Below are positions 1 through 64,000 of a DNA stretch of 64,000 nucleotides, in pieces (the first letter of the stretch is position 1; each line of letters opens with the position of its first letter). Under the pieces are notes generated by a model. That model was not told the origin of the DNA. It saw nothing but the letters and a program-made list of their open reading frames with translations, and did no database searches. Both the position numbers and the translations under genes were made by a program. The DNA lies in contig NZ_CP063356.1 in assembly GCF_001866075.3 (NCBI RefSeq), positions 4,144,164-4,208,163 on the forward strand, given 5' to 3'. The DNA comes from Anaerobacillus isosaccharinicus (lineage in GTDB: Bacteria > Bacillota > Bacilli > Bacillales > Anaerobacillaceae).

Positions 1-1077
1 TGTAGCGATGTTGGCACCTGCCTTATTTACAACGGTATAGTTTGATGAAGAGATTTGCAATGCCTTATTTAAATTAAAGGTAGATGCTTCTCTTGTTGGT
101 ACAACCATCACTCGGTATTGGATGACATTCGTCTCTAGCTTCGGAACTGTAAACTCAACTTGGAGATCACGACCATCTCCAAAATCAGCGACGTCTTTTA
201 CTAGGAGGTTTGTTACTTTTAAGTCTGTTACTCCATTCGTTAACATGATTTGTGCAGACGGTGATGATATAGCACTTCCAAACCCTTGGTTACCAACTGA
301 CATCACAAAAACCTGATAGTTCACATCATTTTTAATCGCGTGTCCATCACTATCCTTCGCTGTAGCTACTAGAGTTCGAGTAAGGTTCGCTCCAGTTTTT
401 GCGATAGCTGTGTAATGGTTATTATCCTTAGCATTGCTTAATTCAAATGCTTTTGCTTTCTCAGACTTAACAACAAATGCTCTGTATTCTGCTAGATTTT
501 TTTCATCAGCAAGCTTTGAGAAATTTACCTGCAAGTCGCGACCATTACCGTAATTACTTACATCTGCAACTTTTACGTCTTGGACAGCTCCTACACTTTC
601 TAATTCGCTACTTAATGTGATATCCTTCTTAGCCTTTGATAGTACATTTCCTTTTGTTTTTGATTTTTCTTTAACAGATAAAACAAACACTGTATAAGAG
701 ATATCATTTTTAATCAATGATCCATCCGTATCTTTGGAGTTCGATTCCAAAGTAGTTTTAATGTTCTTTCCTTTCGGTGCAACCATGTAATTGGCATTTT
801 TGTTGGCAGTTTCTAAATCAAACTCCCCTTCTTTTGAAGATTTCACGACAAAAATTCGATAGTGATCAAATTTAGATTTGTCCCTTGCTACATTGAAATG
901 AACCTCTAAGTCCCTTCCATCTCCGTTGTCGCCTACGTCCTTCACATTAATGTTATTAATCGTATCTGTCCTGCCTTTTCCCTTATCATCATTCTTAGCA
1001 AATGAGTGTACTGGCGGGAAGATAAACAAAAACACCAAACATAATAAAAATAACTTTTTCCAATATTTAATAGACAT
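1..1077 (-). CDS. Secreted repeat protein, C-terminal part outside window
   Basis: The reading frame is open from the ATG at 1077 to the window edge (359 codons) and has no stop, so the gene is partial. A GAGGAGG ribosome site precedes the start. Residues 1-27 form a signal peptide (KK, then a hydrophobic stretch, then SFA). The rest shows three repeats of about 124 residues, starting near residues 46, 170 and 293. Each opens with a D-x-x-D/N-x-G-x-G-R-D-L-x-V-x-F motif, followed by a Y-R-x-F/M-V-V segment and a later Y-x-V-F-V-x-S strand. This looks like a tandem beta-sandwich surface or matrix protein. I do not recognise a named family, and the function is unknown. Confidence is high that the gene is real and secreted. 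Confidence 0.85.
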   Translation of the reverse strand, partial: MSIKYWKKLFLLCLVFLFIFPPVHSFAKNDDKGKGRTDTINNINVKDVGDNGDGRDLEVHFNVARDKSKFDHYRIFVVKSSKEGEFDLETANKNANYMVAPKGKNIKTTLESNSKDTDGSLIKNDISYTVFVLSVKEKSKTKGNVLSKAKKDITLSSELESVGAVQDVKVADVSNYGNGRDLQVNFSKLADEKNLAEYRAFVVKSEKAKAFELSNAKDNNHYTAIAKTGANLTRTLVATAKDSDGHAIKNDVNYQVFVMSVGNQGFGSAISSPSAQIMLTNGVTDLKVTNLLVKDVADFGDGRDLQVEFTVPKLETNVIQYRVMVVPTREASTFNLNKALQISSSNYTVVNKAGANIAT

Positions 1078-1280
1078 ATATACTCCTCCTCAAATTAGTG
1101 AAAGGAAACAATTCACCCTTTGGATAATATGTATTCCTTTGACTAGTTAGACGACCGTAAAATGAAATCGTTACAAATTATCACCAAAATAAGAATAAAT
1201 TACCAATTAAATGGATTAGCTAAATGTTTTTTACTACCTTTCGTATTATACGGGATAAGGTACTAATCCCTATGTTAGGT

Positions 1281-1311
1281 ATCTATCTAATTAGATTGGT
1301 ATTAGATAGAT
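1281..1311. repeat. 11-bp perfect inverted repeat
   Basis: ATCTATCTAAT at 1281-1291 and its exact reverse complement at 1301-1311 flank a 9-base loop. No T-run adjoins it, so it may be an operator upstream of the secreted repeat protein (start 1077) rather than a terminator. Function is not established. Confidence 0.5.
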
Positions 1312-1353
1312 GCTCGATGTGATGGGAACCTTAATTCTTTTACATCAACAAAC

Positions 1354-1387
1354 AAAAAAACTCAGAAGCTATGTTCTGCCTCTGAGT
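1354..1387 (-). terminator. Rho-independent terminator of serA
   Basis: On the minus strand a stem (CTCAGAGGC pairing with GCTTCTGAG) is followed by seven T residues. It lies about 40 bases after the serA stop. Confidence 0.8.
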
Positions 1388-1428
1388 TTCATAAAACCGA
1401 TTCATGCTTTTATCGTTAAGTTGTTATC

Positions 1429-2628
1429 TTAAATCAATCTAATCCCAACAATTCCATTAATCTGATTGATTTGAGCTTCAATCCCTGGAATAATATCATT
1501 GTTAACTTCATTATCAATATCAATCATTGTATAAGCATATTCTCCACGGCTACGATTGATCATATCCGCAATGTTCAAGTGATAGTTAGAGATTGCAGAT
1601 GTAATTTGCCCCACCATATTAGGTACATTTTTATGGAAGACCGCAACACGAGTTTTTCCTGTATAAGGTAGAGATACATTAGGGAAATTCACAGAGTTCT
1701 TAATGTTTCCAGTCTCAAGATACTCTTTCAACTGGCGAGCAGCCATAATTGCACAGTTTTCTTCTGACTCTCCAGTAGAAGCACCTAGATGAGGGATAGG
1801 CACCACATTTTTCATTTTTAGAACATTCTCATTCGGAAAGTCTGTAATGTACTTTCCAACTTTTCCAGTTTCCAATGCAACTGCCATATCAGCTTCATTT
1901 ACTAGTCCATCACGAGAAAAGTTTAATATGTGAACGTCAGGCTTCATTAAGCTAAATGTCGCTTCATTAAACATTCCTTTCGTATCATTTGTAAGTGGAA
2001 CGTGTACCGTAATAAAGTCAGAATTTGCAAATAGCTGTTCAATCGTCATTGCACGATGAACATTTCGAGACAAGTTCCAAGCTGTATCAACAGAAATGAA
2101 TGGATCAAATCCAATCACTTCCATGTCTAGATTAAGTGCATCGTTAGCTACAAGTGCACCAATTGCGCCAAGTCCAATTACCCCAAGAGTTTTTCCTTTG
2201 ATTTCTTTTCCGACAAACTGTTTTTTTCCTGCTTCAACAAGCTTCGGAATTTGGTCTCCTTCTCCATCTAATGTTCGTGCCCAAGCAACACCAGCAAAAA
2301 GGTTACGAGACGCGGCAATTAATGTCGTAAGTACAAGCTCTTTTACTGCATTCGCATTGGCTCCAGGAGTATTAAAAACGACAATACCTTTTTCTGTACA
2401 TTTTTCAACGGGGATATTGTTAACTCCAGCCCCTGCACGTGCAATTGCTTTCAACGGTGTGTCTAGCTCTAGTGCTTGCATGTTAAAACTCCGAACTAGA
2501 ATTGCATCCGCTTTATTGCTCTCATTGTCGATCGTATAATGGTCCTTATTAAATACATTTAACCCTCTTTCTGCAATATTATTTAATGTTTTAATTGTAA
2601 GGACTTTGTTTAATGTTACAGTGCTCAT
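1429..2628 (-). CDS. serA: D-3-phosphoglycerate dehydrogenase
   Basis: This 399-residue cytosolic enzyme catalyses the first step of serine synthesis, NAD-dependent oxidation of 3-phosphoglycerate. Residues 151-157 (IGLGAIG) are the NAD-binding loop, FSRDGL near 237-242 carries the conserved Arg, and PHLGAST places the catalytic His at 280. A C-terminal ACT domain from about residue 328 (RVAVFHKNVPNMVGQ) probably senses serine. It is the short form, without the extra domain of the roughly 525-residue B. subtilis type. It is monocistronic here, with a terminator after it and a ZTP-type riboswitch plus terminator before it, so expression is probably tied to folate/one-carbon status. Confidence 0.95.
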   Translation of the reverse strand: MSTVTLNKVLTIKTLNNIAERGLNVFNKDHYTIDNESNKADAILVRSFNMQALELDTPLKAIARAGAGVNNIPVEKCTEKGIVVFNTPGANANAVKELVLTTLIAASRNLFAGVAWARTLDGEGDQIPKLVEAGKKQFVGKEIKGKTLGVIGLGAIGALVANDALNLDMEVIGFDPFISVDTAWNLSRNVHRAMTIEQLFANSDFITVHVPLTNDTKGMFNEATFSLMKPDVHILNFSRDGLVNEADMAVALETGKVGKYITDFPNENVLKMKNVVPIPHLGASTGESEENCAIMAARQLKEYLETGNIKNSVNFPNVSLPYTGKTRVAVFHKNVPNMVGQITSAISNYHLNIADMINRSRGEYAYTMIDIDNEVNNDIIPGIEAQINQINGIVGIRLI

Positions 2629-2733
2629 ATCTTTTACCTCTTTCTTTTTTTAGTTTTTAAAAAGTGAAATATTCGGATAATAAAATGTTGTTTCGTTGAG
2701 CTGGATCAAATCAGTGTACCTATCGCCTCCTAG

Positions 2734-2770
2734 AAAACATAAAGAGGCAAGGAGAACTTTCCTTACCTCT
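2734..2770 (-). terminator. Attenuator terminator in the serA leader
   Basis: The minus-strand hairpin AGAGGTAAGGA / TCCTTGCCTCT is followed by TTATGTTTT. It starts right at the CTGGGC end of the riboswitch aptamer, as expected for a transcription-terminating expression platform upstream of serA. Confidence 0.8.
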
Positions 2771-2842
2771 GCCCAGGCGAACGGCATTCGTCATTATGTG
2801 CTCCCTCACGGTGATCCGCGTTTCGCCAGTTACACATAATCG
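2769..2842 (-). promoter_or_regulatory. ZTP (pfl) riboswitch upstream of serA
   Basis: Read on the minus strand, the aptamer has the P1 arm ATTATGTG (near 2840), the conserved AACTGGCG, a short P2 hairpin, GGGAGCACATAAT closing P1, then a linker and the hallmark CCGTTCGCCTGGGC at the 3' end. These are the invariant blocks of the pfl motif, which binds ZTP/AICAR. A terminator follows directly and serA starts about 140 bases downstream. Known ZTP switches turn on purine and one-carbon genes; serine is the main one-carbon donor, so serA is a sensible target. The motif identity is from memory of the consensus, not a covariance search. Confidence 0.85.
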
Positions 2843-3167
2843 ATTAATTTCATTTATAGTAACAAATTCTCACTCAGCATTCAAGAGTTATTTTTCAGAA
2901 AAAAGAAACTATTTATTTTTTTGAGATTATTCCCTTTATCATTAATTCAATTTTTCTGAGGTCCTTAGACTAATTCTCTAGCAAGCCATCATTTCTAAGG
3001 CAAAAAGGACGTTACTTAAAAAGTTATATTAAACTAAGTTGGATGCACACCCTGTTGTTCCTTATATATTCTGCGATCTCTAAAAGTGTCAATTAAACCT
3101 TTTCAAATGTTTAGTTTGTAGCTACCTTTGGCCATACTTGAAGTAAACATGTAAGGAGGTCTCTAAC
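2843..3167. other. Intergenic region, divergent promoters
   Basis: No convincing gene is visible. The segment must hold the promoter of serA (minus strand) and the promoter of the plus-strand small gene/mrp pair, whose perfect AAGGAGGT ribosome site is at 3153-3160. Confidence 0.6.
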
Positions 3168-3542
3168 CTGTTATCAACGACTATTTCATATCCAGCCAGT
3201 ATCAATGACACAAGCTTTGATTTAGAGAATTTAGAAAAAGTGAGTCCAACTCATTACCGAATTTATCTATCAATTGCCGACAAAGCAATCGGCGATTTGT
3301 ATCTTTCTGAAGGGAAAATGACTGTTCAATATTCAGGAGAACTAGCACTTTCAGAATATATAACAATTCACGAAATCATTAATCATCTCCAGAAAATAGT
3401 TAATGGAGAAATCGATGATTCAAATAGCTTTCTTGGTTATTTACCCGACGGCGAATCTGTTTATATCACGAAGAATTGGGACAAGTGGGTAAACTATATT
3501 TATAGTTCAATGAAAAATTGCAAAAATGATGCTTCAATTTAA
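3168..3542 (+). CDS. Small conserved hypothetical, probable CTG start
   Basis: The frame is open well upstream of the first GTG at 3240, which has no ribosome site. An ideal AAGGAGGT (3153-3160) lies 7 bases before an in-frame CTG at 3168, and no ATG, GTG or TTG fits that site. I therefore place the start at CTG, giving 124 residues. The protein is hydrophilic with no membrane segment; its C-terminal half contains NHLQKIVNGEIDD and a DGESVYITKNWDKWVNYIY stretch. I do not recognise the family. It ends 24 bases before the Mrp-like ATPase and is probably co-transcribed with it. Confidence 0.65.
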   Translation: MLSTTISYPASINDTSFDLENLEKVSPTHYRIYLSIADKAIGDLYLSEGKMTVQYSGELALSEYITIHEIINHLQKIVNGEIDDSNSFLGYLPDGESVYITKNWDKWVNYIYSSMKNCKNDASI

Positions 3543-3566
3543 TATGTTTAATGACCTAGGAGGTTA

Positions 3567-4340
3567 ATGATGTTATCAGGAGAAATAATTTCTGTCATTT
3601 CTGGAAAAGGTGGAGTAGGTAAATCTACAGTTTCTGCTAATCTTGCTGTATCTCTAGCAAGGCAAGGGCACTCTGTAGCACTTATTGATTTTGACATCTA
3701 TGGTAGTAGCATACCAAAAATGATGAATATCGGCTTTGGACCGAAATCAATAAACAATAAAATTGTTCCTGTTGAATCACATGGTGTAACCATCATGTCA
3801 ATGGGATTTATAGTGAAAAACAACGATCCTGTCGTATGGCGTGGTCCGATGCTTGGTAAAGTCGTTGAACAGTTTATAAATGATGTAATTTGGGGAAAGC
3901 TCGACTACGTAGTTATTGATATGCCTCCTGGGACTGGAGATGTTGCGATGGATGTAAATCGTCTCATTCCTAGTTCTTATCAAATACTAGTGACGACGCC
4001 ACATCCAACAGCTTCTCATGTCGCAGAAAGAGCTGGGAAGATGGCCACTAATAATAACCATGACATCCTTGGTGTCGTTGAAAATATGTCATATTTTCAG
4101 CCACCAGAAGATGATACAAAATATTATATTTTCGGAAAAGGTGGGTCCGAACATCTTGCTCTAGCTTTAGAAACCGAGGTGATCGCAAAGCTACCGATTA
4201 TTGCTCCTAAGGAGGGGGATTTTGAACCTTCTATTTATCGTAAAGGTACTCTCCTATTCGATAAATACAATGAACTTGCCGAAAAAGTTGTAGATCTGAT
4301 TCGAAATAAAAACAGCCGTTCAGTTCAAAAGCCTGTATAA
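3567..4340 (+). CDS. mrp: Mrp/NBP35-family P-loop ATPase
   Basis: This 257-residue protein has the deviant Walker A motif GKGGVGKST at residues 13-21, a D-x-D-x-Y-G-S-S block and the Walker B-like VVIDMPPGTGD, all diagnostic of the Mrp/ApbC/NBP35 family that carries Fe-S clusters to target proteins. It lacks the N-terminal DUF59 domain of longer Mrp proteins, and the usual C-terminal CxxC is absent (the matching region reads MSYFQPPEDD), so Fe-S transfer is less certain. The start is ATG 3567 or 3570 after AGGAGG. It is probably in one operon with the preceding small gene. Confidence 0.85.
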   Translation: MMLSGEIISVISGKGGVGKSTVSANLAVSLARQGHSVALIDFDIYGSSIPKMMNIGFGPKSINNKIVPVESHGVTIMSMGFIVKNNDPVVWRGPMLGKVVEQFINDVIWGKLDYVVIDMPPGTGDVAMDVNRLIPSSYQILVTTPHPTASHVAERAGKMATNNNHDILGVVENMSYFQPPEDDTKYYIFGKGGSEHLALALETEVIAKLPIIAPKEGDFEPSIYRKGTLLFDKYNELAEKVVDLIRNKNSRSVQKPV

Positions 4341-4374
4341 GTATTTTCTTACAAGAGTTTTGCCAAAGTAATAT

Positions 4375-4403
4375 GAGGTTGGAGCTATTTATTCTCCAAC
4401 CTC
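4375..4403. terminator. Hairpin between convergent genes
   Basis: A perfect 10-bp stem (GAGGTTGGAG / CTCCAACCTC) lies between the convergent mrp and truncated-globin genes. The flanking T-run is weak on both sides, so it may serve both strands. Confidence 0.6.
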
Positions 4404-4424
4404 ATTTCACTCTTCTATATTGAG

Positions 4425-4772
4425 TTACTCTCCTAACACCATGTCTTTGTAACCCATTAACATCTCAATCGCTTTGTTTTTTTTCTCTTCACTATACCCA
4501 TGACTATTTAGTGTTTGCACAAAATGATTAATCATCGCATCAAAGTGATGATCATCAATCGAAATATGTTTATGAGCATGCTGGATTTGTTCATTCGTGT
4601 AATTTCTTTCACCGAAGACATGGGAATGAAATGTTTTCGGATGATGTTGAATCTGTTCGTGAGCAAACGTTTGTAACAGTTCCTGTAAGCTACTGTCTCC
4701 TTCAACGCTACTAAAGAAATCTTTTATTAAATCTTCATAATGGTCTTCGTTATTTGTACTCAAGTGTTTCAC
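4425..4772 (-). CDS. Truncated (group I-like) haemoglobin
   Basis: The 115-residue protein matches the trHb core: YEDLIKDFFSSV early on, GERNYTNEQIQHAHKHISI and DDHHFDAMINHF. H67 occupies the proximal haem-ligand position, ten residues before the conserved Phe of the HF pair. The N-terminal GG region and helix A are shortened. It is the last gene of the molybdopterin/Rieske operon, 7 bases after the small membrane gene. Truncated globins bind O2 or NO; beside a nitrate-reductase-like complex, NO scavenging is a natural but unproven role. Confidence 0.7.
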   Translation of the reverse strand: MKHLSTNNEDHYEDLIKDFFSSVEGDSSLQELLQTFAHEQIQHHPKTFHSHVFGERNYTNEQIQHAHKHISIDDHHFDAMINHFVQTLNSHGYSEEKKNKAIEMLMGYKDMVLGE

Positions 4773-4779
4773 TCCTCTA

Positions 4780-4983
4780 TTATTGATCCATTACCCGATC
4801 TACTCTTCTAAAGAAAATGTAGGAAATTATCGTGGTGACAAACATAAATCCTAATGCTATAACATAATAATAAAGTGTTTCAAAATGGCCAGCTAAAAAT
4901 TCCTCAACCATATATTGAACTAAAATAATTTGAACCGCGATTAAACTTATAAAGATCCACCATGCCATCCTCATTTCATTCAC
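4780..4983 (-). CDS. Small two-helix membrane protein
   Basis: This 67-residue protein has two hydrophobic helices (about residues 8-25 and 38-59) joined by an acidic loop, and a basic C-terminus. It lies 6 bases after the Rieske gene and just before the globin gene, so it is probably an accessory or anchor subunit of the redox complex. No family is recognised. The start could also be ATG 4974 (MRMAWW). Confidence 0.7.
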   Translation of the reverse strand: MNEMRMAWWIFISLIAVQIILVQYMVEEFLAGHFETLYYYVIALGFMFVTTIISYIFFRRVDRVMDQ

Positions 4984-4989
4984 TACCTC

Positions 4990-5493
4990 CTAATGTTGAG
5001 CTTGAGTAATACTAACAGCATAGATGCCATTATCTTTAAATGCCAAATTAATTGTAGGTAATGCACGCTGTGGTGGTCCTGCTAGAACAGATCCATCTTC
5101 AACATCGAAGAACCCATGATGGCATGGACATACAAGTTTCCAATCTTCTTTTTCCCAATAAACAGGGCACATTAAATGCGTACACTTTATGTTATAGGCG
5201 CGGTACTCAGTTTCTGAAATGCGGATCAGTAGTGCAGGGTCGTGTTCTTTTGGATAACTAAAGGCCACACTGTCTCCTACAGCTAAGTCTCCTTGGGCTG
5301 CAATTAACGTCTCGAATTCATTGCTTTCTTTTTCGATTTTTTTCGATAAAACAACCAAAGGTGTTGAGCTTAAAAAGAAAATGCCCATTAATGATAAGGC
5401 AGAGGCGACAAAGCCCCTTCTATTTAAATCTAACTCTTTATCCCTTCTAATGTTAAAAGTAAGTGAACGAAGAAATTTTTCGATTTTCCTCAT
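4990..5493 (-). CDS. Rieske 2Fe-2S protein, Tat-anchored
   Basis: At 167 residues, it has an N-terminal NRRGFVASALSLMGIFFL (24-41), a twin-arginine signal-anchor for export of the folded protein. The Rieske ligands are C104-T-H106 and C122-P-C124-H125; C109 and C124 can form the disulfide of high-potential Rieske proteins. It should sit on the outer face of the membrane and pass electrons within the complex. It overlaps the upstream ferredoxin gene by 4 bases (ATGA), which implies translational coupling. Confidence 0.88.
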   Translation of the reverse strand: MRKIEKFLRSLTFNIRRDKELDLNRRGFVASALSLMGIFFLSSTPLVVLSKKIEKESNEFETLIAAQGDLAVGDSVAFSYPKEHDPALLIRISETEYRAYNIKCTHLMCPVYWEKEDWKLVCPCHHGFFDVEDGSVLAGPPQRALPTINLAFKDNGIYAVSITQAQH

Positions 5494-6059
5494 GATTGTA
5501 CCCCTTCACCATCATAAAATCCAAAACTATTCCTTTTTGTATCAGGTAAACCAATGACTGTTCTTGTTTCAATAGTCGTGCCGCCGAAGTCCCATTGGTA
5601 TTGCACTTCTTTAGGTGAATGATTTTTTAAATCGTCTTCTTCAAGAAACATAATGGTATCCGTAGGACAAACACTTGCACACATTGGTGGTGTCCCTTTT
5701 GAGGTCCGGTCATAGCACATATCGCATTTATACATCATTTTCTTCACATCATCGACTCTTGGTATTCCAAATGGACAAGCATAAGTACAGTTTTTACAAC
5801 CAATACATTTTTCCAGAGAAGCAGAAAGAACAATCCCATCAGAAGTAACTGAAATGGCCTGCACCGGACAACTCTCTGCACAAGCTGGTGTAACACAGTG
5901 CATACAAGGAGTTGGCGAGGTTGCCACTGTTTCTCCAGGACTTAACTCATCAACAAACATTCTCGACATGTGGTCATGTCCACTACATTCTTCACATCCG
6001 ATAATACACGCCCTACACCCTATACATCGTTCGTAGTCGATATATAAGACTTTACCCAT
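5490..6059 (-). CDS. Four-cluster 4Fe-4S ferredoxin subunit (DmsB/NrfC type)
   Basis: At 189 residues, it has four Cys groups (CIGCRACIIGC, CMHCVTPACAESC, CIGCKNCTYAC, CDMCYDR with MCASVC), as in the electron-transfer subunits of molybdopterin oxidoreductases. It lacks a Tat signal and so is cytoplasmic. Its start overlaps the end of the catalytic gene by 8 bases and its end overlaps the Rieske gene by 4, so the three are translationally coupled. Confidence 0.92.
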   Translation of the reverse strand: MGKVLYIDYERCIGCRACIIGCEECSGHDHMSRMFVDELSPGETVATSPTPCMHCVTPACAESCPVQAISVTSDGIVLSASLEKCIGCKNCTYACPFGIPRVDDVKKMMYKCDMCYDRTSKGTPPMCASVCPTDTIMFLEEDDLKNHSPKEVQYQWDFGGTTIETRTVIGLPDTKRNSFGFYDGEGVQS

Positions 6060-8214
6060 GTTTTACACCTACAATCTCAGCTTTTTTTTCAATTTTAACA
6101 GCACAAACCTTAAACTCTGGTATTTTGGAGTTTGGTTCTAAGGCTGGATTTGTTAAATGGTTGATCGCTAGCGTTTTTCCCCAATGGTATGGTACAAACA
6201 CCATGTCTTCTCTAATAATCTTTGTAATCTTTGCGACAACTTCAATACTCCCCCTCGCACTTGAAAGTTTGACCATTTCACCATTTCCGATGTTATACTT
6301 TTTAGCTAAATTTGGATGCATTTCAACATATGGGTCAGGACAAAAATTAAGAAGTGACTCAATTCTTCGCGTTTGATTTCCACTTAAATAATGGTAGACG
6401 ACACGGCCCGTCGATAAAAAGATCGGATACTCTTCACTAATTTTTTCATTTGGACCTTTATGTTCAAAAGCTAAAATTCTTGCTTTTCCATCAGGGAAGT
6501 TGAACTTTAAGTCTTCAAACAATCTAGGCATTCCCTCGGACTCCTCAGTTGGACAAGGCCAAAATACACCTTGCATATTATCCAACTTCTCATAAGTAAT
6601 CCCATAATAATCAGCTATGCCACCCTTACTAGCTACTCTGAGCTCATTAAAAATATCTTCAGGCTTATCGTACTTAAAGTACTTGCCTCTTCCAAGTCGT
6701 TCGGCTAGGTCGCAAATAATTTCCCAATCCCGTCTTGATTCTCCAGGTGTTCGATCAATCCCTCGAAGCCTTAGCACTCGTCCTTCAACATTCGTAGTTG
6801 TTCCATCATCCTCAACCCAAACCGTTGACGGTAGGACAACATCGGCTAACTCGCAAGATTCTGATAAAAACATATCAATGGCAACAAAGAAATCTAAACT
6901 TTTTAAGTAATCACCTACATGTGCAACAGATGGAGATGAAACAATTGGGTTACTACAAGCTAATATTAATAACTTTATTTCACTACCAAGGGCTTGCAGC
7001 ATTTCAAACGCTGATAAGCCAGGGCCTGGAATTTCTGATTCATCTACACCCCAAACACCTGCAATGTACTCTCTGGCCTTTGGATCAGTTATCTTTCGAA
7101 ATCCTGGAAGTTGATCTGTTTTTTGCCCGTGTTCCCTTCCACCTTGTCCGTTTCCTTGACCAGTAAAGGTAGCAAATCCTGAACCTTTCCTTCCAATTTT
7201 TCCAGTTACTAAGCAAAGGTTTACATAAGTTGAAACTGCATCTGTCCCAGTCGCGTGTTGTTCTACACCACGAGCAAACATCGCCATTCCATTTTTTGAT
7301 TGTCCAAAAATTCTTGCTGCACTAACAATCTTCTCAGCAGAAACACCAGTAATCTCTGAGACGTATTCAGGTGTATATTTCTTAACCAACTCCTTCAGCT
7401 TTTCAAAGCCTGTCGTATGCTTATTAATAAAGTCATAGTCAACTAAATCCTCTTCAATCATCACATGAAGAAGTCCATTGGCTAATGCAACATCTGTGCC
7501 AGGACGGATATCTAAATGAATATCAGCCACTAATGCCGTCTTTGTTTGTCTAGGGTCAATAACAATTAGTTTCGCACCATTGTCCCTGGCGCCCCAAATA
7601 TAAGGCATTGATAATGGATGACACTCTGCCGTGTTTGAGCCGGCTAAAAGTAACACATCAGCTGACTTAATATCCGACCAAGGGTTCGTTGAGCCCCGAT
7701 CTATTCCTACACTTTGGTTAAATCCAAATGAAGCTGAGGACATACAGTAACGTCCGTTGTAATCAATGTTCTTCGTGCCAAGACCAATCCGGGCAAACTT
7801 ACCCATCAAATAACATTTTTCATTGGTCATTGATGATCCACTATATACCCCAACAGCGTCTTTCCCATATTGTGCTTGAACTTCTTGAATTTTTGAGACA
7901 ATTAATTCCATAGCTTCATCCCATGAAGCCTTTACAAGCTCACCATTTTTTCGAATTAATGGAGAAAGTAGTCTTTCGCCGTGCTCTGCTTGTCGATAAG
8001 CTGCCACACCTTTTGGACAAAGTCTTCCACCATTCATAGGAAAATCATAACGTGGTTCTACCCCTATGACTTCTTTTGTTTCAGTTTTCACACGAATATT
8101 CATCCCGCATTGCATCCCACAAAAACAACAATGGGTGGAAATTAAGTCTTCACCATCTCGTTCAATCGCATGATAATCACGTTGGGAATATTCCCTATTT
8201 TGAGCGTGCCCCAT
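6052..8214 (-). CDS. Molybdopterin oxidoreductase, NasC/NarB-like catalytic subunit
   Basis: The 720-residue protein has an N-terminal 4Fe-4S site (C29, C32, C36, C66), the molybdopterin domains and a C-terminal dinucleotide-binding domain starting near EEYPIFLSTGRVVYHY. The Mo ligand is probably C157 in NGRYCMSSAS, the arrangement of assimilatory (Nas/NarB) nitrate reductases; formate dehydrogenases usually have Sec or Cys in a different context. There is no Tat signal, so it acts in the cytoplasm. Membrane, ferredoxin and Rieske partners suggest a quinone-linked complex. Nitrate is the best guess for substrate; formate dehydrogenase-like activity cannot be excluded from sequence alone. Confidence 0.85.
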   Translation of the reverse strand: MGHAQNREYSQRDYHAIERDGEDLISTHCCFCGMQCGMNIRVKTETKEVIGVEPRYDFPMNGGRLCPKGVAAYRQAEHGERLLSPLIRKNGELVKASWDEAMELIVSKIQEVQAQYGKDAVGVYSGSSMTNEKCYLMGKFARIGLGTKNIDYNGRYCMSSASFGFNQSVGIDRGSTNPWSDIKSADVLLLAGSNTAECHPLSMPYIWGARDNGAKLIVIDPRQTKTALVADIHLDIRPGTDVALANGLLHVMIEEDLVDYDFINKHTTGFEKLKELVKKYTPEYVSEITGVSAEKIVSAARIFGQSKNGMAMFARGVEQHATGTDAVSTYVNLCLVTGKIGRKGSGFATFTGQGNGQGGREHGQKTDQLPGFRKITDPKAREYIAGVWGVDESEIPGPGLSAFEMLQALGSEIKLLILACSNPIVSSPSVAHVGDYLKSLDFFVAIDMFLSESCELADVVLPSTVWVEDDGTTTNVEGRVLRLRGIDRTPGESRRDWEIICDLAERLGRGKYFKYDKPEDIFNELRVASKGGIADYYGITYEKLDNMQGVFWPCPTEESEGMPRLFEDLKFNFPDGKARILAFEHKGPNEKISEEYPIFLSTGRVVYHYLSGNQTRRIESLLNFCPDPYVEMHPNLAKKYNIGNGEMVKLSSARGSIEVVAKITKIIREDMVFVPYHWGKTLAINHLTNPALEPNSKIPEFKVCAVKIEKKAEIVGVKHG

Positions 8215-8217
8215 AAA

Positions 8218-9321
8218 TCAACTCTCTCCTTTCACACCTTGAAGTCCGTTTCGTCCATTACTTTCTAAAATAACATTCGCTTGACCTAAGTGGATTTTTG
8301 CACCATAACCACCTAAACGATGACTAACTCTCCGACACTCAGAACACATATCGGAGAAATGAAGCGAAGTTTGATCAATTGGTACGGACAACTCTCTTTT
8401 TGCCAAGCCGATCTGAATATCTTTTATTTGAGTGGCCGTTGCATATTCCCTACCACATTTTGCACATTGCTTTTGTTCTTCCATCGCATGATACATAGGA
8501 ACGACTAGGGCTAAAAAGCGTAATGGTAGATGCCAAAACTTACTAAATGGAAAATATAGTAGAAATACAATGACCGTTACCTGATGAGCTAACGCAATTC
8601 CTAAATATGAGAAGCCCTCCATCCAAATAGCCGACACAGTTAATAATGAACCTGTAATCGAAATTGCAATTAAAAGTACAAGAGGAAAAAAATCATATTC
8701 CTTTGATTGTTCAACGATTTTCTTTTCATCAGTTACCCTTCGGTACAATGCCATGCTGCATCCTATAATGACAGCAATTCCAGTCCAATTTAAGCCGTGA
8801 TAAAGCATAAAGGCCAAAAAGGAATCTGCTTCCATCTGAAATAAAGAAATACCAAAAAACACGACATCATATGTTTTGGGGTGGATTAATTCAAAATGCA
8901 TCCAATTTAAAACAAGGGCAAAGGTAATTGCAAAAGAAAATAACACACCCCAAGATATGAGCATATGTTGCGCCCACCGAAAAAAAGATCTGTTTCTGAT
9001 AAACTTCTGTTCTCCAAAGTTCGAATATAATGTTTTAAAAACAAATTTCAAACCTTTTGGACTTGCCATCATCTTAATTCCTTGTTTCCATAACCTCCTT
9101 GTTGGAGGTCGAAGTGTCCACGAAGTAATCCTAATCGTTAATAAGACAAAGCAAAGGATTGTTGCCCAAAGATAACCATATAGCGCAATGTCGACATACC
9201 CTAAGCGTTCGGACCCAAAATAAATAGAAAAAAAGACAACCACTAACACAAAAAACACATTCCGTGCAGATTTCTTAGTAAATAATAGAGGATCTGCTTC
9301 TTCATATGGATTAAAATTCAT
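8218..9321 (-). CDS. Membrane cytochrome-b-like subunit with C-terminal CxxC motifs
   Basis: The 367-residue protein has about six to seven hydrophobic helices and several helix-borne His residues (for example in AQHMLISWG, MLYHGLNW and GIALAHQV) that could bind haem b, as in NarI/HdrE/DsrM-type quinone subunits. The C-terminal cytoplasmic tail has CAKC and CSEC motifs that may bind a metal or Fe-S. It is the first gene of the operon, 3 bases upstream of the catalytic subunit, and is the likely membrane and quinone link. The haem assignment is inference. Confidence 0.75.
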   Translation of the reverse strand: MNFNPYEEADPLLFTKKSARNVFFVLVVVFFSIYFGSERLGYVDIALYGYLWATILCFVLLTIRITSWTLRPPTRRLWKQGIKMMASPKGLKFVFKTLYSNFGEQKFIRNRSFFRWAQHMLISWGVLFSFAITFALVLNWMHFELIHPKTYDVVFFGISLFQMEADSFLAFMLYHGLNWTGIAVIIGCSMALYRRVTDEKKIVEQSKEYDFFPLVLLIAISITGSLLTVSAIWMEGFSYLGIALAHQVTVIVFLLYFPFSKFWHLPLRFLALVVPMYHAMEEQKQCAKCGREYATATQIKDIQIGLAKRELSVPIDQTSLHFSDMCSECRRVSHRLGGYGAKIHLGQANVILESNGRNGLQGVKGES

Positions 9322-9706
9322 TAAAATTCTACCCCTTCAAAAAATTGTTTTATTTGGTCTAGCATTCCATTTTTGTCCAATTAAATTCCTGAATTAAAGA
9401 AAGTAATTAAAAAAATAAAAAAACAGACAGCGTACCATCTGCAAAATGCTATTTTATTTTGATGGGTTTTGTTATTGGATAAAAATGTTATCTATTGTTG
9501 GACAAAGGTAACTTTTTAAAGTTAAAATTACCCTAAAGATTTGATTAGTTTTATGTAATTTTAAAAAAATTCATCCAGTCGGCACAAGAGCAAGATCTTA
9601 ACCATAACATTTGAATTCTACTTTAAGTTCTACTTAGCGAACATTGTTTATTTATTAAAAAATTTGGGCATTTACTAATCAATAGGAGAATTAAGGTGGT
9701 GGTTTT
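9322..9706. other. Intergenic region, divergent promoters
   Basis: No gene is visible. It must carry the promoters of the redox operon (minus) and of the YihY gene (plus). I looked for a clear FNR palindrome (TGTGA-N6-TCACA) and did not find one. The sequence is very AT-rich. Confidence 0.6.
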
Positions 9707-10537
9707 TTGAAACAAAATCTTTCCGTACATACATTCACAAAAGAATTTTACGAACAAGTTAAAAAAGATCCTATTCAAGATTGGGCAGCTACACTAGCTT
9801 TTTATTTTATGCTCTCGATCTTTCCTTTTCTGATTTTTATTTTATCGTTACTACCCTATTTACCAATTGATACCGAACAAATCTACCATTTTGTTCACGA
9901 CTATGCGCCTCCAGAATTGGCGGAATTATTCACAGTAACAGTTTTAGAAGTCATTGCTGAACCTAAAGGTGGGTTATTATCCTTTGGTATTTTAGCTACG
10001 ATATGGACAGCTTCAAATGGAATCAACGCTTTAATACGAGCATTGAATAGAGCTCATAACATCGATGAAACGCGTTCATTTATTAAATTACGGTCCATGT
10101 CTATTTTTTTAACTTTAGGTATCGTCATTTTATTTTTTGCCACTTTACTTCTCCCTATTTTTGGAAATCTTATTTTGTCGAGTATTGACCAGATCTTTTC
10201 ACTTCCTGATCAGACTTTTTTAAATTTAAATCGGCTACGTTGGATCATTGGTGTAGTCATCATGACAGCCATCTTAATGCTTATTTATATGATTGCTCCT
10301 AATCGGAAATTAGCTTATCGCGATGTCTTGTTCGGTGCTCTGTTAGCCACGGTTAGTTGGCAACTTATCTCATTTGGGTTTTCGATTTATGTTGCTAATT
10401 TCAACAACTATACAGCAACTTACGGCAGTTTAGGTGGGGTTATCATTTTAATGTTTTGGTTTTACTTAAGTGGTCTCATCCTTGTTGTTGGTGGTGAGAT
10501 AAATGCGACACTTTATAACCTTAAAAAAGGTAGGTAG
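9707..10537 (+). CDS. YihY/BrkB-family membrane protein
   Basis: The 276-residue protein has about six transmembrane helices and the YihY family signature blocks: DWAATLAFYFMLSIFPF near residue 25, SNGINALIRALNRAHNID in the middle, and NYTATYGSLGGVIILMFWFYLSG near the C-terminus. It was formerly annotated as ribonuclease BN; its real function is unknown. The start is TTG at 9707, preceded by AAGGTGGTGG. It appears monocistronic. Confidence 0.9.
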   Translation: MKQNLSVHTFTKEFYEQVKKDPIQDWAATLAFYFMLSIFPFLIFILSLLPYLPIDTEQIYHFVHDYAPPELAELFTVTVLEVIAEPKGGLLSFGILATIWTASNGINALIRALNRAHNIDETRSFIKLRSMSIFLTLGIVILFFATLLLPIFGNLILSSIDQIFSLPDQTFLNLNRLRWIIGVVIMTAILMLIYMIAPNRKLAYRDVLFGALLATVSWQLISFGFSIYVANFNNYTATYGSLGGVIILMFWFYLSGLILVVGGEINATLYNLKKGR

Positions 10538-10835
10538 TAAATTGAAATCAATTTCTTTTACTAGCTTCGATGTCAATTGTAAAAATGGTCAGAGATATCG
10601 TTTTTTTAGCATAGCCAAGTTATGTTAGGGTTTAGCCATCTCAACGATTAGTTCGATCTCGATTAAAATTAAGCCTAGGCTAACAAATTGCTAGCACTTT
10701 ATTAGCTTGTTGCTAGCGTTAAATCCTGACTAGATTTTAACGTTACTGTGTGGTAATTTTGCCCTCTTCCACCATTGAATGACCATATACAAAGGTGAAC
10801 AAACATAGTAAAATTTAGATATTAAGTTGATTAAC
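10538..10835. other. Intergenic region before SRP RNA
   Basis: No open frame of note. It holds imperfect inverted repeats around 10680-10745 (for example GCTAGCACTTTATTAGCTTGTTGCTAGC split by a short loop, and GTTAAATCCTGAC / GATTTTAAC), which may end the YihY transcript, and a TAAAAT -10-like box near 10809 for the RNA gene. Confidence 0.5.
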
Positions 10836-11102
10836 ATCGCAATAGACGGGGAAGTAGCGGCGCCTTGTAACCTGCAATCCGCTATAGCAGGGTCGAATTC
10901 CTAACGAAGGTCTAATGATGTGTGGTCAGTGCTTTTAATTTGATGTTGAGGAAAAAAACTTTTGCAAAGAAAAACCTACGAACGGGTCAGATCCGGAAGG
11001 AAGCAGCCATAAGGAGGACACTTTTCTTGTGTAAAAAGTCCATTTTTCTGAGTTAAAGAAAAAGTAACGCATGGATGATTAGCTCGTACTTAGGTTTGCG
11101 AT
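10836..11102 (+). ncRNA. ffs: Signal recognition particle RNA (long Bacillus type)
   Basis: The universal SRP domain IV loop is present (GGGTCAGATCCGGAAGGAAG from 10984, then CAGCC), together with the Alu-domain block GCCTTGTAACCTGCAATCCG and GCAGGGTCGAATTCC near 10862-10900. The ends are set by ATCGCAA (10836-10842) pairing with TTGCGAT (11096-11102), giving about 267 nt, close to the 271-nt B. subtilis scRNA. It forms the RNA core of SRP with Ffh for membrane protein targeting. The boundaries are approximate. Confidence 0.92.
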
Positions 11103-11112
11103 TTACATAAGC

Positions 11113-11153
11113 AAAAGAGGCAGTTCCTATATGTGTAGGAGCTGCCTCTTTTT
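11113..11153. terminator. Strong terminator between SRP RNA and hmgA
   Basis: The stem GAGGCAGTTCCTA / TAGGAGCTGCCTC is followed by TTTTT on the plus strand and preceded by AAAA (T-run on the minus strand), so it can serve both the SRP RNA and the hmgA operon. Confidence 0.8.
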
Positions 11154-11286
11154 ACGATTGGGAGTTACTAACCATTCTTTGGAAGTGTAACACTCAACTA
11201 CTTTCAAAAACTTACCGACCTATCGAACCCCTTTTTCTCTAGCACCTGTTTTTACAGGCTTCTTTTACTCTATTCAACAACCACCA

Positions 11287-12438
11287 CTAAACCCAGCTGT
11301 ACTTATAGTCTTTATCCTCCAGCGAATGTGCTTGTTTTACAACCTTTAAAGGCCGAAACGTATCAATCATAACCGCTAATTCGATCGTTTCTTTCTTTCC
11401 AATACTTGCTTCAGCTTTACCTGGGTGAGGACCATGTGGAATACCAGAAGGATGTAGAGTAAATGACCCTTCTTCAATTCCTTTCCGGCTCATGAAGTTT
11501 CCTTCTACGTAATAAAGGACTTCATCACTATCAACATTACTATGATAATAAGGTGCAGGAATTGCCTCTGGATGATATTCATATAACCTTGGTACAAATG
11601 AACAGATGACAAAGTTATTTGCCTCAAACGTCTGGTGGATAGGCGGTGGCATATGAATTCGACCGGTGATCGGCTCAAAATCTGCAACATTAAATATATA
11701 CGGGAACAAATAGCCATCCCAGCCAACAACATCTAATGGATGATGACCAAAGACATGGGAATGTAGAAACCCTCTTGATTTTGTTCGGACTTCGTATTCC
11801 TTTAATTCCACATGTGTTTCTAATTTTTCTGGTCCATGAAAATCTCGTTCGCAAAATGGACTGTGTTCTAGCAATTGCCCGTGGGCATTGCGGTAACGTT
11901 TCGGTGTTGAAATCCAACTATTTGTTTCAATGACCAACAGTTTAGATTCCCCAACATCTGGAACCACTCGGTAAATCGTGCCAATTGGTAAGACAATGTA
12001 ATCGCCGGGCTTATACGTAAGCGTGCCAAATGTCGATTCGATTTTCCCTGTCCCATGATGAACAAATAAGACTTCATCGCCATCACCATTCCGGTAAAAA
12101 TAGTCCATTTGCTCAGTAGGGTTGACTACACCGATGAGGACGTCTTCGTTACCAAGTAGGTAATGCCTACCCATGACCGCATCCGTCTTTTCATTATATT
12201 GATTTGAGCGAAGATGACGCGGAGCAAGGTCACTCTGTGCTTCATATTCAACTCGGCAATTTTTTAACAACGCTGATTTAATAATCCTTGTTGGTGGATT
12301 GTGATGATACAAAATTGATTGGATTCCTGAAAAGCCTTTTGTACCCATGACTTGCTCTCGGAACAGCGATCCATCTTCTTTTTTAAAAACGGTATGTCGT
12401 TTCCGGGGGATATCCCCCATTTGTTTATAAAATGGCAT
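11287..12438 (-). CDS. hmgA: Homogentisate 1,2-dioxygenase
   Basis: This cytosolic Fe(II) enzyme opens the aromatic ring of homogentisate to maleylacetoacetate. I place the start at ATG 12438 (MPFYKQMGDIPRKRH), preceded by GGGGG; the frame extends further upstream but only into the fahA coding region. The 383-residue length fits the short Firmicute form. Likely Fe ligands are His and Glu in YHSNVDSDEVLYY and a His in PSGIPHGPHPG. It is the last gene of the hpd-unknown-fahA-hmgA operon, 20 bases after fahA. Confidence 0.93.
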   Translation of the reverse strand: MPFYKQMGDIPRKRHTVFKKEDGSLFREQVMGTKGFSGIQSILYHHNPPTRIIKSALLKNCRVEYEAQSDLAPRHLRSNQYNEKTDAVMGRHYLLGNEDVLIGVVNPTEQMDYFYRNGDGDEVLFVHHGTGKIESTFGTLTYKPGDYIVLPIGTIYRVVPDVGESKLLVIETNSWISTPKRYRNAHGQLLEHSPFCERDFHGPEKLETHVELKEYEVRTKSRGFLHSHVFGHHPLDVVGWDGYLFPYIFNVADFEPITGRIHMPPPIHQTFEANNFVICSFVPRLYEYHPEAIPAPYYHSNVDSDEVLYYVEGNFMSRKGIEEGSFTLHPSGIPHGPHPGKAEASIGKKETIELAVMIDTFRPLKVVKQAHSLEDKDYKYSWV

Positions 12439-12458
12439 ATTATTTATCCCCCTAAATG

Positions 12459-13718
12459 TTAATCCAATGCCGGAAGAATTCGCCCTGCTACTTCCCCAAA
12501 GCCAATACGATAGCCATCTCCTTGGCACCACCCAGTCATCGTTAGTAAATCTCCGTCTTCTAACCAAACACGTTGTTCGCCATTGTTCATTTCAATCGGC
12601 TCAGTGCCTCGCCAGCTTAGCTCTAATAAACTTCCACGTTGTTCCTTCTCTGGACCACTGATTGTTCCAGATGCAAGTAGATCCCCTGGACGTAAGTTAC
12701 ATCCGGTAATGGTATGATGGCTAATTTGTTGAGCCATGCTCCAGTAAAGATAACTGAAATTGGTCGTTACAATTTTTTGTGGTTCCGCCATCTCTTGACT
12801 CTTTAGGTAAACTTCAAGATGAATATTAAAGGAGCTAGCATCATTTTTTTGTAAATATGGTAACGGTGTTGGGTCCTGATTTGGCCCTTTTACACGAAAC
12901 GGTTCTAGTGCTTCTAATGGTACAACCCAAGGCGAAACTGATGTTGCGAAGCTTTTAGCAAGGAACGGTCCAAGTGGTTGATACTCCCATGCTTGAATAT
13001 CCCGAGCACTCCAATCATTCACCAAGACGAGACCAAATATTTGATCTTCGGCATCAGCAATAGCAACTGGTTTTCCTTGTTCATTTCCAGGACCTATAAA
13101 CCAGCCCATCTCTAATTCCATGTCTAGTTGTTTACACGGTCCAAAAATTGGTGTTTCTTCACCCGCAGGTTTCATTTGTCCTCTCGGACGACGAACATCC
13201 GTTCCACTGATAACAACCGAGCTCGCCCGACCGTGATAACCGATTGGTAAGTGGATCCAATTTGGCATAAGTGCGTTTTCTTTGCCTCGAAACATCGTTC
13301 CCACATTAGTCGCGTGCTCTTTTGATGCATAAAAATCAGTATAGTCTCCAATTTCTGCTGGTAAGAGTAATTCTGCATCTTTTTGGCTTATTATTGCTTT
13401 GTTGCGAAGAAACTCATTATCTCTTAACGTTGGCTCGTCTTCACTTAAAAGAAATTGAAGTTGATTTCTGACCTTTTTCCAGGTATTTCTTCCAAGGGCC
13501 ATAAATGCATTCAGGGAAGGTTGAGCAAAAATCCTATCCTCATCTATTCCAGTATTAGCGAACAATCCAGCTCTTTCTATTTCTGAGAGATCTAAGACAT
13601 ATTCACCTATCGCAACCCCAATCCGAGGCTTTCCGCCAGAGTGAGGCCGAAAGACACCATAAGGTAAGTTTTGAATTGGAAAATGTGAATCCCGATCAAC
13701 TTGTATAAAAGACTTCAT
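12459..13718 (-). CDS. fahA: Fumarylacetoacetase
   Basis: At 419 residues, close to the family's usual length, it hydrolyses fumarylacetoacetate to fumarate and acetoacetate, the last step of tyrosine degradation. Conserved blocks include [12 protein letters not shown] (metal-binding acids), [21 protein letters not shown] and [19 protein letters not shown]. The start is ATG 13718. It lies 50 bases after the unknown 315-residue gene and 20 bases before hmgA, in one operon. Confidence 0.94.
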
Positions 13719-13768
13719 TGATTTAAAGCCTCCCTTTTAAAATTGTCTAGCTCTGAGTGCCCCGCTTT

Positions 13769-14716
13769 TCAAATAATTTTTTGCAACTGAAGGCCTTCAC
13801 GTGGTTCATTAAAGCTGCAACTCCCATACGAATAAAGGGCTTGTTTTCGCAATTGCTCAATCTCGGATAGAGGTACAACTAAGTCCCTCCAGCAAAGTCC
13901 TTTTGACGTAAAACGAAAATGGCTAGCGTCTTCATCGGCTAAGATCTCTGCAGTTGTATCAATATCTAACAGGTGAACTCGTGCGGTCATACCAGCGGTA
14001 AAAAGATTTAAAAACCCATGCATTTTTGTTTTCACTTCGTCACGATACATCCTAATTGGATGGTGCAGTCCTGCGGTGAATTTGAGAGGTATTTTCCGTT
14101 CATAGCAACCAACAAGGACAGTAGCCACTTGTGTCGGTGTAGGAAAGGCATCTGCTGTAATCCCACCTGTTCGTAATTTCATCCCTAGAACCGTCTCATT
14201 TAAGCGATTATGCTCAGAAATTTCATCTAGCGTACTTAGCATTAGATCGACCCAATCACTATTCAGTGACATCGTCATTTCGCAAAAAATTTGTAAATTG
14301 TGCTTACGCGCTTCACTTCCAATCACGTTAAGAAAATGACTAGTTGGTATGACTGGCGGAAGCGGCAACTCTAAAACATCAACACTAACCGCTTTTCCAT
14401 GCTTTTTGCAAAAAGTGGTGATTTTTTCGAGATCTAATTTTAGCGCCTCTAGACAGCTCTCTACATCCGTACTTCCTTGACCGATTGCTGCAATCGGCAA
14501 CGGTTTATTTTTTGAAAAAGAATACATATATGGGTCAAGTTCCTCTAACCTCGTTGCAGGAATGATGAAGCGACCGAGCATCCATGAATCGTGATCAGCT
14601 TGATAGGCCACATAATTATTGATCGCTTCTTCTAAAGGTAATTGAGAAGGCGGGAATAATCCCGCATAGTCGATTAAGTTCGCTAAGAAAGATTGTGTAC
14701 TAGATTTTGTACTCAC
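13769..14716 (-). CDS. Conserved protein of homogentisate clusters, function unknown
   Basis: This 315-residue soluble protein has conserved-looking blocks: NLIDYAGLFPPSQLPLEEA near the N-terminus, WMLGRFIIPATRL, LGMKLRTGG and PLKFTAGLHHPIR. The latter are spaced like strand ends of a TIM-barrel (aldolase-like) fold; that is inference. There is no signal peptide. It sits inside the tyrosine operon, 28 bases after hpd and 50 before fahA. The pathway still needs a maleylacetoacetate isomerase, and no glutathione-transferase-type MaiA is visible, so this is a candidate for that or another accessory step. I cannot assign a function. Confidence 0.75.
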   Translation of the reverse strand: MSTKSSTQSFLANLIDYAGLFPPSQLPLEEAINNYVAYQADHDSWMLGRFIIPATRLEELDPYMYSFSKNKPLPIAAIGQGSTDVESCLEALKLDLEKITTFCKKHGKAVSVDVLELPLPPVIPTSHFLNVIGSEARKHNLQIFCEMTMSLNSDWVDLMLSTLDEISEHNRLNETVLGMKLRTGGITADAFPTPTQVATVLVGCYERKIPLKFTAGLHHPIRMYRDEVKTKMHGFLNLFTAGMTARVHLLDIDTTAEILADEDASHFRFTSKGLCWRDLVVPLSEIEQLRKQALYSYGSCSFNEPREGLQLQKII

Positions 14717-14744
14717 ATAAACTCTCCTTTCTTACGCATCTTCA

Positions 14745-15869
14745 CTAAATATTTCCTCTACGTTCTTGTTCCCGTTCAATCGACTCGAATAATGCTTTAA
14801 AATTCCCTTCGCCGAACCCTCTTGCTCCTTTTCTTTGAATGATCTCAATAAATAATGTCGGACGATCGACAATTGGCTTTGTGAAAATTTGCAGAAGATA
14901 ACCCTCATCATCTCGATCTACTAAAATACTAAGCTCTTTTAATTTTTTTATATCCTCATCAATATCTCCTACTCTAGCACTTAAATCTTCATAATAAGTT
15001 TCAGGTGTCGGTAAAAATTCAACCCCATTTTCTCTTAGTGCTTTAATTGTTGAGATAATGTCATTCGTCAAAAGTGCCATATGCTGAACTCCTGGTCCTT
15101 TGTAAAAATCTAAGTACTCTTGAATTTGAGATTTCCGTTTTCCTTCTGCTGGTTCGTTAATTGGAAATTTTATTCGACCCGTCCCATTCATCATGACCTT
15201 AGACATGAGTGCAGAATATTCTGTTGAAATATCCTCGTCATCAAAATGTTTTAAAACAGAAAAACCAAATACCTTTTCGTAATATGTAGTCCACTCGTCC
15301 ATACTTTCAACGTTTCCGACTACATGGTCAATTCCGATTAGCCCAGATGTCTTCGCATGATTTAATCCTTCATATGGTATAAACCCAGGTAAAAAACTAC
15401 CTTTGTAATCTTGCAATTCAATTAACGTATGAACGGTATCTCCATAAGTTCCAATAGTCGCTTTTTTCACAGAACCGTGTTCATCACTTTCTATCCATGG
15501 GCTCTTAATCGCAATACCACCACGGGCAATTGCACCATTATATGCCTCCTCAACGTTAGACACTGTTAAAGCAATATCTTTACCGCCATCACCGTGGAGC
15601 TTTACAAAAGAAGAAACCTCCGTGTTATCTGTTAGTGAACCCGTCACAACGAGACGAATCGCTCCTTGCTCGAGTACATAGGAAACTAAGTCACGAGAAC
15701 CTGTTTCAAGCCCACGATAAGCTTTAATTTGAAAGCCAAATGCGTTACAGAAATAATAGGAAGATTGTTTTGCATTTCCGACATAAATTTCTAGATGGTG
15801 GAAACTTTCAACATCAAAATTATTATCCTTATTTGCTGGATTCGTTATATTAGATACTTCATTTGTCAT
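14745..15869 (-). CDS. hpd: 4-Hydroxyphenylpyruvate dioxygenase
   Basis: The 374-residue protein has two vicinal-oxygen-chelate domains. Fe ligands are His in GLIGIDHVVGNV, His in GPGVQHMALLTND and Glu in LFIEIIQRKGARGFGEGNF, the classical HPPD C-terminal signature. It converts 4-hydroxyphenylpyruvate to homogentisate. It is the first gene of the minus-strand arm, with a cre-like box about 70 bases upstream. Confidence 0.95.
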   Translation of the reverse strand: MTNEVSNITNPANKDNNFDVESFHHLEIYVGNAKQSSYYFCNAFGFQIKAYRGLETGSRDLVSYVLEQGAIRLVVTGSLTDNTEVSSFVKLHGDGGKDIALTVSNVEEAYNGAIARGGIAIKSPWIESDEHGSVKKATIGTYGDTVHTLIELQDYKGSFLPGFIPYEGLNHAKTSGLIGIDHVVGNVESMDEWTTYYEKVFGFSVLKHFDDEDISTEYSALMSKVMMNGTGRIKFPINEPAEGKRKSQIQEYLDFYKGPGVQHMALLTNDIISTIKALRENGVEFLPTPETYYEDLSARVGDIDEDIKKLKELSILVDRDDEGYLLQIFTKPIVDRPTLFIEIIQRKGARGFGEGNFKALFESIEREQERRGNI

Positions 15870-15936
15870 TTTTTATCCCCCTATAATTAATAATATACTC
15901 ACCTTATAAATAATATTAATATTCGAAATAATCTTC

Positions 15937-15950
15937 TGCAAGCGCTTACA
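15937..15950. promoter_or_regulatory. cre (CcpA) box upstream of hpd
   Basis: TGCAAGCGCTTACA matches the core of the cre consensus WTGNAARCGNWWWCAW at every core position; only the outer 5' W is missed. It lies in the divergent region between hpd and the DUF1450 gene, which suggests carbon catabolite repression of tyrosine breakdown. Confidence 0.65.
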
Positions 15951-16093
15951 ACAACGCTTAAACTCTGTGAATTATTAAAGTATTTAAAATGTTCATTTTA
16001 TTACAATGAAGCGTTAGAGCTTTCCCTTGCACTCTTGCAAACTAAATTCTTTTCCCTCTATAATCACATCAAAAATATTCTATAGGAGATTTT

Positions 16094-16339
16094 ATGATGA
16101 AAATTCATGTAAAATTCTGCCCATTTAATTTTAAAAATGAATTACGTGAAGTGAAAAATCACTTAAAACTACTTTCCTATGTAAATGTTACTGAAGACCT
16201 CTGCCTAAATTATTGTGGCCAGTGCTTAGTTCAACCATTTACGGTTATAAACGGAAAACATTTTGCAAGTGATAGCGTAGATCAACTCTATTATGAGGTC
16301 TCAAAAATTTTTAATCTTCCACCCCTTCAAAGAAATTAG
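16094..16339 (+). CDS. DUF1450 (YuzB-like) protein
   Basis: The 81-residue protein has the family signature CLNYCGQCLVQPFTVINGK, with Cys residues spaced as in YuzB. The function is unknown; a metal or redox role is possible from the Cys cluster. It opens the plus-strand arm of the aromatic amino acid region, 98 bases before phhB, with a TAGGAGA ribosome site. Confidence 0.8.
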   Translation: MMKIHVKFCPFNFKNELREVKNHLKLLSYVNVTEDLCLNYCGQCLVQPFTVINGKHFASDSVDQLYYEVSKIFNLPPLQRN

Positions 16340-16437
16340 CAATAAATTCAAAAAATTTGTTTTTCTGATCTAACTGTATTTATAATAGTTATAAATGATG
16401 AAACTGCCACATTAAGTACAGAAAGGGTTGTTTATCA

Positions 16438-16737
16438 GTGGAAAAACTTTCAGAGCAAGAAATTACACATTTTTTATCAAAAGCTAATGATTGGAATTTA
16501 GTTGATGAGAAATGGATTGAAAAAAAGTACCGATTTAAAGACTATTTAACAGGTATTCAATTTGTTCAAAAAGTAGCCAATGCCTCCGAAGAAGCTAATC
16601 ATCATCCGTTCATTTCCATTGATTATAAACTAGTAAAAATTAAACTATCATCTTGGAATGCCAACGGTTTAACCGAACTAGATTTTAAATTAGCCAAAGA
16701 ATACGACGAATTTTACCAACAGTGTAAACTGGTTTAA
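16438..16737 (+). CDS. phhB: Pterin-4a-carbinolamine dehydratase
   Basis: This 99-residue enzyme recycles the pterin cofactor of phenylalanine hydroxylase. The motif [18 protein letters not shown] and [14 protein letters not shown] are the family hallmarks, with the HH pair of the active site present. The third position usually held by His in the TH segment is SW here, so activity may be altered. The start is GTG 16438. It lies directly upstream of phhA, as expected. Confidence 0.9.
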
Positions 16738-16746
16738 CGAACATTT

Positions 16747-16760
16747 TGTAAGCGGTTACG
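16747..16760 (+). promoter_or_regulatory. cre-like box upstream of phhA
   Basis: TGTAAGCGGTTACG fits the cre consensus with one mismatch (G for A near the 3' end). It lies between phhB and phhA, 28 bases before the phhA start, and may act as a roadblock or promoter-proximal CcpA site. Confidence 0.5.
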
Positions 16761-16788
16761 TAACTACGTTATTTATGGGAGGTTTCAG

Positions 16789-18507
16789 ATGCAAACGAAA
16801 ACAATACCAAAACATTTACAAAAATACACGGTGACACAGGAGTATGAAAATTATACGGCTATTAATCACGCTGTTTGGCGTTATGTCATGCGCCAAAATC
16901 ATCATGGATTAAAAGAGATCGCCCACCCCGCTTATACTGATGGTTTAAAGGCTTCTGGAATTTCGATTGAACAACTTCCTAACGTAGACCATATGAATGT
17001 ATGCTTAGCCCCTTATGGATGGGGAGCGGCAACCATTGACGGCTTCATCCCAGGAGTTGCCTTTTTTGAGTTTCAAGCCAACGGTATTCTACCTGTCGTT
17101 GCCGAAATTCGGAAACTAGAAAACATCCAGTATACCCCTGCTCCTGACATTATTCATGAAGCTGCAGGACATGCGCCGATTCTTTGTGATAAAAACTATT
17201 CTGAGTATGTTAAGCTTTTTGGCAACATTGGAAAAAAAGCGATTGCTACAAAAGAAGAACACGATCTATTTGAAGCTGTCCGTCATTACTCTAACCTTCT
17301 TGAAAAAGGGGAATCAACCGAAGCAGATATCATTTCCGCCAAGAACAAAATCGATGAAGTCGCCTTGTCCATCAAAGGCGTATCTGAGGCAGAACAAATT
17401 TCAAGACTATACTGGTGGACAGTTGAATACGGTCTTATTGGAGATTTAGCTAATCCAAAAATTTACGGAGCTGGGCTTTTGTCCTCTATTTCTGAAGGTA
17501 GTAATGTCCTAAGTGATGCTGTAAAGAAAATTCCATTTGAGCTAGAAACGATTATTAACACCGGTTTTGATATTACAAAACCACAGCCACAATTATTCGT
17601 TTGTGAAAATTTCGAACAACTAACGGAAGGTGTACTAGAATTTTCAAAGCGAATGGCCTTTATGACAGGTGGAACAGAAAGCTTAGAGAAAGCCAAGCAA
17701 TCTGCCAATTTGGCAACGATTGAATATAGCTCTGGTCTTCAAGTAACAGGCGTTCTCCACGAATTACTCTATAACGATGCAAAAGAAGCGATCTATCTTA
17801 AAATGCTAGGTCCTACTGCACTTGCCTATGATCATAATGAAATTGCAGGACATGGAACAGCAACACATAACGATGGTTTTGGAGCACCGATTGGGAATTT
17901 ACATGGAATTTCAAAGGCTATTGAGAACCTAACCGATCATGAGCTTACGAGTCTAGGAATTGTGCCTGGCCAAGATTGTACCCTCTCATTTGAGTCTGGG
18001 GTCTTAGTCAAAGGAAACGTTCTTTCAATTTTGAAGCAAGACGAAAAAATACAACTCATATCTTTTGAAAATTGCCGTGTGTCATACCAAGATCAAACAT
18101 TATTCGAGCCGGAATGGGGACTATACGATATGGCTGTAGGCGCGACGATCTCATCCGTCTATGGTGGTGCAGCAGATGGCGAAGCGTATTATATAATTGA
18201 CGATCAAAGCGTTGGAAATGCAACTAAATCTATTGAACGCTCTGAGTTAGACTCTCTATATCAACAAATTAGAGAACTACGCGAAGGAAAAAGCGACAAT
18301 CCTACAGGTGTTATTGAAGCAGTCGCAACGAAACTCAAAGATAACTATCCTACTGACTGGCTGCTCCGCCTCGAAATTGTTGAACTGTTAACAAAAAATC
18401 ACTGGTTGCCCGTATTAGAAGGTGAACTTCGAAATGACCTAGATCAGTTACAAAAATCCAACGATGATTTAAGACCACTAATCATGCGCGGGCTAGAGAT
18501 TTGTTAA
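16789..18507 (+). CDS. phhA: Phenylalanine 4-monooxygenase with C-terminal extension
   Basis: This protein hydroxylates phenylalanine to tyrosine using tetrahydropterin and O2. The Fe ligands are H123 and H128 (HEAAGHAP) and E213 (YWWTVEYGLIG). The catalytic domain ends near residue 300; the remaining ~270 residues form an extra region with HGTATHNDGFGAPIGNL and a Gly-rich AVGATISSVYGGAADG stretch, seen in the long bacterial form but of unknown role. The total of 572 residues compares with about 260-300 for the short form. The start is ATG after GGGAGG. Confidence 0.93.
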   Translation: MQTKTIPKHLQKYTVTQEYENYTAINHAVWRYVMRQNHHGLKEIAHPAYTDGLKASGISIEQLPNVDHMNVCLAPYGWGAATIDGFIPGVAFFEFQANGILPVVAEIRKLENIQYTPAPDIIHEAAGHAPILCDKNYSEYVKLFGNIGKKAIATKEEHDLFEAVRHYSNLLEKGESTEADIISAKNKIDEVALSIKGVSEAEQISRLYWWTVEYGLIGDLANPKIYGAGLLSSISEGSNVLSDAVKKIPFELETIINTGFDITKPQPQLFVCENFEQLTEGVLEFSKRMAFMTGGTESLEKAKQSANLATIEYSSGLQVTGVLHELLYNDAKEAIYLKMLGPTALAYDHNEIAGHGTATHNDGFGAPIGNLHGISKAIENLTDHELTSLGIVPGQDCTLSFESGVLVKGNVLSILKQDEKIQLISFENCRVSYQDQTLFEPEWGLYDMAVGATISSVYGGAADGEAYYIIDDQSVGNATKSIERSELDSLYQQIRELREGKSDNPTGVIEAVATKLKDNYPTDWLLRLEIVELLTKNHWLPVLEGELRNDLDQLQKSNDDLRPLIMRGLEIC

Positions 18508-18534
18508 GCCTATATTTATTTTCCAATCATCGTA

Positions 18535-18655
18535 TTTATTAGTCAAATAGACGACTTTATTAGCGGAAATTTCATTTTATTAGCCAAACTAAATGGTTTA
18601 TTAGCGAAAAGTTTTCATTTATTAGCCAAACCTTATTAGTTATTAGCGAAACGAT
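18535..18655. repeat. Degenerate ~20-bp tandem repeats TTTATTAGC
   Basis: Six to seven copies of TTTATTAGYSRAA occur at about 18535, 18555, 18575, 18597, 18617, 18634 and 18640, spaced 19-22 bases apart in the first five. They lie just after phhA and before a long palindrome. They are not coding. Similar words occur near 10690. Confidence 0.7.
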
Positions 18656-18775
18656 AAAGAGGGTGACTCTAACGTAATGTCTCTGTCACCTCAAGCACTA
18701 GATACTAGAGAAAACCATTCTCTATCTAGTAATTTCTTGAGGTGAGCAGTCATTTCTGAGTCACCCTCTTTTTTT
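18656..18775. repeat. ~115-bp imperfect palindrome, also a terminator
   Basis: The arms AGAGGGTGACTC (18658 on) and GAGTCACCCTCT (to 18769) match exactly; inside them TCACCTCAAG pairs with CTTGAGGTGA and CTAGATACTAGAGAA with TTCTCTATCTAG. Six or more Ts follow on the plus strand. It sits between convergent phhA and the ZorB-like gene, so it can act as a terminator, but its length and layered pairing also suit a miniature inverted-repeat element. Confidence 0.7.
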
Positions 18776-18776
18776 A

Positions 18777-19481
18777 CTATTTTCCTCCAAGTAATTCTCT
18801 CGTTGCCTCTAAAATCTCTTGATCTTTTAATCTGAATTTAAATTCGACACGCCGAGAATCTTTGTGGCTATAATTGCCTTGTGCGTCTGTCCGTCCATCG
18901 GTATAAGACTTTCCGTTAACCGTTAATTTATCTTCCAAATGTTGTTGGATGTTTTTATATGGGAAGTTTTCACTTAAAATATACTCTGCGACACTAAACG
19001 CCCGTTGTTGTGAGAGCTCTAAGTTGTACAAATAGCTACCAATTTTGTCAGCATGACCTTCGATAATGATTTCCGAAATATAACTTTCATAGCCTCGCTC
19101 TAATAACACTTCCAAGTACGCAGGAACAAACTCATCTAAAAACTCGAAGGCCTCTGGTTTTAAAACCGTATCATCAAACTCAAATAAGATATCTGTGTTA
19201 AAAATCATCGCCCCAGTTTTTTCATCAATCTCAATGCCTAACGTAGAATCGCTAAATTCTTCGTTCAAATCATTAATCAAGTCTACGCGAACCCCCATGA
19301 TTTGATCAATCGTTCGTTTCATCTCCTCAATTTGAAACGATTTTATAACCATCATAATAATAAAAATGAGGATAAAACAAAGCAAAATTGCCGTTAATAA
19401 ATCAGTAAACGAGGGCCAAAAGTGACTTTCTTCCTGCTCACCTTTAAATAATCGTTTGTATTTATTAATCATTACTACCAA
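18777..19481 (-). CDS. ZorB/MotB-like OmpA-domain stator protein
   Basis: The 234-residue protein has one N-terminal transmembrane helix preceded by HFWPSFTDLLTAILLCFIL, with D27 at the proton-binding Asp position of MotB/ZorB stators. A C-terminal OmpA-like peptidoglycan-binding domain follows (IIIEGHADKIGS, NLELSQQRAFSVAEYI, DSRRVEFKF). It overlaps the end of the MotA/ZorA-like gene by 17 bases, so the two are translationally coupled. There are no flagellar genes nearby, so a flagellar role is unlikely. Zorya anti-phage systems pair such genes with zorC/D or zorE, none of which is seen here. Confidence 0.82.
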   Translation of the reverse strand: MVVMINKYKRLFKGEQEESHFWPSFTDLLTAILLCFILIFIIMMVIKSFQIEEMKRTIDQIMGVRVDLINDLNEEFSDSTLGIEIDEKTGAMIFNTDILFEFDDTVLKPEAFEFLDEFVPAYLEVLLERGYESYISEIIIEGHADKIGSYLYNLELSQQRAFSVAEYILSENFPYKNIQQHLEDKLTVNGKSYTDGRTDAQGNYSHKDSRRVEFKFRLKDQEILEATRELLGGK

Positions 19482-21291
19482 CCCTTACTCGGTAGCTTTG
19501 TCTCGCTGCCTCTTGTGTAATAGACTGAAGCAGGCGATTTAGATTTTGAAATTCCTGATTTAACTCACTGATTGTCTGCTGCGCCGCCCGTGCGTTTCTG
19601 ACTTGATTATCTTCGGCAACTTGACCGATTAACTTTAATTCTTTTTTTATGGTTGTGTTCATCTCCATTGCATAACTGGCAAGATTTCTACTAACATTAT
19701 CTAGTTTATTACCTAGGGTTCCATCTAAAGTAGAAACATATCTTGAGAGTGTATCTTTAAGAACATCGACGCTTGTTTCAATCCCCTTTTCTCGTTGATT
19801 AAACGAGTCGGTCATTTGCGTGATCGTCCGATTGATTTCATTTAACATTTGGCTGTTTTTCATGCCGAGTTGCTCATAGGAACGGGTTGCTTCACTTAGC
19901 CGTTTTTCAAAGGCATGAGAATCGGTAGAATGAGCTTTTAAATGATTACTAAAATCCTGATTAAATTGCTTCAACTCCTCAAAACGATCCGATAATAAAT
20001 TTTTATACCCTTCTTGAGCTCTGTTAATCGTATCTAACGCTTCTGGTAATCTGGCAATTGAATTCCCAAACTTATCAAAATCACCTCGAAGCTCTTTAAT
20101 ATACGTAGTAATACCTAGTAACTTTGAACTAAGATCGTCGCCAAAAATCCCTTTAAACTGTTGATTGTTTTCCTTCATCAGTTTTACTAGATGATCAGTT
20201 TGGGCATGCATTCTTTCAAATGAGCCATGGATCGCTTCCTGTCTATTTGCAATCGTGGAAATGTAGCTCTTCCAATCTACAACTGCTTCTTGAAATTGAT
20301 TCATCGTCTCTGTTTGGGACGTAGATAGTTCCTTTATTTTTTTATAAGTTTCAGTGAATGTGTTGGCAAGTAGATCATTTCTTTTGTCCATGCTGTGGAA
20401 ATACGTAAATAATTGGTCAAAGTTTTTATTTAGCTTAGATACCCCTTTATCGAAGCCAACCGTTACTTCTTTGATCCCATCAAAAATAACCGAAAAATCC
20501 TTTAAATTTTTCGATAGCCCATCATTAAATTTTGCTAAGTCCTTCGCAGATTGTTGCAAGCCGACAGTATATTCTTGAAAACCACTAAAGGAATCAACAA
20601 TACTCTGCAACGAGGCCTGATTTGTTTCTCGAAGCTCAACAATCGAGGAGTTGATCGCCTCTGATACTTTAATAAGACGTTCAAAAGAGTCTGGTTCGTT
20701 CTCCTCTAAAAATGATTCTGTTTTTAACATAATATCTGTTAACAAATATTCTGTATTAGCCACTTTCGTAAGCACAGTCATAATTAGTGATAATCCCATT
20801 CCAGCAATACTCGTAAAAAAGGCCACATCAATACCCGCTAAGACAAAGGCTACATTTTCTACTAGCTGATCCCCTGTTGCATCAATACTGCCAAGCGACA
20901 TAGCTAGACCAATAAATGTACCCAATACACCCACTAGTATAAAAAGTGAGACCGTCATCTGAATCATTTTAATAAGACTTACGACTGGTACATTAAACAT
21001 CCGCCAGCTAGAAAATTTCTTTTGGACAAATGTCTCCACTTTCACGGATTCCTGTTTATTTTTATGTTCAAATTCGGCATGAAACCTATTTAACGGATGT
21101 ATATCCAGCGACTTTGACGTGTTTAAAAAGTTACGAATACTTCTTAGTTTACTAAACAAAATAAAGTGAATGACAACTGCTAATGCAAATGTTACGAATA
21201 ACACCATGAAAATAAATTCAATTAATGGATTAGCTAAAATCGTTTGTGCCTGTTGTTCACTCATAAAAATTTTCAAGACTGTTTCCACCAT
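19465..21291 (-). CDS. ZorA-like MotA/TolQ/ExbB proton channel with long coiled-coil tail
   Basis: The 608-residue protein has an N-terminal helix at about 20-48 and two further helices near 110-180 containing GVLGTFIGLAMSLGSID and AFFTSIAGMGLSLIMTVL, the MotA/ExbB channel signature. Residues ~220-600 are a long heptad-rich coiled coil. This layout matches ZorA, whose tail extends into the cytoplasm, rather than flagellar MotA (~290 residues). The start ATG 21291 follows AGGGGGG. Confidence 0.82.
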   Translation of the reverse strand: MVETVLKIFMSEQQAQTILANPLIEFIFMVLFVTFALAVVIHFILFSKLRSIRNFLNTSKSLDIHPLNRFHAEFEHKNKQESVKVETFVQKKFSSWRMFNVPVVSLIKMIQMTVSLFILVGVLGTFIGLAMSLGSIDATGDQLVENVAFVLAGIDVAFFTSIAGMGLSLIMTVLTKVANTEYLLTDIMLKTESFLEENEPDSFERLIKVSEAINSSIVELRETNQASLQSIVDSFSGFQEYTVGLQQSAKDLAKFNDGLSKNLKDFSVIFDGIKEVTVGFDKGVSKLNKNFDQLFTYFHSMDKRNDLLANTFTETYKKIKELSTSQTETMNQFQEAVVDWKSYISTIANRQEAIHGSFERMHAQTDHLVKLMKENNQQFKGIFGDDLSSKLLGITTYIKELRGDFDKFGNSIARLPEALDTINRAQEGYKNLLSDRFEELKQFNQDFSNHLKAHSTDSHAFEKRLSEATRSYEQLGMKNSQMLNEINRTITQMTDSFNQREKGIETSVDVLKDTLSRYVSTLDGTLGNKLDNVSRNLASYAMEMNTTIKKELKLIGQVAEDNQVRNARAAQQTISELNQEFQNLNRLLQSITQEAARQSYRVRVGSND

Positions 21292-21455
21292 TAAACATCC
21301 CCCCTAATTATCACAGCTTGTCACTTCAACCTCTACTAATAGCTATTCATTAGGTGGACAAATCATGCATGGACAAGTTCAGTTAAACTACGACGATTGC
21401 CATTTACTTTTTTCTACTTTAAAATTATAATTTAAGTTATTAAAGGAGGTGAAAT

Positions 21456-21848
21456 ATGATGGAAGTTACTTTAAAGATGATCCTTCAAGCAATTAATGAG
21501 AATGCCCAAGAATTGAACCAAAAAATTGACGACCTAGAAGCAAGAATGAAGGAACGGATGGATAAGACAGAGGCGAGAATGACTGAACGGATGGACAAGT
21601 CAGAAGCGAGTATGAAGGAACGGATCGACAAGTCAGAAGCGGGGATGAAAGAACGGATGGACAAGCTTGAGGCTAGGGTAATCAACCAAGAAGTTCACAT
21701 GGATAGCCGCTTTGACCAACTAGAAAAGATAGTTGACGGGAAAAGTACAGAACTCTCCGAAACACAGGAAACATTACACTGGGTGGCCACAAAGACCTTG
21801 CAGCACGAACAAAAAATTAAACTCCTCCTCCAACAACAACAGCAGTAA
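21456..21848 (+). CDS. Coiled-coil protein with 11-residue repeats
   Basis: The 130-residue protein is nearly all coiled coil. Four tandem 11-residue units (RMDKTEARMTE, RMDKSEASMKE, RIDKSEAGMKE, RMDKLEARV) form a hendecad array at about residues 30-70. There are no Cys residues and no membrane segment. The start is ATG 21456 or 21459 after AAAGGAGGTG; a strong terminator follows. It is divergent from the ZorA-like gene. The function is unknown. Confidence 0.75.
   Translation: MMEVTLKMILQAINENAQELNQKIDDLEARMKERMDKTEARMTERMDKSEASMKERIDKSEAGMKERMDKLEARVINQEVHMDSRFDQLEKIVDGKSTELSETQETLHWVATKTLQHEQKIKLLLQQQQQ
21545..21670 (+). repeat. 33-bp coding tandem repeat
   Basis: About four units of roughly 33 bases (for example GAACGGATGGACAAG with variants) encode the 11-residue hendecads of the coiled-coil protein. 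Such arrays can change copy number by slippage. Confidence 0.75.
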
Positions 21849-21882
21849 GCCTCATTATTTTAATTCTTAAAATCATATAAGT

Positions 21883-21926
21883 AGAGGGTCGCTTGTATTA
21901 ATCGTAGACATGGACCCTCTATTTTT
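21883..21926 (+). terminator. Terminator of the coiled-coil gene
   Basis: AGAGGGTC (21883) pairs with GACCCTCT (21913) and is followed by ATTTTTATTTT. Confidence 0.75.
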
Positions 21927-22028
21927 ATTTTGCCAATACTGCAAAAAAAGAAGCCGTTTCATGGAAATGAGCTCCTTAAGATTTGCTGTAGAATGAAAAC
22001 AAATTAAAACTATTATCAGCTTTGTCTC

Positions 22029-22490
22029 TCAAACGGTCTTCATAAATGCTTCGCCTCTTCTTCTGGCTCGGATATTACGATAGATTGCCTCATATAGATC
22101 ATTTTTTTTTCCTTTGATTTCTTTTTCATCCCCAGTAAGAAGGCTATATAAAAGCTTAAGATCTAACGCTGTCGCTTCTTTGATTACACTCTCTTTGGGC
22201 TTTGTTTCAATATAAGCTACAATATTTTCACTATTAGTAAAGCTCTCATAGTTAAGTTTTATACCAGTTAGATTTTTGTAGTCCTTCTTTAATAAAATTT
22301 GATAGTTTTCCATAAACGTATTCTTAGTTTGCTTTTTACTAACTGGTTTAGGACTACTTATCTCGACTGGATTTTTTAATTCATTTAAGAGACGATCTAA
22401 TTTTACAATCTCCTTGCCCATTACCTTAGGATCAATGCTTAAATAGATTTTTTTCAGTTTAGTTAGATAGATAACAATTTCATCATTCAT
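22029..22490 (-). CDS. Hypothetical protein downstream of ParA-like gene
   Basis: This 153-residue, basic, mostly helical soluble protein has no recognisable catalytic motif. Its C-terminus reads AIYRNIRARRRGEAFMKTV, rich in Arg. It begins 12 bases after the ParA-like gene and is almost surely co-transcribed with it. By analogy with ParA partners it might be an adaptor or DNA-binding protein, but nothing in the sequence proves this. Confidence 0.65.
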   Translation of the reverse strand: MNDEIVIYLTKLKKIYLSIDPKVMGKEIVKLDRLLNELKNPVEISSPKPVSKKQTKNTFMENYQILLKKDYKNLTGIKLNYESFTNSENIVAYIETKPKESVIKEATALDLKLLYSLLTGDEKEIKGKKNDLYEAIYRNIRARRRGEAFMKTV

Positions 22491-22502
22491 CTTGATCTGC
22501 TC

Positions 22503-23408
22503 CTATGAATTCATCTCTATACAATCCAATATTTCATCAGTTAATGTGGCATAGTCGTTTCGTTTTTCACCAGCTGCCGTCGCCCGAGCTATTCCCTCAT
22601 AGTGGAATATGATCGTATCAAAAAGATATTTTTCTTTTGTTGGAGTGAACAAAAGTGTTTCAACTTTCGCTTCTTTTAGATCGTGCACTAGATCATTTAT
22701 AATCGGTCGATTTTCGACGGAATGCTTTTTCAACGTTTCAAAAATACCTAATAACTGAGGCTTTTCACCAAATAGAGATCTCGCTAATAATTTATTTTTG
22801 TGTTTTCCACATTTACGGTCATAGATATTTTCTACTGTCTTGATATAGTGAATGACTCCACGAATACTCATCGTTTGAATGATTGATGGAATAATATAAT
22901 AGTCAGAAACTAAAAAGGCCCCTTGTGTGATTAAGTTATTGCTTGGAGGACAATCAAAAAGAATATAATCATAGTTTTCTTCAATACCACTCATTCGAAA
23001 AAACTGTTGCATTGGCAAAAGGTCTTCAAATTCATCTTCTAACTTTAAGGCTAAATCATCAAGCCCGCCATTTGAATAAAAAGTATTAGATGGAATAAAG
23101 TGTATATTTTCTGGCGTTTGCTTCACTAATGGTCTAAGTTCTATTTGAAATGATATGCTTGGAAATTGCTTATACTGCTGCCAGAGATCATAGATATAAT
23201 TCAAGCTCTCATGATCTTTTAACTGATCCAAGCGCTTTTTTTCGGTTCTCTCAATACAAATCTCACTTAAAGAGCATTGCGGGTCTAAATCAATCAACAA
23301 TACCCTCTTTCCTAAGCCGACCATATGTAGTGCCAGTTGGTAGATACTCGTTGTCTTCCCTACCCCACCTTTATAATTCCCAACAAAAATTTTCTTCGCA
23401 TACGTCAT
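22503..23408 (-). CDS. ParA/MinD-like ATPase
   Basis: The 301-residue protein has the deviant Walker A YKGGVGKTTS (residues 12-21), a Walker A' block LLIDLDPQCS and the Walker B-like ILFDCPPSNNL, all of the ParA family. There is no N-terminal DNA-binding domain. It is not the chromosomal Soj, which sits beside spo0J; here the partner is a 153-residue unknown. It is upstream of, and collinear with, the ZorAB-like pair, with the oppositely oriented coiled-coil gene between them. The start is ATG 23408 after GAGGGGG. Confidence 0.85.
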   Translation of the reverse strand: MTYAKKIFVGNYKGGVGKTTSIYQLALHMVGLGKRVLLIDLDPQCSLSEICIERTEKKRLDQLKDHESLNYIYDLWQQYKQFPSISFQIELRPLVKQTPENIHFIPSNTFYSNGGLDDLALKLEDEFEDLLPMQQFFRMSGIEENYDYILFDCPPSNNLITQGAFLVSDYYIIPSIIQTMSIRGVIHYIKTVENIYDRKCGKHKNKLLARSLFGEKPQLLGIFETLKKHSVENRPIINDLVHDLKEAKVETLLFTPTKEKYLFDTIIFHYEGIARATAAGEKRNDYATLTDEILDCIEMNS

Positions 23409-23512
23409 CTGGTATCCCCCTCATGATGTGGATTCAATTAAATGTATTAGCGAAGTTACGATTTCATTCATATACCAAGGGCAATTTCCAGGAAACGCTC
23501 TAAATTTTATAT

Positions 23513-23582
23513 AAAAAAGAATGGCAAATGAACTGTCCCAACGAATAATTGGAGTTGCAGTTTCAATATGCCATTCTCTTTT
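23513..23582. repeat. ~68-bp imperfect inverted repeat
   Basis: AAAAAGAATGGCAAATGAACTG and its near-complement CAGTTTCAATATGCCATTCTCTTTT enclose an ACTCCAATTATTCG-type loop. Read on the minus strand it ends in TTTTTTAT, so it could be a terminator or an attenuator in the leader of the ParA-like gene 105 bases downstream. Confidence 0.55.
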
Positions 23583-23741
23583 GCATGTTTAAGCTACTCT
23601 TAAGGACAGAGATTCCGTTATTTATGAAAAATACACTTTTAAGAGAGCCCTAATTCACTTAAAGTCATTAGAAAACCATGGTTTAAAGCCAGAATAGAGG
23701 ATTTTGTGTCCACCAAAGTTTGAAATGACTATCCTTCTTCC

Positions 23742-24011
23742 CAATAGAGGAACGTATGTCCGATAAACCGAATAAAACGAATCGTCAAAAGCTATCTTTT
23801 CAATTTTCACTTCTTCGCCTTTCGGATCGGACATCAGATCCGTTATTATCAAAAAAGCGTAAATTTTCCAAAGTTATCGGACTTGAGTTCCGTTATTTTG
23901 CAAAAACAGATCCAAAAAGGGCTAACTTTCTAAAAATAGCGGAACGTATGTCCGATAAATCTCAAAAAATACGAAAATATCATAAATAGCGGAACGTATG
24001 TCCGATAACTC
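23742..24011. repeat. Clustered REP-like palindromes (GCGGAACGTATGTCCGATAA)
   Basis: Units at about 23742, 23935 and 23985 read AATAGCGGAACGTATGTCCG followed by ATAA; variants in the reverse orientation occur at 23825 and 23874, and a partial one near 23613. Each contains the inverted pair CGGA...TCCG. Spacing is irregular, so this is not a CRISPR array. Confidence 0.75.
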
Positions 24012-24050
24012 GAATTGTAACAGACCTGCTGAACTCCCTCTTGCTCAGAC

Positions 24051-25265
24051 TCATTTAACACCTTTGTATGTAAAACCTCGCCAAACACGCTCGAGTGGCC
24101 CGTACTTAAACCTTGCCATCCAGAATTTACTCAAGAAAATTTGAACAGTGAAGATTGCAATTGTAATGAAAATCCCTAGTTCCGGCGAAATTTTCCCGTA
24201 TAATCCAAAGCCGTAGCCATAAAACAACGTTATACAAATGACCGTTTGAAGTAAATAATTCGTTAACGCCATTTGCCCTACTGGGGCTAAAAATGATAGC
24301 CGGTTTTTCCATTGTGGTCGTTGACACAATAGCGTAATCGAGCTGATATAAAAGAACGAAATGATTAATCCTGAAACGAATGAGACAACCTCAATCACGG
24401 CCTCATGTAAGTAAAACGGGACAATAAACAAATCAGTTTTTATAATAATATGTAGAAGTGTTAAAACAATTCCGTAGATCAAACTATTTTTCCATACTTT
24501 GCGGATCCATTCTACATGACCTGAGATATTTAGTAACACCCCTTTTTTTCCAACATACAAGCCAATTAGAAAAATAAAAAGAACCATAGGTACAGTAACG
24601 ATAAAGTTAGGTAAAACTAAGGGGATTTCCTCGGCTAGACGAAATGCTAAAATTTCTGAAAAACTACCATTCTGAAAAACGGCTATTGATTTATCGACTA
24701 AACTAGCAAAATCTTTCGTAAATCCTAAATCTTCATCCATGAAATTTTCCATTAGTGAATTTATAAAGCTAAAAAAGCCTAATAAAAATACGACTAAACT
24801 GAATAATCCAATCGCCCATTTCTTAATTGTAGTAATTGTAGACTTTCTAAACAACACTAACAAAAATCCAGCGATCGCATAATTAAGTAAGATGTCCCCA
24901 CTCCACATCAAAAAAACGTGTACAGATCCTAGAAGCAAAAGGAAAACTAATCTTCTTAAATATACTTTTCCTACAGATAGACCTTTTGCCGAAACTCGCT
25001 CCATAAACATGAAAAAGCCTATACCAAACAAAAATGAGAAAGTCGTAAAAAATTTCCCCGATGCAAAGATCGTAACAAACCACTCTGCAGCATTACTTAT
25101 CGGACCATCAAACAATGTGACATCAGACAGCATTAGAAATAACTTTGGCGAAACAAAAAATTGCATATTGACTAATAAAATTCCTAAAAGGGCAAATCCT
25201 CGTATCACATCCAATGTGATAATTCGTTCTTGCTGTTGAATCGGTTGTAAACGCTGTGCGTCCAT
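24051..25265 (-). CDS. DUF418-family membrane protein (YeiB-like)
   Basis: The 404-residue protein has about nine to ten transmembrane helices. It opens with ITLDVIRGFALLGILLVN, the typical DUF418/YeiB N-terminus, and ends with FMWMARFKYGPLERVWR-type motif (SKFWMARFKYGPLERVWRG), the diagnostic DUF418 block. The function is unknown; relatives are suspected transporters or acyltransferase-like proteins. It is monocistronic. Confidence 0.9.
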   Translation of the reverse strand: MDAQRLQPIQQQERIITLDVIRGFALLGILLVNMQFFVSPKLFLMLSDVTLFDGPISNAAEWFVTIFASGKFFTTFSFLFGIGFFMFMERVSAKGLSVGKVYLRRLVFLLLLGSVHVFLMWSGDILLNYAIAGFLLVLFRKSTITTIKKWAIGLFSLVVFLLGFFSFINSLMENFMDEDLGFTKDFASLVDKSIAVFQNGSFSEILAFRLAEEIPLVLPNFIVTVPMVLFIFLIGLYVGKKGVLLNISGHVEWIRKVWKNSLIYGIVLTLLHIIIKTDLFIVPFYLHEAVIEVVSFVSGLIISFFYISSITLLCQRPQWKNRLSFLAPVGQMALTNYLLQTVICITLFYGYGFGLYGKISPELGIFITIAIFTVQIFLSKFWMARFKYGPLERVWRGFTYKGVK

Positions 25266-25394
25266 TTCCTCACTCCATTTCCTCTTAAACTAAAAATTAA
25301 AACTCCAACAATGATTATACACGAAATGGTTGGGAATTTTGGTAAAATTAAACAAAATTTTTAATAGTATTGGCAGCAAATGAAATCTCGCGAT

Positions 25395-25427
25395 GAAAAA
25401 AGAGGCATGGATCATCCCAATGCCTCA
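25395..25427 (-). terminator. Terminator after zinc-ribbon gene
   Basis: On the minus strand GAGGCAT and ATGCCTC enclose an 11-base loop and are followed by TTTTTTC, 14 bases after the stop at 25441. Confidence 0.8.
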
Positions 25428-25440
25428 CGGTGAAAATTAC

Positions 25441-25680
25441 TTATGCGTACTTAATCCCAGCAGCTAATACGTTTTTTAGATCATCTGAACCACAAGGTGT
25501 TACCCCGTAAGTCATACCACAATTTGGGCAATTCATGACCACTCTTTCTAATGTGAAAACTTCCCCACATTGACAAGGAATTTGAAGAGCTATTTTTGGC
25601 ACCTGATTACCCTTACCTTTATTTATCACATGATCAACAATTGCTTTGCCATCTTTTAAACTTGAACATCCACAACTCAT
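25441..25680 (-). CDS. Small zinc-ribbon protein
   Basis: The start is ATG 25680 (MSCGCSSLKDGK), preceded by GGGAGG; this is preferred over an upstream in-frame codon. The 79-residue protein has CGC near its N-terminus and CQC followed by CPNC, a likely four-Cys zinc site. The function is unknown. Confidence 0.75.
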   Translation of the reverse strand: MSCGCSSLKDGKAIVDHVINKGKGNQVPKIALQIPCQCGEVFTLERVVMNCPNCGMTYGVTPCGSDDLKNVLAAGIKYA

Positions 25681-25902
25681 AAGATTGCCTCCCCAAAAAA
25701 TCATTTATGTTTTTTCATTATAATAGTAAGGGAAATATTGCCCTAATGAAAGAGTATGTCTCCTTTTTCACCATTTCGTCACATGAAAAATGAATGATAA
25801 AAGAACAATAAAGCTTTGCTTAACATTTCATTGGCAATGTTAGAAAATGTATCGTTGACCGTTATGTGGATCAATTACAAATTCTAGTTGCCCCGAATAA
25901 AC

Positions 25903-25929
25903 AAAAAAGAGCTGAAGATAACTTCACTC
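25903..25929 (-). terminator. Terminator of the protease operon
   Basis: On the minus strand GAGTGAAG and CTTCAGCTC form a stem with a TTAT loop, followed by TTTTTT, 16 bases after the protease stop. Confidence 0.75.
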
Positions 25930-25944
25930 CATTTTTGTTATTGA

Positions 25945-27066
25945 TCACTCTGACACCATCAATAGTTTCATTCGATCATTTTCAATTCCAACTTCGTACA
26001 TAATTTTTTGGATATTTTCAATGAACTCGCCGTTCTCAGCTAATTGAAGTACTTCAACTTCGGCGGTGACAGTGATGACGTCATCACCAATCATTGCTCT
26101 AGTGTCAATAATGTCCACCGCTAAGGTTGTTTGATACTGTGCTCGAAATGCATCATAAGATACACTGGACTGCCATTCGCTACCTAGAAGTGAATAAGCA
26201 GTGACGTAATCATAGTTTGATATACTTTCGTAAAAGTAATGAACAAGATAGCTAGCTTCTTCTTCATTTAAGTTCATTCGATAATAACTAATCGGCTCAT
26301 CAGGATATTCTCCCTGTGACCATGCAGTGACAAGAGACCAAATATTTCTGATTGGTATTGAAAAACCGATGACTTCTCCTTGGTATGCAGCTGAATTTAT
26401 GCCAATTACTTCTCCCGTAGTTGCCAGCAGTAACGGACCACCGCTACTTCCTGGGGCAATTGGCGCTGAGATTTGGTAGGCTTTATCAAACTGGAATGGT
26501 GGTAAAGAAAAATCTCGGTTTAAAGCACTTATAATCCCAGTAGAAACTGTATTTTGGTAACCTCGGGGACTGCCCATAGCAATCACGCCATCACCGACTT
26601 CACCACCGTATTCAAAGGCAATGCTCATTGGCTCAAGGTTTACTAACTCTTGAACACGAACAACAGCCACATCTACTACTTCACCGACACCAATGACCGT
26701 TCCGTAGTACGTTTGTGTGTCCGGCATACGAACGAGAACAGTCGATGCATCGCCTACGATATGAGCATTAGTAATAATGTCTCCTTGATCATTGTAAAGA
26801 AAACCTGAACCTAACTCACCGTCTTCTCGCTCAATTTGAACAACCTTAGACTGGTTATTACGAATAATTTCTTTTAAATCAACGCGGCTTTCTGTAATCA
26901 TCGTTCCTGCCACTTCTACTGTTTCCCTCTCGACCATCGGAGCTAGAGCAGAAGATCCAGTACCCTGATATTGTTCAAACATCTGACCTAAGAAACTAAA
27001 TCCCGTTAGTGCGCTCACTACAATAAATATCGTTATTAAAATTGGTTTGATCCAACGATTTGTCAT
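25945..27066 (-). CDS. HtrA-like membrane-anchored serine protease
   Basis: The 373-residue protein has a signal-anchor helix at residues 9-25 and a trypsin-like domain with the triad H102 (TNAHIVGDA), D132 (VVDVAVVRV) and S208 (APGSSGGPL). No PDZ domain is evident; residues from about 260 form a separate extracytoplasmic domain (SYYRMNLNEEEASYLVHYFY...). It should act outside the membrane. It lies 11 bases after the zinc-ribbon/TPR-like membrane protein and is probably co-expressed. Confidence 0.9.
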   Translation of the reverse strand: MTNRWIKPILITIFIVVSALTGFSFLGQMFEQYQGTGSSALAPMVERETVEVAGTMITESRVDLKEIIRNNQSKVVQIEREDGELGSGFLYNDQGDIITNAHIVGDASTVLVRMPDTQTYYGTVIGVGEVVDVAVVRVQELVNLEPMSIAFEYGGEVGDGVIAMGSPRGYQNTVSTGIISALNRDFSLPPFQFDKAYQISAPIAPGSSGGPLLLATTGEVIGINSAAYQGEVIGFSIPIRNIWSLVTAWSQGEYPDEPISYYRMNLNEEEASYLVHYFYESISNYDYVTAYSLLGSEWQSSVSYDAFRAQYQTTLAVDIIDTRAMIGDDVITVTAEVEVLQLAENGEFIENIQKIMYEVGIENDRMKLLMVSE

Positions 27067-27077
27067 TGTTTCACTCC

Positions 27078-28214
27078 TTATTTAACACTCCAAAAATAAT
27101 CAATGATCTCCACATGGACCACGGTTTCAGAGATTAATAGATATTCTTCAAAATAGCCTGTCTCATTTGGCATTAGGATTTCTGTAGTCACACCAGTAAC
27201 ACTAATTGTTAATTGATTACCCTCATCATCGAAAATTGCATAGTGAATATCGATCTCACTAATAGGACGTGTACCAACGTTTTTTACTTCTCCCCAGACA
27301 TGAAGTTCACCTTGATCATATTTAAACTCTACTGTTAACGGTTTGACCGCTTTTGTCCAATTTAAGTCTTCTTCCTCAGCCGCCTTAGTGAGTGCCTTAT
27401 CTAGACGTTTTTGCTCTTCTTTTTCAAAGGCAATTCGTTGATTTTTAACTGCTTCTTTATACGCAAGTAAGTTTTCATTTGTTGGTTCATAGGATAACCC
27501 AAGCTTAAATTCAGCCTCCGCTTCCGTAAACTGGTTTTTTTCCAAATAATATTTTCCATGCTCTGTTGTATTCTCAATGATTTTTCTTTTTAAAACCTCA
27601 GCCGTTTGGATAGCTTCTTCACTCGTATAGTTCTCAATTTTTTCAAACAGTAATACTAATTCCTCAAATGCATGCTTGTCTTCGCCAACATTTTCTACTG
27701 TTAATGAAGCAGTTTTCAGCGTATGTTGCTCTTTTAATCGATCAAAGAATAGCCCATCCTCGTTAGCTAACTCCCTCTCAAGTTCATCTAAAATACGCAA
27801 TCCCTCATCAAACTGACGCAATTCCCCATAACGGACAGCTTTATCAATCAATCCTTTATAATGCAATCCCCGTTCAACTATTTCTAAATTAAAGGCTGCA
27901 GCAATATGATTCGGCCTTTTTTCTAGAACTTTCTCAAAGTCTCTTTTTGCGAGCAATAACTCTCCTTCTAATGCCCACTTTTCACCCTCCAACAACAGAT
28001 CTTCCAAATCGTTACTTGCATTTGTCTCAAGGATATAATAACTACCAATCACAACAAATGCGGCAAAGAAAGTAACAACAGGAAGTACCCATGGTGTCCT
28101 TCTATAATTCTTGCTAGTACTTGACACAGTTTCCACTTTTGCCCCACAATTCGAGCAATAACGACTTTCCTTATGTATACCAGCTCCACATTTATGACAA
28201 TACACACTACACAC
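27078..28214 (-). CDS. Zinc-ribbon, membrane-anchored helical-repeat protein with FxLYD-like domain
   Basis: At 378 residues, it has an N-terminal double-CxxC zinc ribbon (CHKCGAGIHKESRYCSNCG), one transmembrane helix at about 42-62, a long helical region with TPR-like units (residues 75-280) and a C-terminal beta domain with a V-x-N-x-G-x-x-x-I pattern (WGEVKNVGTRPISEIDI) as in FxLYD domains. It is the first gene of a two-gene operon with the HtrA-like protease, which suggests a shared envelope function. Confidence 0.78.
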   Translation of the reverse strand: MCSVYCHKCGAGIHKESRYCSNCGAKVETVSSTSKNYRRTPWVLPVVTFFAAFVVIGSYYILETNASNDLEDLLLEGEKWALEGELLLAKRDFEKVLEKRPNHIAAAFNLEIVERGLHYKGLIDKAVRYGELRQFDEGLRILDELERELANEDGLFFDRLKEQHTLKTASLTVENVGEDKHAFEELVLLFEKIENYTSEEAIQTAEVLKRKIIENTTEHGKYYLEKNQFTEAEAEFKLGLSYEPTNENLLAYKEAVKNQRIAFEKEEQKRLDKALTKAAEEEDLNWTKAVKPLTVEFKYDQGELHVWGEVKNVGTRPISEIDIHYAIFDDEGNQLTISVTGVTTEILMPNETGYFEEYLLISETVVHVEIIDYFWSVK

Positions 28215-28386
28215 CTACTTTTTCCGAAAAAAACTACAGTCTATTTGGCGAAAAATGCTATACTCATTCATACGTTTTGTAACTCTATTTTTAGAGGGGG
28301 ATAGTAGAATTCATAAAAATTTATAATCTATTGTTTCATAGTTCAACTCTACTTTCATCAAATCCTCATAAATTAACAATTCCGCA

Positions 28387-28416
28387 AAAAAGACATGCCA
28401 AGGAAGAGGCATGCCT
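28387..28416 (-). terminator. Terminator after ykyB
   Basis: On the minus strand GGCATGCC and GGCATGTC pair around an 8-base loop and are followed by TTTTTTG, about 35 bases after the ykyB stop. Confidence 0.7.
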
Positions 28417-28452
28417 ATATTAGTTTTCCTACCCTATTAGAAATAAGCTCTA

Positions 28453-28923
28453 CTAATCAAGAAACGAAGATTTATAGAGTGTTCCTTTGTGGTGTTTTCT
28501 AAGTTTGGAAGGTTTTCTTTGCTTTAATATTTTATGTCCACAGAATTTCTCTAATACTCGCTTCGCTTTATGTAATGGCATGTAAGATTTAGGGTTACGC
28601 AGATCCGGATCGTTCCTCCCTAAATGAGGAAGATTTATCAAATCATTGGGTTCAGGGATTGTGTGAAAGTAATACGTTTTACTGTTCGCATCAATCTGAA
28701 TGAGGACAGTTAACGTTACTGGCTGTTGTGCTGTAAAGGCATACAGCTGCAAACCTAATTTTTTCGCTGCACCTATTTGAAGTAATTTCTCAATCACTTC
28801 TTTTTTTAGGGCATAGAGTTTCCCAGAATTTTTTTTATCTATTTTAGTACTCCTGTTAATTGTATGTAATGCTTGGGTAATTTGTGAAATAGGAATAGGA
28901 GCTGATTCTAGCATCCTTAACAC
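28453..28923 (-). CDS. ykyB: YkyB family protein
   Basis: The 156-residue protein matches B. subtilis YkyB in layout: an N-terminal ITQALHTINRSTK helix, LYALKKEVIEKLLQIG, a YYFHTIPEPNDLINLPHLG block and RNPKSYMPLHKAKRVLEKF. The function is unknown in the family. It is monocistronic with its own terminator. Confidence 0.88.
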   Translation of the reverse strand: MLRMLESAPIPISQITQALHTINRSTKIDKKNSGKLYALKKEVIEKLLQIGAAKKLGLQLYAFTAQQPVTLTVLIQIDANSKTYYFHTIPEPNDLINLPHLGRNDPDLRNPKSYMPLHKAKRVLEKFCGHKILKQRKPSKLRKHHKGTLYKSSFLD

Positions 28924-29111
28924 GCCCTTTTACAATTAATTTCCTCACACATTTTCATTTTTTGCCTCTACTTATCTCTTATTTTATATTCAATTATAGC
29001 AATTTTTCAAGTGAATTGAGCCCTATTTCACGGTACTAAGAAACACGTCTCTCAAGAGCTTAACGACTTGTTCATGCTGTACTTCTCGCGTAATTTAACT
29101 TTCTCCGTCAC

Positions 29112-29282
29112 CTATTTGAAAATCTTGTTGCCATCAGTCACAGCGTAAACTGTCGTGATTGGATGTAAGGCTTGAGTTACTTGGAATTTACGGGTTAATA
29201 GAAACAAAACAAGGACAGTCACGGTTGCAACTGTCCACTTTACGATTTTGCGTACTATCGAAGTATTTGTTTTCTTGATCAT
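29112..29282 (-). CDS. Small single-helix membrane peptide
   Basis: This 56-residue frame runs from ATG 29282 to a TAG at 29112. It begins with a basic stretch, then a hydrophobic helix (ATVTVLVLFLL), then a polar tail ending in GNKIFK. It starts 12 bases after the 201-residue membrane protein gene with an AGGGTGG site, which argues for coupled translation. No family is recognised; it could also be the start of a decayed longer gene. Confidence 0.5.
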   Translation of the reverse strand: MIKKTNTSIVRKIVKWTVATVTVLVLFLLTRKFQVTQALHPITTVYAVTDGNKIFK

Positions 29283-29294
29283 CTTAAGCCACCC

Positions 29295-29900
29295 TTAGTC
29301 CGTCGACAATTTCTTCTTATAATATTTGTACTTGTTGGCCATATCACTTAAGTCAGAAAAAACAATTGGAGAGACAACTTGATTAAAGTTGCTAATTGAA
29401 ATAGTAGGATTTTCTTGTCTTCTTTCCTCTGAATACAACCCTGTACGAATTTTTTCTAAATCATTCTTGTGTAATTCTAAAATTGTTAACTCCACTTCAT
29501 CCAGCTTACCATCTTCCAAAAAAGGCGGGACATAAATAGTAGAGCGGTTATTAGAAGACGATTGCAAACCGTTAATCATATATTGCAAATTTTTAAAGTA
29601 GAAATAATAATAAATATCTCGATCAACAAAAACATTACCATAATACAAAATCAAATCTGCTTTTTGCAGTCGTTCCTGCAATTGATTAAAGCTCATTTGT
29701 AAAAATTCCTCATCGTCAGGACTCTCAATCATTCGCTCTATGATATGAATAGTATCGTCCACTACATGATAAAAATGGTTAAGGAAAATCTCGTAGCTTA
29801 ATTGATAGGCTTGTTTCTGTTTATAAACTGAATAACCTGTAGCAAATAATGCCATCGTTAAAAAGACAATGACATAGTTTTTAATTTTATTGGCTTTCAC
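29295..29900 (-). CDS. Membrane-anchored hypothetical protein
   Basis: The 201-residue protein has an N-terminal helix at about 8-25 and an otherwise soluble, helical body with a Tyr-rich YYGNVFVDRDIYYYFYF stretch. I recognise no family. It is probably oriented with the bulk outside the cell. Confidence 0.65.
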   Translation of the reverse strand: MKANKIKNYVIVFLTMALFATGYSVYKQKQAYQLSYEIFLNHFYHVVDDTIHIIERMIESPDDEEFLQMSFNQLQERLQKADLILYYGNVFVDRDIYYYFYFKNLQYMINGLQSSSNNRSTIYVPPFLEDGKLDEVELTILELHKNDLEKIRTGLYSEERRQENPTISISNFNQVVSPIVFSDLSDMANKYKYYKKKLSTD

Positions 29901-29948
29901 TAAAAGTTACACCTCGTTTTATTTAAATAATACAATAAATGACTCATT

Positions 29949-30602
29949 TTATAATGTCATAAATTGCCCATGTCTTGCTAGGTATTCTTCCTTAATTTTA
30001 TAATCTGGAACAATACTTCCAACACGTCTCCAAAACGATCGATCATGATTCATATGATGCAGATGACACAGTTCATGAACGATGACATAGTCGATCACCT
30101 CAATTGGCGCCATTGCTAATCGATAATTAAAAGATAATTTCTTATCTGAGCTACAGCTTCCCCACTTCACTTTAGACTCTATGACTTCAACAACTTTTGG
30201 CTTTACCCCTAATTGTTGCTGATAGATTTTAATTCGTTCGCCCACAATCTTCTTACAGCTAGAAAAATAGAATTTTTTGAGATTAACCCTTAGTTGCTCT
30301 TCATCAAAACCACTAGTTTCTATTAATTCTTGTAGCGGAAATTCTTTACCAAGGTGCCAAAACTTTCCATGATCTTGATAGTCTTTTTCTGTTGAAATTT
30401 CACGCGCCTTTGTAATTCTTTGCAGTTTTTCTAATATCCACTTTCCCTTTTGCTCTATCGCAACTCGTATAATCTCTTCACTAGTATTTCTAGGTGCTTT
30501 CACGATGATAAAGCCATTTGTTTCTATATGGATTGAAAGCTTATTACGCTTCGCATATTGAACATGAACCTCGATCATCTCATCTCCAATTTCAATTTTC
30601 AT
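29949..30602 (-). CDS. YgjP-like (M48/SprT-type) zinc metallopeptidase
   Basis: The 217-residue protein has the zinc motif HELCHLHHMNHDRSFW, where HExxH plus a downstream acid/His matches the YgjP/DUF45 family. The preceding VKWGSCSSDKKLSFNYRL block is the family's second signature. It is cytosolic with no signal. The physiological substrate is unknown. Confidence 0.9.
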   Translation of the reverse strand: MKIEIGDEMIEVHVQYAKRNKLSIHIETNGFIIVKAPRNTSEEIIRVAIEQKGKWILEKLQRITKAREISTEKDYQDHGKFWHLGKEFPLQELIETSGFDEEQLRVNLKKFYFSSCKKIVGERIKIYQQQLGVKPKVVEVIESKVKWGSCSSDKKLSFNYRLAMAPIEVIDYVIVHELCHLHHMNHDRSFWRRVGSIVPDYKIKEEYLARHGQFMTL

Positions 30603-30666
30603 AATTCACCATCACTTCTGTTTATTTAAAGGGGTGTGCACAAATTCCATGCCCTCACCCTAAGAA

Positions 30667-30691
30667 CAAAAAAAGGGCTACAACAGCCCCT
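30667..30691 (-). terminator. Terminator after the 306-residue gene
   Basis: On the minus strand GGGGCT and AGCCC pair around TGTTGT and are followed by seven Ts. Confidence 0.7.
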
Positions 30692-30800
30692 TATAGTCAT
30701 TTAAACTAATTTATTATACCACGAAAATGCCCTATCTAACATTCAGACACTTTCTCAATAGTCATTTTTCAGCTAACTTCTCTAGCAATCATCGATCACC

Positions 30801-31721
30801 TTATTTAGCATAAACTTCTTTTTCAAAAATTTCGCCATCACTAAAAACAACTTTCAAAACTAATCTCGTGAAGTCAATTTGATTTCTTCCGGTTTCACTT
30901 CTAAAGACAATGGGGGTATGCTCAAGTGATTGTGTATTCATATGTTCAATCGTTAACTTCTCTTCATCTACTAAAATGTCATTTTTATATTTTTTAAGAA
31001 AAACGTCATTGAGTGAGATCTTGTTATCCGTGTATACTGGCGGCCTCATTACCGAAATTTCATTCATTTCATCAGAAATATAACCAAAAACTTCGATGTA
31101 TCCATAATAACTCGTTCCTAAGTAACCAAGATCTCTAGCGTTCACTTCACTACTTTTCATTACGTCATCGGTTGAGACTGAGACATAGTAAGATAGTTCA
31201 TTCTTATTTAGCTCTTTCAAATATTGCTCTTCAATAACCATCTCTACTGGAACTTCCACTTCTTCATAATTAGAGTTAGGTTCTTGACTAATTGCCGTAT
31301 ACCACTCAGGCTCGAAATTAATTTCAACCGGAATGCTTACTCCAAATAAACCATTTCCCAGCTCTCTCGCTTGAACTTGTTTGTAATCATGATGTTCCTC
31401 ACCATATTTGTAATGAAAGATTACGTCAGAGTTATTATAAAGCTCTTTCACCTGCCATTGAAAATCTAAGGTCGCTTTACCTTCAGCTACGTTTTTTACA
31501 TCCATCTCTATCGCACTAATCCAACTTTGTTCTTTTATAAAATCTTGTAGAAGATACTGAAGATTAGCCGTTTGATTTTCTACCCGATTCATTAATTCGT
31601 TTTGGGAATACGATACAGAACGGACTTTTTCCTCCACACCAGATATTCTTACTAATAACTGGACATTAATCAGTAAACTGACGATCAATAATCCGACAAT
31701 TATAAATTTCAAATACTTCAT
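30801..31721 (-). CDS. Membrane-anchored hypothetical next to the tandem IS
   Basis: I choose ATG 31721 (MKYLKFIIVGLL), preceded by AAAGGAGGA; upstream in-frame codons lie inside the insertion sequence. The 306-residue protein has one N-terminal helix, a short coiled coil and beta-rich extracytoplasmic domains. No family is recognised. The IS left end is only 21 bases upstream of the start codon, so the native promoter has been displaced beyond 35531 and expression now depends on the IS. Confidence 0.75.
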   Translation of the reverse strand: MKYLKFIIVGLLIVSLLINVQLLVRISGVEEKVRSVSYSQNELMNRVENQTANLQYLLQDFIKEQSWISAIEMDVKNVAEGKATLDFQWQVKELYNNSDVIFHYKYGEEHHDYKQVQARELGNGLFGVSIPVEINFEPEWYTAISQEPNSNYEEVEVPVEMVIEEQYLKELNKNELSYYVSVSTDDVMKSSEVNARDLGYLGTSYYGYIEVFGYISDEMNEISVMRPPVYTDNKISLNDVFLKKYKNDILVDEEKLTIEHMNTQSLEHTPIVFRSETGRNQIDFTRLVLKVVFSDGEIFEKEVYAK

Positions 31722-31742
31722 GATGCTCCTCCTTTGAGTTAC

Positions 31743-33627
31743 ATAGACTCTCGGCATTTGCCGAGCCTTGTGGCTCAAGGTTTTCTTGAACCAATTTATT
31801 TGTATCCCTCCTATTTCTAGGTGGGATTTTTACTTTAGATTTCTTTTTCAATTGGGAATTAATTGTTGAAAAATATCATAAAAAAACTAAAAAAACACTT
31901 GACTTTTTAGTGCAACCCCAATAATCGCCGAGGAGGAATTGACTTCCTAACAATACGGTGAAATGGGGGATTTAAATGAAACCTACGCTAATACCACATA
32001 TCTCATATCAAAACTTCGTTTTAGACCAACTAAATACTCATTACTCAGGCGGTATACTGACTCTCGTACGAAAAGATTGGACTATTATCTCAAAGTTATG
32101 GATCACGGATCTTTCTTTTACTACTACTTGGCTTCATGATTTATATTCAGTTAAAGGTCCTGAGCCACGTGATCCTGCTTCCATGCTTCGCTCTTATCTT
32201 TTGTGTTTATTGACAAGTCCGACCCTGAGTATTACAGAATGGGTGAACCAACTCCATCGTGTTCCTCTTTACACGATCCTTAGCGGCTTTGAACCTGGGG
32301 ATGTTCCAGGGGTCGGTACTTTTTATGACTTCTTCAGACGGCTATCAGGTTTTGAGAAGGCTAATGTAAAACCTTTTATTAAGCTCAAACGAAAAAAGAA
32401 GCAGAAGAAAAAACCGAAAAAGGGTGAAAAAGCAACTCCTAGAAACCCTGGTATTATTAGAAAATTAGTAGATCGTCATTTACGCCATGGTTCAAAACAA
32501 AAACAATTGCCGGGAGATCAATTATACGCGTTTTTTCAATCTCAATTTCTTGAGGTTTCAGCGAGATTGGGTTTGCTTGGAGATCCCCATTCCCTTGGTG
32601 TTGTTGGAGATGGGACACCTGTGGAAACAGCGAGTTACCCAAGAAGCAAACCTATTTGTGATTGTAGTGCCCAAGGACTAACGAATTGTACTCATCCTCG
32701 TCGATATTCTCAACCTGACATCGACTCAGGTTGGGATAGTTCAAGGGAGAGGTACTTCAACGGATATCATCTCTACATGATATCCACTAGCGATAGCCGA
32801 TTCGACTTACCGCTATATCCACGGCTACATCCTGCTTCCCGGCATGATTCAGTCAGCCTAGTGGTTAGCTCAATTGAATTTTCGCAACGGTACACCTTGG
32901 GCACAATTGATAAAATCCTTCTCGATGCCGCACATGATGCAGAACCGATTTACGAATTACTGGACCATCATAATGTGGAACCATTTATTGATCTTAATGT
33001 TCGAACAAAGAAAAACTTCAGTACGCAAAGTGATATTCAGATTTCTCCCCTAGGCGTTCCTATTTGTCCAATTGGAATGGAAATGAAACCCAATGGGTTT
33101 GACAAATCTCAAAACCGCCAAAAGTGGCGTTGTCCACTAGCTTGCGGAACAAAAAATACATGTTCCACTCCGTGTTCTAAAGCGAAGTATGGCCGGACAT
33201 TTCATACGTTTAAGCAAGATAATCTTCGTCTGTTCACTAAAACACCGAGGTCTTCTGAAAAGTGGAAACTGATTTATAAACGAAGAACTTCAGTTGAACG
33301 TTCGAACAAAAGAGAAAAAGTCGACTATCACTTAGAATCTGGGCGTCATCGCTCTACAAAAATGTGGTATGTCCGCTTATATTCAATCATGATGTGTCAA
33401 CACATAGATGCTTGGTACAGTAGTCAGAAAGAGACTTTGAACATCCAAGAAATCATCTTTTCTAAGAGCGCCTAGTCATTTTTAAAAAATAGCAGCCGTA
33501 GGCTTATTTGGTATACACTTTTTTGAAAACACTATGAAAACACATCACTTTGCTGTCCTGTTAATGAAATTCCCAGTAAATTTTTTACAAATCTTCGATA
33601 AACTCATCATTTATTCCGAGAGTCTAT
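31743..33627 (+). mobile_element. Insertion sequence, copy 1 of a tandem pair
   Basis: A 1885-bp element bounded by perfect 12-bp inverted repeats ATAGACTCTCGG (31743-31754) and CCGAGAGTCTAT (33616-33627). TTAC flanks both outer ends of the tandem pair and the junction, consistent with a 4-bp target duplication. It carries one DDE transposase gene. The family is not certain; the DDE layout and size suggest the broad IS4/IS5/IS1182-like group. Confidence 0.9.
31976..33475 (+). CDS. DDE transposase of IS copy 1
   Basis: The 499-residue protein has candidate catalytic acids in VVGDGTPVETA (first D), KILLDAAHDAEP (second D) and RRTSVERSNKREKVDYHL (E). There is a Lys-rich linker near residue 140 and Cys clusters (CDCSAQGLTNCTHP; CPLACGTKNTCSTPC) that could bind zinc. 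The gene is intact and about 97-98 % identical in protein to copy 2, differing by scattered substitutions. Confidence 0.9.
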   Translation: MKPTLIPHISYQNFVLDQLNTHYSGGILTLVRKDWTIISKLWITDLSFTTTWLHDLYSVKGPEPRDPASMLRSYLLCLLTSPTLSITEWVNQLHRVPLYTILSGFEPGDVPGVGTFYDFFRRLSGFEKANVKPFIKLKRKKKQKKKPKKGEKATPRNPGIIRKLVDRHLRHGSKQKQLPGDQLYAFFQSQFLEVSARLGLLGDPHSLGVVGDGTPVETASYPRSKPICDCSAQGLTNCTHPRRYSQPDIDSGWDSSRERYFNGYHLYMISTSDSRFDLPLYPRLHPASRHDSVSLVVSSIEFSQRYTLGTIDKILLDAAHDAEPIYELLDHHNVEPFIDLNVRTKKNFSTQSDIQISPLGVPICPIGMEMKPNGFDKSQNRQKWRCPLACGTKNTCSTPCSKAKYGRTFHTFKQDNLRLFTKTPRSSEKWKLIYKRRTSVERSNKREKVDYHLESGRHRSTKMWYVRLYSIMMCQHIDAWYSSQKETLNIQEIIFSKSA

Positions 33628-33632
33628 TTACA

Positions 33633-35531
33633 ATAGACTCTCGGCATTTGCCGAGCCTTGTGGCTCAAGGTTTTCTTGAGCCAATTTATTTGTATCCCTC
33701 CTATTTCTAGGTGGGATTTTTACTTTAGATTTCTTTTTCAATTGGGAATTAATTGTTGAAAAATATCATAAAAAAACTAAAAAAACACTTGACTTTTTAG
33801 TGCAACCCCAATAATCGCCGAGGAGGAATTGACTTCCTAACAATACGGTGAAATGGGGGATTTAAATGAAACCTACGCTAATACCACATATCTCATATCA
33901 AAACTTCGTTTTAGACCAACTAAATACTCATTACTCAGGCGGTATACTGACTCTCGTACGAAAAGATTGGACTATTATCTCAAAGTTATGGATCACGGAT
34001 CTTTCTTTTACTACTACTTGGCTTCATGATTTATATTCAGTTAAAGGTCCTGAGCCACGTGATCCTGCTTCCATGCTTCGCTCTTATCTTTTGTGTTTAT
34101 TGACAAGTCCGACCCTGAGTATTACAGAATGGGTGAACCAACTCCATCGTGTTCCTCTTTACACGATCCTTAGCGGCTTTGAACCTGGGGATGTTCCAGG
34201 TGTCGGTACTTTTTATGACTTCTTCAGACGGCTATCAGGTTTTGAGAAGGCTAATGTAAAACCTTTTATTAAGCTCAAACGAAAAAAGAAGAAGAAGAAA
34301 AAACCGAAAAAGGGTGAAAAAGCAACTCCTAGAAACCCTGGTATTATTAGAAAATTAGTGGATCGTCATTTACGCAATGGCTCAAAACAAAAACAATTGC
34401 CGGGAGATCAATTATACGCGTTTTTTCAATCTCAATTTCTTGAAGTTTCAGCGAGATTGGGTTTGCTTGGGGATCCCCATTCCCTTGGTGTTGTTGGAGA
34501 TGGGACACCCGTGGAAACAGCGAGATACCCAAGAAGCAAACCTATTTGTGATTGTAGTGCCCAAGGACTAACGAATTGTACTCATCCTCGTCGATATTCT
34601 CAACCTGACATCGACTCAGGTTGGGATAGTTCAAGGGAGAGGTACTTCAACGGATATCATCTCTACATGATATCCACTAGCGATAGCCAATACGACTTGC
34701 CGCTATATCCACGGCTGCATCCTGCTTCCCGGCATGATTCAGTCAGCCTAGTGGTTGGTTCAATTGAATTTTCGCAACGGTACACCTTGGGCACAATTGA
34801 TAAAATCCTTCTCGATGCCGCACATGATGCAGAACCGATTTACGAATTACTGGACCATCATAATGTGGAACCATTTATTGATCTTAATGTTCGAACAAAG
34901 AAAAACTTCAGTACGGAAAGTGATATTCAAATTTCTCCCATAGGCGTGCCTATTTGTCCAATCGGTAAGGAAATGAAACCCAACGGTTTTGACATATCTC
35001 AAAACCGCCAAAAGTGGCGTTGTCCACTAGCTTGCGGATCGAAAAATACATGTTCCACTCCGTGTTCTAAAGCGAAGTATGGCCGCACATTTCATACGTT
35101 TAAGCGAGATAATCTTCGTCTGTTCACTAAAACACCAAGATCTTCTGAAAAGTGGAAACTCATTTATAAACGAAGAACTTCAGTTGAACGTTCGAACAAA
35201 AGAGAAAAAGTCGATTATCACTTAGAAGCTGGGCGCCATCGCTCTACAAAAATGTGGTATGTCCGCCTATACTCAATCATGATGTGTCAACACATAGATG
35301 CTTGGTACAGTAGTCAGAAAGAGACTTTGAACATTCAGGAAATCATCTTTACTAAAAGCGCCTAGACAATTTTTAAAAAATAGAATAACTGTAGGCTTAT
35401 TTGGTGCATACTTTTTTGAAAACACTATGAAAACACTATGAAAACACATCATTTTACTGTCCTGTTAATGAATTTTCCAGTGAATTTTTTACAAACTCTC
35501 GATAAACTCATCATTTATTCCGAGAGTCTAT
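33633..35531 (+). mobile_element. Insertion sequence, copy 2 of the tandem pair
   Basis: A 1899-bp element with the same 12-bp ends (33633-33644 and 35520-35531), separated from copy 1 by only TTACA. Its 3' non-coding part has an extra GAAAACACTAT unit compared with copy 1, so the two are not a simple assembly duplicate. Confidence 0.9.
33866..35365 (+). CDS. DDE transposase of IS copy 2
   Basis: The 499 residues are the same length as copy 1, with all candidate catalytic residues kept. Differences include R/K changes in the Lys-rich linker, H/N in the LVDRHLRNGS segment and SDSQYDLP for SDSRFDLP. It is probably functional. Confidence 0.9.
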   Translation: MKPTLIPHISYQNFVLDQLNTHYSGGILTLVRKDWTIISKLWITDLSFTTTWLHDLYSVKGPEPRDPASMLRSYLLCLLTSPTLSITEWVNQLHRVPLYTILSGFEPGDVPGVGTFYDFFRRLSGFEKANVKPFIKLKRKKKKKKKPKKGEKATPRNPGIIRKLVDRHLRNGSKQKQLPGDQLYAFFQSQFLEVSARLGLLGDPHSLGVVGDGTPVETARYPRSKPICDCSAQGLTNCTHPRRYSQPDIDSGWDSSRERYFNGYHLYMISTSDSQYDLPLYPRLHPASRHDSVSLVVGSIEFSQRYTLGTIDKILLDAAHDAEPIYELLDHHNVEPFIDLNVRTKKNFSTESDIQISPIGVPICPIGKEMKPNGFDISQNRQKWRCPLACGSKNTCSTPCSKAKYGRTFHTFKRDNLRLFTKTPRSSEKWKLIYKRRTSVERSNKREKVDYHLEAGRHRSTKMWYVRLYSIMMCQHIDAWYSSQKETLNIQEIIFTKSA

Positions 35532-35639
35532 TTACTCTACCTATATTAACGATCTACCGCAAAAAAAGTTTCATAATATGTATACATTAGCAGCACTCAT
35601 CTAAAAAAAAGCGCAGCACTTTACCATCCATCTCGTTCA

Positions 35640-35671
35640 AAAAAAGGAGGTGTTGCCATCTCTCAACACCT
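35640..35671 (-). terminator. Terminator of the 66-residue Cys-rich gene
   Basis: AGGAGGTGTTG and CAACACCTCCT form a perfect 11-bp stem, followed on the minus strand by seven Ts, 12 bases after the stop. Confidence 0.85.
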
Positions 35672-35682
35672 CCTGTAAAAAT

Positions 35683-35883
35683 CTATTTAAATGCTCTTCC
35701 TTTTGTTAAAATACACGGAACGCCCTTACCGATTGCACCTGGAGTACTCATTTTTTCTAAGTATGCCAGTCCTCTACTACATTGGCTTTTACAGAAGAAG
35801 CACGTGTTTGAAGTGACCATTTTCATAGTATCAGAATACTTTTCATTTGCGATTAAAGGCATTTCTTTTTTCTTTTTTTTCAT
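35683..35883 (-). CDS. Small Cys-containing conserved hypothetical
   Basis: The 66-residue basic protein has a CFFCKSQC cluster and a fourth Cys in GVPCILTKG, suggesting a small metal site. The start ATG 35883 follows GAGGGAG. It has a dedicated terminator. The function is unknown. Confidence 0.7.
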   Translation of the reverse strand: MKKKKKEMPLIANEKYSDTMKMVTSNTCFFCKSQCSRGLAYLEKMSTPGAIGKGVPCILTKGRAFK

Positions 35884-35981
35884 ATTCTATCGCTCCCTCA
35901 TTTGATGATTTATACTATTCACCAAAAGAAAACAGGGTGCGTGAGATAAAAATATATTTTTTCAGGGAAAGACGAAGGTCG

Positions 35982-38285
35982 TTACCCTTTTAACTTAAAA
36001 TTTCGCCACTCACTAGGTAATAGATTTCGATATTTTGCAGACAAATAACGGTCATCGATTAAAAAGATCACGCCTTCGTCCTCTTCTGAACGGATCAATC
36101 TTCCACCCGCCTGGTGCACTTTATTCATTCCAGGGTATACATAGGCAAAATCAAAGCCATTGTAGCCTTGTGCAGAGTAATGCTGCTTTATGATATCTTG
36201 TTCTTCCGTAATTTTCGGTAGGCCTACCCCAATAATACATACGCCATTCAAACGATCGCCTCTTAAATCCACACCCTCAGCAAAAATTCCTCCTAGTACT
36301 GCAAAACCAATTCTTACTCCCGTAGCGTTCGGTTGGAATTTCTCTAAGAACATTTCTCTTTCTTCCTCAGACATCATTTGCGCTTGGACAAGTAGTTCAA
36401 TGTCATCACGAATCGCGATTTCTTCATAGTGCTCGAGTACTTGCGACAAGTATTCATAGGAGGGGAAAAAAACAAGAAAATTTCCTCTACGCCCGTGCAA
36501 TTCTTCTCTTAAAACGGTAATAATTTTTTCGATTGAATCCTGCCGATCTTTATACTTTGTAGAAATAGGGCTAACCAAAACATCGACTTTTTTTTCATCA
36601 AATGGAGAAGGGATGTCTTGAAAATAATCGATTTCTTCCCCACCTAACACCGTTTGGAAGTACCCTAGTGGATGAAGTGTGGCCGAAAAAAAGATCGTCG
36701 CCTTCGTTTTTTTCGTCGCACTTCGAATTAGTCTTGAAGGATCTAAACATAATAGCTTAACTTGAACCTCACTTTTGTTAACTGTTACCACTGTACGGAA
36801 ATGGTCATCATAAACTTTAGAAACTCGGCAAAAGGCTTGTACTTCGTAAAATAGATCTTTTATACTACTATAATAGTCTTCGAGGTAATTTCCAGGAACT
36901 GAGAGCCAGCGGTCACTAAACTCTAAAAATTCTTCGGAAACCTCAACTACATGTACAGGTAACTCGAAAAAATCAAACTGATCCTTCTCCATGCATTCCT
37001 TTTTCAATTGAAGGAAAGAAGCGTTTACGGCTTTTGTCTTTTCGTAGAGTTCTGGATTTTTCCCTTTAAGAAGCCGACTCGCGTCTAAAAAGGCTGATTT
37101 AGAAATAGACGCCGAAAACATTCCTCTGGCACGGTCAACTAAGTTATGAGCTTCGTCTATCAATAACACCGTGTCTTTGTGGTGCTCGCTCCAGCGCTGC
37201 ATCTTCACTCTAGGATCAAAAAAATAATTGTAATCGCAGATCACCGCATCTGCATGTAACGCAACATCTAAAGAAAATTCAAATGGACAAAGTTGATGTT
37301 TTTTTGCATAAAATTCGACTGTTGTCCGTTCGACCATTTGTTCATGCGTTAGAATATTCTTTAAGCCTTCCTTTAACCGATCATAATATCCATTAGCAAA
37401 GGGACAATGCTCTTTTGAGCAATTGACCTCTTCTTGAAAGCAGACTTTTTCTTTCGCAGTAATCGTGACGGTACGCCAAACAAGGCCGTTTGCATTTAAT
37501 AATTGGAATGCTTCTTCAGCTACTTGTCTAGTAATCGTTTTTGCAGTTACATATAAAATTCGATCAGCTTTTTTTTCGCCAACCGCTTTTACAGTTGGAA
37601 AAATCGTAGAGATTGTTTTTCCTATCCCAGTAGACGCTTTGGCAAACAGACGCTTTTTTTCGGAAATTGTCTTGTAAACGGCTTTCAGAAGATCCCGCTG
37701 CCCGTTGCGGTACTTAGGAAATGGGAAGGAAAGTTCAGGAATACTTGTTTGGCGATTTCTTCGTTGGGTAAATAAAATTTCCTGAAATTGAAGATAATCC
37801 TCTAGGAGGTCTTCTATAAAATGGTCTAATTCTTGTTTTGAGAATGATTTTTGAAATGTAACCGATTCTGTGTTTTGCCTACTGGCGTAAACAAGGTGAA
37901 TGTCGATCTGTTCTAGTTGATTTTGGAATGCAAATATATACGCATAAACTTTCGCTTGGGCCCAGTAAGTTGGATGATCCTCTTCATGAATCGTACTTAA
38001 AGGTCTTGAAGTAGACTTAATCTCTTCGATGGCTATCTCATTTTCGTTACTAATAATGCCATCACATCTGCCATGAACAGTCACCGCAAAACCATTTCGC
38101 TCAAACTCTTGCGACAACGTGACTTCCTTTTGATAGCCTTCTTCTCTATTTGATTGCAAACGTTGATGCGTTTTTGTACCTTCTTCTAAGATATGAGCGC
38201 CACCAGCCCCCAGTTCGATACTACCACTCATCATCACAAACTCTACTAAATTCCGTACCGAAACCCTTACTCTTATATCACCCAT
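35982..38285 (-). CDS. XPD/DinG-like helicase with N-terminal nuclease-like domain
   Basis: The 767-residue protein begins with a PD-(D/E)xK-like segment (CDGIISNENEIAIEEIKST, AQAKVYAYIFA). The helicase core has Walker A AKASTGIGKTIS, DEAH in LIDEAHNLVDRARGMF and motif VI QAGGRLIRSEEDEGV. Four Cys residues (CFQEEVNC, EHCPF and CPFEF) between motifs I and II form the Fe-S site of XPD-type helicases. It is likely a DNA repair helicase; it is monocistronic here. Confidence 0.88.
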   Translation of the reverse strand: MGDIRVRVSVRNLVEFVMMSGSIELGAGGAHILEEGTKTHQRLQSNREEGYQKEVTLSQEFERNGFAVTVHGRCDGIISNENEIAIEEIKSTSRPLSTIHEEDHPTYWAQAKVYAYIFAFQNQLEQIDIHLVYASRQNTESVTFQKSFSKQELDHFIEDLLEDYLQFQEILFTQRRNRQTSIPELSFPFPKYRNGQRDLLKAVYKTISEKKRLFAKASTGIGKTISTIFPTVKAVGEKKADRILYVTAKTITRQVAEEAFQLLNANGLVWRTVTITAKEKVCFQEEVNCSKEHCPFANGYYDRLKEGLKNILTHEQMVERTTVEFYAKKHQLCPFEFSLDVALHADAVICDYNYFFDPRVKMQRWSEHHKDTVLLIDEAHNLVDRARGMFSASISKSAFLDASRLLKGKNPELYEKTKAVNASFLQLKKECMEKDQFDFFELPVHVVEVSEEFLEFSDRWLSVPGNYLEDYYSSIKDLFYEVQAFCRVSKVYDDHFRTVVTVNKSEVQVKLLCLDPSRLIRSATKKTKATIFFSATLHPLGYFQTVLGGEEIDYFQDIPSPFDEKKVDVLVSPISTKYKDRQDSIEKIITVLREELHGRRGNFLVFFPSYEYLSQVLEHYEEIAIRDDIELLVQAQMMSEEEREMFLEKFQPNATGVRIGFAVLGGIFAEGVDLRGDRLNGVCIIGVGLPKITEEQDIIKQHYSAQGYNGFDFAYVYPGMNKVHQAGGRLIRSEEDEGVIFLIDDRYLSAKYRNLLPSEWRNFKLKG

Positions 38286-38338
38286 AATCCGCTCACCTTT
38301 TTTCTGTTTGTAGCAGTATTATAGCATTTTTTGGGGGC

Positions 38339-38420
38339 ATTTTTGGGTGTCAGACACCCAAAATGGACAAAAACATCAAAAAATCCACCTGAGATGGACA
38401 AATCTCCTTCTCAGATGGGT
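38339..38420 (-). repeat. Dispersed intergenic repeat, copy A
   Basis: On the minus strand it reads TTTGTCCATCTCAGGTGGAT, then about 20 AT-rich bases, TTTTGTCCATTTT and the palindrome GGGTGTCTGACACCC. It is related to copies near 41488 (B) and 53520 (C). Confidence 0.75.
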
Positions 38421-38497
38421 TATTAATGAAAATATTTAAAATAGTGTTTACCTTTTAAATAGTATAGGATCAAAAGAGGAAATCCACTTTCTTTAAT

Positions 38498-40816
38498 TTA
38501 TTCACACCCGTGTTGGTGAAAGTGAACTTTCATTGGTATCAAACACCTACCATATCGTGAAATATATCTGGCTTCCCTTAATAATAAGCGTTCAAATTCC
38601 TGTGAGTTTACAGCTTTATTGAATAAAAACCCCTGTCCAAAGCCACAATTAATTTGTGTTAACGCGTTCAATTGCTGCTCAGTTTCGATCCCTTCAGCAA
38701 CGACCCTAAGATTTAAATGTAGTGCTATGTCATTAACCGCTTTTACTATCGCGTAATTTTGAGAGTTTGGACAATCATCAATAAATATTCGATCAATCTT
38801 TATCGTATCAATAGGTAATTCCTTAAGAATATGCAAAGAAGAATATCCTGTACCAAAATCGTCAATACCTGTTTTGACTCCAATGTTTCTTAATTGTTGA
38901 AGTACTTCCATAGATTGGTTGACATTTTGGATAATACTCTCTGTAATCTCTAACTCTAAAAATTCAGGTTGAAGGCCAGTTTCGTCTAAAATGTTCTTTA
39001 CACTACAAATGAAATTATTATGTTGAAATTGGCGAAACGATACATTTACTGCCATACAGAGAAACGGATAGCCGGCTTCTTGCCATACCACATTTTGTTT
39101 ACAAGCATTCTTTAATACCCACTCACCAATAGGAACAATTTGTCCTGTTTCTTCAGCAATGGGAATAAATTCTGCAGGAGAAATCGATCCCAATTCAGGA
39201 TGTTCCCAGCGCAACAGTGCCTCCATCCCAACCATTTTTCCAGATTGCAGTTCAATAATCGGTTGGTAGTGAAGTAGTAATTGTTTATTCTCAATTGCTG
39301 TAGTTAGCTCATTTTCTAATTTTAATTTCCTAGTAAGAATATCATTTATATCCTTCGTGTATAACTGAAATTTGTTACTTCCACTCCCTTTTGCCATATA
39401 CATGGCTGCGTCAGCATTTTTAAATAATTGTTCAAGATCTTCACCATTAACAGGATACAAACTGATACCCATACTCGGTGTAATCGTAATATCGTGATTA
39501 TCAACTGCAAATGACTTGGAAAATTCCTTAAGAATCAATTCTGCAATTACCACACATTCTTTTTCAGATTTGTCTGGGAGAATAAAGATAAATTCATCCC
39601 CTCCTAATCTATAAAACCAATGATTTTCCTTAAATCTAAGTTTTAAACGCTCTGAAACTTTTTTTAATAAGCTATCACCAAAATAATGGCCGAGAGTATC
39701 ATTAACTAACTTAAAGCGGTCTAAGTCTATTAATAACAAACCAACTTCACGATTATTTATTTTAGCTTTCTCCAAAATCTTAGTAAGGTCTTCGTTAAAA
39801 CAAGCTCGATTTTTTAATCCTGTTAAAGAATCATGATAAGCCAAATACTCATATTCACTCATCAACGTTTTATTTTTCTTAACTACTAAAAGCTGTCGCC
39901 CAATAATCATAAAAAAGATAATTAATAACCCAATACTAAGCGCATTAAAATCCCAATTATAGCTATCTAATCCAAATATTAATAAAATAAAAACACTACC
40001 ATACGGAAAAAGTTTTTCTTTATTTGCATCGTAATTTTGATAAATTGATTGTGCTTCTGATTTATTTTTCTGAGCAAATAAAGCTGCATAACCAATAAAC
40101 ATGGTCGAAATTGCCCAAAGAGGATCATAGATACTTCCAATTTTATAACTATCCGTTAATGATAAATACACAAAAATAAAATCCGCAATAATTTGTATAC
40201 CAAAAGCAACGACAAGGAAAAAGACGAGACCTCTTTCTTTACTATATTTAGAGAGATAATATAAATAAGTAATAACAAACAAAATAGCCAAGTCTGTAAT
40301 GGGATAAAAGATCATAAAAAACATTTCAAAAATTGAATAGTTCCAAAGATGCCAGATAGGTATAATAATATAATGAATACTGAGAACGATAGCTGCTATC
40401 ATAAAAACAATAATATTGAACTTATAGTTACTATTTGTGATTGAAGAGCTTATTGTTTTAGTTTTGTACGTTAAAGCTATTAAAAAGAAAACATAGGCTA
40501 AAAGCCATAACAATAATGAAAAATTAGAGAAGTAAGTGACACCTTTACTAAGGAATGTATAGAGCCACAACAAGTTTGCACTTAAATTTAATAGCATCCC
40601 CAACCCCATTAGAGACCAAAAATTCTTTTTATCTCCAAGTGATATTTTCCACGTATGCATAATCCATTTGTAACAGATGATATAACTAATCAACGGAAAG
40701 ACGATCGCACCAAGCGTTCTCAGCCACTCAGCCTCCTCAAAAAGAAAACACCATCCATAAAATAATACAATAACAATAATTGGAAGAAGTACAGTTAATC
40801 TACCTTTATTCAGCAT
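38498..40816 (-). CDS. Membrane GGDEF-EAL protein (c-di-GMP cyclase/phosphodiesterase)
   Basis: The 772-residue protein has about eight N-terminal transmembrane helices (residues 1-310) that look like an integral sensory region. A GGDEF domain follows ([12 protein letters not shown], intact active site), then an EAL domain ([42 protein letters not shown]), also intact. It can in principle both make and break c-di-GMP. A c-di-GMP riboswitch and terminator in its leader give it product-level feedback. Confidence 0.95.
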
Positions 40817-40840
40817 AATCTTCCCCCTTTTTTTAAAATA

Positions 40841-40870
40841 AAAAAGCTATCTCCGCTGGAAATAACTTTA
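40841..40870 (-). terminator. Expression-platform terminator after riboswitch
   Basis: On the minus strand AAGTTATTTCC and GGAGATAGCTT pair around AGC and are followed by six Ts, between the aptamer and the GGDEF-EAL start at 40816. Confidence 0.8.
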
Positions 40871-40877
40871 AGCCGAT

Positions 40878-40975
40878 ATTCCTTTGGTAACTCAGCCACC
40901 ATAGTAATTTCTACCTGTAGGTCTGGAGCTTTGCGTCCTTACCTTTCAGTAAGTTTGCCGTTTCATTGGTATTCT
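40878..40975 (-). promoter_or_regulatory. c-di-GMP-I (GEMM-I) riboswitch
   Basis: Read on the minus strand the segment has AAACGGCAAACTTACTGAAA, then GGTAAGGACGCAAAGCTCCA, GACCTACAGGTAG and GGTGGCTGAGTTACCAAAGG. These are the conserved GCAAAC, GGACGCAAAGC(C), tetraloop-receptor and GGTAGCNGNNTTACC-like elements of GEMM-I. A terminator follows, so ligand binding likely controls read-through into the GGDEF-EAL gene. Whether it prefers c-di-GMP or 3',3'-cGAMP depends on one aptamer base that I did not assign. Confidence 0.88.
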
Positions 40976-41589
40976 GAATTCAATTGTCTTTTCAATGCAA
41001 AAGATGTAGTCCTATAGTATCGTAAACTTATGTAGATGAGAAAAGTTCTACTCTCATTTTATCACACTTATGAAATATTTTCATTTAAAAAGTAAAAATT
41101 CCAATTCTAAATACCTAGGAGTTTTAACCTAAATAAATACACATTGTACAAGAAATATCATTTTTGTATTTTACTGCAAAATGTTGGCGAATACTGTAAG
41201 AAATGGTGCCTCTCTTTTTAGTAAAAGAAAGCCAGAAAAATTTCAATCATGTCTAGTTAAACCGCACTGACCATGTGTTGGACAGAGAGTCTCTTATTTT
41301 CACAAATCACATCTATTCTAGGTCATTCTAGGACACCAGTGCCGCTATTAGCTTAAAACCATGCAAAAACAGCCTCGAATCCTGCAAAGAGAGGAACCAC
41401 AGGATCCTCCAACTCCAAAAAAGTCATCATATCACCTAAAAATCGGAACGAGGCTCCAGGAAATACAGTTTGAGGGATTTACATGAAAAATGTCTCTCTC
41501 AGGTGGATTTTTAAACAAAAATGTCCACGAAGGGTGTCTGACACCCCCTATGGACACCCCCTATGTAGACACCACTAGGCCTAATTCAA
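40976..41589. other. Gene-free region between the riboswitch and msrA
   Basis: No open frame with gene-like content was found. It holds the presumed promoter of the riboswitch transcript and repeat copy B near its msrA end. The stretch 41200-41480 may be old decayed sequence. Confidence 0.6.
41488..41575 (+). repeat. Dispersed intergenic repeat, copy B
   Basis: It contains CTCTCAGGTGGATTTTTAAA, CAAAAATGTCCACGAAG and the palindrome GGGTGTCTGACACCC, followed by two extra TATGGACACCCCC-like units. It aligns with copies A (38339) and C (53520). Confidence 0.75.
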
Positions 41590-42243
41590 TTACCAGCGTA
41601 TCTCATCTACTAAATCTTTTAGAACCCTTACCCGATCTTCACTAATGTTCCAATCCTCAATTTCACGTTTAAGTTCCGTTGGAGTAATATACCCTTTTAC
41701 TAAGCCGTTCAATCTCGCCACAACAGTAGCATTCGTAATCGTTTCCTCCGTTTGAAACAACCTAGCTAAAACCATCATTGCATTTTTATATCGCTTTAAA
41801 TAATATTTCTGGTGATATTCTTCTGCGAGATAAAACCTCTCATAGAGACTAATTTCTGTTTGAATATTCCCTTGTAATAACTCTGCCTGTTGTTTCTTCG
41901 TTTTCTCAGCTAATTCCTTTTGACTATCATTACGATAAAATAAAAGCGACATATACTGTCTACCGCCATAAGCCTGGTCTCTTTGCGGATTATGATTTCC
42001 CCAGAAAACATCTAGAATTTGTTCTAAGCTAATAATCGTCGAGTCAAAATCTAGTTCAATACACTCCGTATGATCACCCATTTTTCGATACGTTGGATTG
42101 CTTGTAGTTCCACCTGCATAACCAACACGAGTTCTAACCACACCTGGTATATGCCCAAACTGAGCATCAGGACCCCAAAATCAGCCCATCCCAAACGTTG
42201 CTGTTTCGACCTTTTTTGCTTGTAAATCATATTCCGTACTCAT
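41590..42243 (-). CDS. msrA: Peptide methionine sulfoxide reductase A, probable selenoprotein (UGA at catalytic site)
   Basis: The frame from ATG 42243 (after AAGGGTGAG) is interrupted only by TGA at 42183-42181, codon 21, inside FGMG-x-FWGPDAQFG, where the family's catalytic Cys stands in G-C-F-W-G. Both sides are in the same frame: ATFGMG before it and GHIPGVVRTRVGYAGG after it. The downstream part is intact with GDHTE and the HNPQRDQ block. Read with selenocysteine at 21 the protein has 217 residues, a normal MsrA length. A hairpin at SECIS distance follows the UGA. MsrA reduces methionine S-sulfoxide; Sec forms are known in a few algae and clostridia. A point-mutated pseudogene or a sequencing error is the alternative. 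Confidence 0.82.
42143..42171 (-). promoter_or_regulatory. Putative bacterial SECIS hairpin in msrA
   Basis: Starting 10 nt after the UGA, CCUG-AUGCUC pairs with GGGCAU-(AUAC)-CAGG. This gives a 6-bp upper stem with an AGUUU loop containing the GU seen in E. coli fdhF, and a 4-bp lower stem. The loop begins 20 nt after the UGA, close to the 17-20 nt spacing of known bSECIS elements. Folding was judged by eye. Confidence 0.65.
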
Positions 42244-42475
42244 TTGCGCTCACCCTTCTTTAAATAGGATTTCGTATTCGTTATAGATTATATTTTTTAC
42301 GACTCGATAGCAATGAATGTACTGAAAATAGAAAATAGGAACTGTACAAAACTTTAGTCAAAAAAATCCGCACTAAGATTCTAAATTCTTTAATTAGAAT
42401 TTGAATTAATTCGGACTTTTCTATTTATAGACTTCTTTATCACGCGAATATTTCTTTTACTTTTTAGTTAACTAA

Positions 42476-43447
42476 CTACTTAATTTGATCAATTTTCTCC
42501 AACAATTCACTCGAAAAATTCAGATCACTAACAGCGACTGCATCGGTCACGTGACTATCTTTTGTAGCACCAATAATGGCAGATGTCACACTTTGTTGGT
42601 TCAATACCCAAGCTAAGGCAAATTGAGATAGTGTTAAATTTTCACGATCTGCTAGTTCTTTATATTGTTCCACTAACTGAAAATTCTTTTCGGTAAAATA
42701 GGTGAACAATCTCTTTTCATTATGAGCAGCGCGACTCTCAGGTGGAACATCATCTGGCCCTTTGTATTTACCAGAAAGCATACCTCTCGCCATTGGACTA
42801 TAAACGATTGCGCCTACTTGTTCAGACTCGCAAAAAGGAAGAAGCTCAGTTTCTATCTCGCGAGATAATAAATTGTATTGCGGTTGCACCGAAACATATT
42901 TTTCTAAACAAAGTCTCTCACTGATCCCATGGGCCTTCGCGATTTGCCAGGCACCGTAATTAGAGCAGCCAATGTAACGTACCTTCCCTTGGTGAACAAG
43001 ATCATCCAATGCTCGTAACGTTTCCTCAAGGGGAGTATTGTGATCAAAAATATGAACTTGATAAAGATCAATGTAATCCGTTTGTAGCCGTTGCAAAGAC
43101 TTTTCAATTTCCTTAAAAATATGCCCTCTAGAAAGACCAGATTGATTTCTACCCATCCCTGTCGGCAAGCCAACCTTTGTGGCTAGAACAACTTTTTCTC
43201 TCCTACCTTTGAGGGTCCGACCAAGTATTTCTTCAGAAGCTCCATTTCCATAAGCAAAAGCCTCATCCTGACCTTTTCCGTAAAAATTAGCCGTATCAAT
43301 AAAGTTAATCCCGCTTTCAATCGCCGTATTTAATATCGCTTGTGACGCTTCCTCATCAATCCACCTACCAAATGACATCGTTCCTAGGCATAGATTAGAA
43401 ACTTCTAGCCCTGTATTTCCTAATCGTTTATATTGCATGGGATTCAC
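42476..43447 (-). CDS. Aldo/keto reductase
   Basis: The 323-residue cytosolic NADPH-dependent TIM-barrel protein has the tetrad Asp and Tyr in FIDTANFYGKGQ, Lys in LATKVGLP and His in LYQVHIFD. It resembles the YajO/YhdN/IolS group (AKR11-13 type). The substrate is unknown. It is monocistronic. Confidence 0.93.
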   Translation of the reverse strand: MNPMQYKRLGNTGLEVSNLCLGTMSFGRWIDEEASQAILNTAIESGINFIDTANFYGKGQDEAFAYGNGASEEILGRTLKGRREKVVLATKVGLPTGMGRNQSGLSRGHIFKEIEKSLQRLQTDYIDLYQVHIFDHNTPLEETLRALDDLVHQGKVRYIGCSNYGAWQIAKAHGISERLCLEKYVSVQPQYNLLSREIETELLPFCESEQVGAIVYSPMARGMLSGKYKGPDDVPPESRAAHNEKRLFTYFTEKNFQLVEQYKELADRENLTLSQFALAWVLNQQSVTSAIIGATKDSHVTDAVAVSDLNFSSELLEKIDQIK

Positions 43448-43765
43448 CTCGATTATTTTGTATTGTTAGTATTTCTATAGAGAGATAGAATGTCCTGCTT
43501 TTAAAATAAGTGTTTAATTCTACTAAATAATATCGATCCTAGAAACTCTATTCTTATCCTTAAACTTTGGTCAGGGATGGATGGTTATTTTTTCCATCAT
43601 TGATGATTGATTTTATAGAATGAAAAAAGACCGAACACTAGAAATGTTCGGTCTAGCAATTACAACCCCTTGATGAGATTTGAGCAAGAATTCAAGTTAT
43701 AAAAATATCCTATCTTTAGTCCAGTGCTAAACGTTACTTTTTTCTTTGCAAGAGGCACCGAATAA
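43448..43765. other. Intergenic region with mnx operon terminator
   Basis: No gene is visible. It holds the promoter region of the aldo/keto reductase and a strong terminator at 43622-43654 for the mnx-like operon. Confidence 0.7.
43622..43654 (-). terminator. Terminator of the mnx-like operon
   Basis: AGACCGAACA and TGTTCGGTCT-type arms pair around a short loop; on the minus strand TTTTTT follows. It lies about 110 bases after the Sco-family gene. Confidence 0.85.
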
Positions 43766-44365
43766 CTACTTTTCCACTAATAACTCTATATCTGCTAGTA
43801 TTTTTTCAATTTCAATAGGTTTATTGGCCAACGCCATATCATAAAGTGCCCGAATGTTTTGGTTTTCATCTATTAAATACATTGTAATCGAGTGATATAA
43901 GACGGCACCGTCTCTGATCTGGAATTGCATTTGGAATTTTTGGGCAATTTTTTCAGTTTCCTCTGTTGTTCCTCGTAACCATTTCCACCCTTGTGGATCA
44001 GCTCCAAAGTCAGTCGCATATTTCTTTATCTTATCTGGAAGATCATTTTTTGGATCAAGGGTTATAGCTACTAGTTCGACTTTATCACCAAATAAACTAG
44101 ATTCTTTTAATTGATCCTGTAAATCGATAAAATCCATAAGCGTTAGTGGACAGATATCAGGACAATCGATAAAAAAAAATGTGACCACTTTTACTTTTCC
44201 ATTATTTGACTGATACATACCTTCATGAACATCTTCCAACTGAAATTCATTGACATTGGCTAATAATGGAAGACTATCATTTTCTGGCCAAACCAATGAT
44301 ACTAGTAAAAAACCAGCTAAGATTATACAAAGAAAAAACAAACTATTAAGCTTTCTCATTTCCAC
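43766..44365 (-). CDS. Sco1/SenC-family copper chaperone (MnxC-like)
   Basis: The 199-residue protein has an N-terminal signal-anchor (residues 8-26) and a thioredoxin-fold domain with the copper-binding pair C68-P-D-I-C72 and H158 (VLYHSITMYL), as in Sco1/SenC. It should act outside the membrane. It starts 4 bases after the mnxG stop, so it is the last gene of the operon and probably loads copper into MnxG. In Bacillus sp. SG-1 the Sco-like gene (mnxC) lies upstream of mnxG, so the gene order differs here. Confidence 0.9.
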   Translation of the reverse strand: MEMRKLNSLFFLCIILAGFLLVSLVWPENDSLPLLANVNEFQLEDVHEGMYQSNNGKVKVVTFFFIDCPDICPLTLMDFIDLQDQLKESSLFGDKVELVAITLDPKNDLPDKIKKYATDFGADPQGWKWLRGTTEETEKIAQKFQMQFQIRDGAVLYHSITMYLIDENQNIRALYDMALANKPIEIEKILADIELLVEK

Positions 44366-44369
44366 ACAC

Positions 44370-47300
44370 CTACAGATGTCTTTGCTTTTTATTTTTTAAC
44401 GGCAGAAGATGTTTCTGTCGTTCTTTGTGGACGCGAATAATTCCCCACATTCCTTGTTCAATATCCCAACGAATGTTTCCGGAACGATACATGTAATCAC
44501 CAGGTAGTGCATAAAAACTTCCTGCCCCGTAGTGCAAATTTAAGTCTGTGGCATGCCCTGTTACGATTTCACCTTCAACTGACTTAATCTCTGAGGTAAT
44601 GTCTTTATCGTCAGTATTCCAATAGTGACCATGTAGATGAAACGTATGTGAACGCCTTCGTTCCGATGGATTTACTAATCTAATTGTAATCGGATCACCT
44701 GGATAGGCTTCAAATAACGGGGTTGATGGGTCACCATGGACTCTTGAACTAAATAAGTCCCTTAACACAGGGTGCTTTCGCAACCGATTTATTAATCGTT
44801 CTGTACGATAATTAAAGCCTCTTGAACCATTGTCATACGTATCCACTAAATCGTCCTCTTCTGGGTCTACCCCTCCTAAAATCCCATCAACTGGGTCAAT
44901 AATTACCCTTCCTTTTTTATCAACCAAACGAGCGCCATCATACATAACAAGAACAAATTCCCTTATGTCTGGTAAAAATGGATTTCGTAGAATAACGTTC
45001 GCTCCAGTTATAATTGATTTCCCTGTATATGGATCGATATATTCCGTTCCTCTTCCCTCGGCGATAAAAGCTCCATAAGTCCCTAATGAACGGTGATTTC
45101 TAATATCAGCCATGTCCCATAATCCACAGGCCCCAACAGCAATGTCGACATACCATTTATACGTCACTGTTTCTCCTGGTCCAACCGTTTGATCCGGGTT
45201 AAATCCGACCGTTTCTCCTGCAGACGTTTTTACATCATAGTCTAGTAACTGCGAATGCAATGAGATCCTTAGCGAAGGTGGATAAAACGCTTGTTCCTTC
45301 ACTGGTGGATACGGCCAGATCCCATCTGGAAATGGAAACCGATCGAATTCTAACTTACTTGTTAGTTTCACTTCAACGACGTCCCCTTGATTTGCTCGAA
45401 GAATAAGTGGTTCAGGCTGCTTTCTACCACATAGAATAGCATCCATCTCTTCTTCAAGCGCAAAGACAATTCCAAATGGATCTCGTTCCCCCCATTTACT
45501 GTAAACAATCGGGGTGTGAAACGCGACAACGCTAAATCGTTTTACAGGTGCATCAGCTGGGCCAGTTGATGCTACCACCTCAGCTGGTGCAGGAGGGTTT
45601 CCGGTACAAATCGGTAACGGTTTCGTTCGCTTTGGTGGGCGTTTGCGATCTGGTAGTGGAATAAGAAAATCAACTTCCTGATCAAAGGCACGGATTAACC
45701 CCCATAGCCCATTCCAGAGATCTTCTTCTGTTTCAAACGTCCACAAATAATCACCAGATCTTGGCACCTCCATCTCTAGCGTATATGATTCTGAAATGCC
45801 GATATGTTGTTGCGCTTTAAACTTTGTCTCCGTATCAGGATGTTCGGACTTCCAACGTAACCCATGAATATTGAAACTATGAGATTCTTCTTGCGCCCCT
45901 TGTAAGAGTCTAACTCGAATTGGATCTCCTTCATAGCAAAGGAAAATTGGTGTGACAGGATCCCCTTTGACAAAGGAACTAAACGAATAAGCAGGATCAC
46001 AGTCCTTTCCTAAACGAAATTGAAGAGGCTCATTTTTATAATTGACTCCAAATACCCCCGGGTCATCCTGCGAACCCGGAAAATCTGGTGGTTGTAGTGG
46101 ACAGCCATCTTTATCAAAAAGCAATGCAAAGTCTTGAACCATTAACACAATGTCCCGGTAATCTGGTACAAATTGATGAACAGCCGTTACCTGTGTCCCG
46201 TGATCTACTTCTTTTCCAGTCTTCGAATTTAAGATATTCGTAAAGCGCGGATGAACGACACCTGCACCAAACACACCGTGCTGCTGATGGAAACCTGGAA
46301 AGAGATGATCATGGAAAAACCATGCTTTTAGTTCAACATCCGCATAATATTCATAACGGATCGTTTCTCCAGAAAGAACACTCGAATCATAGTTCCAACC
46401 AACATTTGCGCCATCTGAAACCAAGACATCAAATTTAACAAAGTGGACATGCATTGCCCCTTCATACGTCCTTGATACAAGCTGAAAGGCATTCCCTCCG
46501 ACTACTTCTGGTAGCCGATTTGTAAAGTTAACCCGGACACAAGTATTCGCAGACATATGAAGGACTAGAGGCTCTGGTTCTTTTCGTCCTTGTAAGACCT
46601 CGTCAACGTCTTCATCTAGTACATAAATTCTGCCTATTGGATCATTCCACCCTTGGCAATTGTAGACAATTGGGAGTTGAATAAGCGACACATTAAATTC
46701 TTGAACCAGAGGATTTTCAACTACTGAACAAGGGTCTACAAACACTGCACCGGGCCTCGCTGTTGGAACGGCTGCATTTTCTTCTAGTACTGTCATTTCC
46801 CGTCCACCAATAATTCCAAGTGGTGGTCTTGGTGCTTTACAACCTACCTTTCCAGGAATGAAATTCGGAAACCCCGGACGCTCCTTAGTTGGTTTTGGTG
46901 GACAAGGTCGATTAGGCAATGGCTGAAGTGGCGCAATTGGAACACCATTCGGATAGCATTGACCTCCATCCTGAAGAGTGTCAAAAATTCGGTTTAACCC
47001 CCACATCCCAACACCAAAATGCGGGTAAAGATGACAGTGAATAATCGCATCACCGATGGCTCCTTGTAGCGATCCAAGTCCATAGTGTGGTTGAAGCGTG
47101 TACCAAGACTGAGGTCCAACGGATTGAGCATCTAATATTTCAGAATCGGCATTTTTAGGATCCTTTGACCACTGATGCACATGATAATGAAGCACATGAG
47201 TTTCCTTGACGCCAGCATTCACTAATCTAATTTTGACAGGATCTCCACGATAGCCCCGTAAAATGGGCGTCGCAGGATCACCAAAGACCCAAGAATCATG

Positions 47301-48038
47301 GTGAACCTCTTCACCATCACAGTCAGGACAAACAACTCCTTCTTTAAGCAATCGAGCTCGATTTTCCATCGGATCGTAACGGTAGTTAACAGCATGCGTG
47401 GACTCGCGCTCTTGATTTGTCATTGGATCCAAAGGTCTGTTTCCGGTAACATCCTTTGTTGGCATTTCATCATGAAAAATCCAGGCATATTCACGGAAAG
47501 ACGGCAAAAAAGGGTGATGAATATCCGCATAAACGCCACTATTTAAAGGACCTCCAGTTATCGGGTCGGTCCACCAAGAACCTCGTTTTTCGGCAAATAA
47601 GCAACCAAATAAACCATTAATATTGGTTCCGTCATCACTACAATCGGGGTTCCCTAAATCAGAAAACATACAAACCCCTTCATGATTAATTCTAAATTTA
47701 TAGAGAATTTTTTCCCCGGGACTAGCTAATGTATCTGGATTAAACCCAACATTCGCTCCATCTGACTTTAGGACATCATAATCAACTTCTTGAAAATGCA
47801 TTCCAGTTGCATAATGGATTTGATTTTCAAATAAGACTTCAACATCTTCACCCACATTTGCCCTGATACAAAGTGGCTGTACCAGTTCAACCGGTGTAAA
47901 TGGTTGTTTTCGAACTAACTCCTTTACTTTCTGTTCATTTTCCTTCAGTACATAAATCATGCCATCTCGGTTGTAATCGCCAAAGTTATTGAGAACTATG
48001 CGAATCGAGATCGCAACGACATGGTAAGATCGTTTCAT
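44370..48038 (-). CDS. mnxG: Manganese-oxidising multicopper oxidase MnxG
   Basis: The 1222-residue protein is close to SG-1 MnxG (about 1217). It contains repeated cupredoxin domains (about six), as in ceruloplasmin-like oxidases. Copper motifs include H334-C-H336-xxx-H340-xxxx-M345 (HCHLYPHFGVGM, type 1/3 cluster) and HYHVH in the first third, HDH near the middle, H720-x4-H725, and H1131-T-F-H-L-H-G-H1138 near the C-terminus. There is no signal peptide, as in spore-coat enzymes made in the mother cell. It oxidises Mn(II) to Mn(IV) oxide on the spore. It is preceded at 18 bp by an MnxF-like gene and followed at 4 bp by an Sco chaperone. Confidence 0.9.
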   Translation of the reverse strand: MKRSYHVVAISIRIVLNNFGDYNRDGMIYVLKENEQKVKELVRKQPFTPVELVQPLCIRANVGEDVEVLFENQIHYATGMHFQEVDYDVLKSDGANVGFNPDTLASPGEKILYKFRINHEGVCMFSDLGNPDCSDDGTNINGLFGCLFAEKRGSWWTDPITGGPLNSGVYADIHHPFLPSFREYAWIFHDEMPTKDVTGNRPLDPMTNQERESTHAVNYRYDPMENRARLLKEGVVCPDCDGEEVHHDSWVFGDPATPILRGYRGDPVKIRLVNAGVKETHVLHYHVHQWSKDPKNADSEILDAQSVGPQSWYTLQPHYGLGSLQGAIGDAIIHCHLYPHFGVGMWGLNRIFDTLQDGGQCYPNGVPIAPLQPLPNRPCPPKPTKERPGFPNFIPGKVGCKAPRPPLGIIGGREMTVLEENAAVPTARPGAVFVDPCSVVENPLVQEFNVSLIQLPIVYNCQGWNDPIGRIYVLDEDVDEVLQGRKEPEPLVLHMSANTCVRVNFTNRLPEVVGGNAFQLVSRTYEGAMHVHFVKFDVLVSDGANVGWNYDSSVLSGETIRYEYYADVELKAWFFHDHLFPGFHQQHGVFGAGVVHPRFTNILNSKTGKEVDHGTQVTAVHQFVPDYRDIVLMVQDFALLFDKDGCPLQPPDFPGSQDDPGVFGVNYKNEPLQFRLGKDCDPAYSFSSFVKGDPVTPIFLCYEGDPIRVRLLQGAQEESHSFNIHGLRWKSEHPDTETKFKAQQHIGISESYTLEMEVPRSGDYLWTFETEEDLWNGLWGLIRAFDQEVDFLIPLPDRKRPPKRTKPLPICTGNPPAPAEVVASTGPADAPVKRFSVVAFHTPIVYSKWGERDPFGIVFALEEEMDAILCGRKQPEPLILRANQGDVVEVKLTSKLEFDRFPFPDGIWPYPPVKEQAFYPPSLRISLHSQLLDYDVKTSAGETVGFNPDQTVGPGETVTYKWYVDIAVGACGLWDMADIRNHRSLGTYGAFIAEGRGTEYIDPYTGKSIITGANVILRNPFLPDIREFVLVMYDGARLVDKKGRVIIDPVDGILGGVDPEEDDLVDTYDNGSRGFNYRTERLINRLRKHPVLRDLFSSRVHGDPSTPLFEAYPGDPITIRLVNPSERRRSHTFHLHGHYWNTDDKDITSEIKSVEGEIVTGHATDLNLHYGAGSFYALPGDYMYRSGNIRWDIEQGMWGIIRVHKERQKHLLPLKNKKQRHL

Positions 48039-48056
48039 ATTCTCCCCCCCCCGAAA

Positions 48057-48353
48057 TCAATAGTCATCCTTTAATTCAGGAATTCTTGGTTGGCCCTTTC
48101 GTTGAATATAAAACGCTTCAATTTGATGGATATGAACATGCCACTGGCGATCTTCCAATTCAGATATCGTTGTTACCTTTACATCAACGATAGCATGGTC
48201 TTCAATCACATCTACCAATTTTCCGATAAAAACATAGGGAAATGACGGTGTTAATATCAAAATATTTTTACCAATTCCATCAATAAACTCTTGGACTAAC
48301 GCTTGGTCATGAATGACATTGATCATCGGACCAGAAGCACCGAATGGTTTCAT
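48057..48353 (-). CDS. MnxF-like small subunit
   Basis: The 98-residue protein has a GKLVDVIEDHAIVDVKV beta segment and a C-terminal WHVHIHQIEAFYIQ segment with two His that could bind copper. Its place 18 bases upstream of mnxG and its size match MnxF of the SG-1 MnxEFG complex. The name rests mainly on position and size. It also resembles the small barrel units of the neighbouring coat-like proteins. Confidence 0.7.
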   Translation of the reverse strand: MKPFGASGPMINVIHDQALVQEFIDGIGKNILILTPSFPYVFIGKLVDVIEDHAIVDVKVTTISELEDRQWHVHIHQIEAFYIQRKGQPRIPELKDDY

Positions 48354-48382
48354 TAAGAACCCTCCTTATCTAGAAACGTTAA

Positions 48383-48724
48383 TTATGTTAGTGGAAGTCT
48401 TGCATTACAATCAAAATCAGGCGTAAAATGAGCAATTTTTTCTAACGGGATACTAAGTGGAGTAGGGAAATTAAATTGTGGCGCGTTAATAATTTTAATG
48501 TTGACTGGAAATAGCGTAAGATGTCCATGTTGAACATCAGTGATTTTCCCGCAAAATATCGGTCGGAACGTTTGACCAAAAAGATTTAACTGATCTGATT
48601 CTGTTACTAGTAAAATACTTTCTCCAATCAAGGCTCGTAATTCTCTGAATAAACGATCATCAAGTTCCTCGATCTCGTTTTGATCATGATTGACCTCAAT
48701 GTCTTTCTCTTTTTTACTTGCCAT
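48383..48724 (-). CDS. MnxE-like small subunit
   Basis: This 113-residue acidic protein has LFRELRALIGESILLV followed by a FCGKITDVQHGHLTLF beta segment, the same order of elements as in the MnxF-like partner. It lies 29 bases upstream of that gene. In SG-1, MnxE and MnxF form a ring that binds MnxG; a similar complex is likely. Assignment is by position, size and mutual similarity. Confidence 0.68.
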   Translation of the reverse strand: MASKKEKDIEVNHDQNEIEELDDRLFRELRALIGESILLVTESDQLNLFGQTFRPIFCGKITDVQHGHLTLFPVNIKIINAPQFNFPTPLSIPLEKIAHFTPDFDCNARLPLT

Positions 48725-48775
48725 AAGAAACCCTCCTTATCTTGTAGATCATCGATTTCATAGGAGTGTGCTTCG

Positions 48776-49579
48776 TCACTCCTTTCCTAATTTTTGAACT
48801 CGACTTTGTCTAAACAGATGCCTAAGGAGACTTAAAAGTCGAATCGTTTCAATATAGGTAATATCCTTTATGAGGATCTCTTCATCTTTCCCCCAAGAAC
48901 TTAGTTTGAGGAGATCATTTTCTGACGAAACAATTTTCCCCGTTTTTTTTCCTTCATCACTACCATAAACAACGATCCACGTTTCTTTCCAAGAGTCTAA
49001 ATTGGTCTGTAATGATTCCTCAAAAAATTGTTGTTTTAGAAGGTCTCGCTTTGATACAGTTTCTCCAAAACGACGCAGAAGCTTATTACGTAAATCATTA
49101 TCATAGAGATAGTGCTGATGGGAATTGGAATAGTTCGGGACACCGTAAACAATATTTGCCGACGCTATAACTGCATAAGGAATCCAAACTCGTTCCCTTA
49201 AATTCGTAAGCATGACAAAGTCCCTGCCAATCGTACTAACCTTACCTTCCTTATAATGCGATTGCCCCCCTAATTTCGAATAGACCTCAACTTGCTGATT
49301 GCGCTTTGATTTGAAAAATTTTCGTAGTTTTAATATTTTTCCCCGCTTTTCATTTTGCTTAGAAAGGGTAAATAAATTTGTCCGATCAATATACTCCATC
49401 AATAACCTTGTTTCTTCGGTTGTCGTTATGGTCGTTGGTGAGGTCAAACCTTGCCCCTTTTGTTGGTTAAATTCATTAATAATATCTTCTTTGATTACTT
49501 CTTGTTTACGTTGTTCTAATAGCTTTCCGATATAATCATTTAGGTATATTTTCGGCTTTTTTTCGGGGGATTCTCTCAT
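48776..49579 (-). CDS. Coat-like protein of the mnx operon (MnxD position)
   Basis: The 267-residue soluble, basic protein has two similar beta-rich halves: GQSHYKEGKVSTIGRDFVML and, after a linker with LRRFGETVSKRDLLKQQFF, a second unit GKKTGKIVSSENDLLKL. The FGETVxK-x-x-x-L-x-x-FF block and the flanking barrel units recur in the divergent 255-residue protein at 50706, so the two are paralogs. It occupies the position of MnxD in SG-1, but I cannot confirm homology. The likely place is the spore coat. Confidence 0.65.
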   Translation of the reverse strand: MRESPEKKPKIYLNDYIGKLLEQRKQEVIKEDIINEFNQQKGQGLTSPTTITTTEETRLLMEYIDRTNLFTLSKQNEKRGKILKLRKFFKSKRNQQVEVYSKLGGQSHYKEGKVSTIGRDFVMLTNLRERVWIPYAVIASANIVYGVPNYSNSHQHYLYDNDLRNKLLRRFGETVSKRDLLKQQFFEESLQTNLDSWKETWIVVYGSDEGKKTGKIVSSENDLLKLSSWGKDEEILIKDITYIETIRLLSLLRHLFRQSRVQKLGKE

Positions 49580-49615
49580 TCTGACCTTCCTCTCTCTTCG
49601 TAAAAATTGGTTAAT

Positions 49616-50086
49616 TCATACCCGCAATGAGTAATACAACAAACCAACAGCCGTAAAAACGAGTGCAGTCCCAAACAAACTGAATACTATCATATTTACT
49701 TCAACACTATTTATATAGGAAATTGGCAAACCACATAAAGCAGGATTTTCAATCACAGCTCCAAACATCGCCCCCATAATACCTCCAAGAGCTCCATAGA
49801 AAAAGCCTGCTAAAACTGATTGTAATTTGACAAGTGAACCAAACAAAATACCAATTACGCTCCCAACGATCGTGGTTAATATCACAATATACGCTAAATT
49901 GATTGGCAACAAAAAGTAAATGATCATTCCTAGATGTAAGCTTAAGATTCCACTACTACAACTAGCCATAATCATTCCAAAGCGATCGGTGAACAATTTT
50001 CTTTTTCGAAACATGAGTAGATATAGGAGGCTACCCATTAACAGGTTACAACCTAAGATCACAATTAAAAGAAGGTTCACATTCAT
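49616..50086 (-). CDS. Four-helix membrane protein, paralog 2
   Basis: This 156-residue protein has four to five transmembrane helices with Gly-rich TTIVGSVIGILFGSLVKLQS and YGALGGIMGAMFGAVIENP segments. It aligns along its length with the next upstream gene (138 residues), so the pair arose by duplication. The function is unknown; a forespore- or mother-cell-membrane role in metal handling is a guess. It is in the mnx-like operon, 36 bases before the coat-like gene. Confidence 0.7.
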   Translation of the reverse strand: MNVNLLLIVILGCNLLMGSLLYLLMFRKRKLFTDRFGMIMASCSSGILSLHLGMIIYFLLPINLAYIVILTTIVGSVIGILFGSLVKLQSVLAGFFYGALGGIMGAMFGAVIENPALCGLPISYINSVEVNMIVFSLFGTALVFTAVGLLYYSLRV

Positions 50087-50108
50087 TTGAGTACATCCCC
50101 CCTTTTAC

Positions 50109-50525
50109 TTATGTATGTTTCGCAGAAAGAACTACTAGGATCAATGACATCACAAAAACGGATTCAAGAAAGGTAAGAAATAGCAGACTGTTTCTTGCTG
50201 TAGCCCCAATCATAGGCGCCATGATCCCCATCAGTAACCCATTAATATAACCCGTTAACAGTGTTTGATAATCAAATAAGCCACCAAACAAAGCGCCAAT
50301 CACCATACCAACCAACGTTGTAATAACCGTTATGGTGACAAACTTTAAGGGAAATTGATAAATTAAAATAACTCCTGTTACGATCGCTCCAAAACCGCCG
50401 ATTAGCATTGAAATATTCATTCCTAACTGAAACCCAATTAGCTTTCTAATTTTATAGAGATAAACATAAAGAAGGACGATCACCACCATGTTTCCATATA
50501 GGAGAAAACCAAGGTTCTCAATCAT
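50109..50525 (-). CDS. Four-helix membrane protein, paralog 1, first gene of mnx-like operon
   Basis: The 138-residue, four-helix protein has the Gly-rich TTLVGMVIGALFGGLFDYQT and GLLMGIMAPMIGATARN motifs shared with its neighbour. It is the first gene of the operon. Upstream I saw only an imperfect sigma-K-like -10 (CATAGTTGA) near 50560, so the promoter is not settled. Confidence 0.7.
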   Translation of the reverse strand: MIENLGFLLYGNMVVIVLLYVYLYKIRKLIGFQLGMNISMLIGGFGAIVTGVILIYQFPLKFVTITVITTLVGMVIGALFGGLFDYQTLLTGYINGLLMGIMAPMIGATARNSLLFLTFLESVFVMSLILVVLSAKHT

Positions 50526-50655
50526 CAGAATACCTCACCTCCAAACTATCTATTTATATCAACTATGACAAAACAGACTTGTTCTATTCGTATTAAAATA
50601 AAGATTTATCCTAACCTAAAAAATTAGCTAGAATGAAATGGTCTATTTGCCCAAC

Positions 50656-50682
50656 AACAAACCCACTATAATCCATAAAATA
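50656..50682 (+). promoter_or_regulatory. Sigma-K-like promoter for the 255-residue coat-like gene
   Basis: CATAAAATA at 50674-50682 is a perfect CATANNNTA -10, with AC elements 15-18 bases upstream. The gene starts about 25 bases later. Sigma-K drives late mother-cell genes, including mnx in SG-1. Confidence 0.6.
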
Positions 50683-50705
50683 GGTATATAAACTACGAAA
50701 GGAGC

Positions 50706-51473
50706 GTGTTGACAATTTTATCCCATGAGAAGACATTGCATCAGCCTACCTTATCTAGAAAAACCTTTTTCTGCCCAGAATTTGTGCCAACGGGGGTTGA
50801 TGATGATTTCTGTTTGCCATGTGGTTGTCCAGAACAACTTCCTCAACCAAAGTTCCCATCACCAACTAGTGCCCTCTCCCCACAAGAGCTTGAGGAGGTA
50901 GAGGAGTGTATCATGGCAGCCAATGACCTACTTCTCTCACTGGTAACAGACGATGAGATAAATGAAAGGGCACTTCAACTGAATTTGCGAAGGTTAAGAA
51001 AGCAGTTCGTCACGGTACTTGTGGATTGCGGAAACAAAAAAGAAGAGGTTTCAGGAATCTTCTTGGATGCGGGGAAGGATTTTATTATCTTAGTAAACTC
51101 AGAAACTAAGAATGTAACAGTGATCACTACGAATAGAATTCTCTTTTTTAGCTCTGCAAATCGGAAGACTGAAGCTCATCATGAACAAGAATTAATTAGT
51201 ATCGATCCATGTCTACGTCGCCAACTCACATTCAATTTTGGTGAAACAGTTACAAAAAGTCCATTCCTTCTCAATTTATTCTTTGGTTTGGATCTAAGTA
51301 TGTTCCTTGAAAGTTACGTTGGTTACTATTGTTATGTAAGAACCGATCGCGAAAAGCAAGAACTTGACGGAACACTTATCAAAATACGTACTAATTCGAT
51401 CGAATTAACCAAGTATGATGAAAAGCAAGCTGTTGATTTTGATGAAATTTGTATCATGGAACTAGAAAAGTAA
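50706..51473 (+). CDS. Coat-like protein divergent from the mnx-like operon
   Basis: The 255-residue protein has a Cys-rich N-terminal part (FCPEF, DDFCLPCGCPEQ), a Pro-rich linker, then two barrel-like units joined by RRQLTFNFGETVTKSPFLLN, the same block as in the 267-residue mnx-operon protein. The start is GTG 50706 or, better spaced from AAAGGAG, TTG 50709. With a sigma-K-like promoter and no signal peptide it is probably a spore-coat protein, perhaps part of the Mn-oxidase layer. It resembles CotB-type coat proteins in layout; that comparison is tentative. Confidence 0.65.
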   Translation: MLTILSHEKTLHQPTLSRKTFFCPEFVPTGVDDDFCLPCGCPEQLPQPKFPSPTSALSPQELEEVEECIMAANDLLLSLVTDDEINERALQLNLRRLRKQFVTVLVDCGNKKEEVSGIFLDAGKDFIILVNSETKNVTVITTNRILFFSSANRKTEAHHEQELISIDPCLRRQLTFNFGETVTKSPFLLNLFFGLDLSMFLESYVGYYCYVRTDREKQELDGTLIKIRTNSIELTKYDEKQAVDFDEICIMELEK

Positions 51474-51506
51474 TCGGTATTTAACAGGAAGGTCAGCTTT
51501 CATAAA

Positions 51507-51547
51507 AAACGAAGGAACCCTTTATGACGGGGTTCCTTCGTTTTTTA
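51507..51547. terminator. Bidirectional terminator between two coat-like genes
   Basis: CGAAGGAACCC and GGGGTTCCTTCG form a perfect stem with T-runs on the plus strand (TTTTTTATTTTTT) and A-run on the other side, between convergent genes. Confidence 0.9.
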
Positions 51548-51561
51548 TTTTTTGAACAAAC

Positions 51562-52152
51562 TCATAAAAGTTCCAGGACCACTTTACAACCTAAGTGTCG
51601 GAATAGCTTAAAATTGAGATTGTCCGTTAGGCCTGCTAGTCGAAGTTGAATTCTTTCATCGCAAAAGGGAATGACATGATCGTGAATCCTCACCTCTTTA
51701 TGATGACACCGGCAGTCGCGGTGCGGTCGGTGGCAGGTGGAACAATCCGATCGATGGTCGTGGCAGCTACAGCTATCATGATGATGGTGACACTGCGAAC
51801 AATAATTTTCGTGGTCGTGGCATTGACAGTCACGGTGTTGATGTTGACACTTTGAACAATGCAAGTGGTGGTTACGCCGGTTACATTCTAAATTTAAACC
51901 ATGAAAGCATTCGTAATTGCAGTTTCGATCTACCCAGGTAATGTTTTTGATGCGGTTTGTTAGTATTTTGGTAATCGTATGATCGTTTTGTAGCAAGTCT
52001 ACATAACCAACTCCGACCCTAAAGACGATACCTTCTTGAGTAATACCTTTTCCCTCTTTTTTATGACTTTTCGTCCTATAGATAATTTGGCCAAGGCTTT
52101 GAGAGCGCGCCTTAACCAATGCATTAGTTTTACTTTGCTTCATTTCCCCCAT
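51562..52152 (-). CDS. Cys/His-rich repeat protein, probable spore-coat metal binder
   Basis: The 196-residue protein has an N-terminal barrel-like unit (residues 20-75), then three 19-residue Cys/His repeats at about 99-151, each C-x2-C-x(6)-C-x-C-H-x-H (C99/C102/C109/C111, C118/C121/C128/C130, C137/C140/C147/C149). The C-terminus (LNFKLFRHLGCKVVLEL) resembles the start of the MnxE-like barrel. There is no signal peptide. A sigma-K-like promoter precedes it. It likely binds copper, zinc or manganese at the spore surface; the metal is not deducible. ATG 52152 follows AAAGGGGG. Confidence 0.75.
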   Translation of the reverse strand: MGEMKQSKTNALVKARSQSLGQIIYRTKSHKKEGKGITQEGIVFRVGVGYVDLLQNDHTITKILTNRIKNITWVDRNCNYECFHGLNLECNRRNHHLHCSKCQHQHRDCQCHDHENYCSQCHHHHDSCSCHDHRSDCSTCHRPHRDCRCHHKEVRIHDHVIPFCDERIQLRLAGLTDNLNFKLFRHLGCKVVLELL

Positions 52153-52176
52153 GCTGAACCCCCTTTCCCGATACTG

Positions 52177-52206
52177 TACTATATGATTTTCTTTTCAAGG
52201 TTGTTC
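52177..52206 (-). promoter_or_regulatory. Sigma-K-like promoter of the Cys/His-rich gene
   Basis: On the minus strand CATATAGTA (52185-52177) is a perfect CATANNNTA -10, with a GAACAACC -35-like element 16-17 bases upstream. It lies about 25 bases before the start at 52152. Confidence 0.65.
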
Positions 52207-52268
52207 ACTTCAAGGTGCCACGCCCCTCTTATTAATAAATTTCCGTTTTAAGAAGTATTAGGAACTAC

Positions 52269-52303
52269 AATAAAAAAGCATTACCGTTCTACCAGTAATG
52301 CTT
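52269..52303 (-). terminator. Terminator of the RimJ-like gene
   Basis: AGCATTAC and GTAATGCT pair around a CGG/CTG-containing loop and are followed by TTTTTTATT on the minus strand. Confidence 0.8.
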
Positions 52304-52318
52304 CCATTCTTATGTGTA

Positions 52319-52870
52319 TTAATCTTGATTGGCTTCTTTTAGATAATCTTCTTTCACCAATCCATAATATGCTAAATCAAAAAACTCTCCAAATCTTGAA
52401 ACATGTTGTTTATGTGTGCCTTCGTGTTTCAATCCTATTTTTTCCATGATACGCCACGAGCCAGGATTTGTTGTAAAAGCAGCTGCATAGATTTTGTTTA
52501 AGGCTAAATCTTTAAATCCATATGCTACAATAGCGCGGGCTGCTTCAGTGCCATAGCCCATTCCCCAGTATGGCTTGCCAATAAAATATCCTAACTCACC
52601 ACGCTTATGGGGAATAGCTATATTTAAGTTAATAAGGCCAAGTAAATGTTGCGTCTCTTTGTCGACAATAGCCAAAATAGCAATTTTCCCATTTTTCTCT
52701 GACTCTATAACACTTTCAATAAACTCTTTTCCACCACCTTCAGGGTAAGGATATGGAATATTTAAAGTCGTTTTTGATACATCATAATCGCTTGCTAACT
52801 CTTCAACTCTATCACCATCTTCAACTGTCACCGGTCTTAGTAATAACCTTTCCGTTTCTATTACTCTCAT
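52319..52870 (-). CDS. GNAT acetyltransferase, RimJ/RimL type
   Basis: The 183-residue protein opens with IETERLLLRPVTVEDGD and has the acetyl-CoA loop GYFIGKPYWGMGYGTEAARAI and NPGSWRIMEKIGL, all typical of the RimJ/RimL ribosomal-protein N-acetyltransferase group. The real substrate is unknown. It has its own terminator. Confidence 0.92.
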   Translation of the reverse strand: MRVIETERLLLRPVTVEDGDRVEELASDYDVSKTTLNIPYPYPEGGGKEFIESVIESEKNGKIAILAIVDKETQHLLGLINLNIAIPHKRGELGYFIGKPYWGMGYGTEAARAIVAYGFKDLALNKIYAAAFTTNPGSWRIMEKIGLKHEGTHKQHVSRFGEFFDLAYYGLVKEDYLKEANQD

Positions 52871-53218
52871 AACATCTCCTCCTAAAAGCAGTTTAATAAA
52901 TTATACCAAGATTTTTAAATATTACCATCTGAATTTTTCGTGAACTGTGCCTTAAACCGTGATAACGTCACTTGTGAGGATTAGGTTCCTTTAGAATTTC
53001 GACTTACTGACATTTACCAATGTAATATGTCTTCTAGCTAAGAATTAGTTAAATATACAGTAGGTAGGCATCCGGATCAAATATAACAGTGCATAACAGA
53101 CAAGTAGCCAAAATATTCATAAAGAGGTTCCACAACACTTAATAAACCACCCTTTCACATTTCCCCAAAAAATTGATATAATAACAGCGTACGTTTAAAT
53201 AAAGGAGTGGTAAGTCTA
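52871..53218. other. Intergenic region before small basic gene
   Basis: No gene is visible. It holds the GNAT promoter on the minus side and a good sigma-A promoter (53154-53182) for the gene at 53219. Confidence 0.65.
53154..53182 (+). promoter_or_regulatory. Sigma-A promoter of the small basic gene
   Basis: TTCACA at 53154-53159, a 17-base spacer and a perfect TATAAT at 53177-53182 lie 36 bases upstream of the ATG. Confidence 0.75.
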
Positions 53219-53476
53219 ATGGCTAAAACAAAAGCTAAAAAACAACGAGAGCATTTATTGCGAACGACAAAACGTGATGTTACAAGTTCAAGAGGAACTG
53301 AAATCGATTTTAGTACACATGTAAGAAAGACGAAAACAAAGGTTGAAAAAATTAAGAAAAACCAAACAAAACACAAAAAGCGTATCCTTCAAGAGTATAA
53401 AAATGAAGGCGACGCTTTTTGTATTTTTATGCCTAGAGTGAGTCCTCCAACTCCCGCAAAAGCTCAAATCATCTAA
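53219..53476 (+). CDS. Small Lys-rich protein
   Basis: I choose ATG 53219 (MAKTKAKKQREHLL) after AAGGAGTGG. The 85-residue protein is very basic (over 30 % Lys/Arg) in its first 55 residues, with RKTKTKVEKIKKNQTKHKKR, which resembles small nucleic-acid- or ribosome-associated Bacillus proteins. The last ~25 residues look unlike the rest. I do not assign a name. Confidence 0.65.
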   Translation: MAKTKAKKQREHLLRTTKRDVTSSRGTEIDFSTHVRKTKTKVEKIKKNQTKHKKRILQEYKNEGDAFCIFMPRVSPPTPAKAQII

Positions 53477-53519
53477 TTAACGGAACAAGTGTCCTCGAAA
53501 AACATTTTGACGAACTTAT

Positions 53520-53585
53520 CGAAAAAACGTCCCTCTGAGGTGGACTATTCAACAAAAATGTCCACGATCGGGGTCAGACCCCACT
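53520..53585 (+). repeat. Dispersed intergenic repeat, copy C
   Basis: CCTCTGAGGTGGACTATTCA, then ACAAAAATGTCCACGA and the palindrome GGGGTCAGACCCC. It shares the same order of elements as copies A and B. The 3' end overlaps the last codons of the MFS gene, whose stop lies in it. Confidence 0.7.
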
Positions 53586-54851
53586 CTCCAACACAGCTCT
53601 TTCCACGTCCTTACGCTTTTCCTTAATAGATATTACGCCGACCAATCCAATCATTGAGAAGATAACTGGAATGATGAAACCGTAAGAGTACCCACTAGCT
53701 AAATAACCAGAAGCAGAATGGAAATGATCCAAGATAAACCCGAAAATACTTGGTAGCAATACTGCACTTAGAAAGCCGCCTGTATTTGCAAATCCAGAGA
53801 CGATCCCAGATTCCACAATAGGAAACGATTGACGAACGACAGCAAACGTTAGAGCACTTGCCCCAAATCCATACCCAATGATAAAGAAAAGCAAAACTAG
53901 TAAAGGAAATGGCGGAGTCCCAGTAAAGAAAAGAAATGAAGTCCAACTGAGTAAAACAAAAAAATGAACAACAACATATGGGCGTTTAATTGTTTCTAAA
54001 CGACTTGAAATCCAAGTAGTTAAAGGTGCACCAATAAGTGCCCCGATAAGACCAATCATAATAAGTTGACTGGCACTTGAACGCGACAATTCATAGACAG
54101 TCATCCCATAGGGAACTGCCCACGAGCTAATAAATCCAAGATAACCCCCGACAAGCCCAAAGTGACAAAAGAATAAAGCCCACGCTTGCCGAGTTGAAAA
54201 TATCCTTCGTAGTAAAACCACTACTTTTTCGCGCGGGATTTCGTTTTCTGCAACTTCGGGTTCCCTAACAAAAAGTTGTTTTGGTTTTTTTACAAGTACA
54301 AAGTAAAGGAGAATCCCACATAAACATAATAGTAGCCCAAGAGACAAAAATGCTAGCCTCCAACCTAGGAAATCAATCCAAGCAGAGAAAGGTACTGTCG
54401 CTAAAAGAAACCCTAGGCTTCCTGTCATTCCGGCCAGACCAATTAATCGAACAAATTCCTTTGTATTAAACCATAGACTCAAGATTAAGACCATATTAAC
54501 CCAAATGGTAGCATCCCCTGTCCCAGTAAGTATTCTAGCAAAAAACAGGATATATTCATGCGTACCAAGACTATAAATGATCGTCCCCAGACCAGTCAGG
54601 ATTGCACCAATAATTAGAAAAAAATTAGGTCCATAACGATCAGCCAAAATCCCCATTGGAATTTGTAAACCAGTGTAGACAAAAAATTGAATACTTGTCA
54701 GCAAACCAATCGTTGACGCTGTTACATTAAAATCCGTCATTAACTGAACGGTAATCAAACCAGGAGCGGTTCTTTGGCTCGCCATTAATAAATAAGTAAA
54801 CAATACTGAAGCAAATACAACCCATCTAAATCTGCTCTTTTGTTTTTCCAA
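53574..54851 (-). CDS. MFS transporter
   Basis: The 425-residue protein has twelve predicted helices with a central cytoplasmic loop (LVKKPKQLFVREPEVAENE). The motif GILADRYGPNFFLIIG after helix 2 is MFS motif A. It resembles the CynX/NarK-like and metabolite:H+ groups only loosely, so the substrate is unknown. The final codons derive from the dispersed repeat copy C. Confidence 0.88.
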   Translation of the reverse strand: MEKQKSRFRWVVFASVLFTYLLMASQRTAPGLITVQLMTDFNVTASTIGLLTSIQFFVYTGLQIPMGILADRYGPNFFLIIGAILTGLGTIIYSLGTHEYILFFARILTGTGDATIWVNMVLILSLWFNTKEFVRLIGLAGMTGSLGFLLATVPFSAWIDFLGWRLAFLSLGLLLCLCGILLYFVLVKKPKQLFVREPEVAENEIPREKVVVLLRRIFSTRQAWALFFCHFGLVGGYLGFISSWAVPYGMTVYELSRSSASQLIMIGLIGALIGAPLTTWISSRLETIKRPYVVVHFFVLLSWTSFLFFTGTPPFPLLVLLFFIIGYGFGASALTFAVVRQSFPIVESGIVSGFANTGGFLSAVLLPSIFGFILDHFHSASGYLASGYSYGFIIPVIFSMIGLVGVISIKEKRKDVERAVLESGV

Positions 54852-55080
54852 TGATTTGTACTCCTATCAGTTTTTACTCTATTTATATGAGCCTCGGAGT
54901 AAAGTAGGCACGAATAATTTAGAAATCAATTGTTCAATGTATCCGGCTTCTGACTAAAATTCAATTTTAAACTCACCGAATGTACGTCCACTTCCCTTTA
55001 ATTAAGTCACGTCAGCACTTGCTAATAAGTCTGGTCTAAGCTTTCATCTTCTGTTATACTTTCGACCCATCGTAGAAATC

Positions 55081-56193
55081 TTAATTTAAAGAAAACGTCT
55101 TCTGCTTCAGTGTTAACTGCTCAATATAGTCGTGATTTGGCTCAAAGCCAATGCCAGGTGCGTCTGGTACCTTGATATAACCATCCACCATTACGACTTC
55201 AGGGAAAATAATGTCTTGTTTCCAATAATGGGACGATGGTGCAGTATCACCTGGTATGGTGAAGTTGGATAGTGAAGTTATCGCGATATTATGGGCTCGA
55301 CCAATTCCTCCCTCAAGCATTCCGCCACACCAGACAGGTATGCCATGTGCTTCACAGAGGTCATGAATTTTTTTCGTTTCCGTTAACCCACCGACACGAC
55401 CTAGTTTGAGATTGATGATTTTACAGCTTCCTAGTTCAATCGCTTTTCTGGCGTCTTCTGATGTATGAATGCTTTCATCCAAACAAATTGACGTTTTCAG
55501 CTTTTCTTGAAGCTTTGCATGATCAATAATGTCATCGCTAGCTAATGGCTGTTCAATCATCGTTAAATCAAACTCATCAAGTTTTTGGAGATGTGGTATG
55601 TCAGCTAAAGTATAGGCGCAATTGGCGTCTGCCATTAGCTGTATCTCAGGAAAATGCTTTCTGATCAGTTTTAAAATATGAACATCCCACTCTGGCTTAA
55701 TCTTTACTTTAATTCGTTTGTAACCTTCATTTATATAGCTTGCAATTTGCTCCACCATTGCTTCTGCCGACTTTTGAATTCCGACACTTACACCGACTTC
55801 TATTTTATCCTTTACCCCACCAAGGGCTTTTGCTAGAGAAATATTTTTCTCTTTTGCATACAAATCCCAAATGGCACATTCAATGGCTGCTTTCGCATTA
55901 TAATTCCTCCGAATGGGGGTAAAAAGTTCTGATACCTGATCAGGATGTTTAATCGAAGCCTTCAATAGCATCGGAATTAAGAATTCACTCATGATATGCC
56001 AATTGGTACCGACGGTTTCTTCATTGTAGATCGGCTCAATGATGGAAACCGATTCGCCCCACCCAGATAAACCACTTTTCCCTAGAACTTCTACAACAAT
56101 AAAGGATTTGTCATATTCCGTTCCAACACTTGTTGTGAATGGATGCAACAATTCCATTTTGATCTGACTTAGGTTAATGCTTTGAATTTCCAT
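55081..56193 (-). CDS. Enolase-superfamily racemase (N-succinylamino acid racemase/OSBS type)
   Basis: The 370-residue protein has the catalytic Lys in KIKVKIKPEWD-type KxK (YKRIKVKIKP), metal ligands in MADANCAYTL, EQPLASDD and CLDESIHTS, and a second catalytic Lys in IINLKLGRVGG. These belong to the MLE-subgroup NSAR/OSBS (MenC-2) family. There is no menaquinone gene beside it; instead a GNAT and a transporter flank it, which favours N-succinylamino acid racemase in D-amino-acid conversion. It starts 2 bases after the GNAT gene. Confidence 0.87.
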   Translation of the reverse strand: MEIQSINLSQIKMELLHPFTTSVGTEYDKSFIVVEVLGKSGLSGWGESVSIIEPIYNEETVGTNWHIMSEFLIPMLLKASIKHPDQVSELFTPIRRNYNAKAAIECAIWDLYAKEKNISLAKALGGVKDKIEVGVSVGIQKSAEAMVEQIASYINEGYKRIKVKIKPEWDVHILKLIRKHFPEIQLMADANCAYTLADIPHLQKLDEFDLTMIEQPLASDDIIDHAKLQEKLKTSICLDESIHTSEDARKAIELGSCKIINLKLGRVGGLTETKKIHDLCEAHGIPVWCGGMLEGGIGRAHNIAITSLSNFTIPGDTAPSSHYWKQDIIFPEVVMVDGYIKVPDAPGIGFEPNHDYIEQLTLKQKTFSLN

Positions 56194-56195
56194 TA

Positions 56196-57005
56196 TTAAC
56201 CAACTTTCTTTTTGTGTAAAACATATAGGTATTGCTGTTCAATTTCATCATCTTTTCTTAAATCCGTTACGGTCCACCCAAATTGCAAATAGTGGGAAAA
56301 TACTTCGCGAGTCATTTCCCGCCATAAAAGAGCCAATGTAAAATCATACTTTTTTAATTCTTGAAAATTTCCTGGTACAGGAACTACGATCGTGGTCTCT
56401 TTGTAATCTAAATGATTTTTTTCAGGAACAAGATAACCGTTTTGGACACTTGTCGTGATGGCTACTGGTGGTTTTGCTTCTACTGAAATTGTTTTTTTCT
56501 TTACGGGATCCTTAATATGCCATTCTACTAAAAAGCGATCGGTAGGAAGGCCACCGTTTAAATTGTCATCCATGTCACCATAGGCATTTTCAAGATACGA
56601 TGAGCAAACCGCTCTAAGCTTATGTAAATTCAAATAGCCGTTCACCGTTTCTAATGGATCATATGTCCAAGTAATTAAATCATACCCTTTCTCAAGCGCT
56701 ACTTCTCTTTGGGCGATTTTTAGCTTTTCTCCAATTCCAAATTTTCGATACTCTGGATCGATCCCCAAGCTGTGGGAACAAAGATATACTTTTTTTCCAT
56801 CGTAACCCGGAAAGCTATACTGAAACCCAACTAAATTTTCGTTAAGAAAGGCCCCGATGACGAGGCCTCCGTTTTTTATCGCAGCTATTGTGTGGTTTAC
56901 AGAAACTGAATCTTCCATGCTCCAGATCTTCACTTCTAAGTTTCTTACCTTCTGTAGTTCTTCGACGGTGGATAAGCTGCGAATCGTAAGTGATGATAAA
57001 TTCAA
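56196..57005 (-). CDS. GNAT acyltransferase, putative amino acid N-succinyltransferase
   Basis: The 269-residue protein has an N-terminal GNAT domain (HSLGIDPEYRKFGIGEKL acyl-CoA loop, TWTYDPLETVNGYLNLHKL) and a C-terminal extension. In Geobacillus, a GNAT in the same operon as NSAR succinylates D-amino acids, and this one shows the same pairing. The role is inferred from context. Confidence 0.8.
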   Translation of the reverse strand: MNLSSLTIRSLSTVEELQKVRNLEVKIWSMEDSVSVNHTIAAIKNGGLVIGAFLNENLVGFQYSFPGYDGKKVYLCSHSLGIDPEYRKFGIGEKLKIAQREVALEKGYDLITWTYDPLETVNGYLNLHKLRAVCSSYLENAYGDMDDNLNGGLPTDRFLVEWHIKDPVKKKTISVEAKPPVAITTSVQNGYLVPEKNHLDYKETTIVVPVPGNFQELKKYDFTLALLWREMTREVFSHYLQFGWTVTDLRKDDEIEQQYLYVLHKKKVG

Positions 57006-57023
57006 GATAATCCTCCTTCAGGC

Positions 57024-58403
57024 TTAGAAAATAATATGAGCAACTGCTACAATAATCGGTAATGTAATAATCGTCCGTAATAAGAAAATAAAAACAAGAT
57101 CTAAAAATTTAACCGGTAGCTTTGACCCTAATAGTAAACCACCAATCTCAGACATATACACTAGCTGAGTTACAGATACGCAGGCAATGATAAATCGTGT
57201 CATTTCACTTTCGATATCACTACCTATAACCGCTGGAAGGAACATATCAGCAAACCCAACTACCATCGTTTGAGCTGCTGCTTGGGCTTCTGGAACCTGC
57301 ATGAGCATTAAGATTGGTTCAAAAGGTTTTCCAAGGATCGCAAACACAGACGTATGCTCAGCAATGACTAACGCCACTGTCCCAATGGCCATAACGATAG
57401 GTAGGACACCAACCCACATGTCAATGACATTTTGATAGCCTTCCTTGAAAAATCGAGACGCTTTACTGTTCGTTTTCGCTTTTGTCACTGCTAAGTTTAG
57501 CCCCCACTGAACTGTTGTTAGATCTTTAGGGATGATATTCTCAACCTTTAACTCTGTTCCTTCAAAGCTTGTGTCCGGCTTTCGTGACAATGGCGGAATC
57601 CGCGGCATGATAATTGCAGCAACAAATCCAGCTAAAATAATGGTAAAATAGTATTCTCCAAAATAATGACCTAAATTTAAATACTCAATAATAACAATCG
57701 TAAACGTAATCGACACAACCGAAAATGTTGTCGCAACAACGGCCGCTTCACGTTTAGTGTAATAGCCTGCTTCATATTGTTTCGTTGTTAATAAGACCCC
57801 AATTGTCCCGTCACCTACCCAAGACGCTAAACAGTCTAGCGAAGATCGACCTGGAATTGTAAAAACTGGTCTCATCACTTTAATTAATAATGCTCCAATG
57901 AACTCTAGTAATCCAAAATTTAAAAGAAGAGGTAAGAAAATCCCAGCAAATAAGAAAGTTGTTAATAAAATTGGTATTAAATCATACATTAATAGGCCAC
58001 CTGTGTATTCAGACCAAATCCACTCAGGACCAAACGAATAAACCGTCATCACTGCAAAGATTAATCCAAGAAGACGAGCTACTAACCAAAAGATTGATAC
58101 ATTTAAAAGTTTATTTAAAAATTCATTTTTTAATATAATCTCAGGTTTTAACACAATCGCTATTAATGATCCTAAAAAAGAAAATGCAAGAATAAGTACT
58201 GTAATCGTCGGAATCGCTGTCCCTAACAATGCATTTAATTGTTTGGCTAAAAATGCCACTGGAATTGTAATACTATCTCCATACGAAATTGGTACTAAAA
58301 ATAAGAGTAGACCAATGATCGATGGAATGATAAATTTCAAATAATCTTCCTTAGTAAACTTGTTACCTTTCCCCTTACCTGACTGTTTTGCTAAATCGCC
58401 CAT
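57024..58403 (-). CDS. YjiH-family transporter (nucleoside-recognition/GATE domain)
   Basis: The 459-residue protein has about eleven helices; FVPISYGDSITIPVAFLAK (LVPISYGDSITIPVAFLAK) and PAVIGSDIESEMTRFIIA mark the YjiH/GATE family. It starts the operon with GNAT and the racemase, 18 bases before the GNAT, and may import the amino acid substrate. The substrate is unknown. Confidence 0.87.
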   Translation of the reverse strand: MGDLAKQSGKGKGNKFTKEDYLKFIIPSIIGLLLFLVPISYGDSITIPVAFLAKQLNALLGTAIPTITVLILAFSFLGSLIAIVLKPEIILKNEFLNKLLNVSIFWLVARLLGLIFAVMTVYSFGPEWIWSEYTGGLLMYDLIPILLTTFLFAGIFLPLLLNFGLLEFIGALLIKVMRPVFTIPGRSSLDCLASWVGDGTIGVLLTTKQYEAGYYTKREAAVVATTFSVVSITFTIVIIEYLNLGHYFGEYYFTIILAGFVAAIIMPRIPPLSRKPDTSFEGTELKVENIIPKDLTTVQWGLNLAVTKAKTNSKASRFFKEGYQNVIDMWVGVLPIVMAIGTVALVIAEHTSVFAILGKPFEPILMLMQVPEAQAAAQTMVVGFADMFLPAVIGSDIESEMTRFIIACVSVTQLVYMSEIGGLLLGSKLPVKFLDLVFIFLLRTIITLPIIVAVAHIIF

Positions 58404-58495
58404 ATAAATTGAACCCCCTTTTAGAAAATATGAGAACGCTACTCAAGGAATAATCGTTGCTCAGTATATAATCCTTCTAGCTTTTAATCTTAAAT

Positions 58496-58975
58496 TTATT
58501 TATTTTCTGCAAATGTACTTGGCATAACAACTGCAACAACTTCTCCCTTTGCACAAACTATATCATTAGCAAAGACTTTGATATGTACTTTCCATTTCTT
58601 TGGGTGGATCTCCTCTAAAGTCCCAATTGCTTTTAGTGGAACACCTTGTGGCGTTGGTTTTAAGTAGTCTACGCTTAAAGATCCTGTCACAAATCGGGGC
58701 GGTGTCTCAGCTCCGACTTCATGTCCATTTTTTTTGTGCAATGCCAGTGCTGCTGAACCTGTTCCATGGCAATCTATTAAGGATGCAACCAAGCCGCCAT
58801 ATACAAAACCAGGAATTGCTTTATGTTCTGGCAGTGGCTCGTAAATTGTTATTGTTTGCTCCCCATGCCAACCAGTACGGAAGTGGTGACCACTTTCATT
58901 TAACCGACCACAACCATAGCACCAAGCAAAATCATCTGGATAGTAATCTTGTATCGCAATTTCCACTCTTTTCAT
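58496..58975 (-). CDS. Hotdog-fold thioesterase (PaaI-like)
   Basis: The 159-residue protein has an N-terminal CYGCGRLNESGHHFR zinc-free Cys pair and a hotdog domain with GFVYGGLVASLIDCHGTGSA, the PaaI/4HBT active-site helix. It probably hydrolyses an acyl-CoA. It lies 92 bases upstream of the transporter operon, perhaps transcribed together with it. Confidence 0.85.
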   Translation of the reverse strand: MKRVEIAIQDYYPDDFAWCYGCGRLNESGHHFRTGWHGEQTITIYEPLPEHKAIPGFVYGGLVASLIDCHGTGSAALALHKKNGHEVGAETPPRFVTGSLSVDYLKPTPQGVPLKAIGTLEEIHPKKWKVHIKVFANDIVCAKGEVVAVVMPSTFAENK

Positions 58976-59080
58976 TTGAATGCCTCCTTTTTAATATTTT
59001 CAGAATATTATACCATATTCTACAAATTTTCGTAAACGCATGAATAAAAATTCCGTCGTTTATCAATTTGTGCAATAACA

Positions 59081-59111
59081 AAAAGCATTACCGATCTTTC
59101 CGATAATGCCT
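59081..59111 (-). terminator. Terminator of the YdeI-like gene
   Basis: GCATTATCGG and CCGATAATGC-type arms (GCATTACCGA / TCCGATAATGC on plus) close a short loop; the minus strand continues with TTTTTG. Confidence 0.75.
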
Positions 59112-59191
59112 CAATAAGCTTTAAAGAACACTTTTGTCACGACTATTCAGCTCTGCAGCTACTTCCGCGCTTAGCTCATTTCCTACCAGAC

Positions 59192-59842
59192 TTATTTCTT
59201 CTTCTGACGATATAGATCGATGGATTTATAGCCTTGGGATAAAATATCAACCATTTCTTGAGAACGTTTGTCGCGTGTTTTCTGTTGCTTTGCAGAAAAA
59301 ATATAGCGAGCCCAATCTCTTTGGTACCCTGGTGTTAAATTTTGATAAAACGCTAACTCATTTGGATACTCTGCTAATAGTTTTTCTAAGTCTATAACAT
59401 TTTCCTGATAATCTGCCACACATTGACTTGCTGCTGGTGATTGTTTTTCTTTCTTTTTCTCACGTTTCAAACCAACAACAGTGAATACATCATCCATACT
59501 GACCATTCTAGAGAATTTAATATCACTATTACCTATGTAACCATCTTCCCCAACCTTCATAGTTGGAAAAATCTCATCACGGTGAACGAATGTATCATAT
59601 CTCTTATTTCCCTTTTTGGGATATGCAAAAAATAAGTAACCGTTCTGTAGCAAAAGTTGATCTCTAATCACCCGCTCAGTGTGTTCAACCATTTCATTCA
59701 TTGTTTCAACAAAAATAAAAATTGCATCGTGATCACCAGAAATGGTTGTCTTGAAATCAGTAAATAAATTATAGTCAGATGGTTCATTAATCACCACCAT
59801 ATTTTTGTACTTAGTCAAATTTAATTTGTTAATAATTGTCAT
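59192..59842 (-). CDS. YdeI/OmpD-associated-like protein
   Basis: The 216-residue protein has an N-terminal alpha/beta domain like that of DUF3052 (a variant Rossmann-type DHDAIFIFVETM), and a C-terminal YdeI block LTPGYQRDWARYIFSAKQQK followed by TRDKRSQEMVDIL, the family's diagnostic motif. Some relatives confer bacteriocin or antimicrobial resistance; the role here is unknown. Confidence 0.85.
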   Translation of the reverse strand: MTIINKLNLTKYKNMVVINEPSDYNLFTDFKTTISGDHDAIFIFVETMNEMVEHTERVIRDQLLLQNGYLFFAYPKKGNKRYDTFVHRDEIFPTMKVGEDGYIGNSDIKFSRMVSMDDVFTVVGLKREKKKEKQSPAASQCVADYQENVIDLEKLLAEYPNELAFYQNLTPGYQRDWARYIFSAKQQKTRDKRSQEMVDILSQGYKSIDLYRQKKK

Positions 59843-60129
59843 AATAGTCTCCCTTACTCATTTTCTAACTTCTTTTTAAAGTATACAATTCATTAGTGCT
59901 TCCCATACATTTAGAAAAAACAATTGATAAAGAACTCCTTACGTTAATCAGTTTCAGTTCATGTATTAATTTCTTCGTACATTACGCTAATTAAATTAAA
60001 TCTTGCTGTTTTCTAGTTACAATCAACCAAAAAAAGTTAAGTGCCGGCACTTAACTTTTTATCTATCTTGTTAATGAACTTAAACAAGATTATTCGAGGC
60101 GCACCAATATCACCGGGCTTTAATTTTTT
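59843..60129. other. Intergenic region left of IS4-type element
   Basis: No gene. It contains a perfect palindromic terminator at 60029-60060, which originally ended the coiled-coil gene now interrupted by the IS, and the YdeI-like promoter. Confidence 0.65.
60029..60060. terminator. Perfect palindromic bidirectional terminator
   Basis: AAAAAGTTAAGTGCC and GGCACTTAACTTTTT form a complete palindrome with T-runs on both strands. It lies between the YdeI-like gene and the 3' end of the coiled-coil gene that faces it from the other side of the IS. Confidence 0.88.
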
Positions 60130-61661
60130 ACTCAACTTTCGCACCAATAAAGTAGGTGATCCACGTTGATTGTTAAAGGCCTGCGGCCTTTTCATTATGT
60201 TACTTGACAATGTTAATGAAAAATGAAAAACACCTCGTTCTTTTGGTATAGTGTAATTGACTAGAAAACACTACCATACAGAAGAGGTGCTCCCTATATG
60301 ATAGACCAAAATAGCCAATACAATCAACTGCCAAATGAACTTGATTCTGTTTTTTCTGAGCTGGAAATGTCTAAACATCTACGCAAGGCTGGAATTAAAA
60401 AGTCCTTTGGTTTCAGCTGTTCTTACTTATTTCAACTCATTTTTTGTTTGATATTTCAACATAAAAATTGGTACACCCTTCTTGATTCAAAGAAGGCAGA
60501 TAAGTTTCCTGCCAAGGATTCTGTCTATCGTTTTTTAAATCAATCAACATTTAATTGGCGCCGTTTCTTACTGCTATTAAGCACCTTTACAATTAAGAAA
60601 GTGAGTCGCCTTACTGACAAAAGTCGTCCAAAAGTGTTCGTTTTTGATGATTCTGCTTATGATCGAAATCGTAGTAAAAAGGTTGAATTACTTGCACGTT
60701 GTTTTGACCATGCCTCTCTTAAAATGCGTTTCTATAAGGGGTTCCGTATGTTGACTATGGGGTGGTCTGACGGGCATACATTTATGCCGATTGACTTTTC
60801 CTTGGTCAGTTCCAAAACGTCACAAATCAATGGAATCTCCGAACATATAGACAAACGCACATGCGGTTATAAACGTCGGGAAAATGCCCTACAAACTTTG
60901 CCTGAACAAATCCCAGACATGATCAGACGTGCGTTAGATAGTGGAATAGAAGCCAGTTATGTCCTCATGGATTCTTGGTTTACTTTGCCACCACTTGTCA
61001 AAAACATTGTTGATCAAGGATTAGACGTGATTGGCATGGTCAAAGAAACAAAACAGCGTTACAACGTAAGCGGAGAAATGGTTTCATTAAAACAGCTTTA
61101 CCGCCTAGCTGGACCCGTTCAATCAAGGAAAGGAATACTTCGTTCCATTCATACAACTATGGCTAATGGAACACCAATTAAAGTTGTATTTATTCGAAAT
61201 AGAAACAAGAAAAGCGAATGGCTAGCCATCCTCAGCACCGATCGCACTCTTTCCGAACAAGAAATCGTTCGAATCTATGGAATGCGTTGGGATATTGAGG
61301 TTTTCTTTAAGACGGCCAAATCACTCTTAAAACTTGAAAAAGAGTTTCAAAGCCGTTCATATGATGCGCTTATAAGCCATACAACTATTGTCTTTGCTCG
61401 TTTTATCGTGCTATCTTGGCAAAACCGCTGTAACACCGACCAACGTACGATTGGAGGTCTTTTTTACGAGCTATGTGACGAAGTCAATGAACTTGATTGG
61501 GCTGTTGCTTTACAGCAGCTAATCGAGCTTCTTCAAGATGCGCTTGAACAAACAAATAAGAAAATCAAAAAGTTAATACAAAGTCAACTGGAGCAGTGGA
61601 TCTCAGGCCTACCTAATTATATCAAGGCTTATTTGCCGATTTCACTCTGCGAAAGTTGAGT
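60130..61661 (+). mobile_element. IS4-type insertion sequence
   Basis: The 14-bp inverted ends are ACTCAACTTTCGCA (60130-60143) and TGCGAAAGTTGAGT (61648-61661). The flanks end or start in TTTTT, a probable 5-bp or longer A/T target duplication that cannot be resolved exactly. One transposase gene fills the element. It is about 1532 bp long. Confidence 0.88.
60298..61659 (+). CDS. IS4-family transposase
   Basis: The 453-residue protein has catalytic D in VFVFDDSAYDRNRSK, second D in SYVLMDSWFTLPP and the IS4 signature Y-x2-R-x3-E-x6-K in YGMRWDIEVFFKTAK. The start ATG 60298 follows AAGAGGTG. The stop codon TGA at 61657 lies within the right inverted repeat. It is intact. Confidence 0.93.
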   Translation: MIDQNSQYNQLPNELDSVFSELEMSKHLRKAGIKKSFGFSCSYLFQLIFCLIFQHKNWYTLLDSKKADKFPAKDSVYRFLNQSTFNWRRFLLLLSTFTIKKVSRLTDKSRPKVFVFDDSAYDRNRSKKVELLARCFDHASLKMRFYKGFRMLTMGWSDGHTFMPIDFSLVSSKTSQINGISEHIDKRTCGYKRRENALQTLPEQIPDMIRRALDSGIEASYVLMDSWFTLPPLVKNIVDQGLDVIGMVKETKQRYNVSGEMVSLKQLYRLAGPVQSRKGILRSIHTTMANGTPIKVVFIRNRNKKSEWLAILSTDRTLSEQEIVRIYGMRWDIEVFFKTAKSLLKLEKEFQSRSYDALISHTTIVFARFIVLSWQNRCNTDQRTIGGLFYELCDEVNELDWAVALQQLIELLQDALEQTNKKIKKLIQSQLEQWISGLPNYIKAYLPISLCES

Positions 61662-61971
61662 TTTTTATTAATCTTTTAATTTCTTTTATTTCGCTTTCGT
61701 GTTTAATAGAACGTGCAGATAATGTTTCAATCATAATTTGTTGAGTTTTTGTGACTTCTTTTACTTCATCAATATGTGAAGTTATTTGCTCAAAATACGG
61801 TCCAAGTCCGTTAATAAGGTTGTCTTTTAGATTTCGTACATCGATTTCGATAATTTCTAACCTTTGATCAATCCGTTCGAAACGTTGTTCAAAGTTGTCT
61901 AGTTGCTTACGAATTGGTTTTAATTCTTCCTTTAACACAGACCGTAACAATTCTTTTAGTTCCTCGTTCAT
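61642..61971 (-). CDS. Coiled-coil protein whose C-terminus was changed by the IS
   Basis: The start is ATG 61971 (MNEELKELLRSVLKEEL) after ATGGAGG; upstream in-frame codons are unlikely. The 109-residue protein is nearly all coiled coil (LDNFEQRFERIDQRLEIIEID). Its last codons, encoding STFAE and the stop, come from the right end of the IS4 element. If the IS is removed, the frame would read KRLIKN then TAA, so the insertion replaced only the stop and added five residues. The function is unknown. Confidence 0.75.
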   Translation of the reverse strand: MNEELKELLRSVLKEELKPIRKQLDNFEQRFERIDQRLEIIEIDVRNLKDNLINGLGPYFEQITSHIDEVKEVTKTQQIMIETLSARSIKHESEIKEIKRLIKNSTFAE

Positions 61972-62272
61972 ATTATTTCGACCTCCATTAGATTTTTTAA
62001 TTATATCATCAAAAAGAGAACAACAAAATACGTTAAAAGAGTTTTTAAAAAACAAGAACAGTTAGGATTTATGCTAATTTGCCTACCTTTATTATATCGA
62101 ACGTTTGTTCTTTTGTCTACAAATTCCAATAAATAAGTCTTAAAATTTTGATTACTTATGACTAACTCAGTTGTTACAACTTAAGAGTTTTTTCTAGTTC
62201 TTCTTCGCTCTCTGGCTTCAAAAACTCACTCGAATTTTTTCGAAATTCAAATGAATTTCATTAAATGTCGTC

Positions 62273-63367
62273 TCAAAGCCGATCTGAATTCAATTTCAGC
62301 TCTCTATTTACTTCGTTCAAATCAAACTCTTTGTATTCTTGAGAACGTCCCCACTGAAGCATATTTTCGTATTCAGGGTGACTTGTGTTGGCAAGAATCT
62401 CCCGAAAGTACTCATATCCTCCCTCACCACCTACATCTTCAGGAGGTGTACTTCCTTCTCCGTCGATACACTCTGGGTAGTTTTTAGAATAAGCATCATA
62501 AACTTTCGTTACTTTAATGGAATGCTCCCAATGATCACCAAAATCATATGTATACTTCACTTTTTTACAAGCAGGAAGATAATCATTCAACCGCTTTTCA
62601 TGGTCAAATAACATAGGCGTATCGTTTTTATCTGAGTAAGCAAAGGCTTCTTCGTCACAAACCAAGTTTAAAATTGGCCGATCATCATCATAAATATAAA
62701 AATCGTGGAGATGATAATTTTGCCACCCGAAGACAAGCTGGATTATCTTATGAAGATTTCTAAAAGTGAAATGTGAAGGCACGATCACTTTGCGCCACAC
62801 ACGATATTTTTCAAGCTCTAATGTTACTTTTAGCTCATACGCTTCGCAACCAAAAATAGGTTGCTCAAAGAACATTTCTAACGCCTCATACATCTTTTCA
62901 TTTGGTTGAATATATTCACCATTTCCGTTACCAACTAAAAAACTACTTGCAAATTTGCTTACAGCACTTTGAATGATTGAGCTTTGTTCAAATTCCTGGG
63001 CTTGATACTGAAAATCTTCACAAGATCTATTCATTCTTGCTACACTCGTGCGATTTTTCGTTTTACCATAAACAACTTGCTTAGAATGTTGAATAAATTG
63101 TTCAATTATTTCGTTCTTAATACACTCTGCTTGAAAGGTTTCTTTAACCGCATCCAAAAATAACTGATCTAGCTTTTTAAAGTCTTTCGCTTTAAGTCCG
63201 TATAAGGCAATGACATAACGATTTTGATCATTAACAAAAACAACTGCCTTTTTACGATTAATAGTAATTACGTTTGCATGCCATGAAAAAAGTACTTCTT
63301 CTTCATTTTCAGGTACATTCTTTATTTTCAGTTCATCTAATAACTTCTTCGTACATTGCACGAACAT
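62273..63367 (-). CDS. Plasmid pRiA4b ORF-3-like protein with DUF6933-like N-terminus
   Basis: The 364-residue protein has an N-terminal DUF6933-like segment (residues 1-95; FSWHANVITINRKKAVVFVND) and a C-terminal pRiA4b ORF-3/TnpR-associated domain (VWRKVIVPSHFTFRNLHKII, YDFGDHWEHSIKV, CIDGEGSTPPEDVGGEGGY). The latter family often accompanies IS1096-type elements but is widespread on chromosomes; its role is not known. Confidence 0.85.
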   Translation of the reverse strand: MFVQCTKKLLDELKIKNVPENEEEVLFSWHANVITINRKKAVVFVNDQNRYVIALYGLKAKDFKKLDQLFLDAVKETFQAECIKNEIIEQFIQHSKQVVYGKTKNRTSVARMNRSCEDFQYQAQEFEQSSIIQSAVSKFASSFLVGNGNGEYIQPNEKMYEALEMFFEQPIFGCEAYELKVTLELEKYRVWRKVIVPSHFTFRNLHKIIQLVFGWQNYHLHDFYIYDDDRPILNLVCDEEAFAYSDKNDTPMLFDHEKRLNDYLPACKKVKYTYDFGDHWEHSIKVTKVYDAYSKNYPECIDGEGSTPPEDVGGEGGYEYFREILANTSHPEYENMLQWGRSQEYKEFDLNEVNRELKLNSDRL

Positions 63368-63507
63368 GTTTTATCCCCCTTTTTATACTTAAAATTAATT
63401 GTAAACTAGCTAAAATGGTTAATCAATCAACATTCGAAAGTTTATAAATAAATCCTCATTTTATAAGGAACTATAAGTACGTACTATATAAAGGGAGGAT
63501 TGTTGTT

Positions 63508-64000
63508 ATGGAGAAGGAAATGAGTTACGGAAGTGATTATAAGCCAATACCAGCCACATCAATGGCAAGTGGCGTTGGAATTGAAGTTTTGCCTGATCTC
63601 TATTGTCATACTGTTCAAATTGTAAATATCAACCTTGTAGGAAACCCAGAAACAAATGATTTTGTACTTGTTGACGCTGGGATGCCGGGTTCAGTAAATG
63701 AGATTATTACCGCTACAGAAGCTCGATTTGGTTCAACGAGTCGACCAAAGGCAATTATTCTTACACACGGTCACTTTGATCATGTCGGGGCTGTGATTGA
63801 GTTAGTGAAACACTGGAATGTTCCTGTCTACGCTCATGAGCTAGAAATGCCATTCTTAACAGGAAAGATGAGTTATCCAGATCCAGATCCAACCGTTGAA
63901 GGCGGACTAGTAGCAAAAATATCTCCACTGTTTCCTAATGAGCCAATTAACTTAGGAAATAAAGTTGAAACCCTACCAACGAATGGAAAAGTTCCCCACA
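63508..64000 (+). CDS. MBL-fold metallohydrolase, C-terminus outside window
   Basis: It starts at ATG 63508 after AAGGGAGG and is open to the window edge (164 codons). The metallo-beta-lactamase zinc motif HGHFDHVGA is present, preceded by FVLVDAGMPG. It is probably an uncharacterised hydrolase of the YflN/glyoxalase-II-like group. The missing part would carry the further zinc His/Asp ligands. Confidence 0.9.
   Translation, partial: MEKEMSYGSDYKPIPATSMASGVGIEVLPDLYCHTVQIVNINLVGNPETNDFVLVDAGMPGSVNEIITATEARFGSTSRPKAIILTHGHFDHVGAVIELVKHWNVPVYAHELEMPFLTGKMSYPDPDPTVEGGLVAKISPLFPNEPINLGNKVETLPTNGKVPH

Follow-up and report, generated by a model that had tools for sequence, protein, structure and literature searches.

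The msrA locus at 41590-42243 on the minus strand of the window (the whole stretch of 64,000 nucleotides that was analysed, which sits within a single 5.23 Mb contig) raises the question of how a methionine sulfoxide reductase can be made from a reading frame with a stop codon in its active site. The frame reads ATFGMG-stop-FWGPDAQFG, and re-reading of the minus-strand frame confirmed what the initial annotation had described, namely a TGA exactly at the codon of the catalytic cysteine. The features of the frame are as follows.

41590..42243, minus strand: msrA, predicted selenoprotein gene, 217 amino acids with U21 (open reading frame, PF01625, TIGR00401)
42251..42260, minus strand: likely ribosome binding site AAGAAGGGTG, read by eye upstream of the ATG
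42181..42183, minus strand: in-frame TGA at the catalytic Cys codon, predicted to be read as selenocysteine (Sec, U21) (frame and alignment)

Translation would start at ATG 42243-42241 behind AAGAAGGGTG, so that the good start and ribosome site noticed initially hold. TGA 42183-42181 is codon 21 and is followed by 196 open codons up to a stop ending at 41590, and the window copy is intact apart from this TGA. The protein matches TIGR00401 with 128.6 bits (cut-off 108.1) and PF01625 with an E-value of 4.5e-43. The mechanical list of open reading frames opens the gene at GTG 42141 (183 amino acids), resulting in loss of the active site; within that list, this is the truncation that had been expected of automatic calling. 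Its presence there is what speaks for a shortened protein from GTG 42141, without an active site, being the real product. However, residues flanking the UGA and upstream of 42141 are conserved as protein in 10 aligned sequences, the window's included, with G18, M19, G20, U or C at 21, F22, W23, D26, A27, F29 and G30 invariant, and we give the shortened product almost no credence. A second MsrA of the same genome, at G000:C1:4778555-4779010, is a canonical Cys form. On the strand of msrA and a short distance upstream of it, past an aldo/keto reductase gene, a 1222-amino-acid protein with multicopper oxidase domains (44370-48038, minus strand) adjoins an SCO1/SenC protein (43766-44365, minus strand).

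The genome carries all four genes whose search had been proposed along with the Sec reading. Both selA (E 4.6e-143) and selB (357 bits, curated cut-off 242) were found, selD (L049, G000:C1:3731765-3732694) itself contains an in-frame TGA in the motif KGG-U-GCK, and selC is represented by two tRNA-Sec genes that are identical over 93 nt, have the anticodon TCA and both score above the Rfam cut-off.

G000:C1:3587722-3587814: tRNA-Sec copy (L195), outside the window
G000:C1:3725088-3725180, same strand as L195: tRNA-Sec copy (L194), outside the window

In two formate dehydrogenase-type matches, one above and one below the family cut-off, the active-site motif contains a TGA (GCNRT-TGA-HAPSVAGL, QARI-TGA-HSSTVAGL), which is the usual Sec position of FdhA, and a third TGA-bearing match exists besides. 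Unlike these other fdhA-type genes of the genome, a formate dehydrogenase-type alpha subunit inside the window (6052-8214, minus strand) is free of in-frame TGA. The tRNA-Sec copies lie ~137 kb apart, inside a repeat of ~290 bp whose two instances are 95% identical. Directly downstream of the selB-side copy is a tyrosine recombinase gene (PF00589), of which the other copy keeps only the start. The arrangement looks like an integrative element with selC as its site.

We surveyed 397 genomes of the order Bacillales with an alignment of the helical-domain MsrA (E <= 1e-40). Matches with Sec or Cys occurred in 61 of the 397 genomes and 26 of 135 genera. The initial remark that such a protein is unusual in Bacillaceae is too strong in view of these numbers and of the named carriers Sutcliffiella horikoshii and Alkalihalobacillus deserti. 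The catalytic codon is TGA in 49 of the 61 matching genomes (including G296 and G243, added on separate inspection of their sequences) and TGC or TGT in nine (eight full-length; G301 truncated); the other three comprise a shorter Cys MsrA that lacks the extension (G205) and two matches of ~146 positions with no stop (G060, G197). SelA (E <= 1e-100), the sole gene of the Sec machinery scored in relatives, was detected in 49/49 TGA genomes, 0/9 Cys genomes and 3/3 of the others, and the contrast between the first two groups is the pattern that a true selenoprotein predicts. Relatives with TGC or TGT at this codon, seen at the outset as an argument against Sec, therefore do exist, but 49 TGA and nine Cys genomes split along SelA. 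In a set of 61 genomes (the genome itself and 60 relatives), a single TGA is present in nine of ten full-length matches, the window's included; G019, the remaining one, has Cys and comes from a genome lacking SelA, and a frameshift divides an eleventh copy (G015).

Named genomes were searched for SelA at E <= 1e-50 (17 loci, 16 genomes searched, L122 left out). Alkalihalobacillus deserti TRPH29 and Sutcliffiella horikoshii CH28_1T combine TGA with SelA. The Cys form was met in 11 named Bacillota, one of which overlaps with the nine of the survey; SelA was absent from nine of the 11 and present in two, Planococcus sp. 107-1 and Planomicrobium sp. CPCC 101079 (L087, L091), which we read as having switched to Cys while keeping SelA. 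SelA was found in none of three haloarchaeal or Salinivenus genomes with the Cys form. Since the S. horikoshii protein is that of G389 and the Gottfriedia solisilvae protein that of G207, these named cases are not independent of the survey. Across the order survey and the named genomes TGA was never met without SelA, whereas Cys with SelA does occur. The scan of genome contigs used a pattern with C at the active site, leading to under-sampling of Sec forms in that scan, while the order survey was unaffected.

These distributions also bear on the possibility that a nonsense mutation in the active-site codon has turned msrA into a pseudogene. Decayed TGA-bearing copies do exist in the family, with a frameshift in L189 (G015), an extra TAA in L069 (G313) and an internal deletion in L192 (G243), indicating that msrA is being lost in some SelA-bearing lineages. 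By contrast, the same codon is TGA in 49 genomes, dN/dS downstream of the UGA is below 0.3 in nine of nine Sec pairs tried, and the window copy is otherwise undamaged, which leaves a pseudogene with a negligible probability.

A hairpin shortly after the UGA could provide the signal for Sec decoding.

42150..42168, minus strand: SECIS-type hairpin, stem approximately 42167-42161 with 42157-42151, loop AGUUU or triloop GUU (folding, covariation, codons)

The AGUUU loop described in the initial annotation is present (or a GUU triloop if A-U closes), but the stem begins 13-14 nt after the UGA and not 10 nt downstream. The hairpin does form upon folding, although its energy is unremarkable (z -0.60, equalled by 56 of 200 shuffles), with free energies of -7.0 kcal/mol for 27 nt, -10.5 for 45 nt and -13.3 for 60 nt. 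In the passages available from the review PMC13188914, the bacterial SECIS model has a loop of 3-9 nt, an upper stem of 4-16 bp, a G in the first two loop positions, a distance of 16-37 nt from the UGA and a free energy of <= -7.5 kcal/mol, the folded stretch being unstated there. The msrA hairpin has this geometry, with 6-7 bp, AGUUU or GUU as its loop and a spacing of 19-20 nt from the UGA to that loop; in isolation its -7.0 kcal/mol is slightly short of the threshold, and the longer stretches are beyond it. Because the energy does not rise above that of shuffles, the argument relies on the paired changes, the codon skew and the association with SelA.

For covariation, an alignment of 47 TGA genes, 46 of them distinct, was scored over the 8 pairs of the hairpin against 500 shuffles. 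Standard pairs fill 93.8% of the hairpin cells, three pairs show changes on both sides (22 cells), and the covariation score is 0.345; the standard pairing, the cell count and the score were each reached by 0/500 shuffles. The number of changed pairs and that of pair types are not beyond the shuffles, 125/500 and 148/500 of which reach them. Sliding the partner strand lowers the pairing to 27-48%, and columns 23/27, which close the loop, hold G-C in 27, A-U in 14 and neither in five of the 46 distinct genes. Codon choice within the hairpin is likewise skewed in 44 full-length genes, with CGG for 26/26 Arg, CAG for 17/17 Gln and GGG for 36/44 Gly, against fractions of 0.12, 0.39 and 0.18 in the remainder of those genes, as well as GCC for 26/39 Ala and TTC for 30/43 Phe; p-values for this skew count related genes as independent. 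The GGG excess is absent at the Gly codons +3, +13 and +20 of these 44 genes.

The hairpin is the best fold of the same 27 nt in 0/9 Cys genes, two of which (G164 and G237) fold other, stronger hairpins. Under a covariance model of the hairpin, a held-out Sec gene (L085) scored 62.8 bits and the window msrA, a member of the model, 65.6 bits, while the runner-up in its own genome reached 17.9 bits among the 150 of 1296 first-look candidates that were scored. Cys genes scored from 11.7 to 47 bits, and since they share coding sequence the score measures more than structure alone. The 47 bits belong to the Cys msrA of a SelA-less genome (G341; L068, 1540-1587), in which the hairpin is no longer the best fold, and which may retain a SECIS relic. 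A second candidate SECIS in the window (17874-17913; model R1, 17.9 bits) lies inside an intact 572-amino-acid open reading frame and was taken as chance, and a permissive Rfam scan near msrA gave four matches that all fell well short of their gathering scores.

Read-through of UGA is found in Bacillus, so a near-cognate tRNA (e.g. that for Trp or Cys) inserting its amino acid in place of Sec has to be considered for the UGA of msrA. However, such read-through leaves unexplained both the link with SelA (49/49 versus 0/9) and the constrained codons of the hairpin, and we regard it as very improbable. Decoding as Sec is the reading to which the machinery, the SelA link, the hairpin covariation and the match to the selenoprotein structure 4LWJ all point, in agreement with the initial proposal.

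The protein itself was divided as follows.

41794..42210, minus strand: MsrA catalytic domain, about residues 12-150 (alignment, PF01625, structure model)
41593..41793, minus strand: helical domain at the C-terminus (about residues 151-217), of the kind present in C. oremlandii MsrA (4LWJ match, model)
42061..42063, minus strand: Cys61, possible resolving Cys, beside the conserved Glu60 (alignment)

Residues 10-216 match 4LWJ with an E-value of 1.3e-54. A structure model (mean pLDDT 89.5, from a 19-row alignment of the window protein and loci of the genome-contig scan) predicts helices at 153-162, 166-171, 173-183, 188-196 and 202-214 of the C-terminal domain. In the fold search, ranks 1-7 are all entries of the C. 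oremlandii MsrA (TM 0.83-0.85 by query, 0.88-0.90 by target), other MsrAs reaching at most 0.62 by query. Cys61 is the sole Cys besides U21, and a C-terminal Cys is absent; the CoMsrA type is a 1-Cys enzyme, lacking any resolving Cys. A Cys at exactly +40 from the catalytic residue is found in 21/47 Sec genes, 0/9 Cys genes and one Paenibacillus Cys form, and we speculate that Cys61 acts as a resolving Cys.

For the C. oremlandii enzyme (CoMsrA), the passages available from PMC4333827 describe 20-fold higher activity with Sec than with Cys, reduction by glutaredoxin and not by thioredoxin, and loss of almost all activity without the helical domain, while those from PMC4479559 describe a dimer step via the catalytic residue. 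Taken together, msrA very probably encodes a selenoprotein methionine-S-sulfoxide reductase A whose UGA is decoded as Sec under guidance of the hairpin. The genes, the hairpin and the conservation are observations, from which we infer that UGA 42183-42181 is decoded as Sec. In the proposed mechanism, tRNA-Sec and SelB would read this UGA, with the short intracoding hairpin, its loop ~20 nt after the UGA, guiding the decoding, and Sec21 would then attack the sulfoxide of Met-S-O. Judging by homology, and given the helical domain of CoMsrA type and the lack of a C-terminal resolving Cys, recycling would probably proceed via a glutaredoxin-like or low-molecular thiol rather than thioredoxin, perhaps with help from Cys61.

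To place the change between Sec and Cys, we built a maximum-likelihood tree from 47 Sec and 26 Cys sequences (73 rows; G205, G301, G313, G015, G296, G243 and L090 left out). It needs five Sec/Cys changes (bootstrap range 4-5), although just two are required if strongly supported branches alone are counted. Rooted on the haloarchaeal and Salinivenus Cys forms, the tree is best read as one gain of Sec from Cys followed by about four returns to Cys, in G019/G225/G391, in family f40 with Paenibacillus, in Planococcus and kin, and in Gottfriedia, whose row is a long branch and hence unsure in placement. The direction of change is provisional because clostridial Sec-MsrAs are outside the tree. We lean slightly towards a history in which the helical-domain MsrA of Bacillales contained Sec early on and went back to Cys on about four separate occasions, for the most part in genomes lacking SelA and with decay of the SECIS hairpin, while Sec forms repeatedly gained a +40 Cys that may be resolving. 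If true, this MsrA represents a natural replicate experiment on Sec-to-Cys reversal, a change that the 2026 review PMC13188914, in the passages available, treats as rare and documented primarily for FdhA and SelD.

The gene thus appears to be a genuine selenoprotein gene of the C. oremlandii type, a known kind, with selenium incorporation as its predicted outcome. In the available passages of the respective sources, a selenoprotein MsrA was studied in a strict anaerobe (PMC4479559), a Syntrophobacter Sec MsrA is listed in a 2006 survey (PMC1794560), which credits Bacillales with three selenoproteins of three families whose names those passages do not give, and nine Sec MsrA sequences come from the marine metagenome of a 2008 ocean survey (PMC2398784). 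MsrA is also named among 'selenoproteins related genes' of soil strains (PMC11076775), by annotation only and with no UGA evidence in the passages available, and selenoproteins are described as seldom retained by aerobic bacteria (PMC13188914). No report of a Sec-containing MsrA in Bacillaceae or Bacillales was found in the accessible passages, including those of PMC1794560, PMC9312934, PMC2398784, PMC8161402 and PMC11076775, and an earlier listing elsewhere is possible. As far as searched, the spread of Sec MsrA in Bacillales and the tree with its Cys returns appear to be new. A Sec MsrA would thus be spread through an order of Bacillus relatives that includes many aerobes, in genes for which a standard gene caller may place the start beyond the active site, and near relatives with Sec or Cys, largely matching presence or absence of SelA, offer ready pairs for studying the benefit and loss of selenium.

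Among known systems, the window MsrA is closest to that of C. oremlandii OhILAs (4LWJ, 4U66, 4W8C), its best fold match (TM 0.85/0.90) at 43-44% identity, sharing the G-U-FWG site, the catalytic domain and the C-terminal helical domain. By contrast, CoMsrA is devoid of Cys according to the passages available from PMC4333827, while the window protein has Cys61, and the host lineages differ. The canonical MsrA of the same genome shares the catalytic domain, with GCFW, at 39% identity, but it has Cys instead of Sec, its frame ends 166 residues from that Cys and the helical domain is absent. Like fdhF-type bacterial SECIS elements, that of E. coli fdhF itself included, the msrA hairpin is short, intracoding, located just after the UGA and has a G in its loop, although its isolated stem is weaker (-7.0 kcal/mol). 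The hairpins of both fdhA-type TGA genes in the same genome resemble it in loop sequence, sharing a C-R-G-U-Y-Y-G-G-like loop region with msrA.
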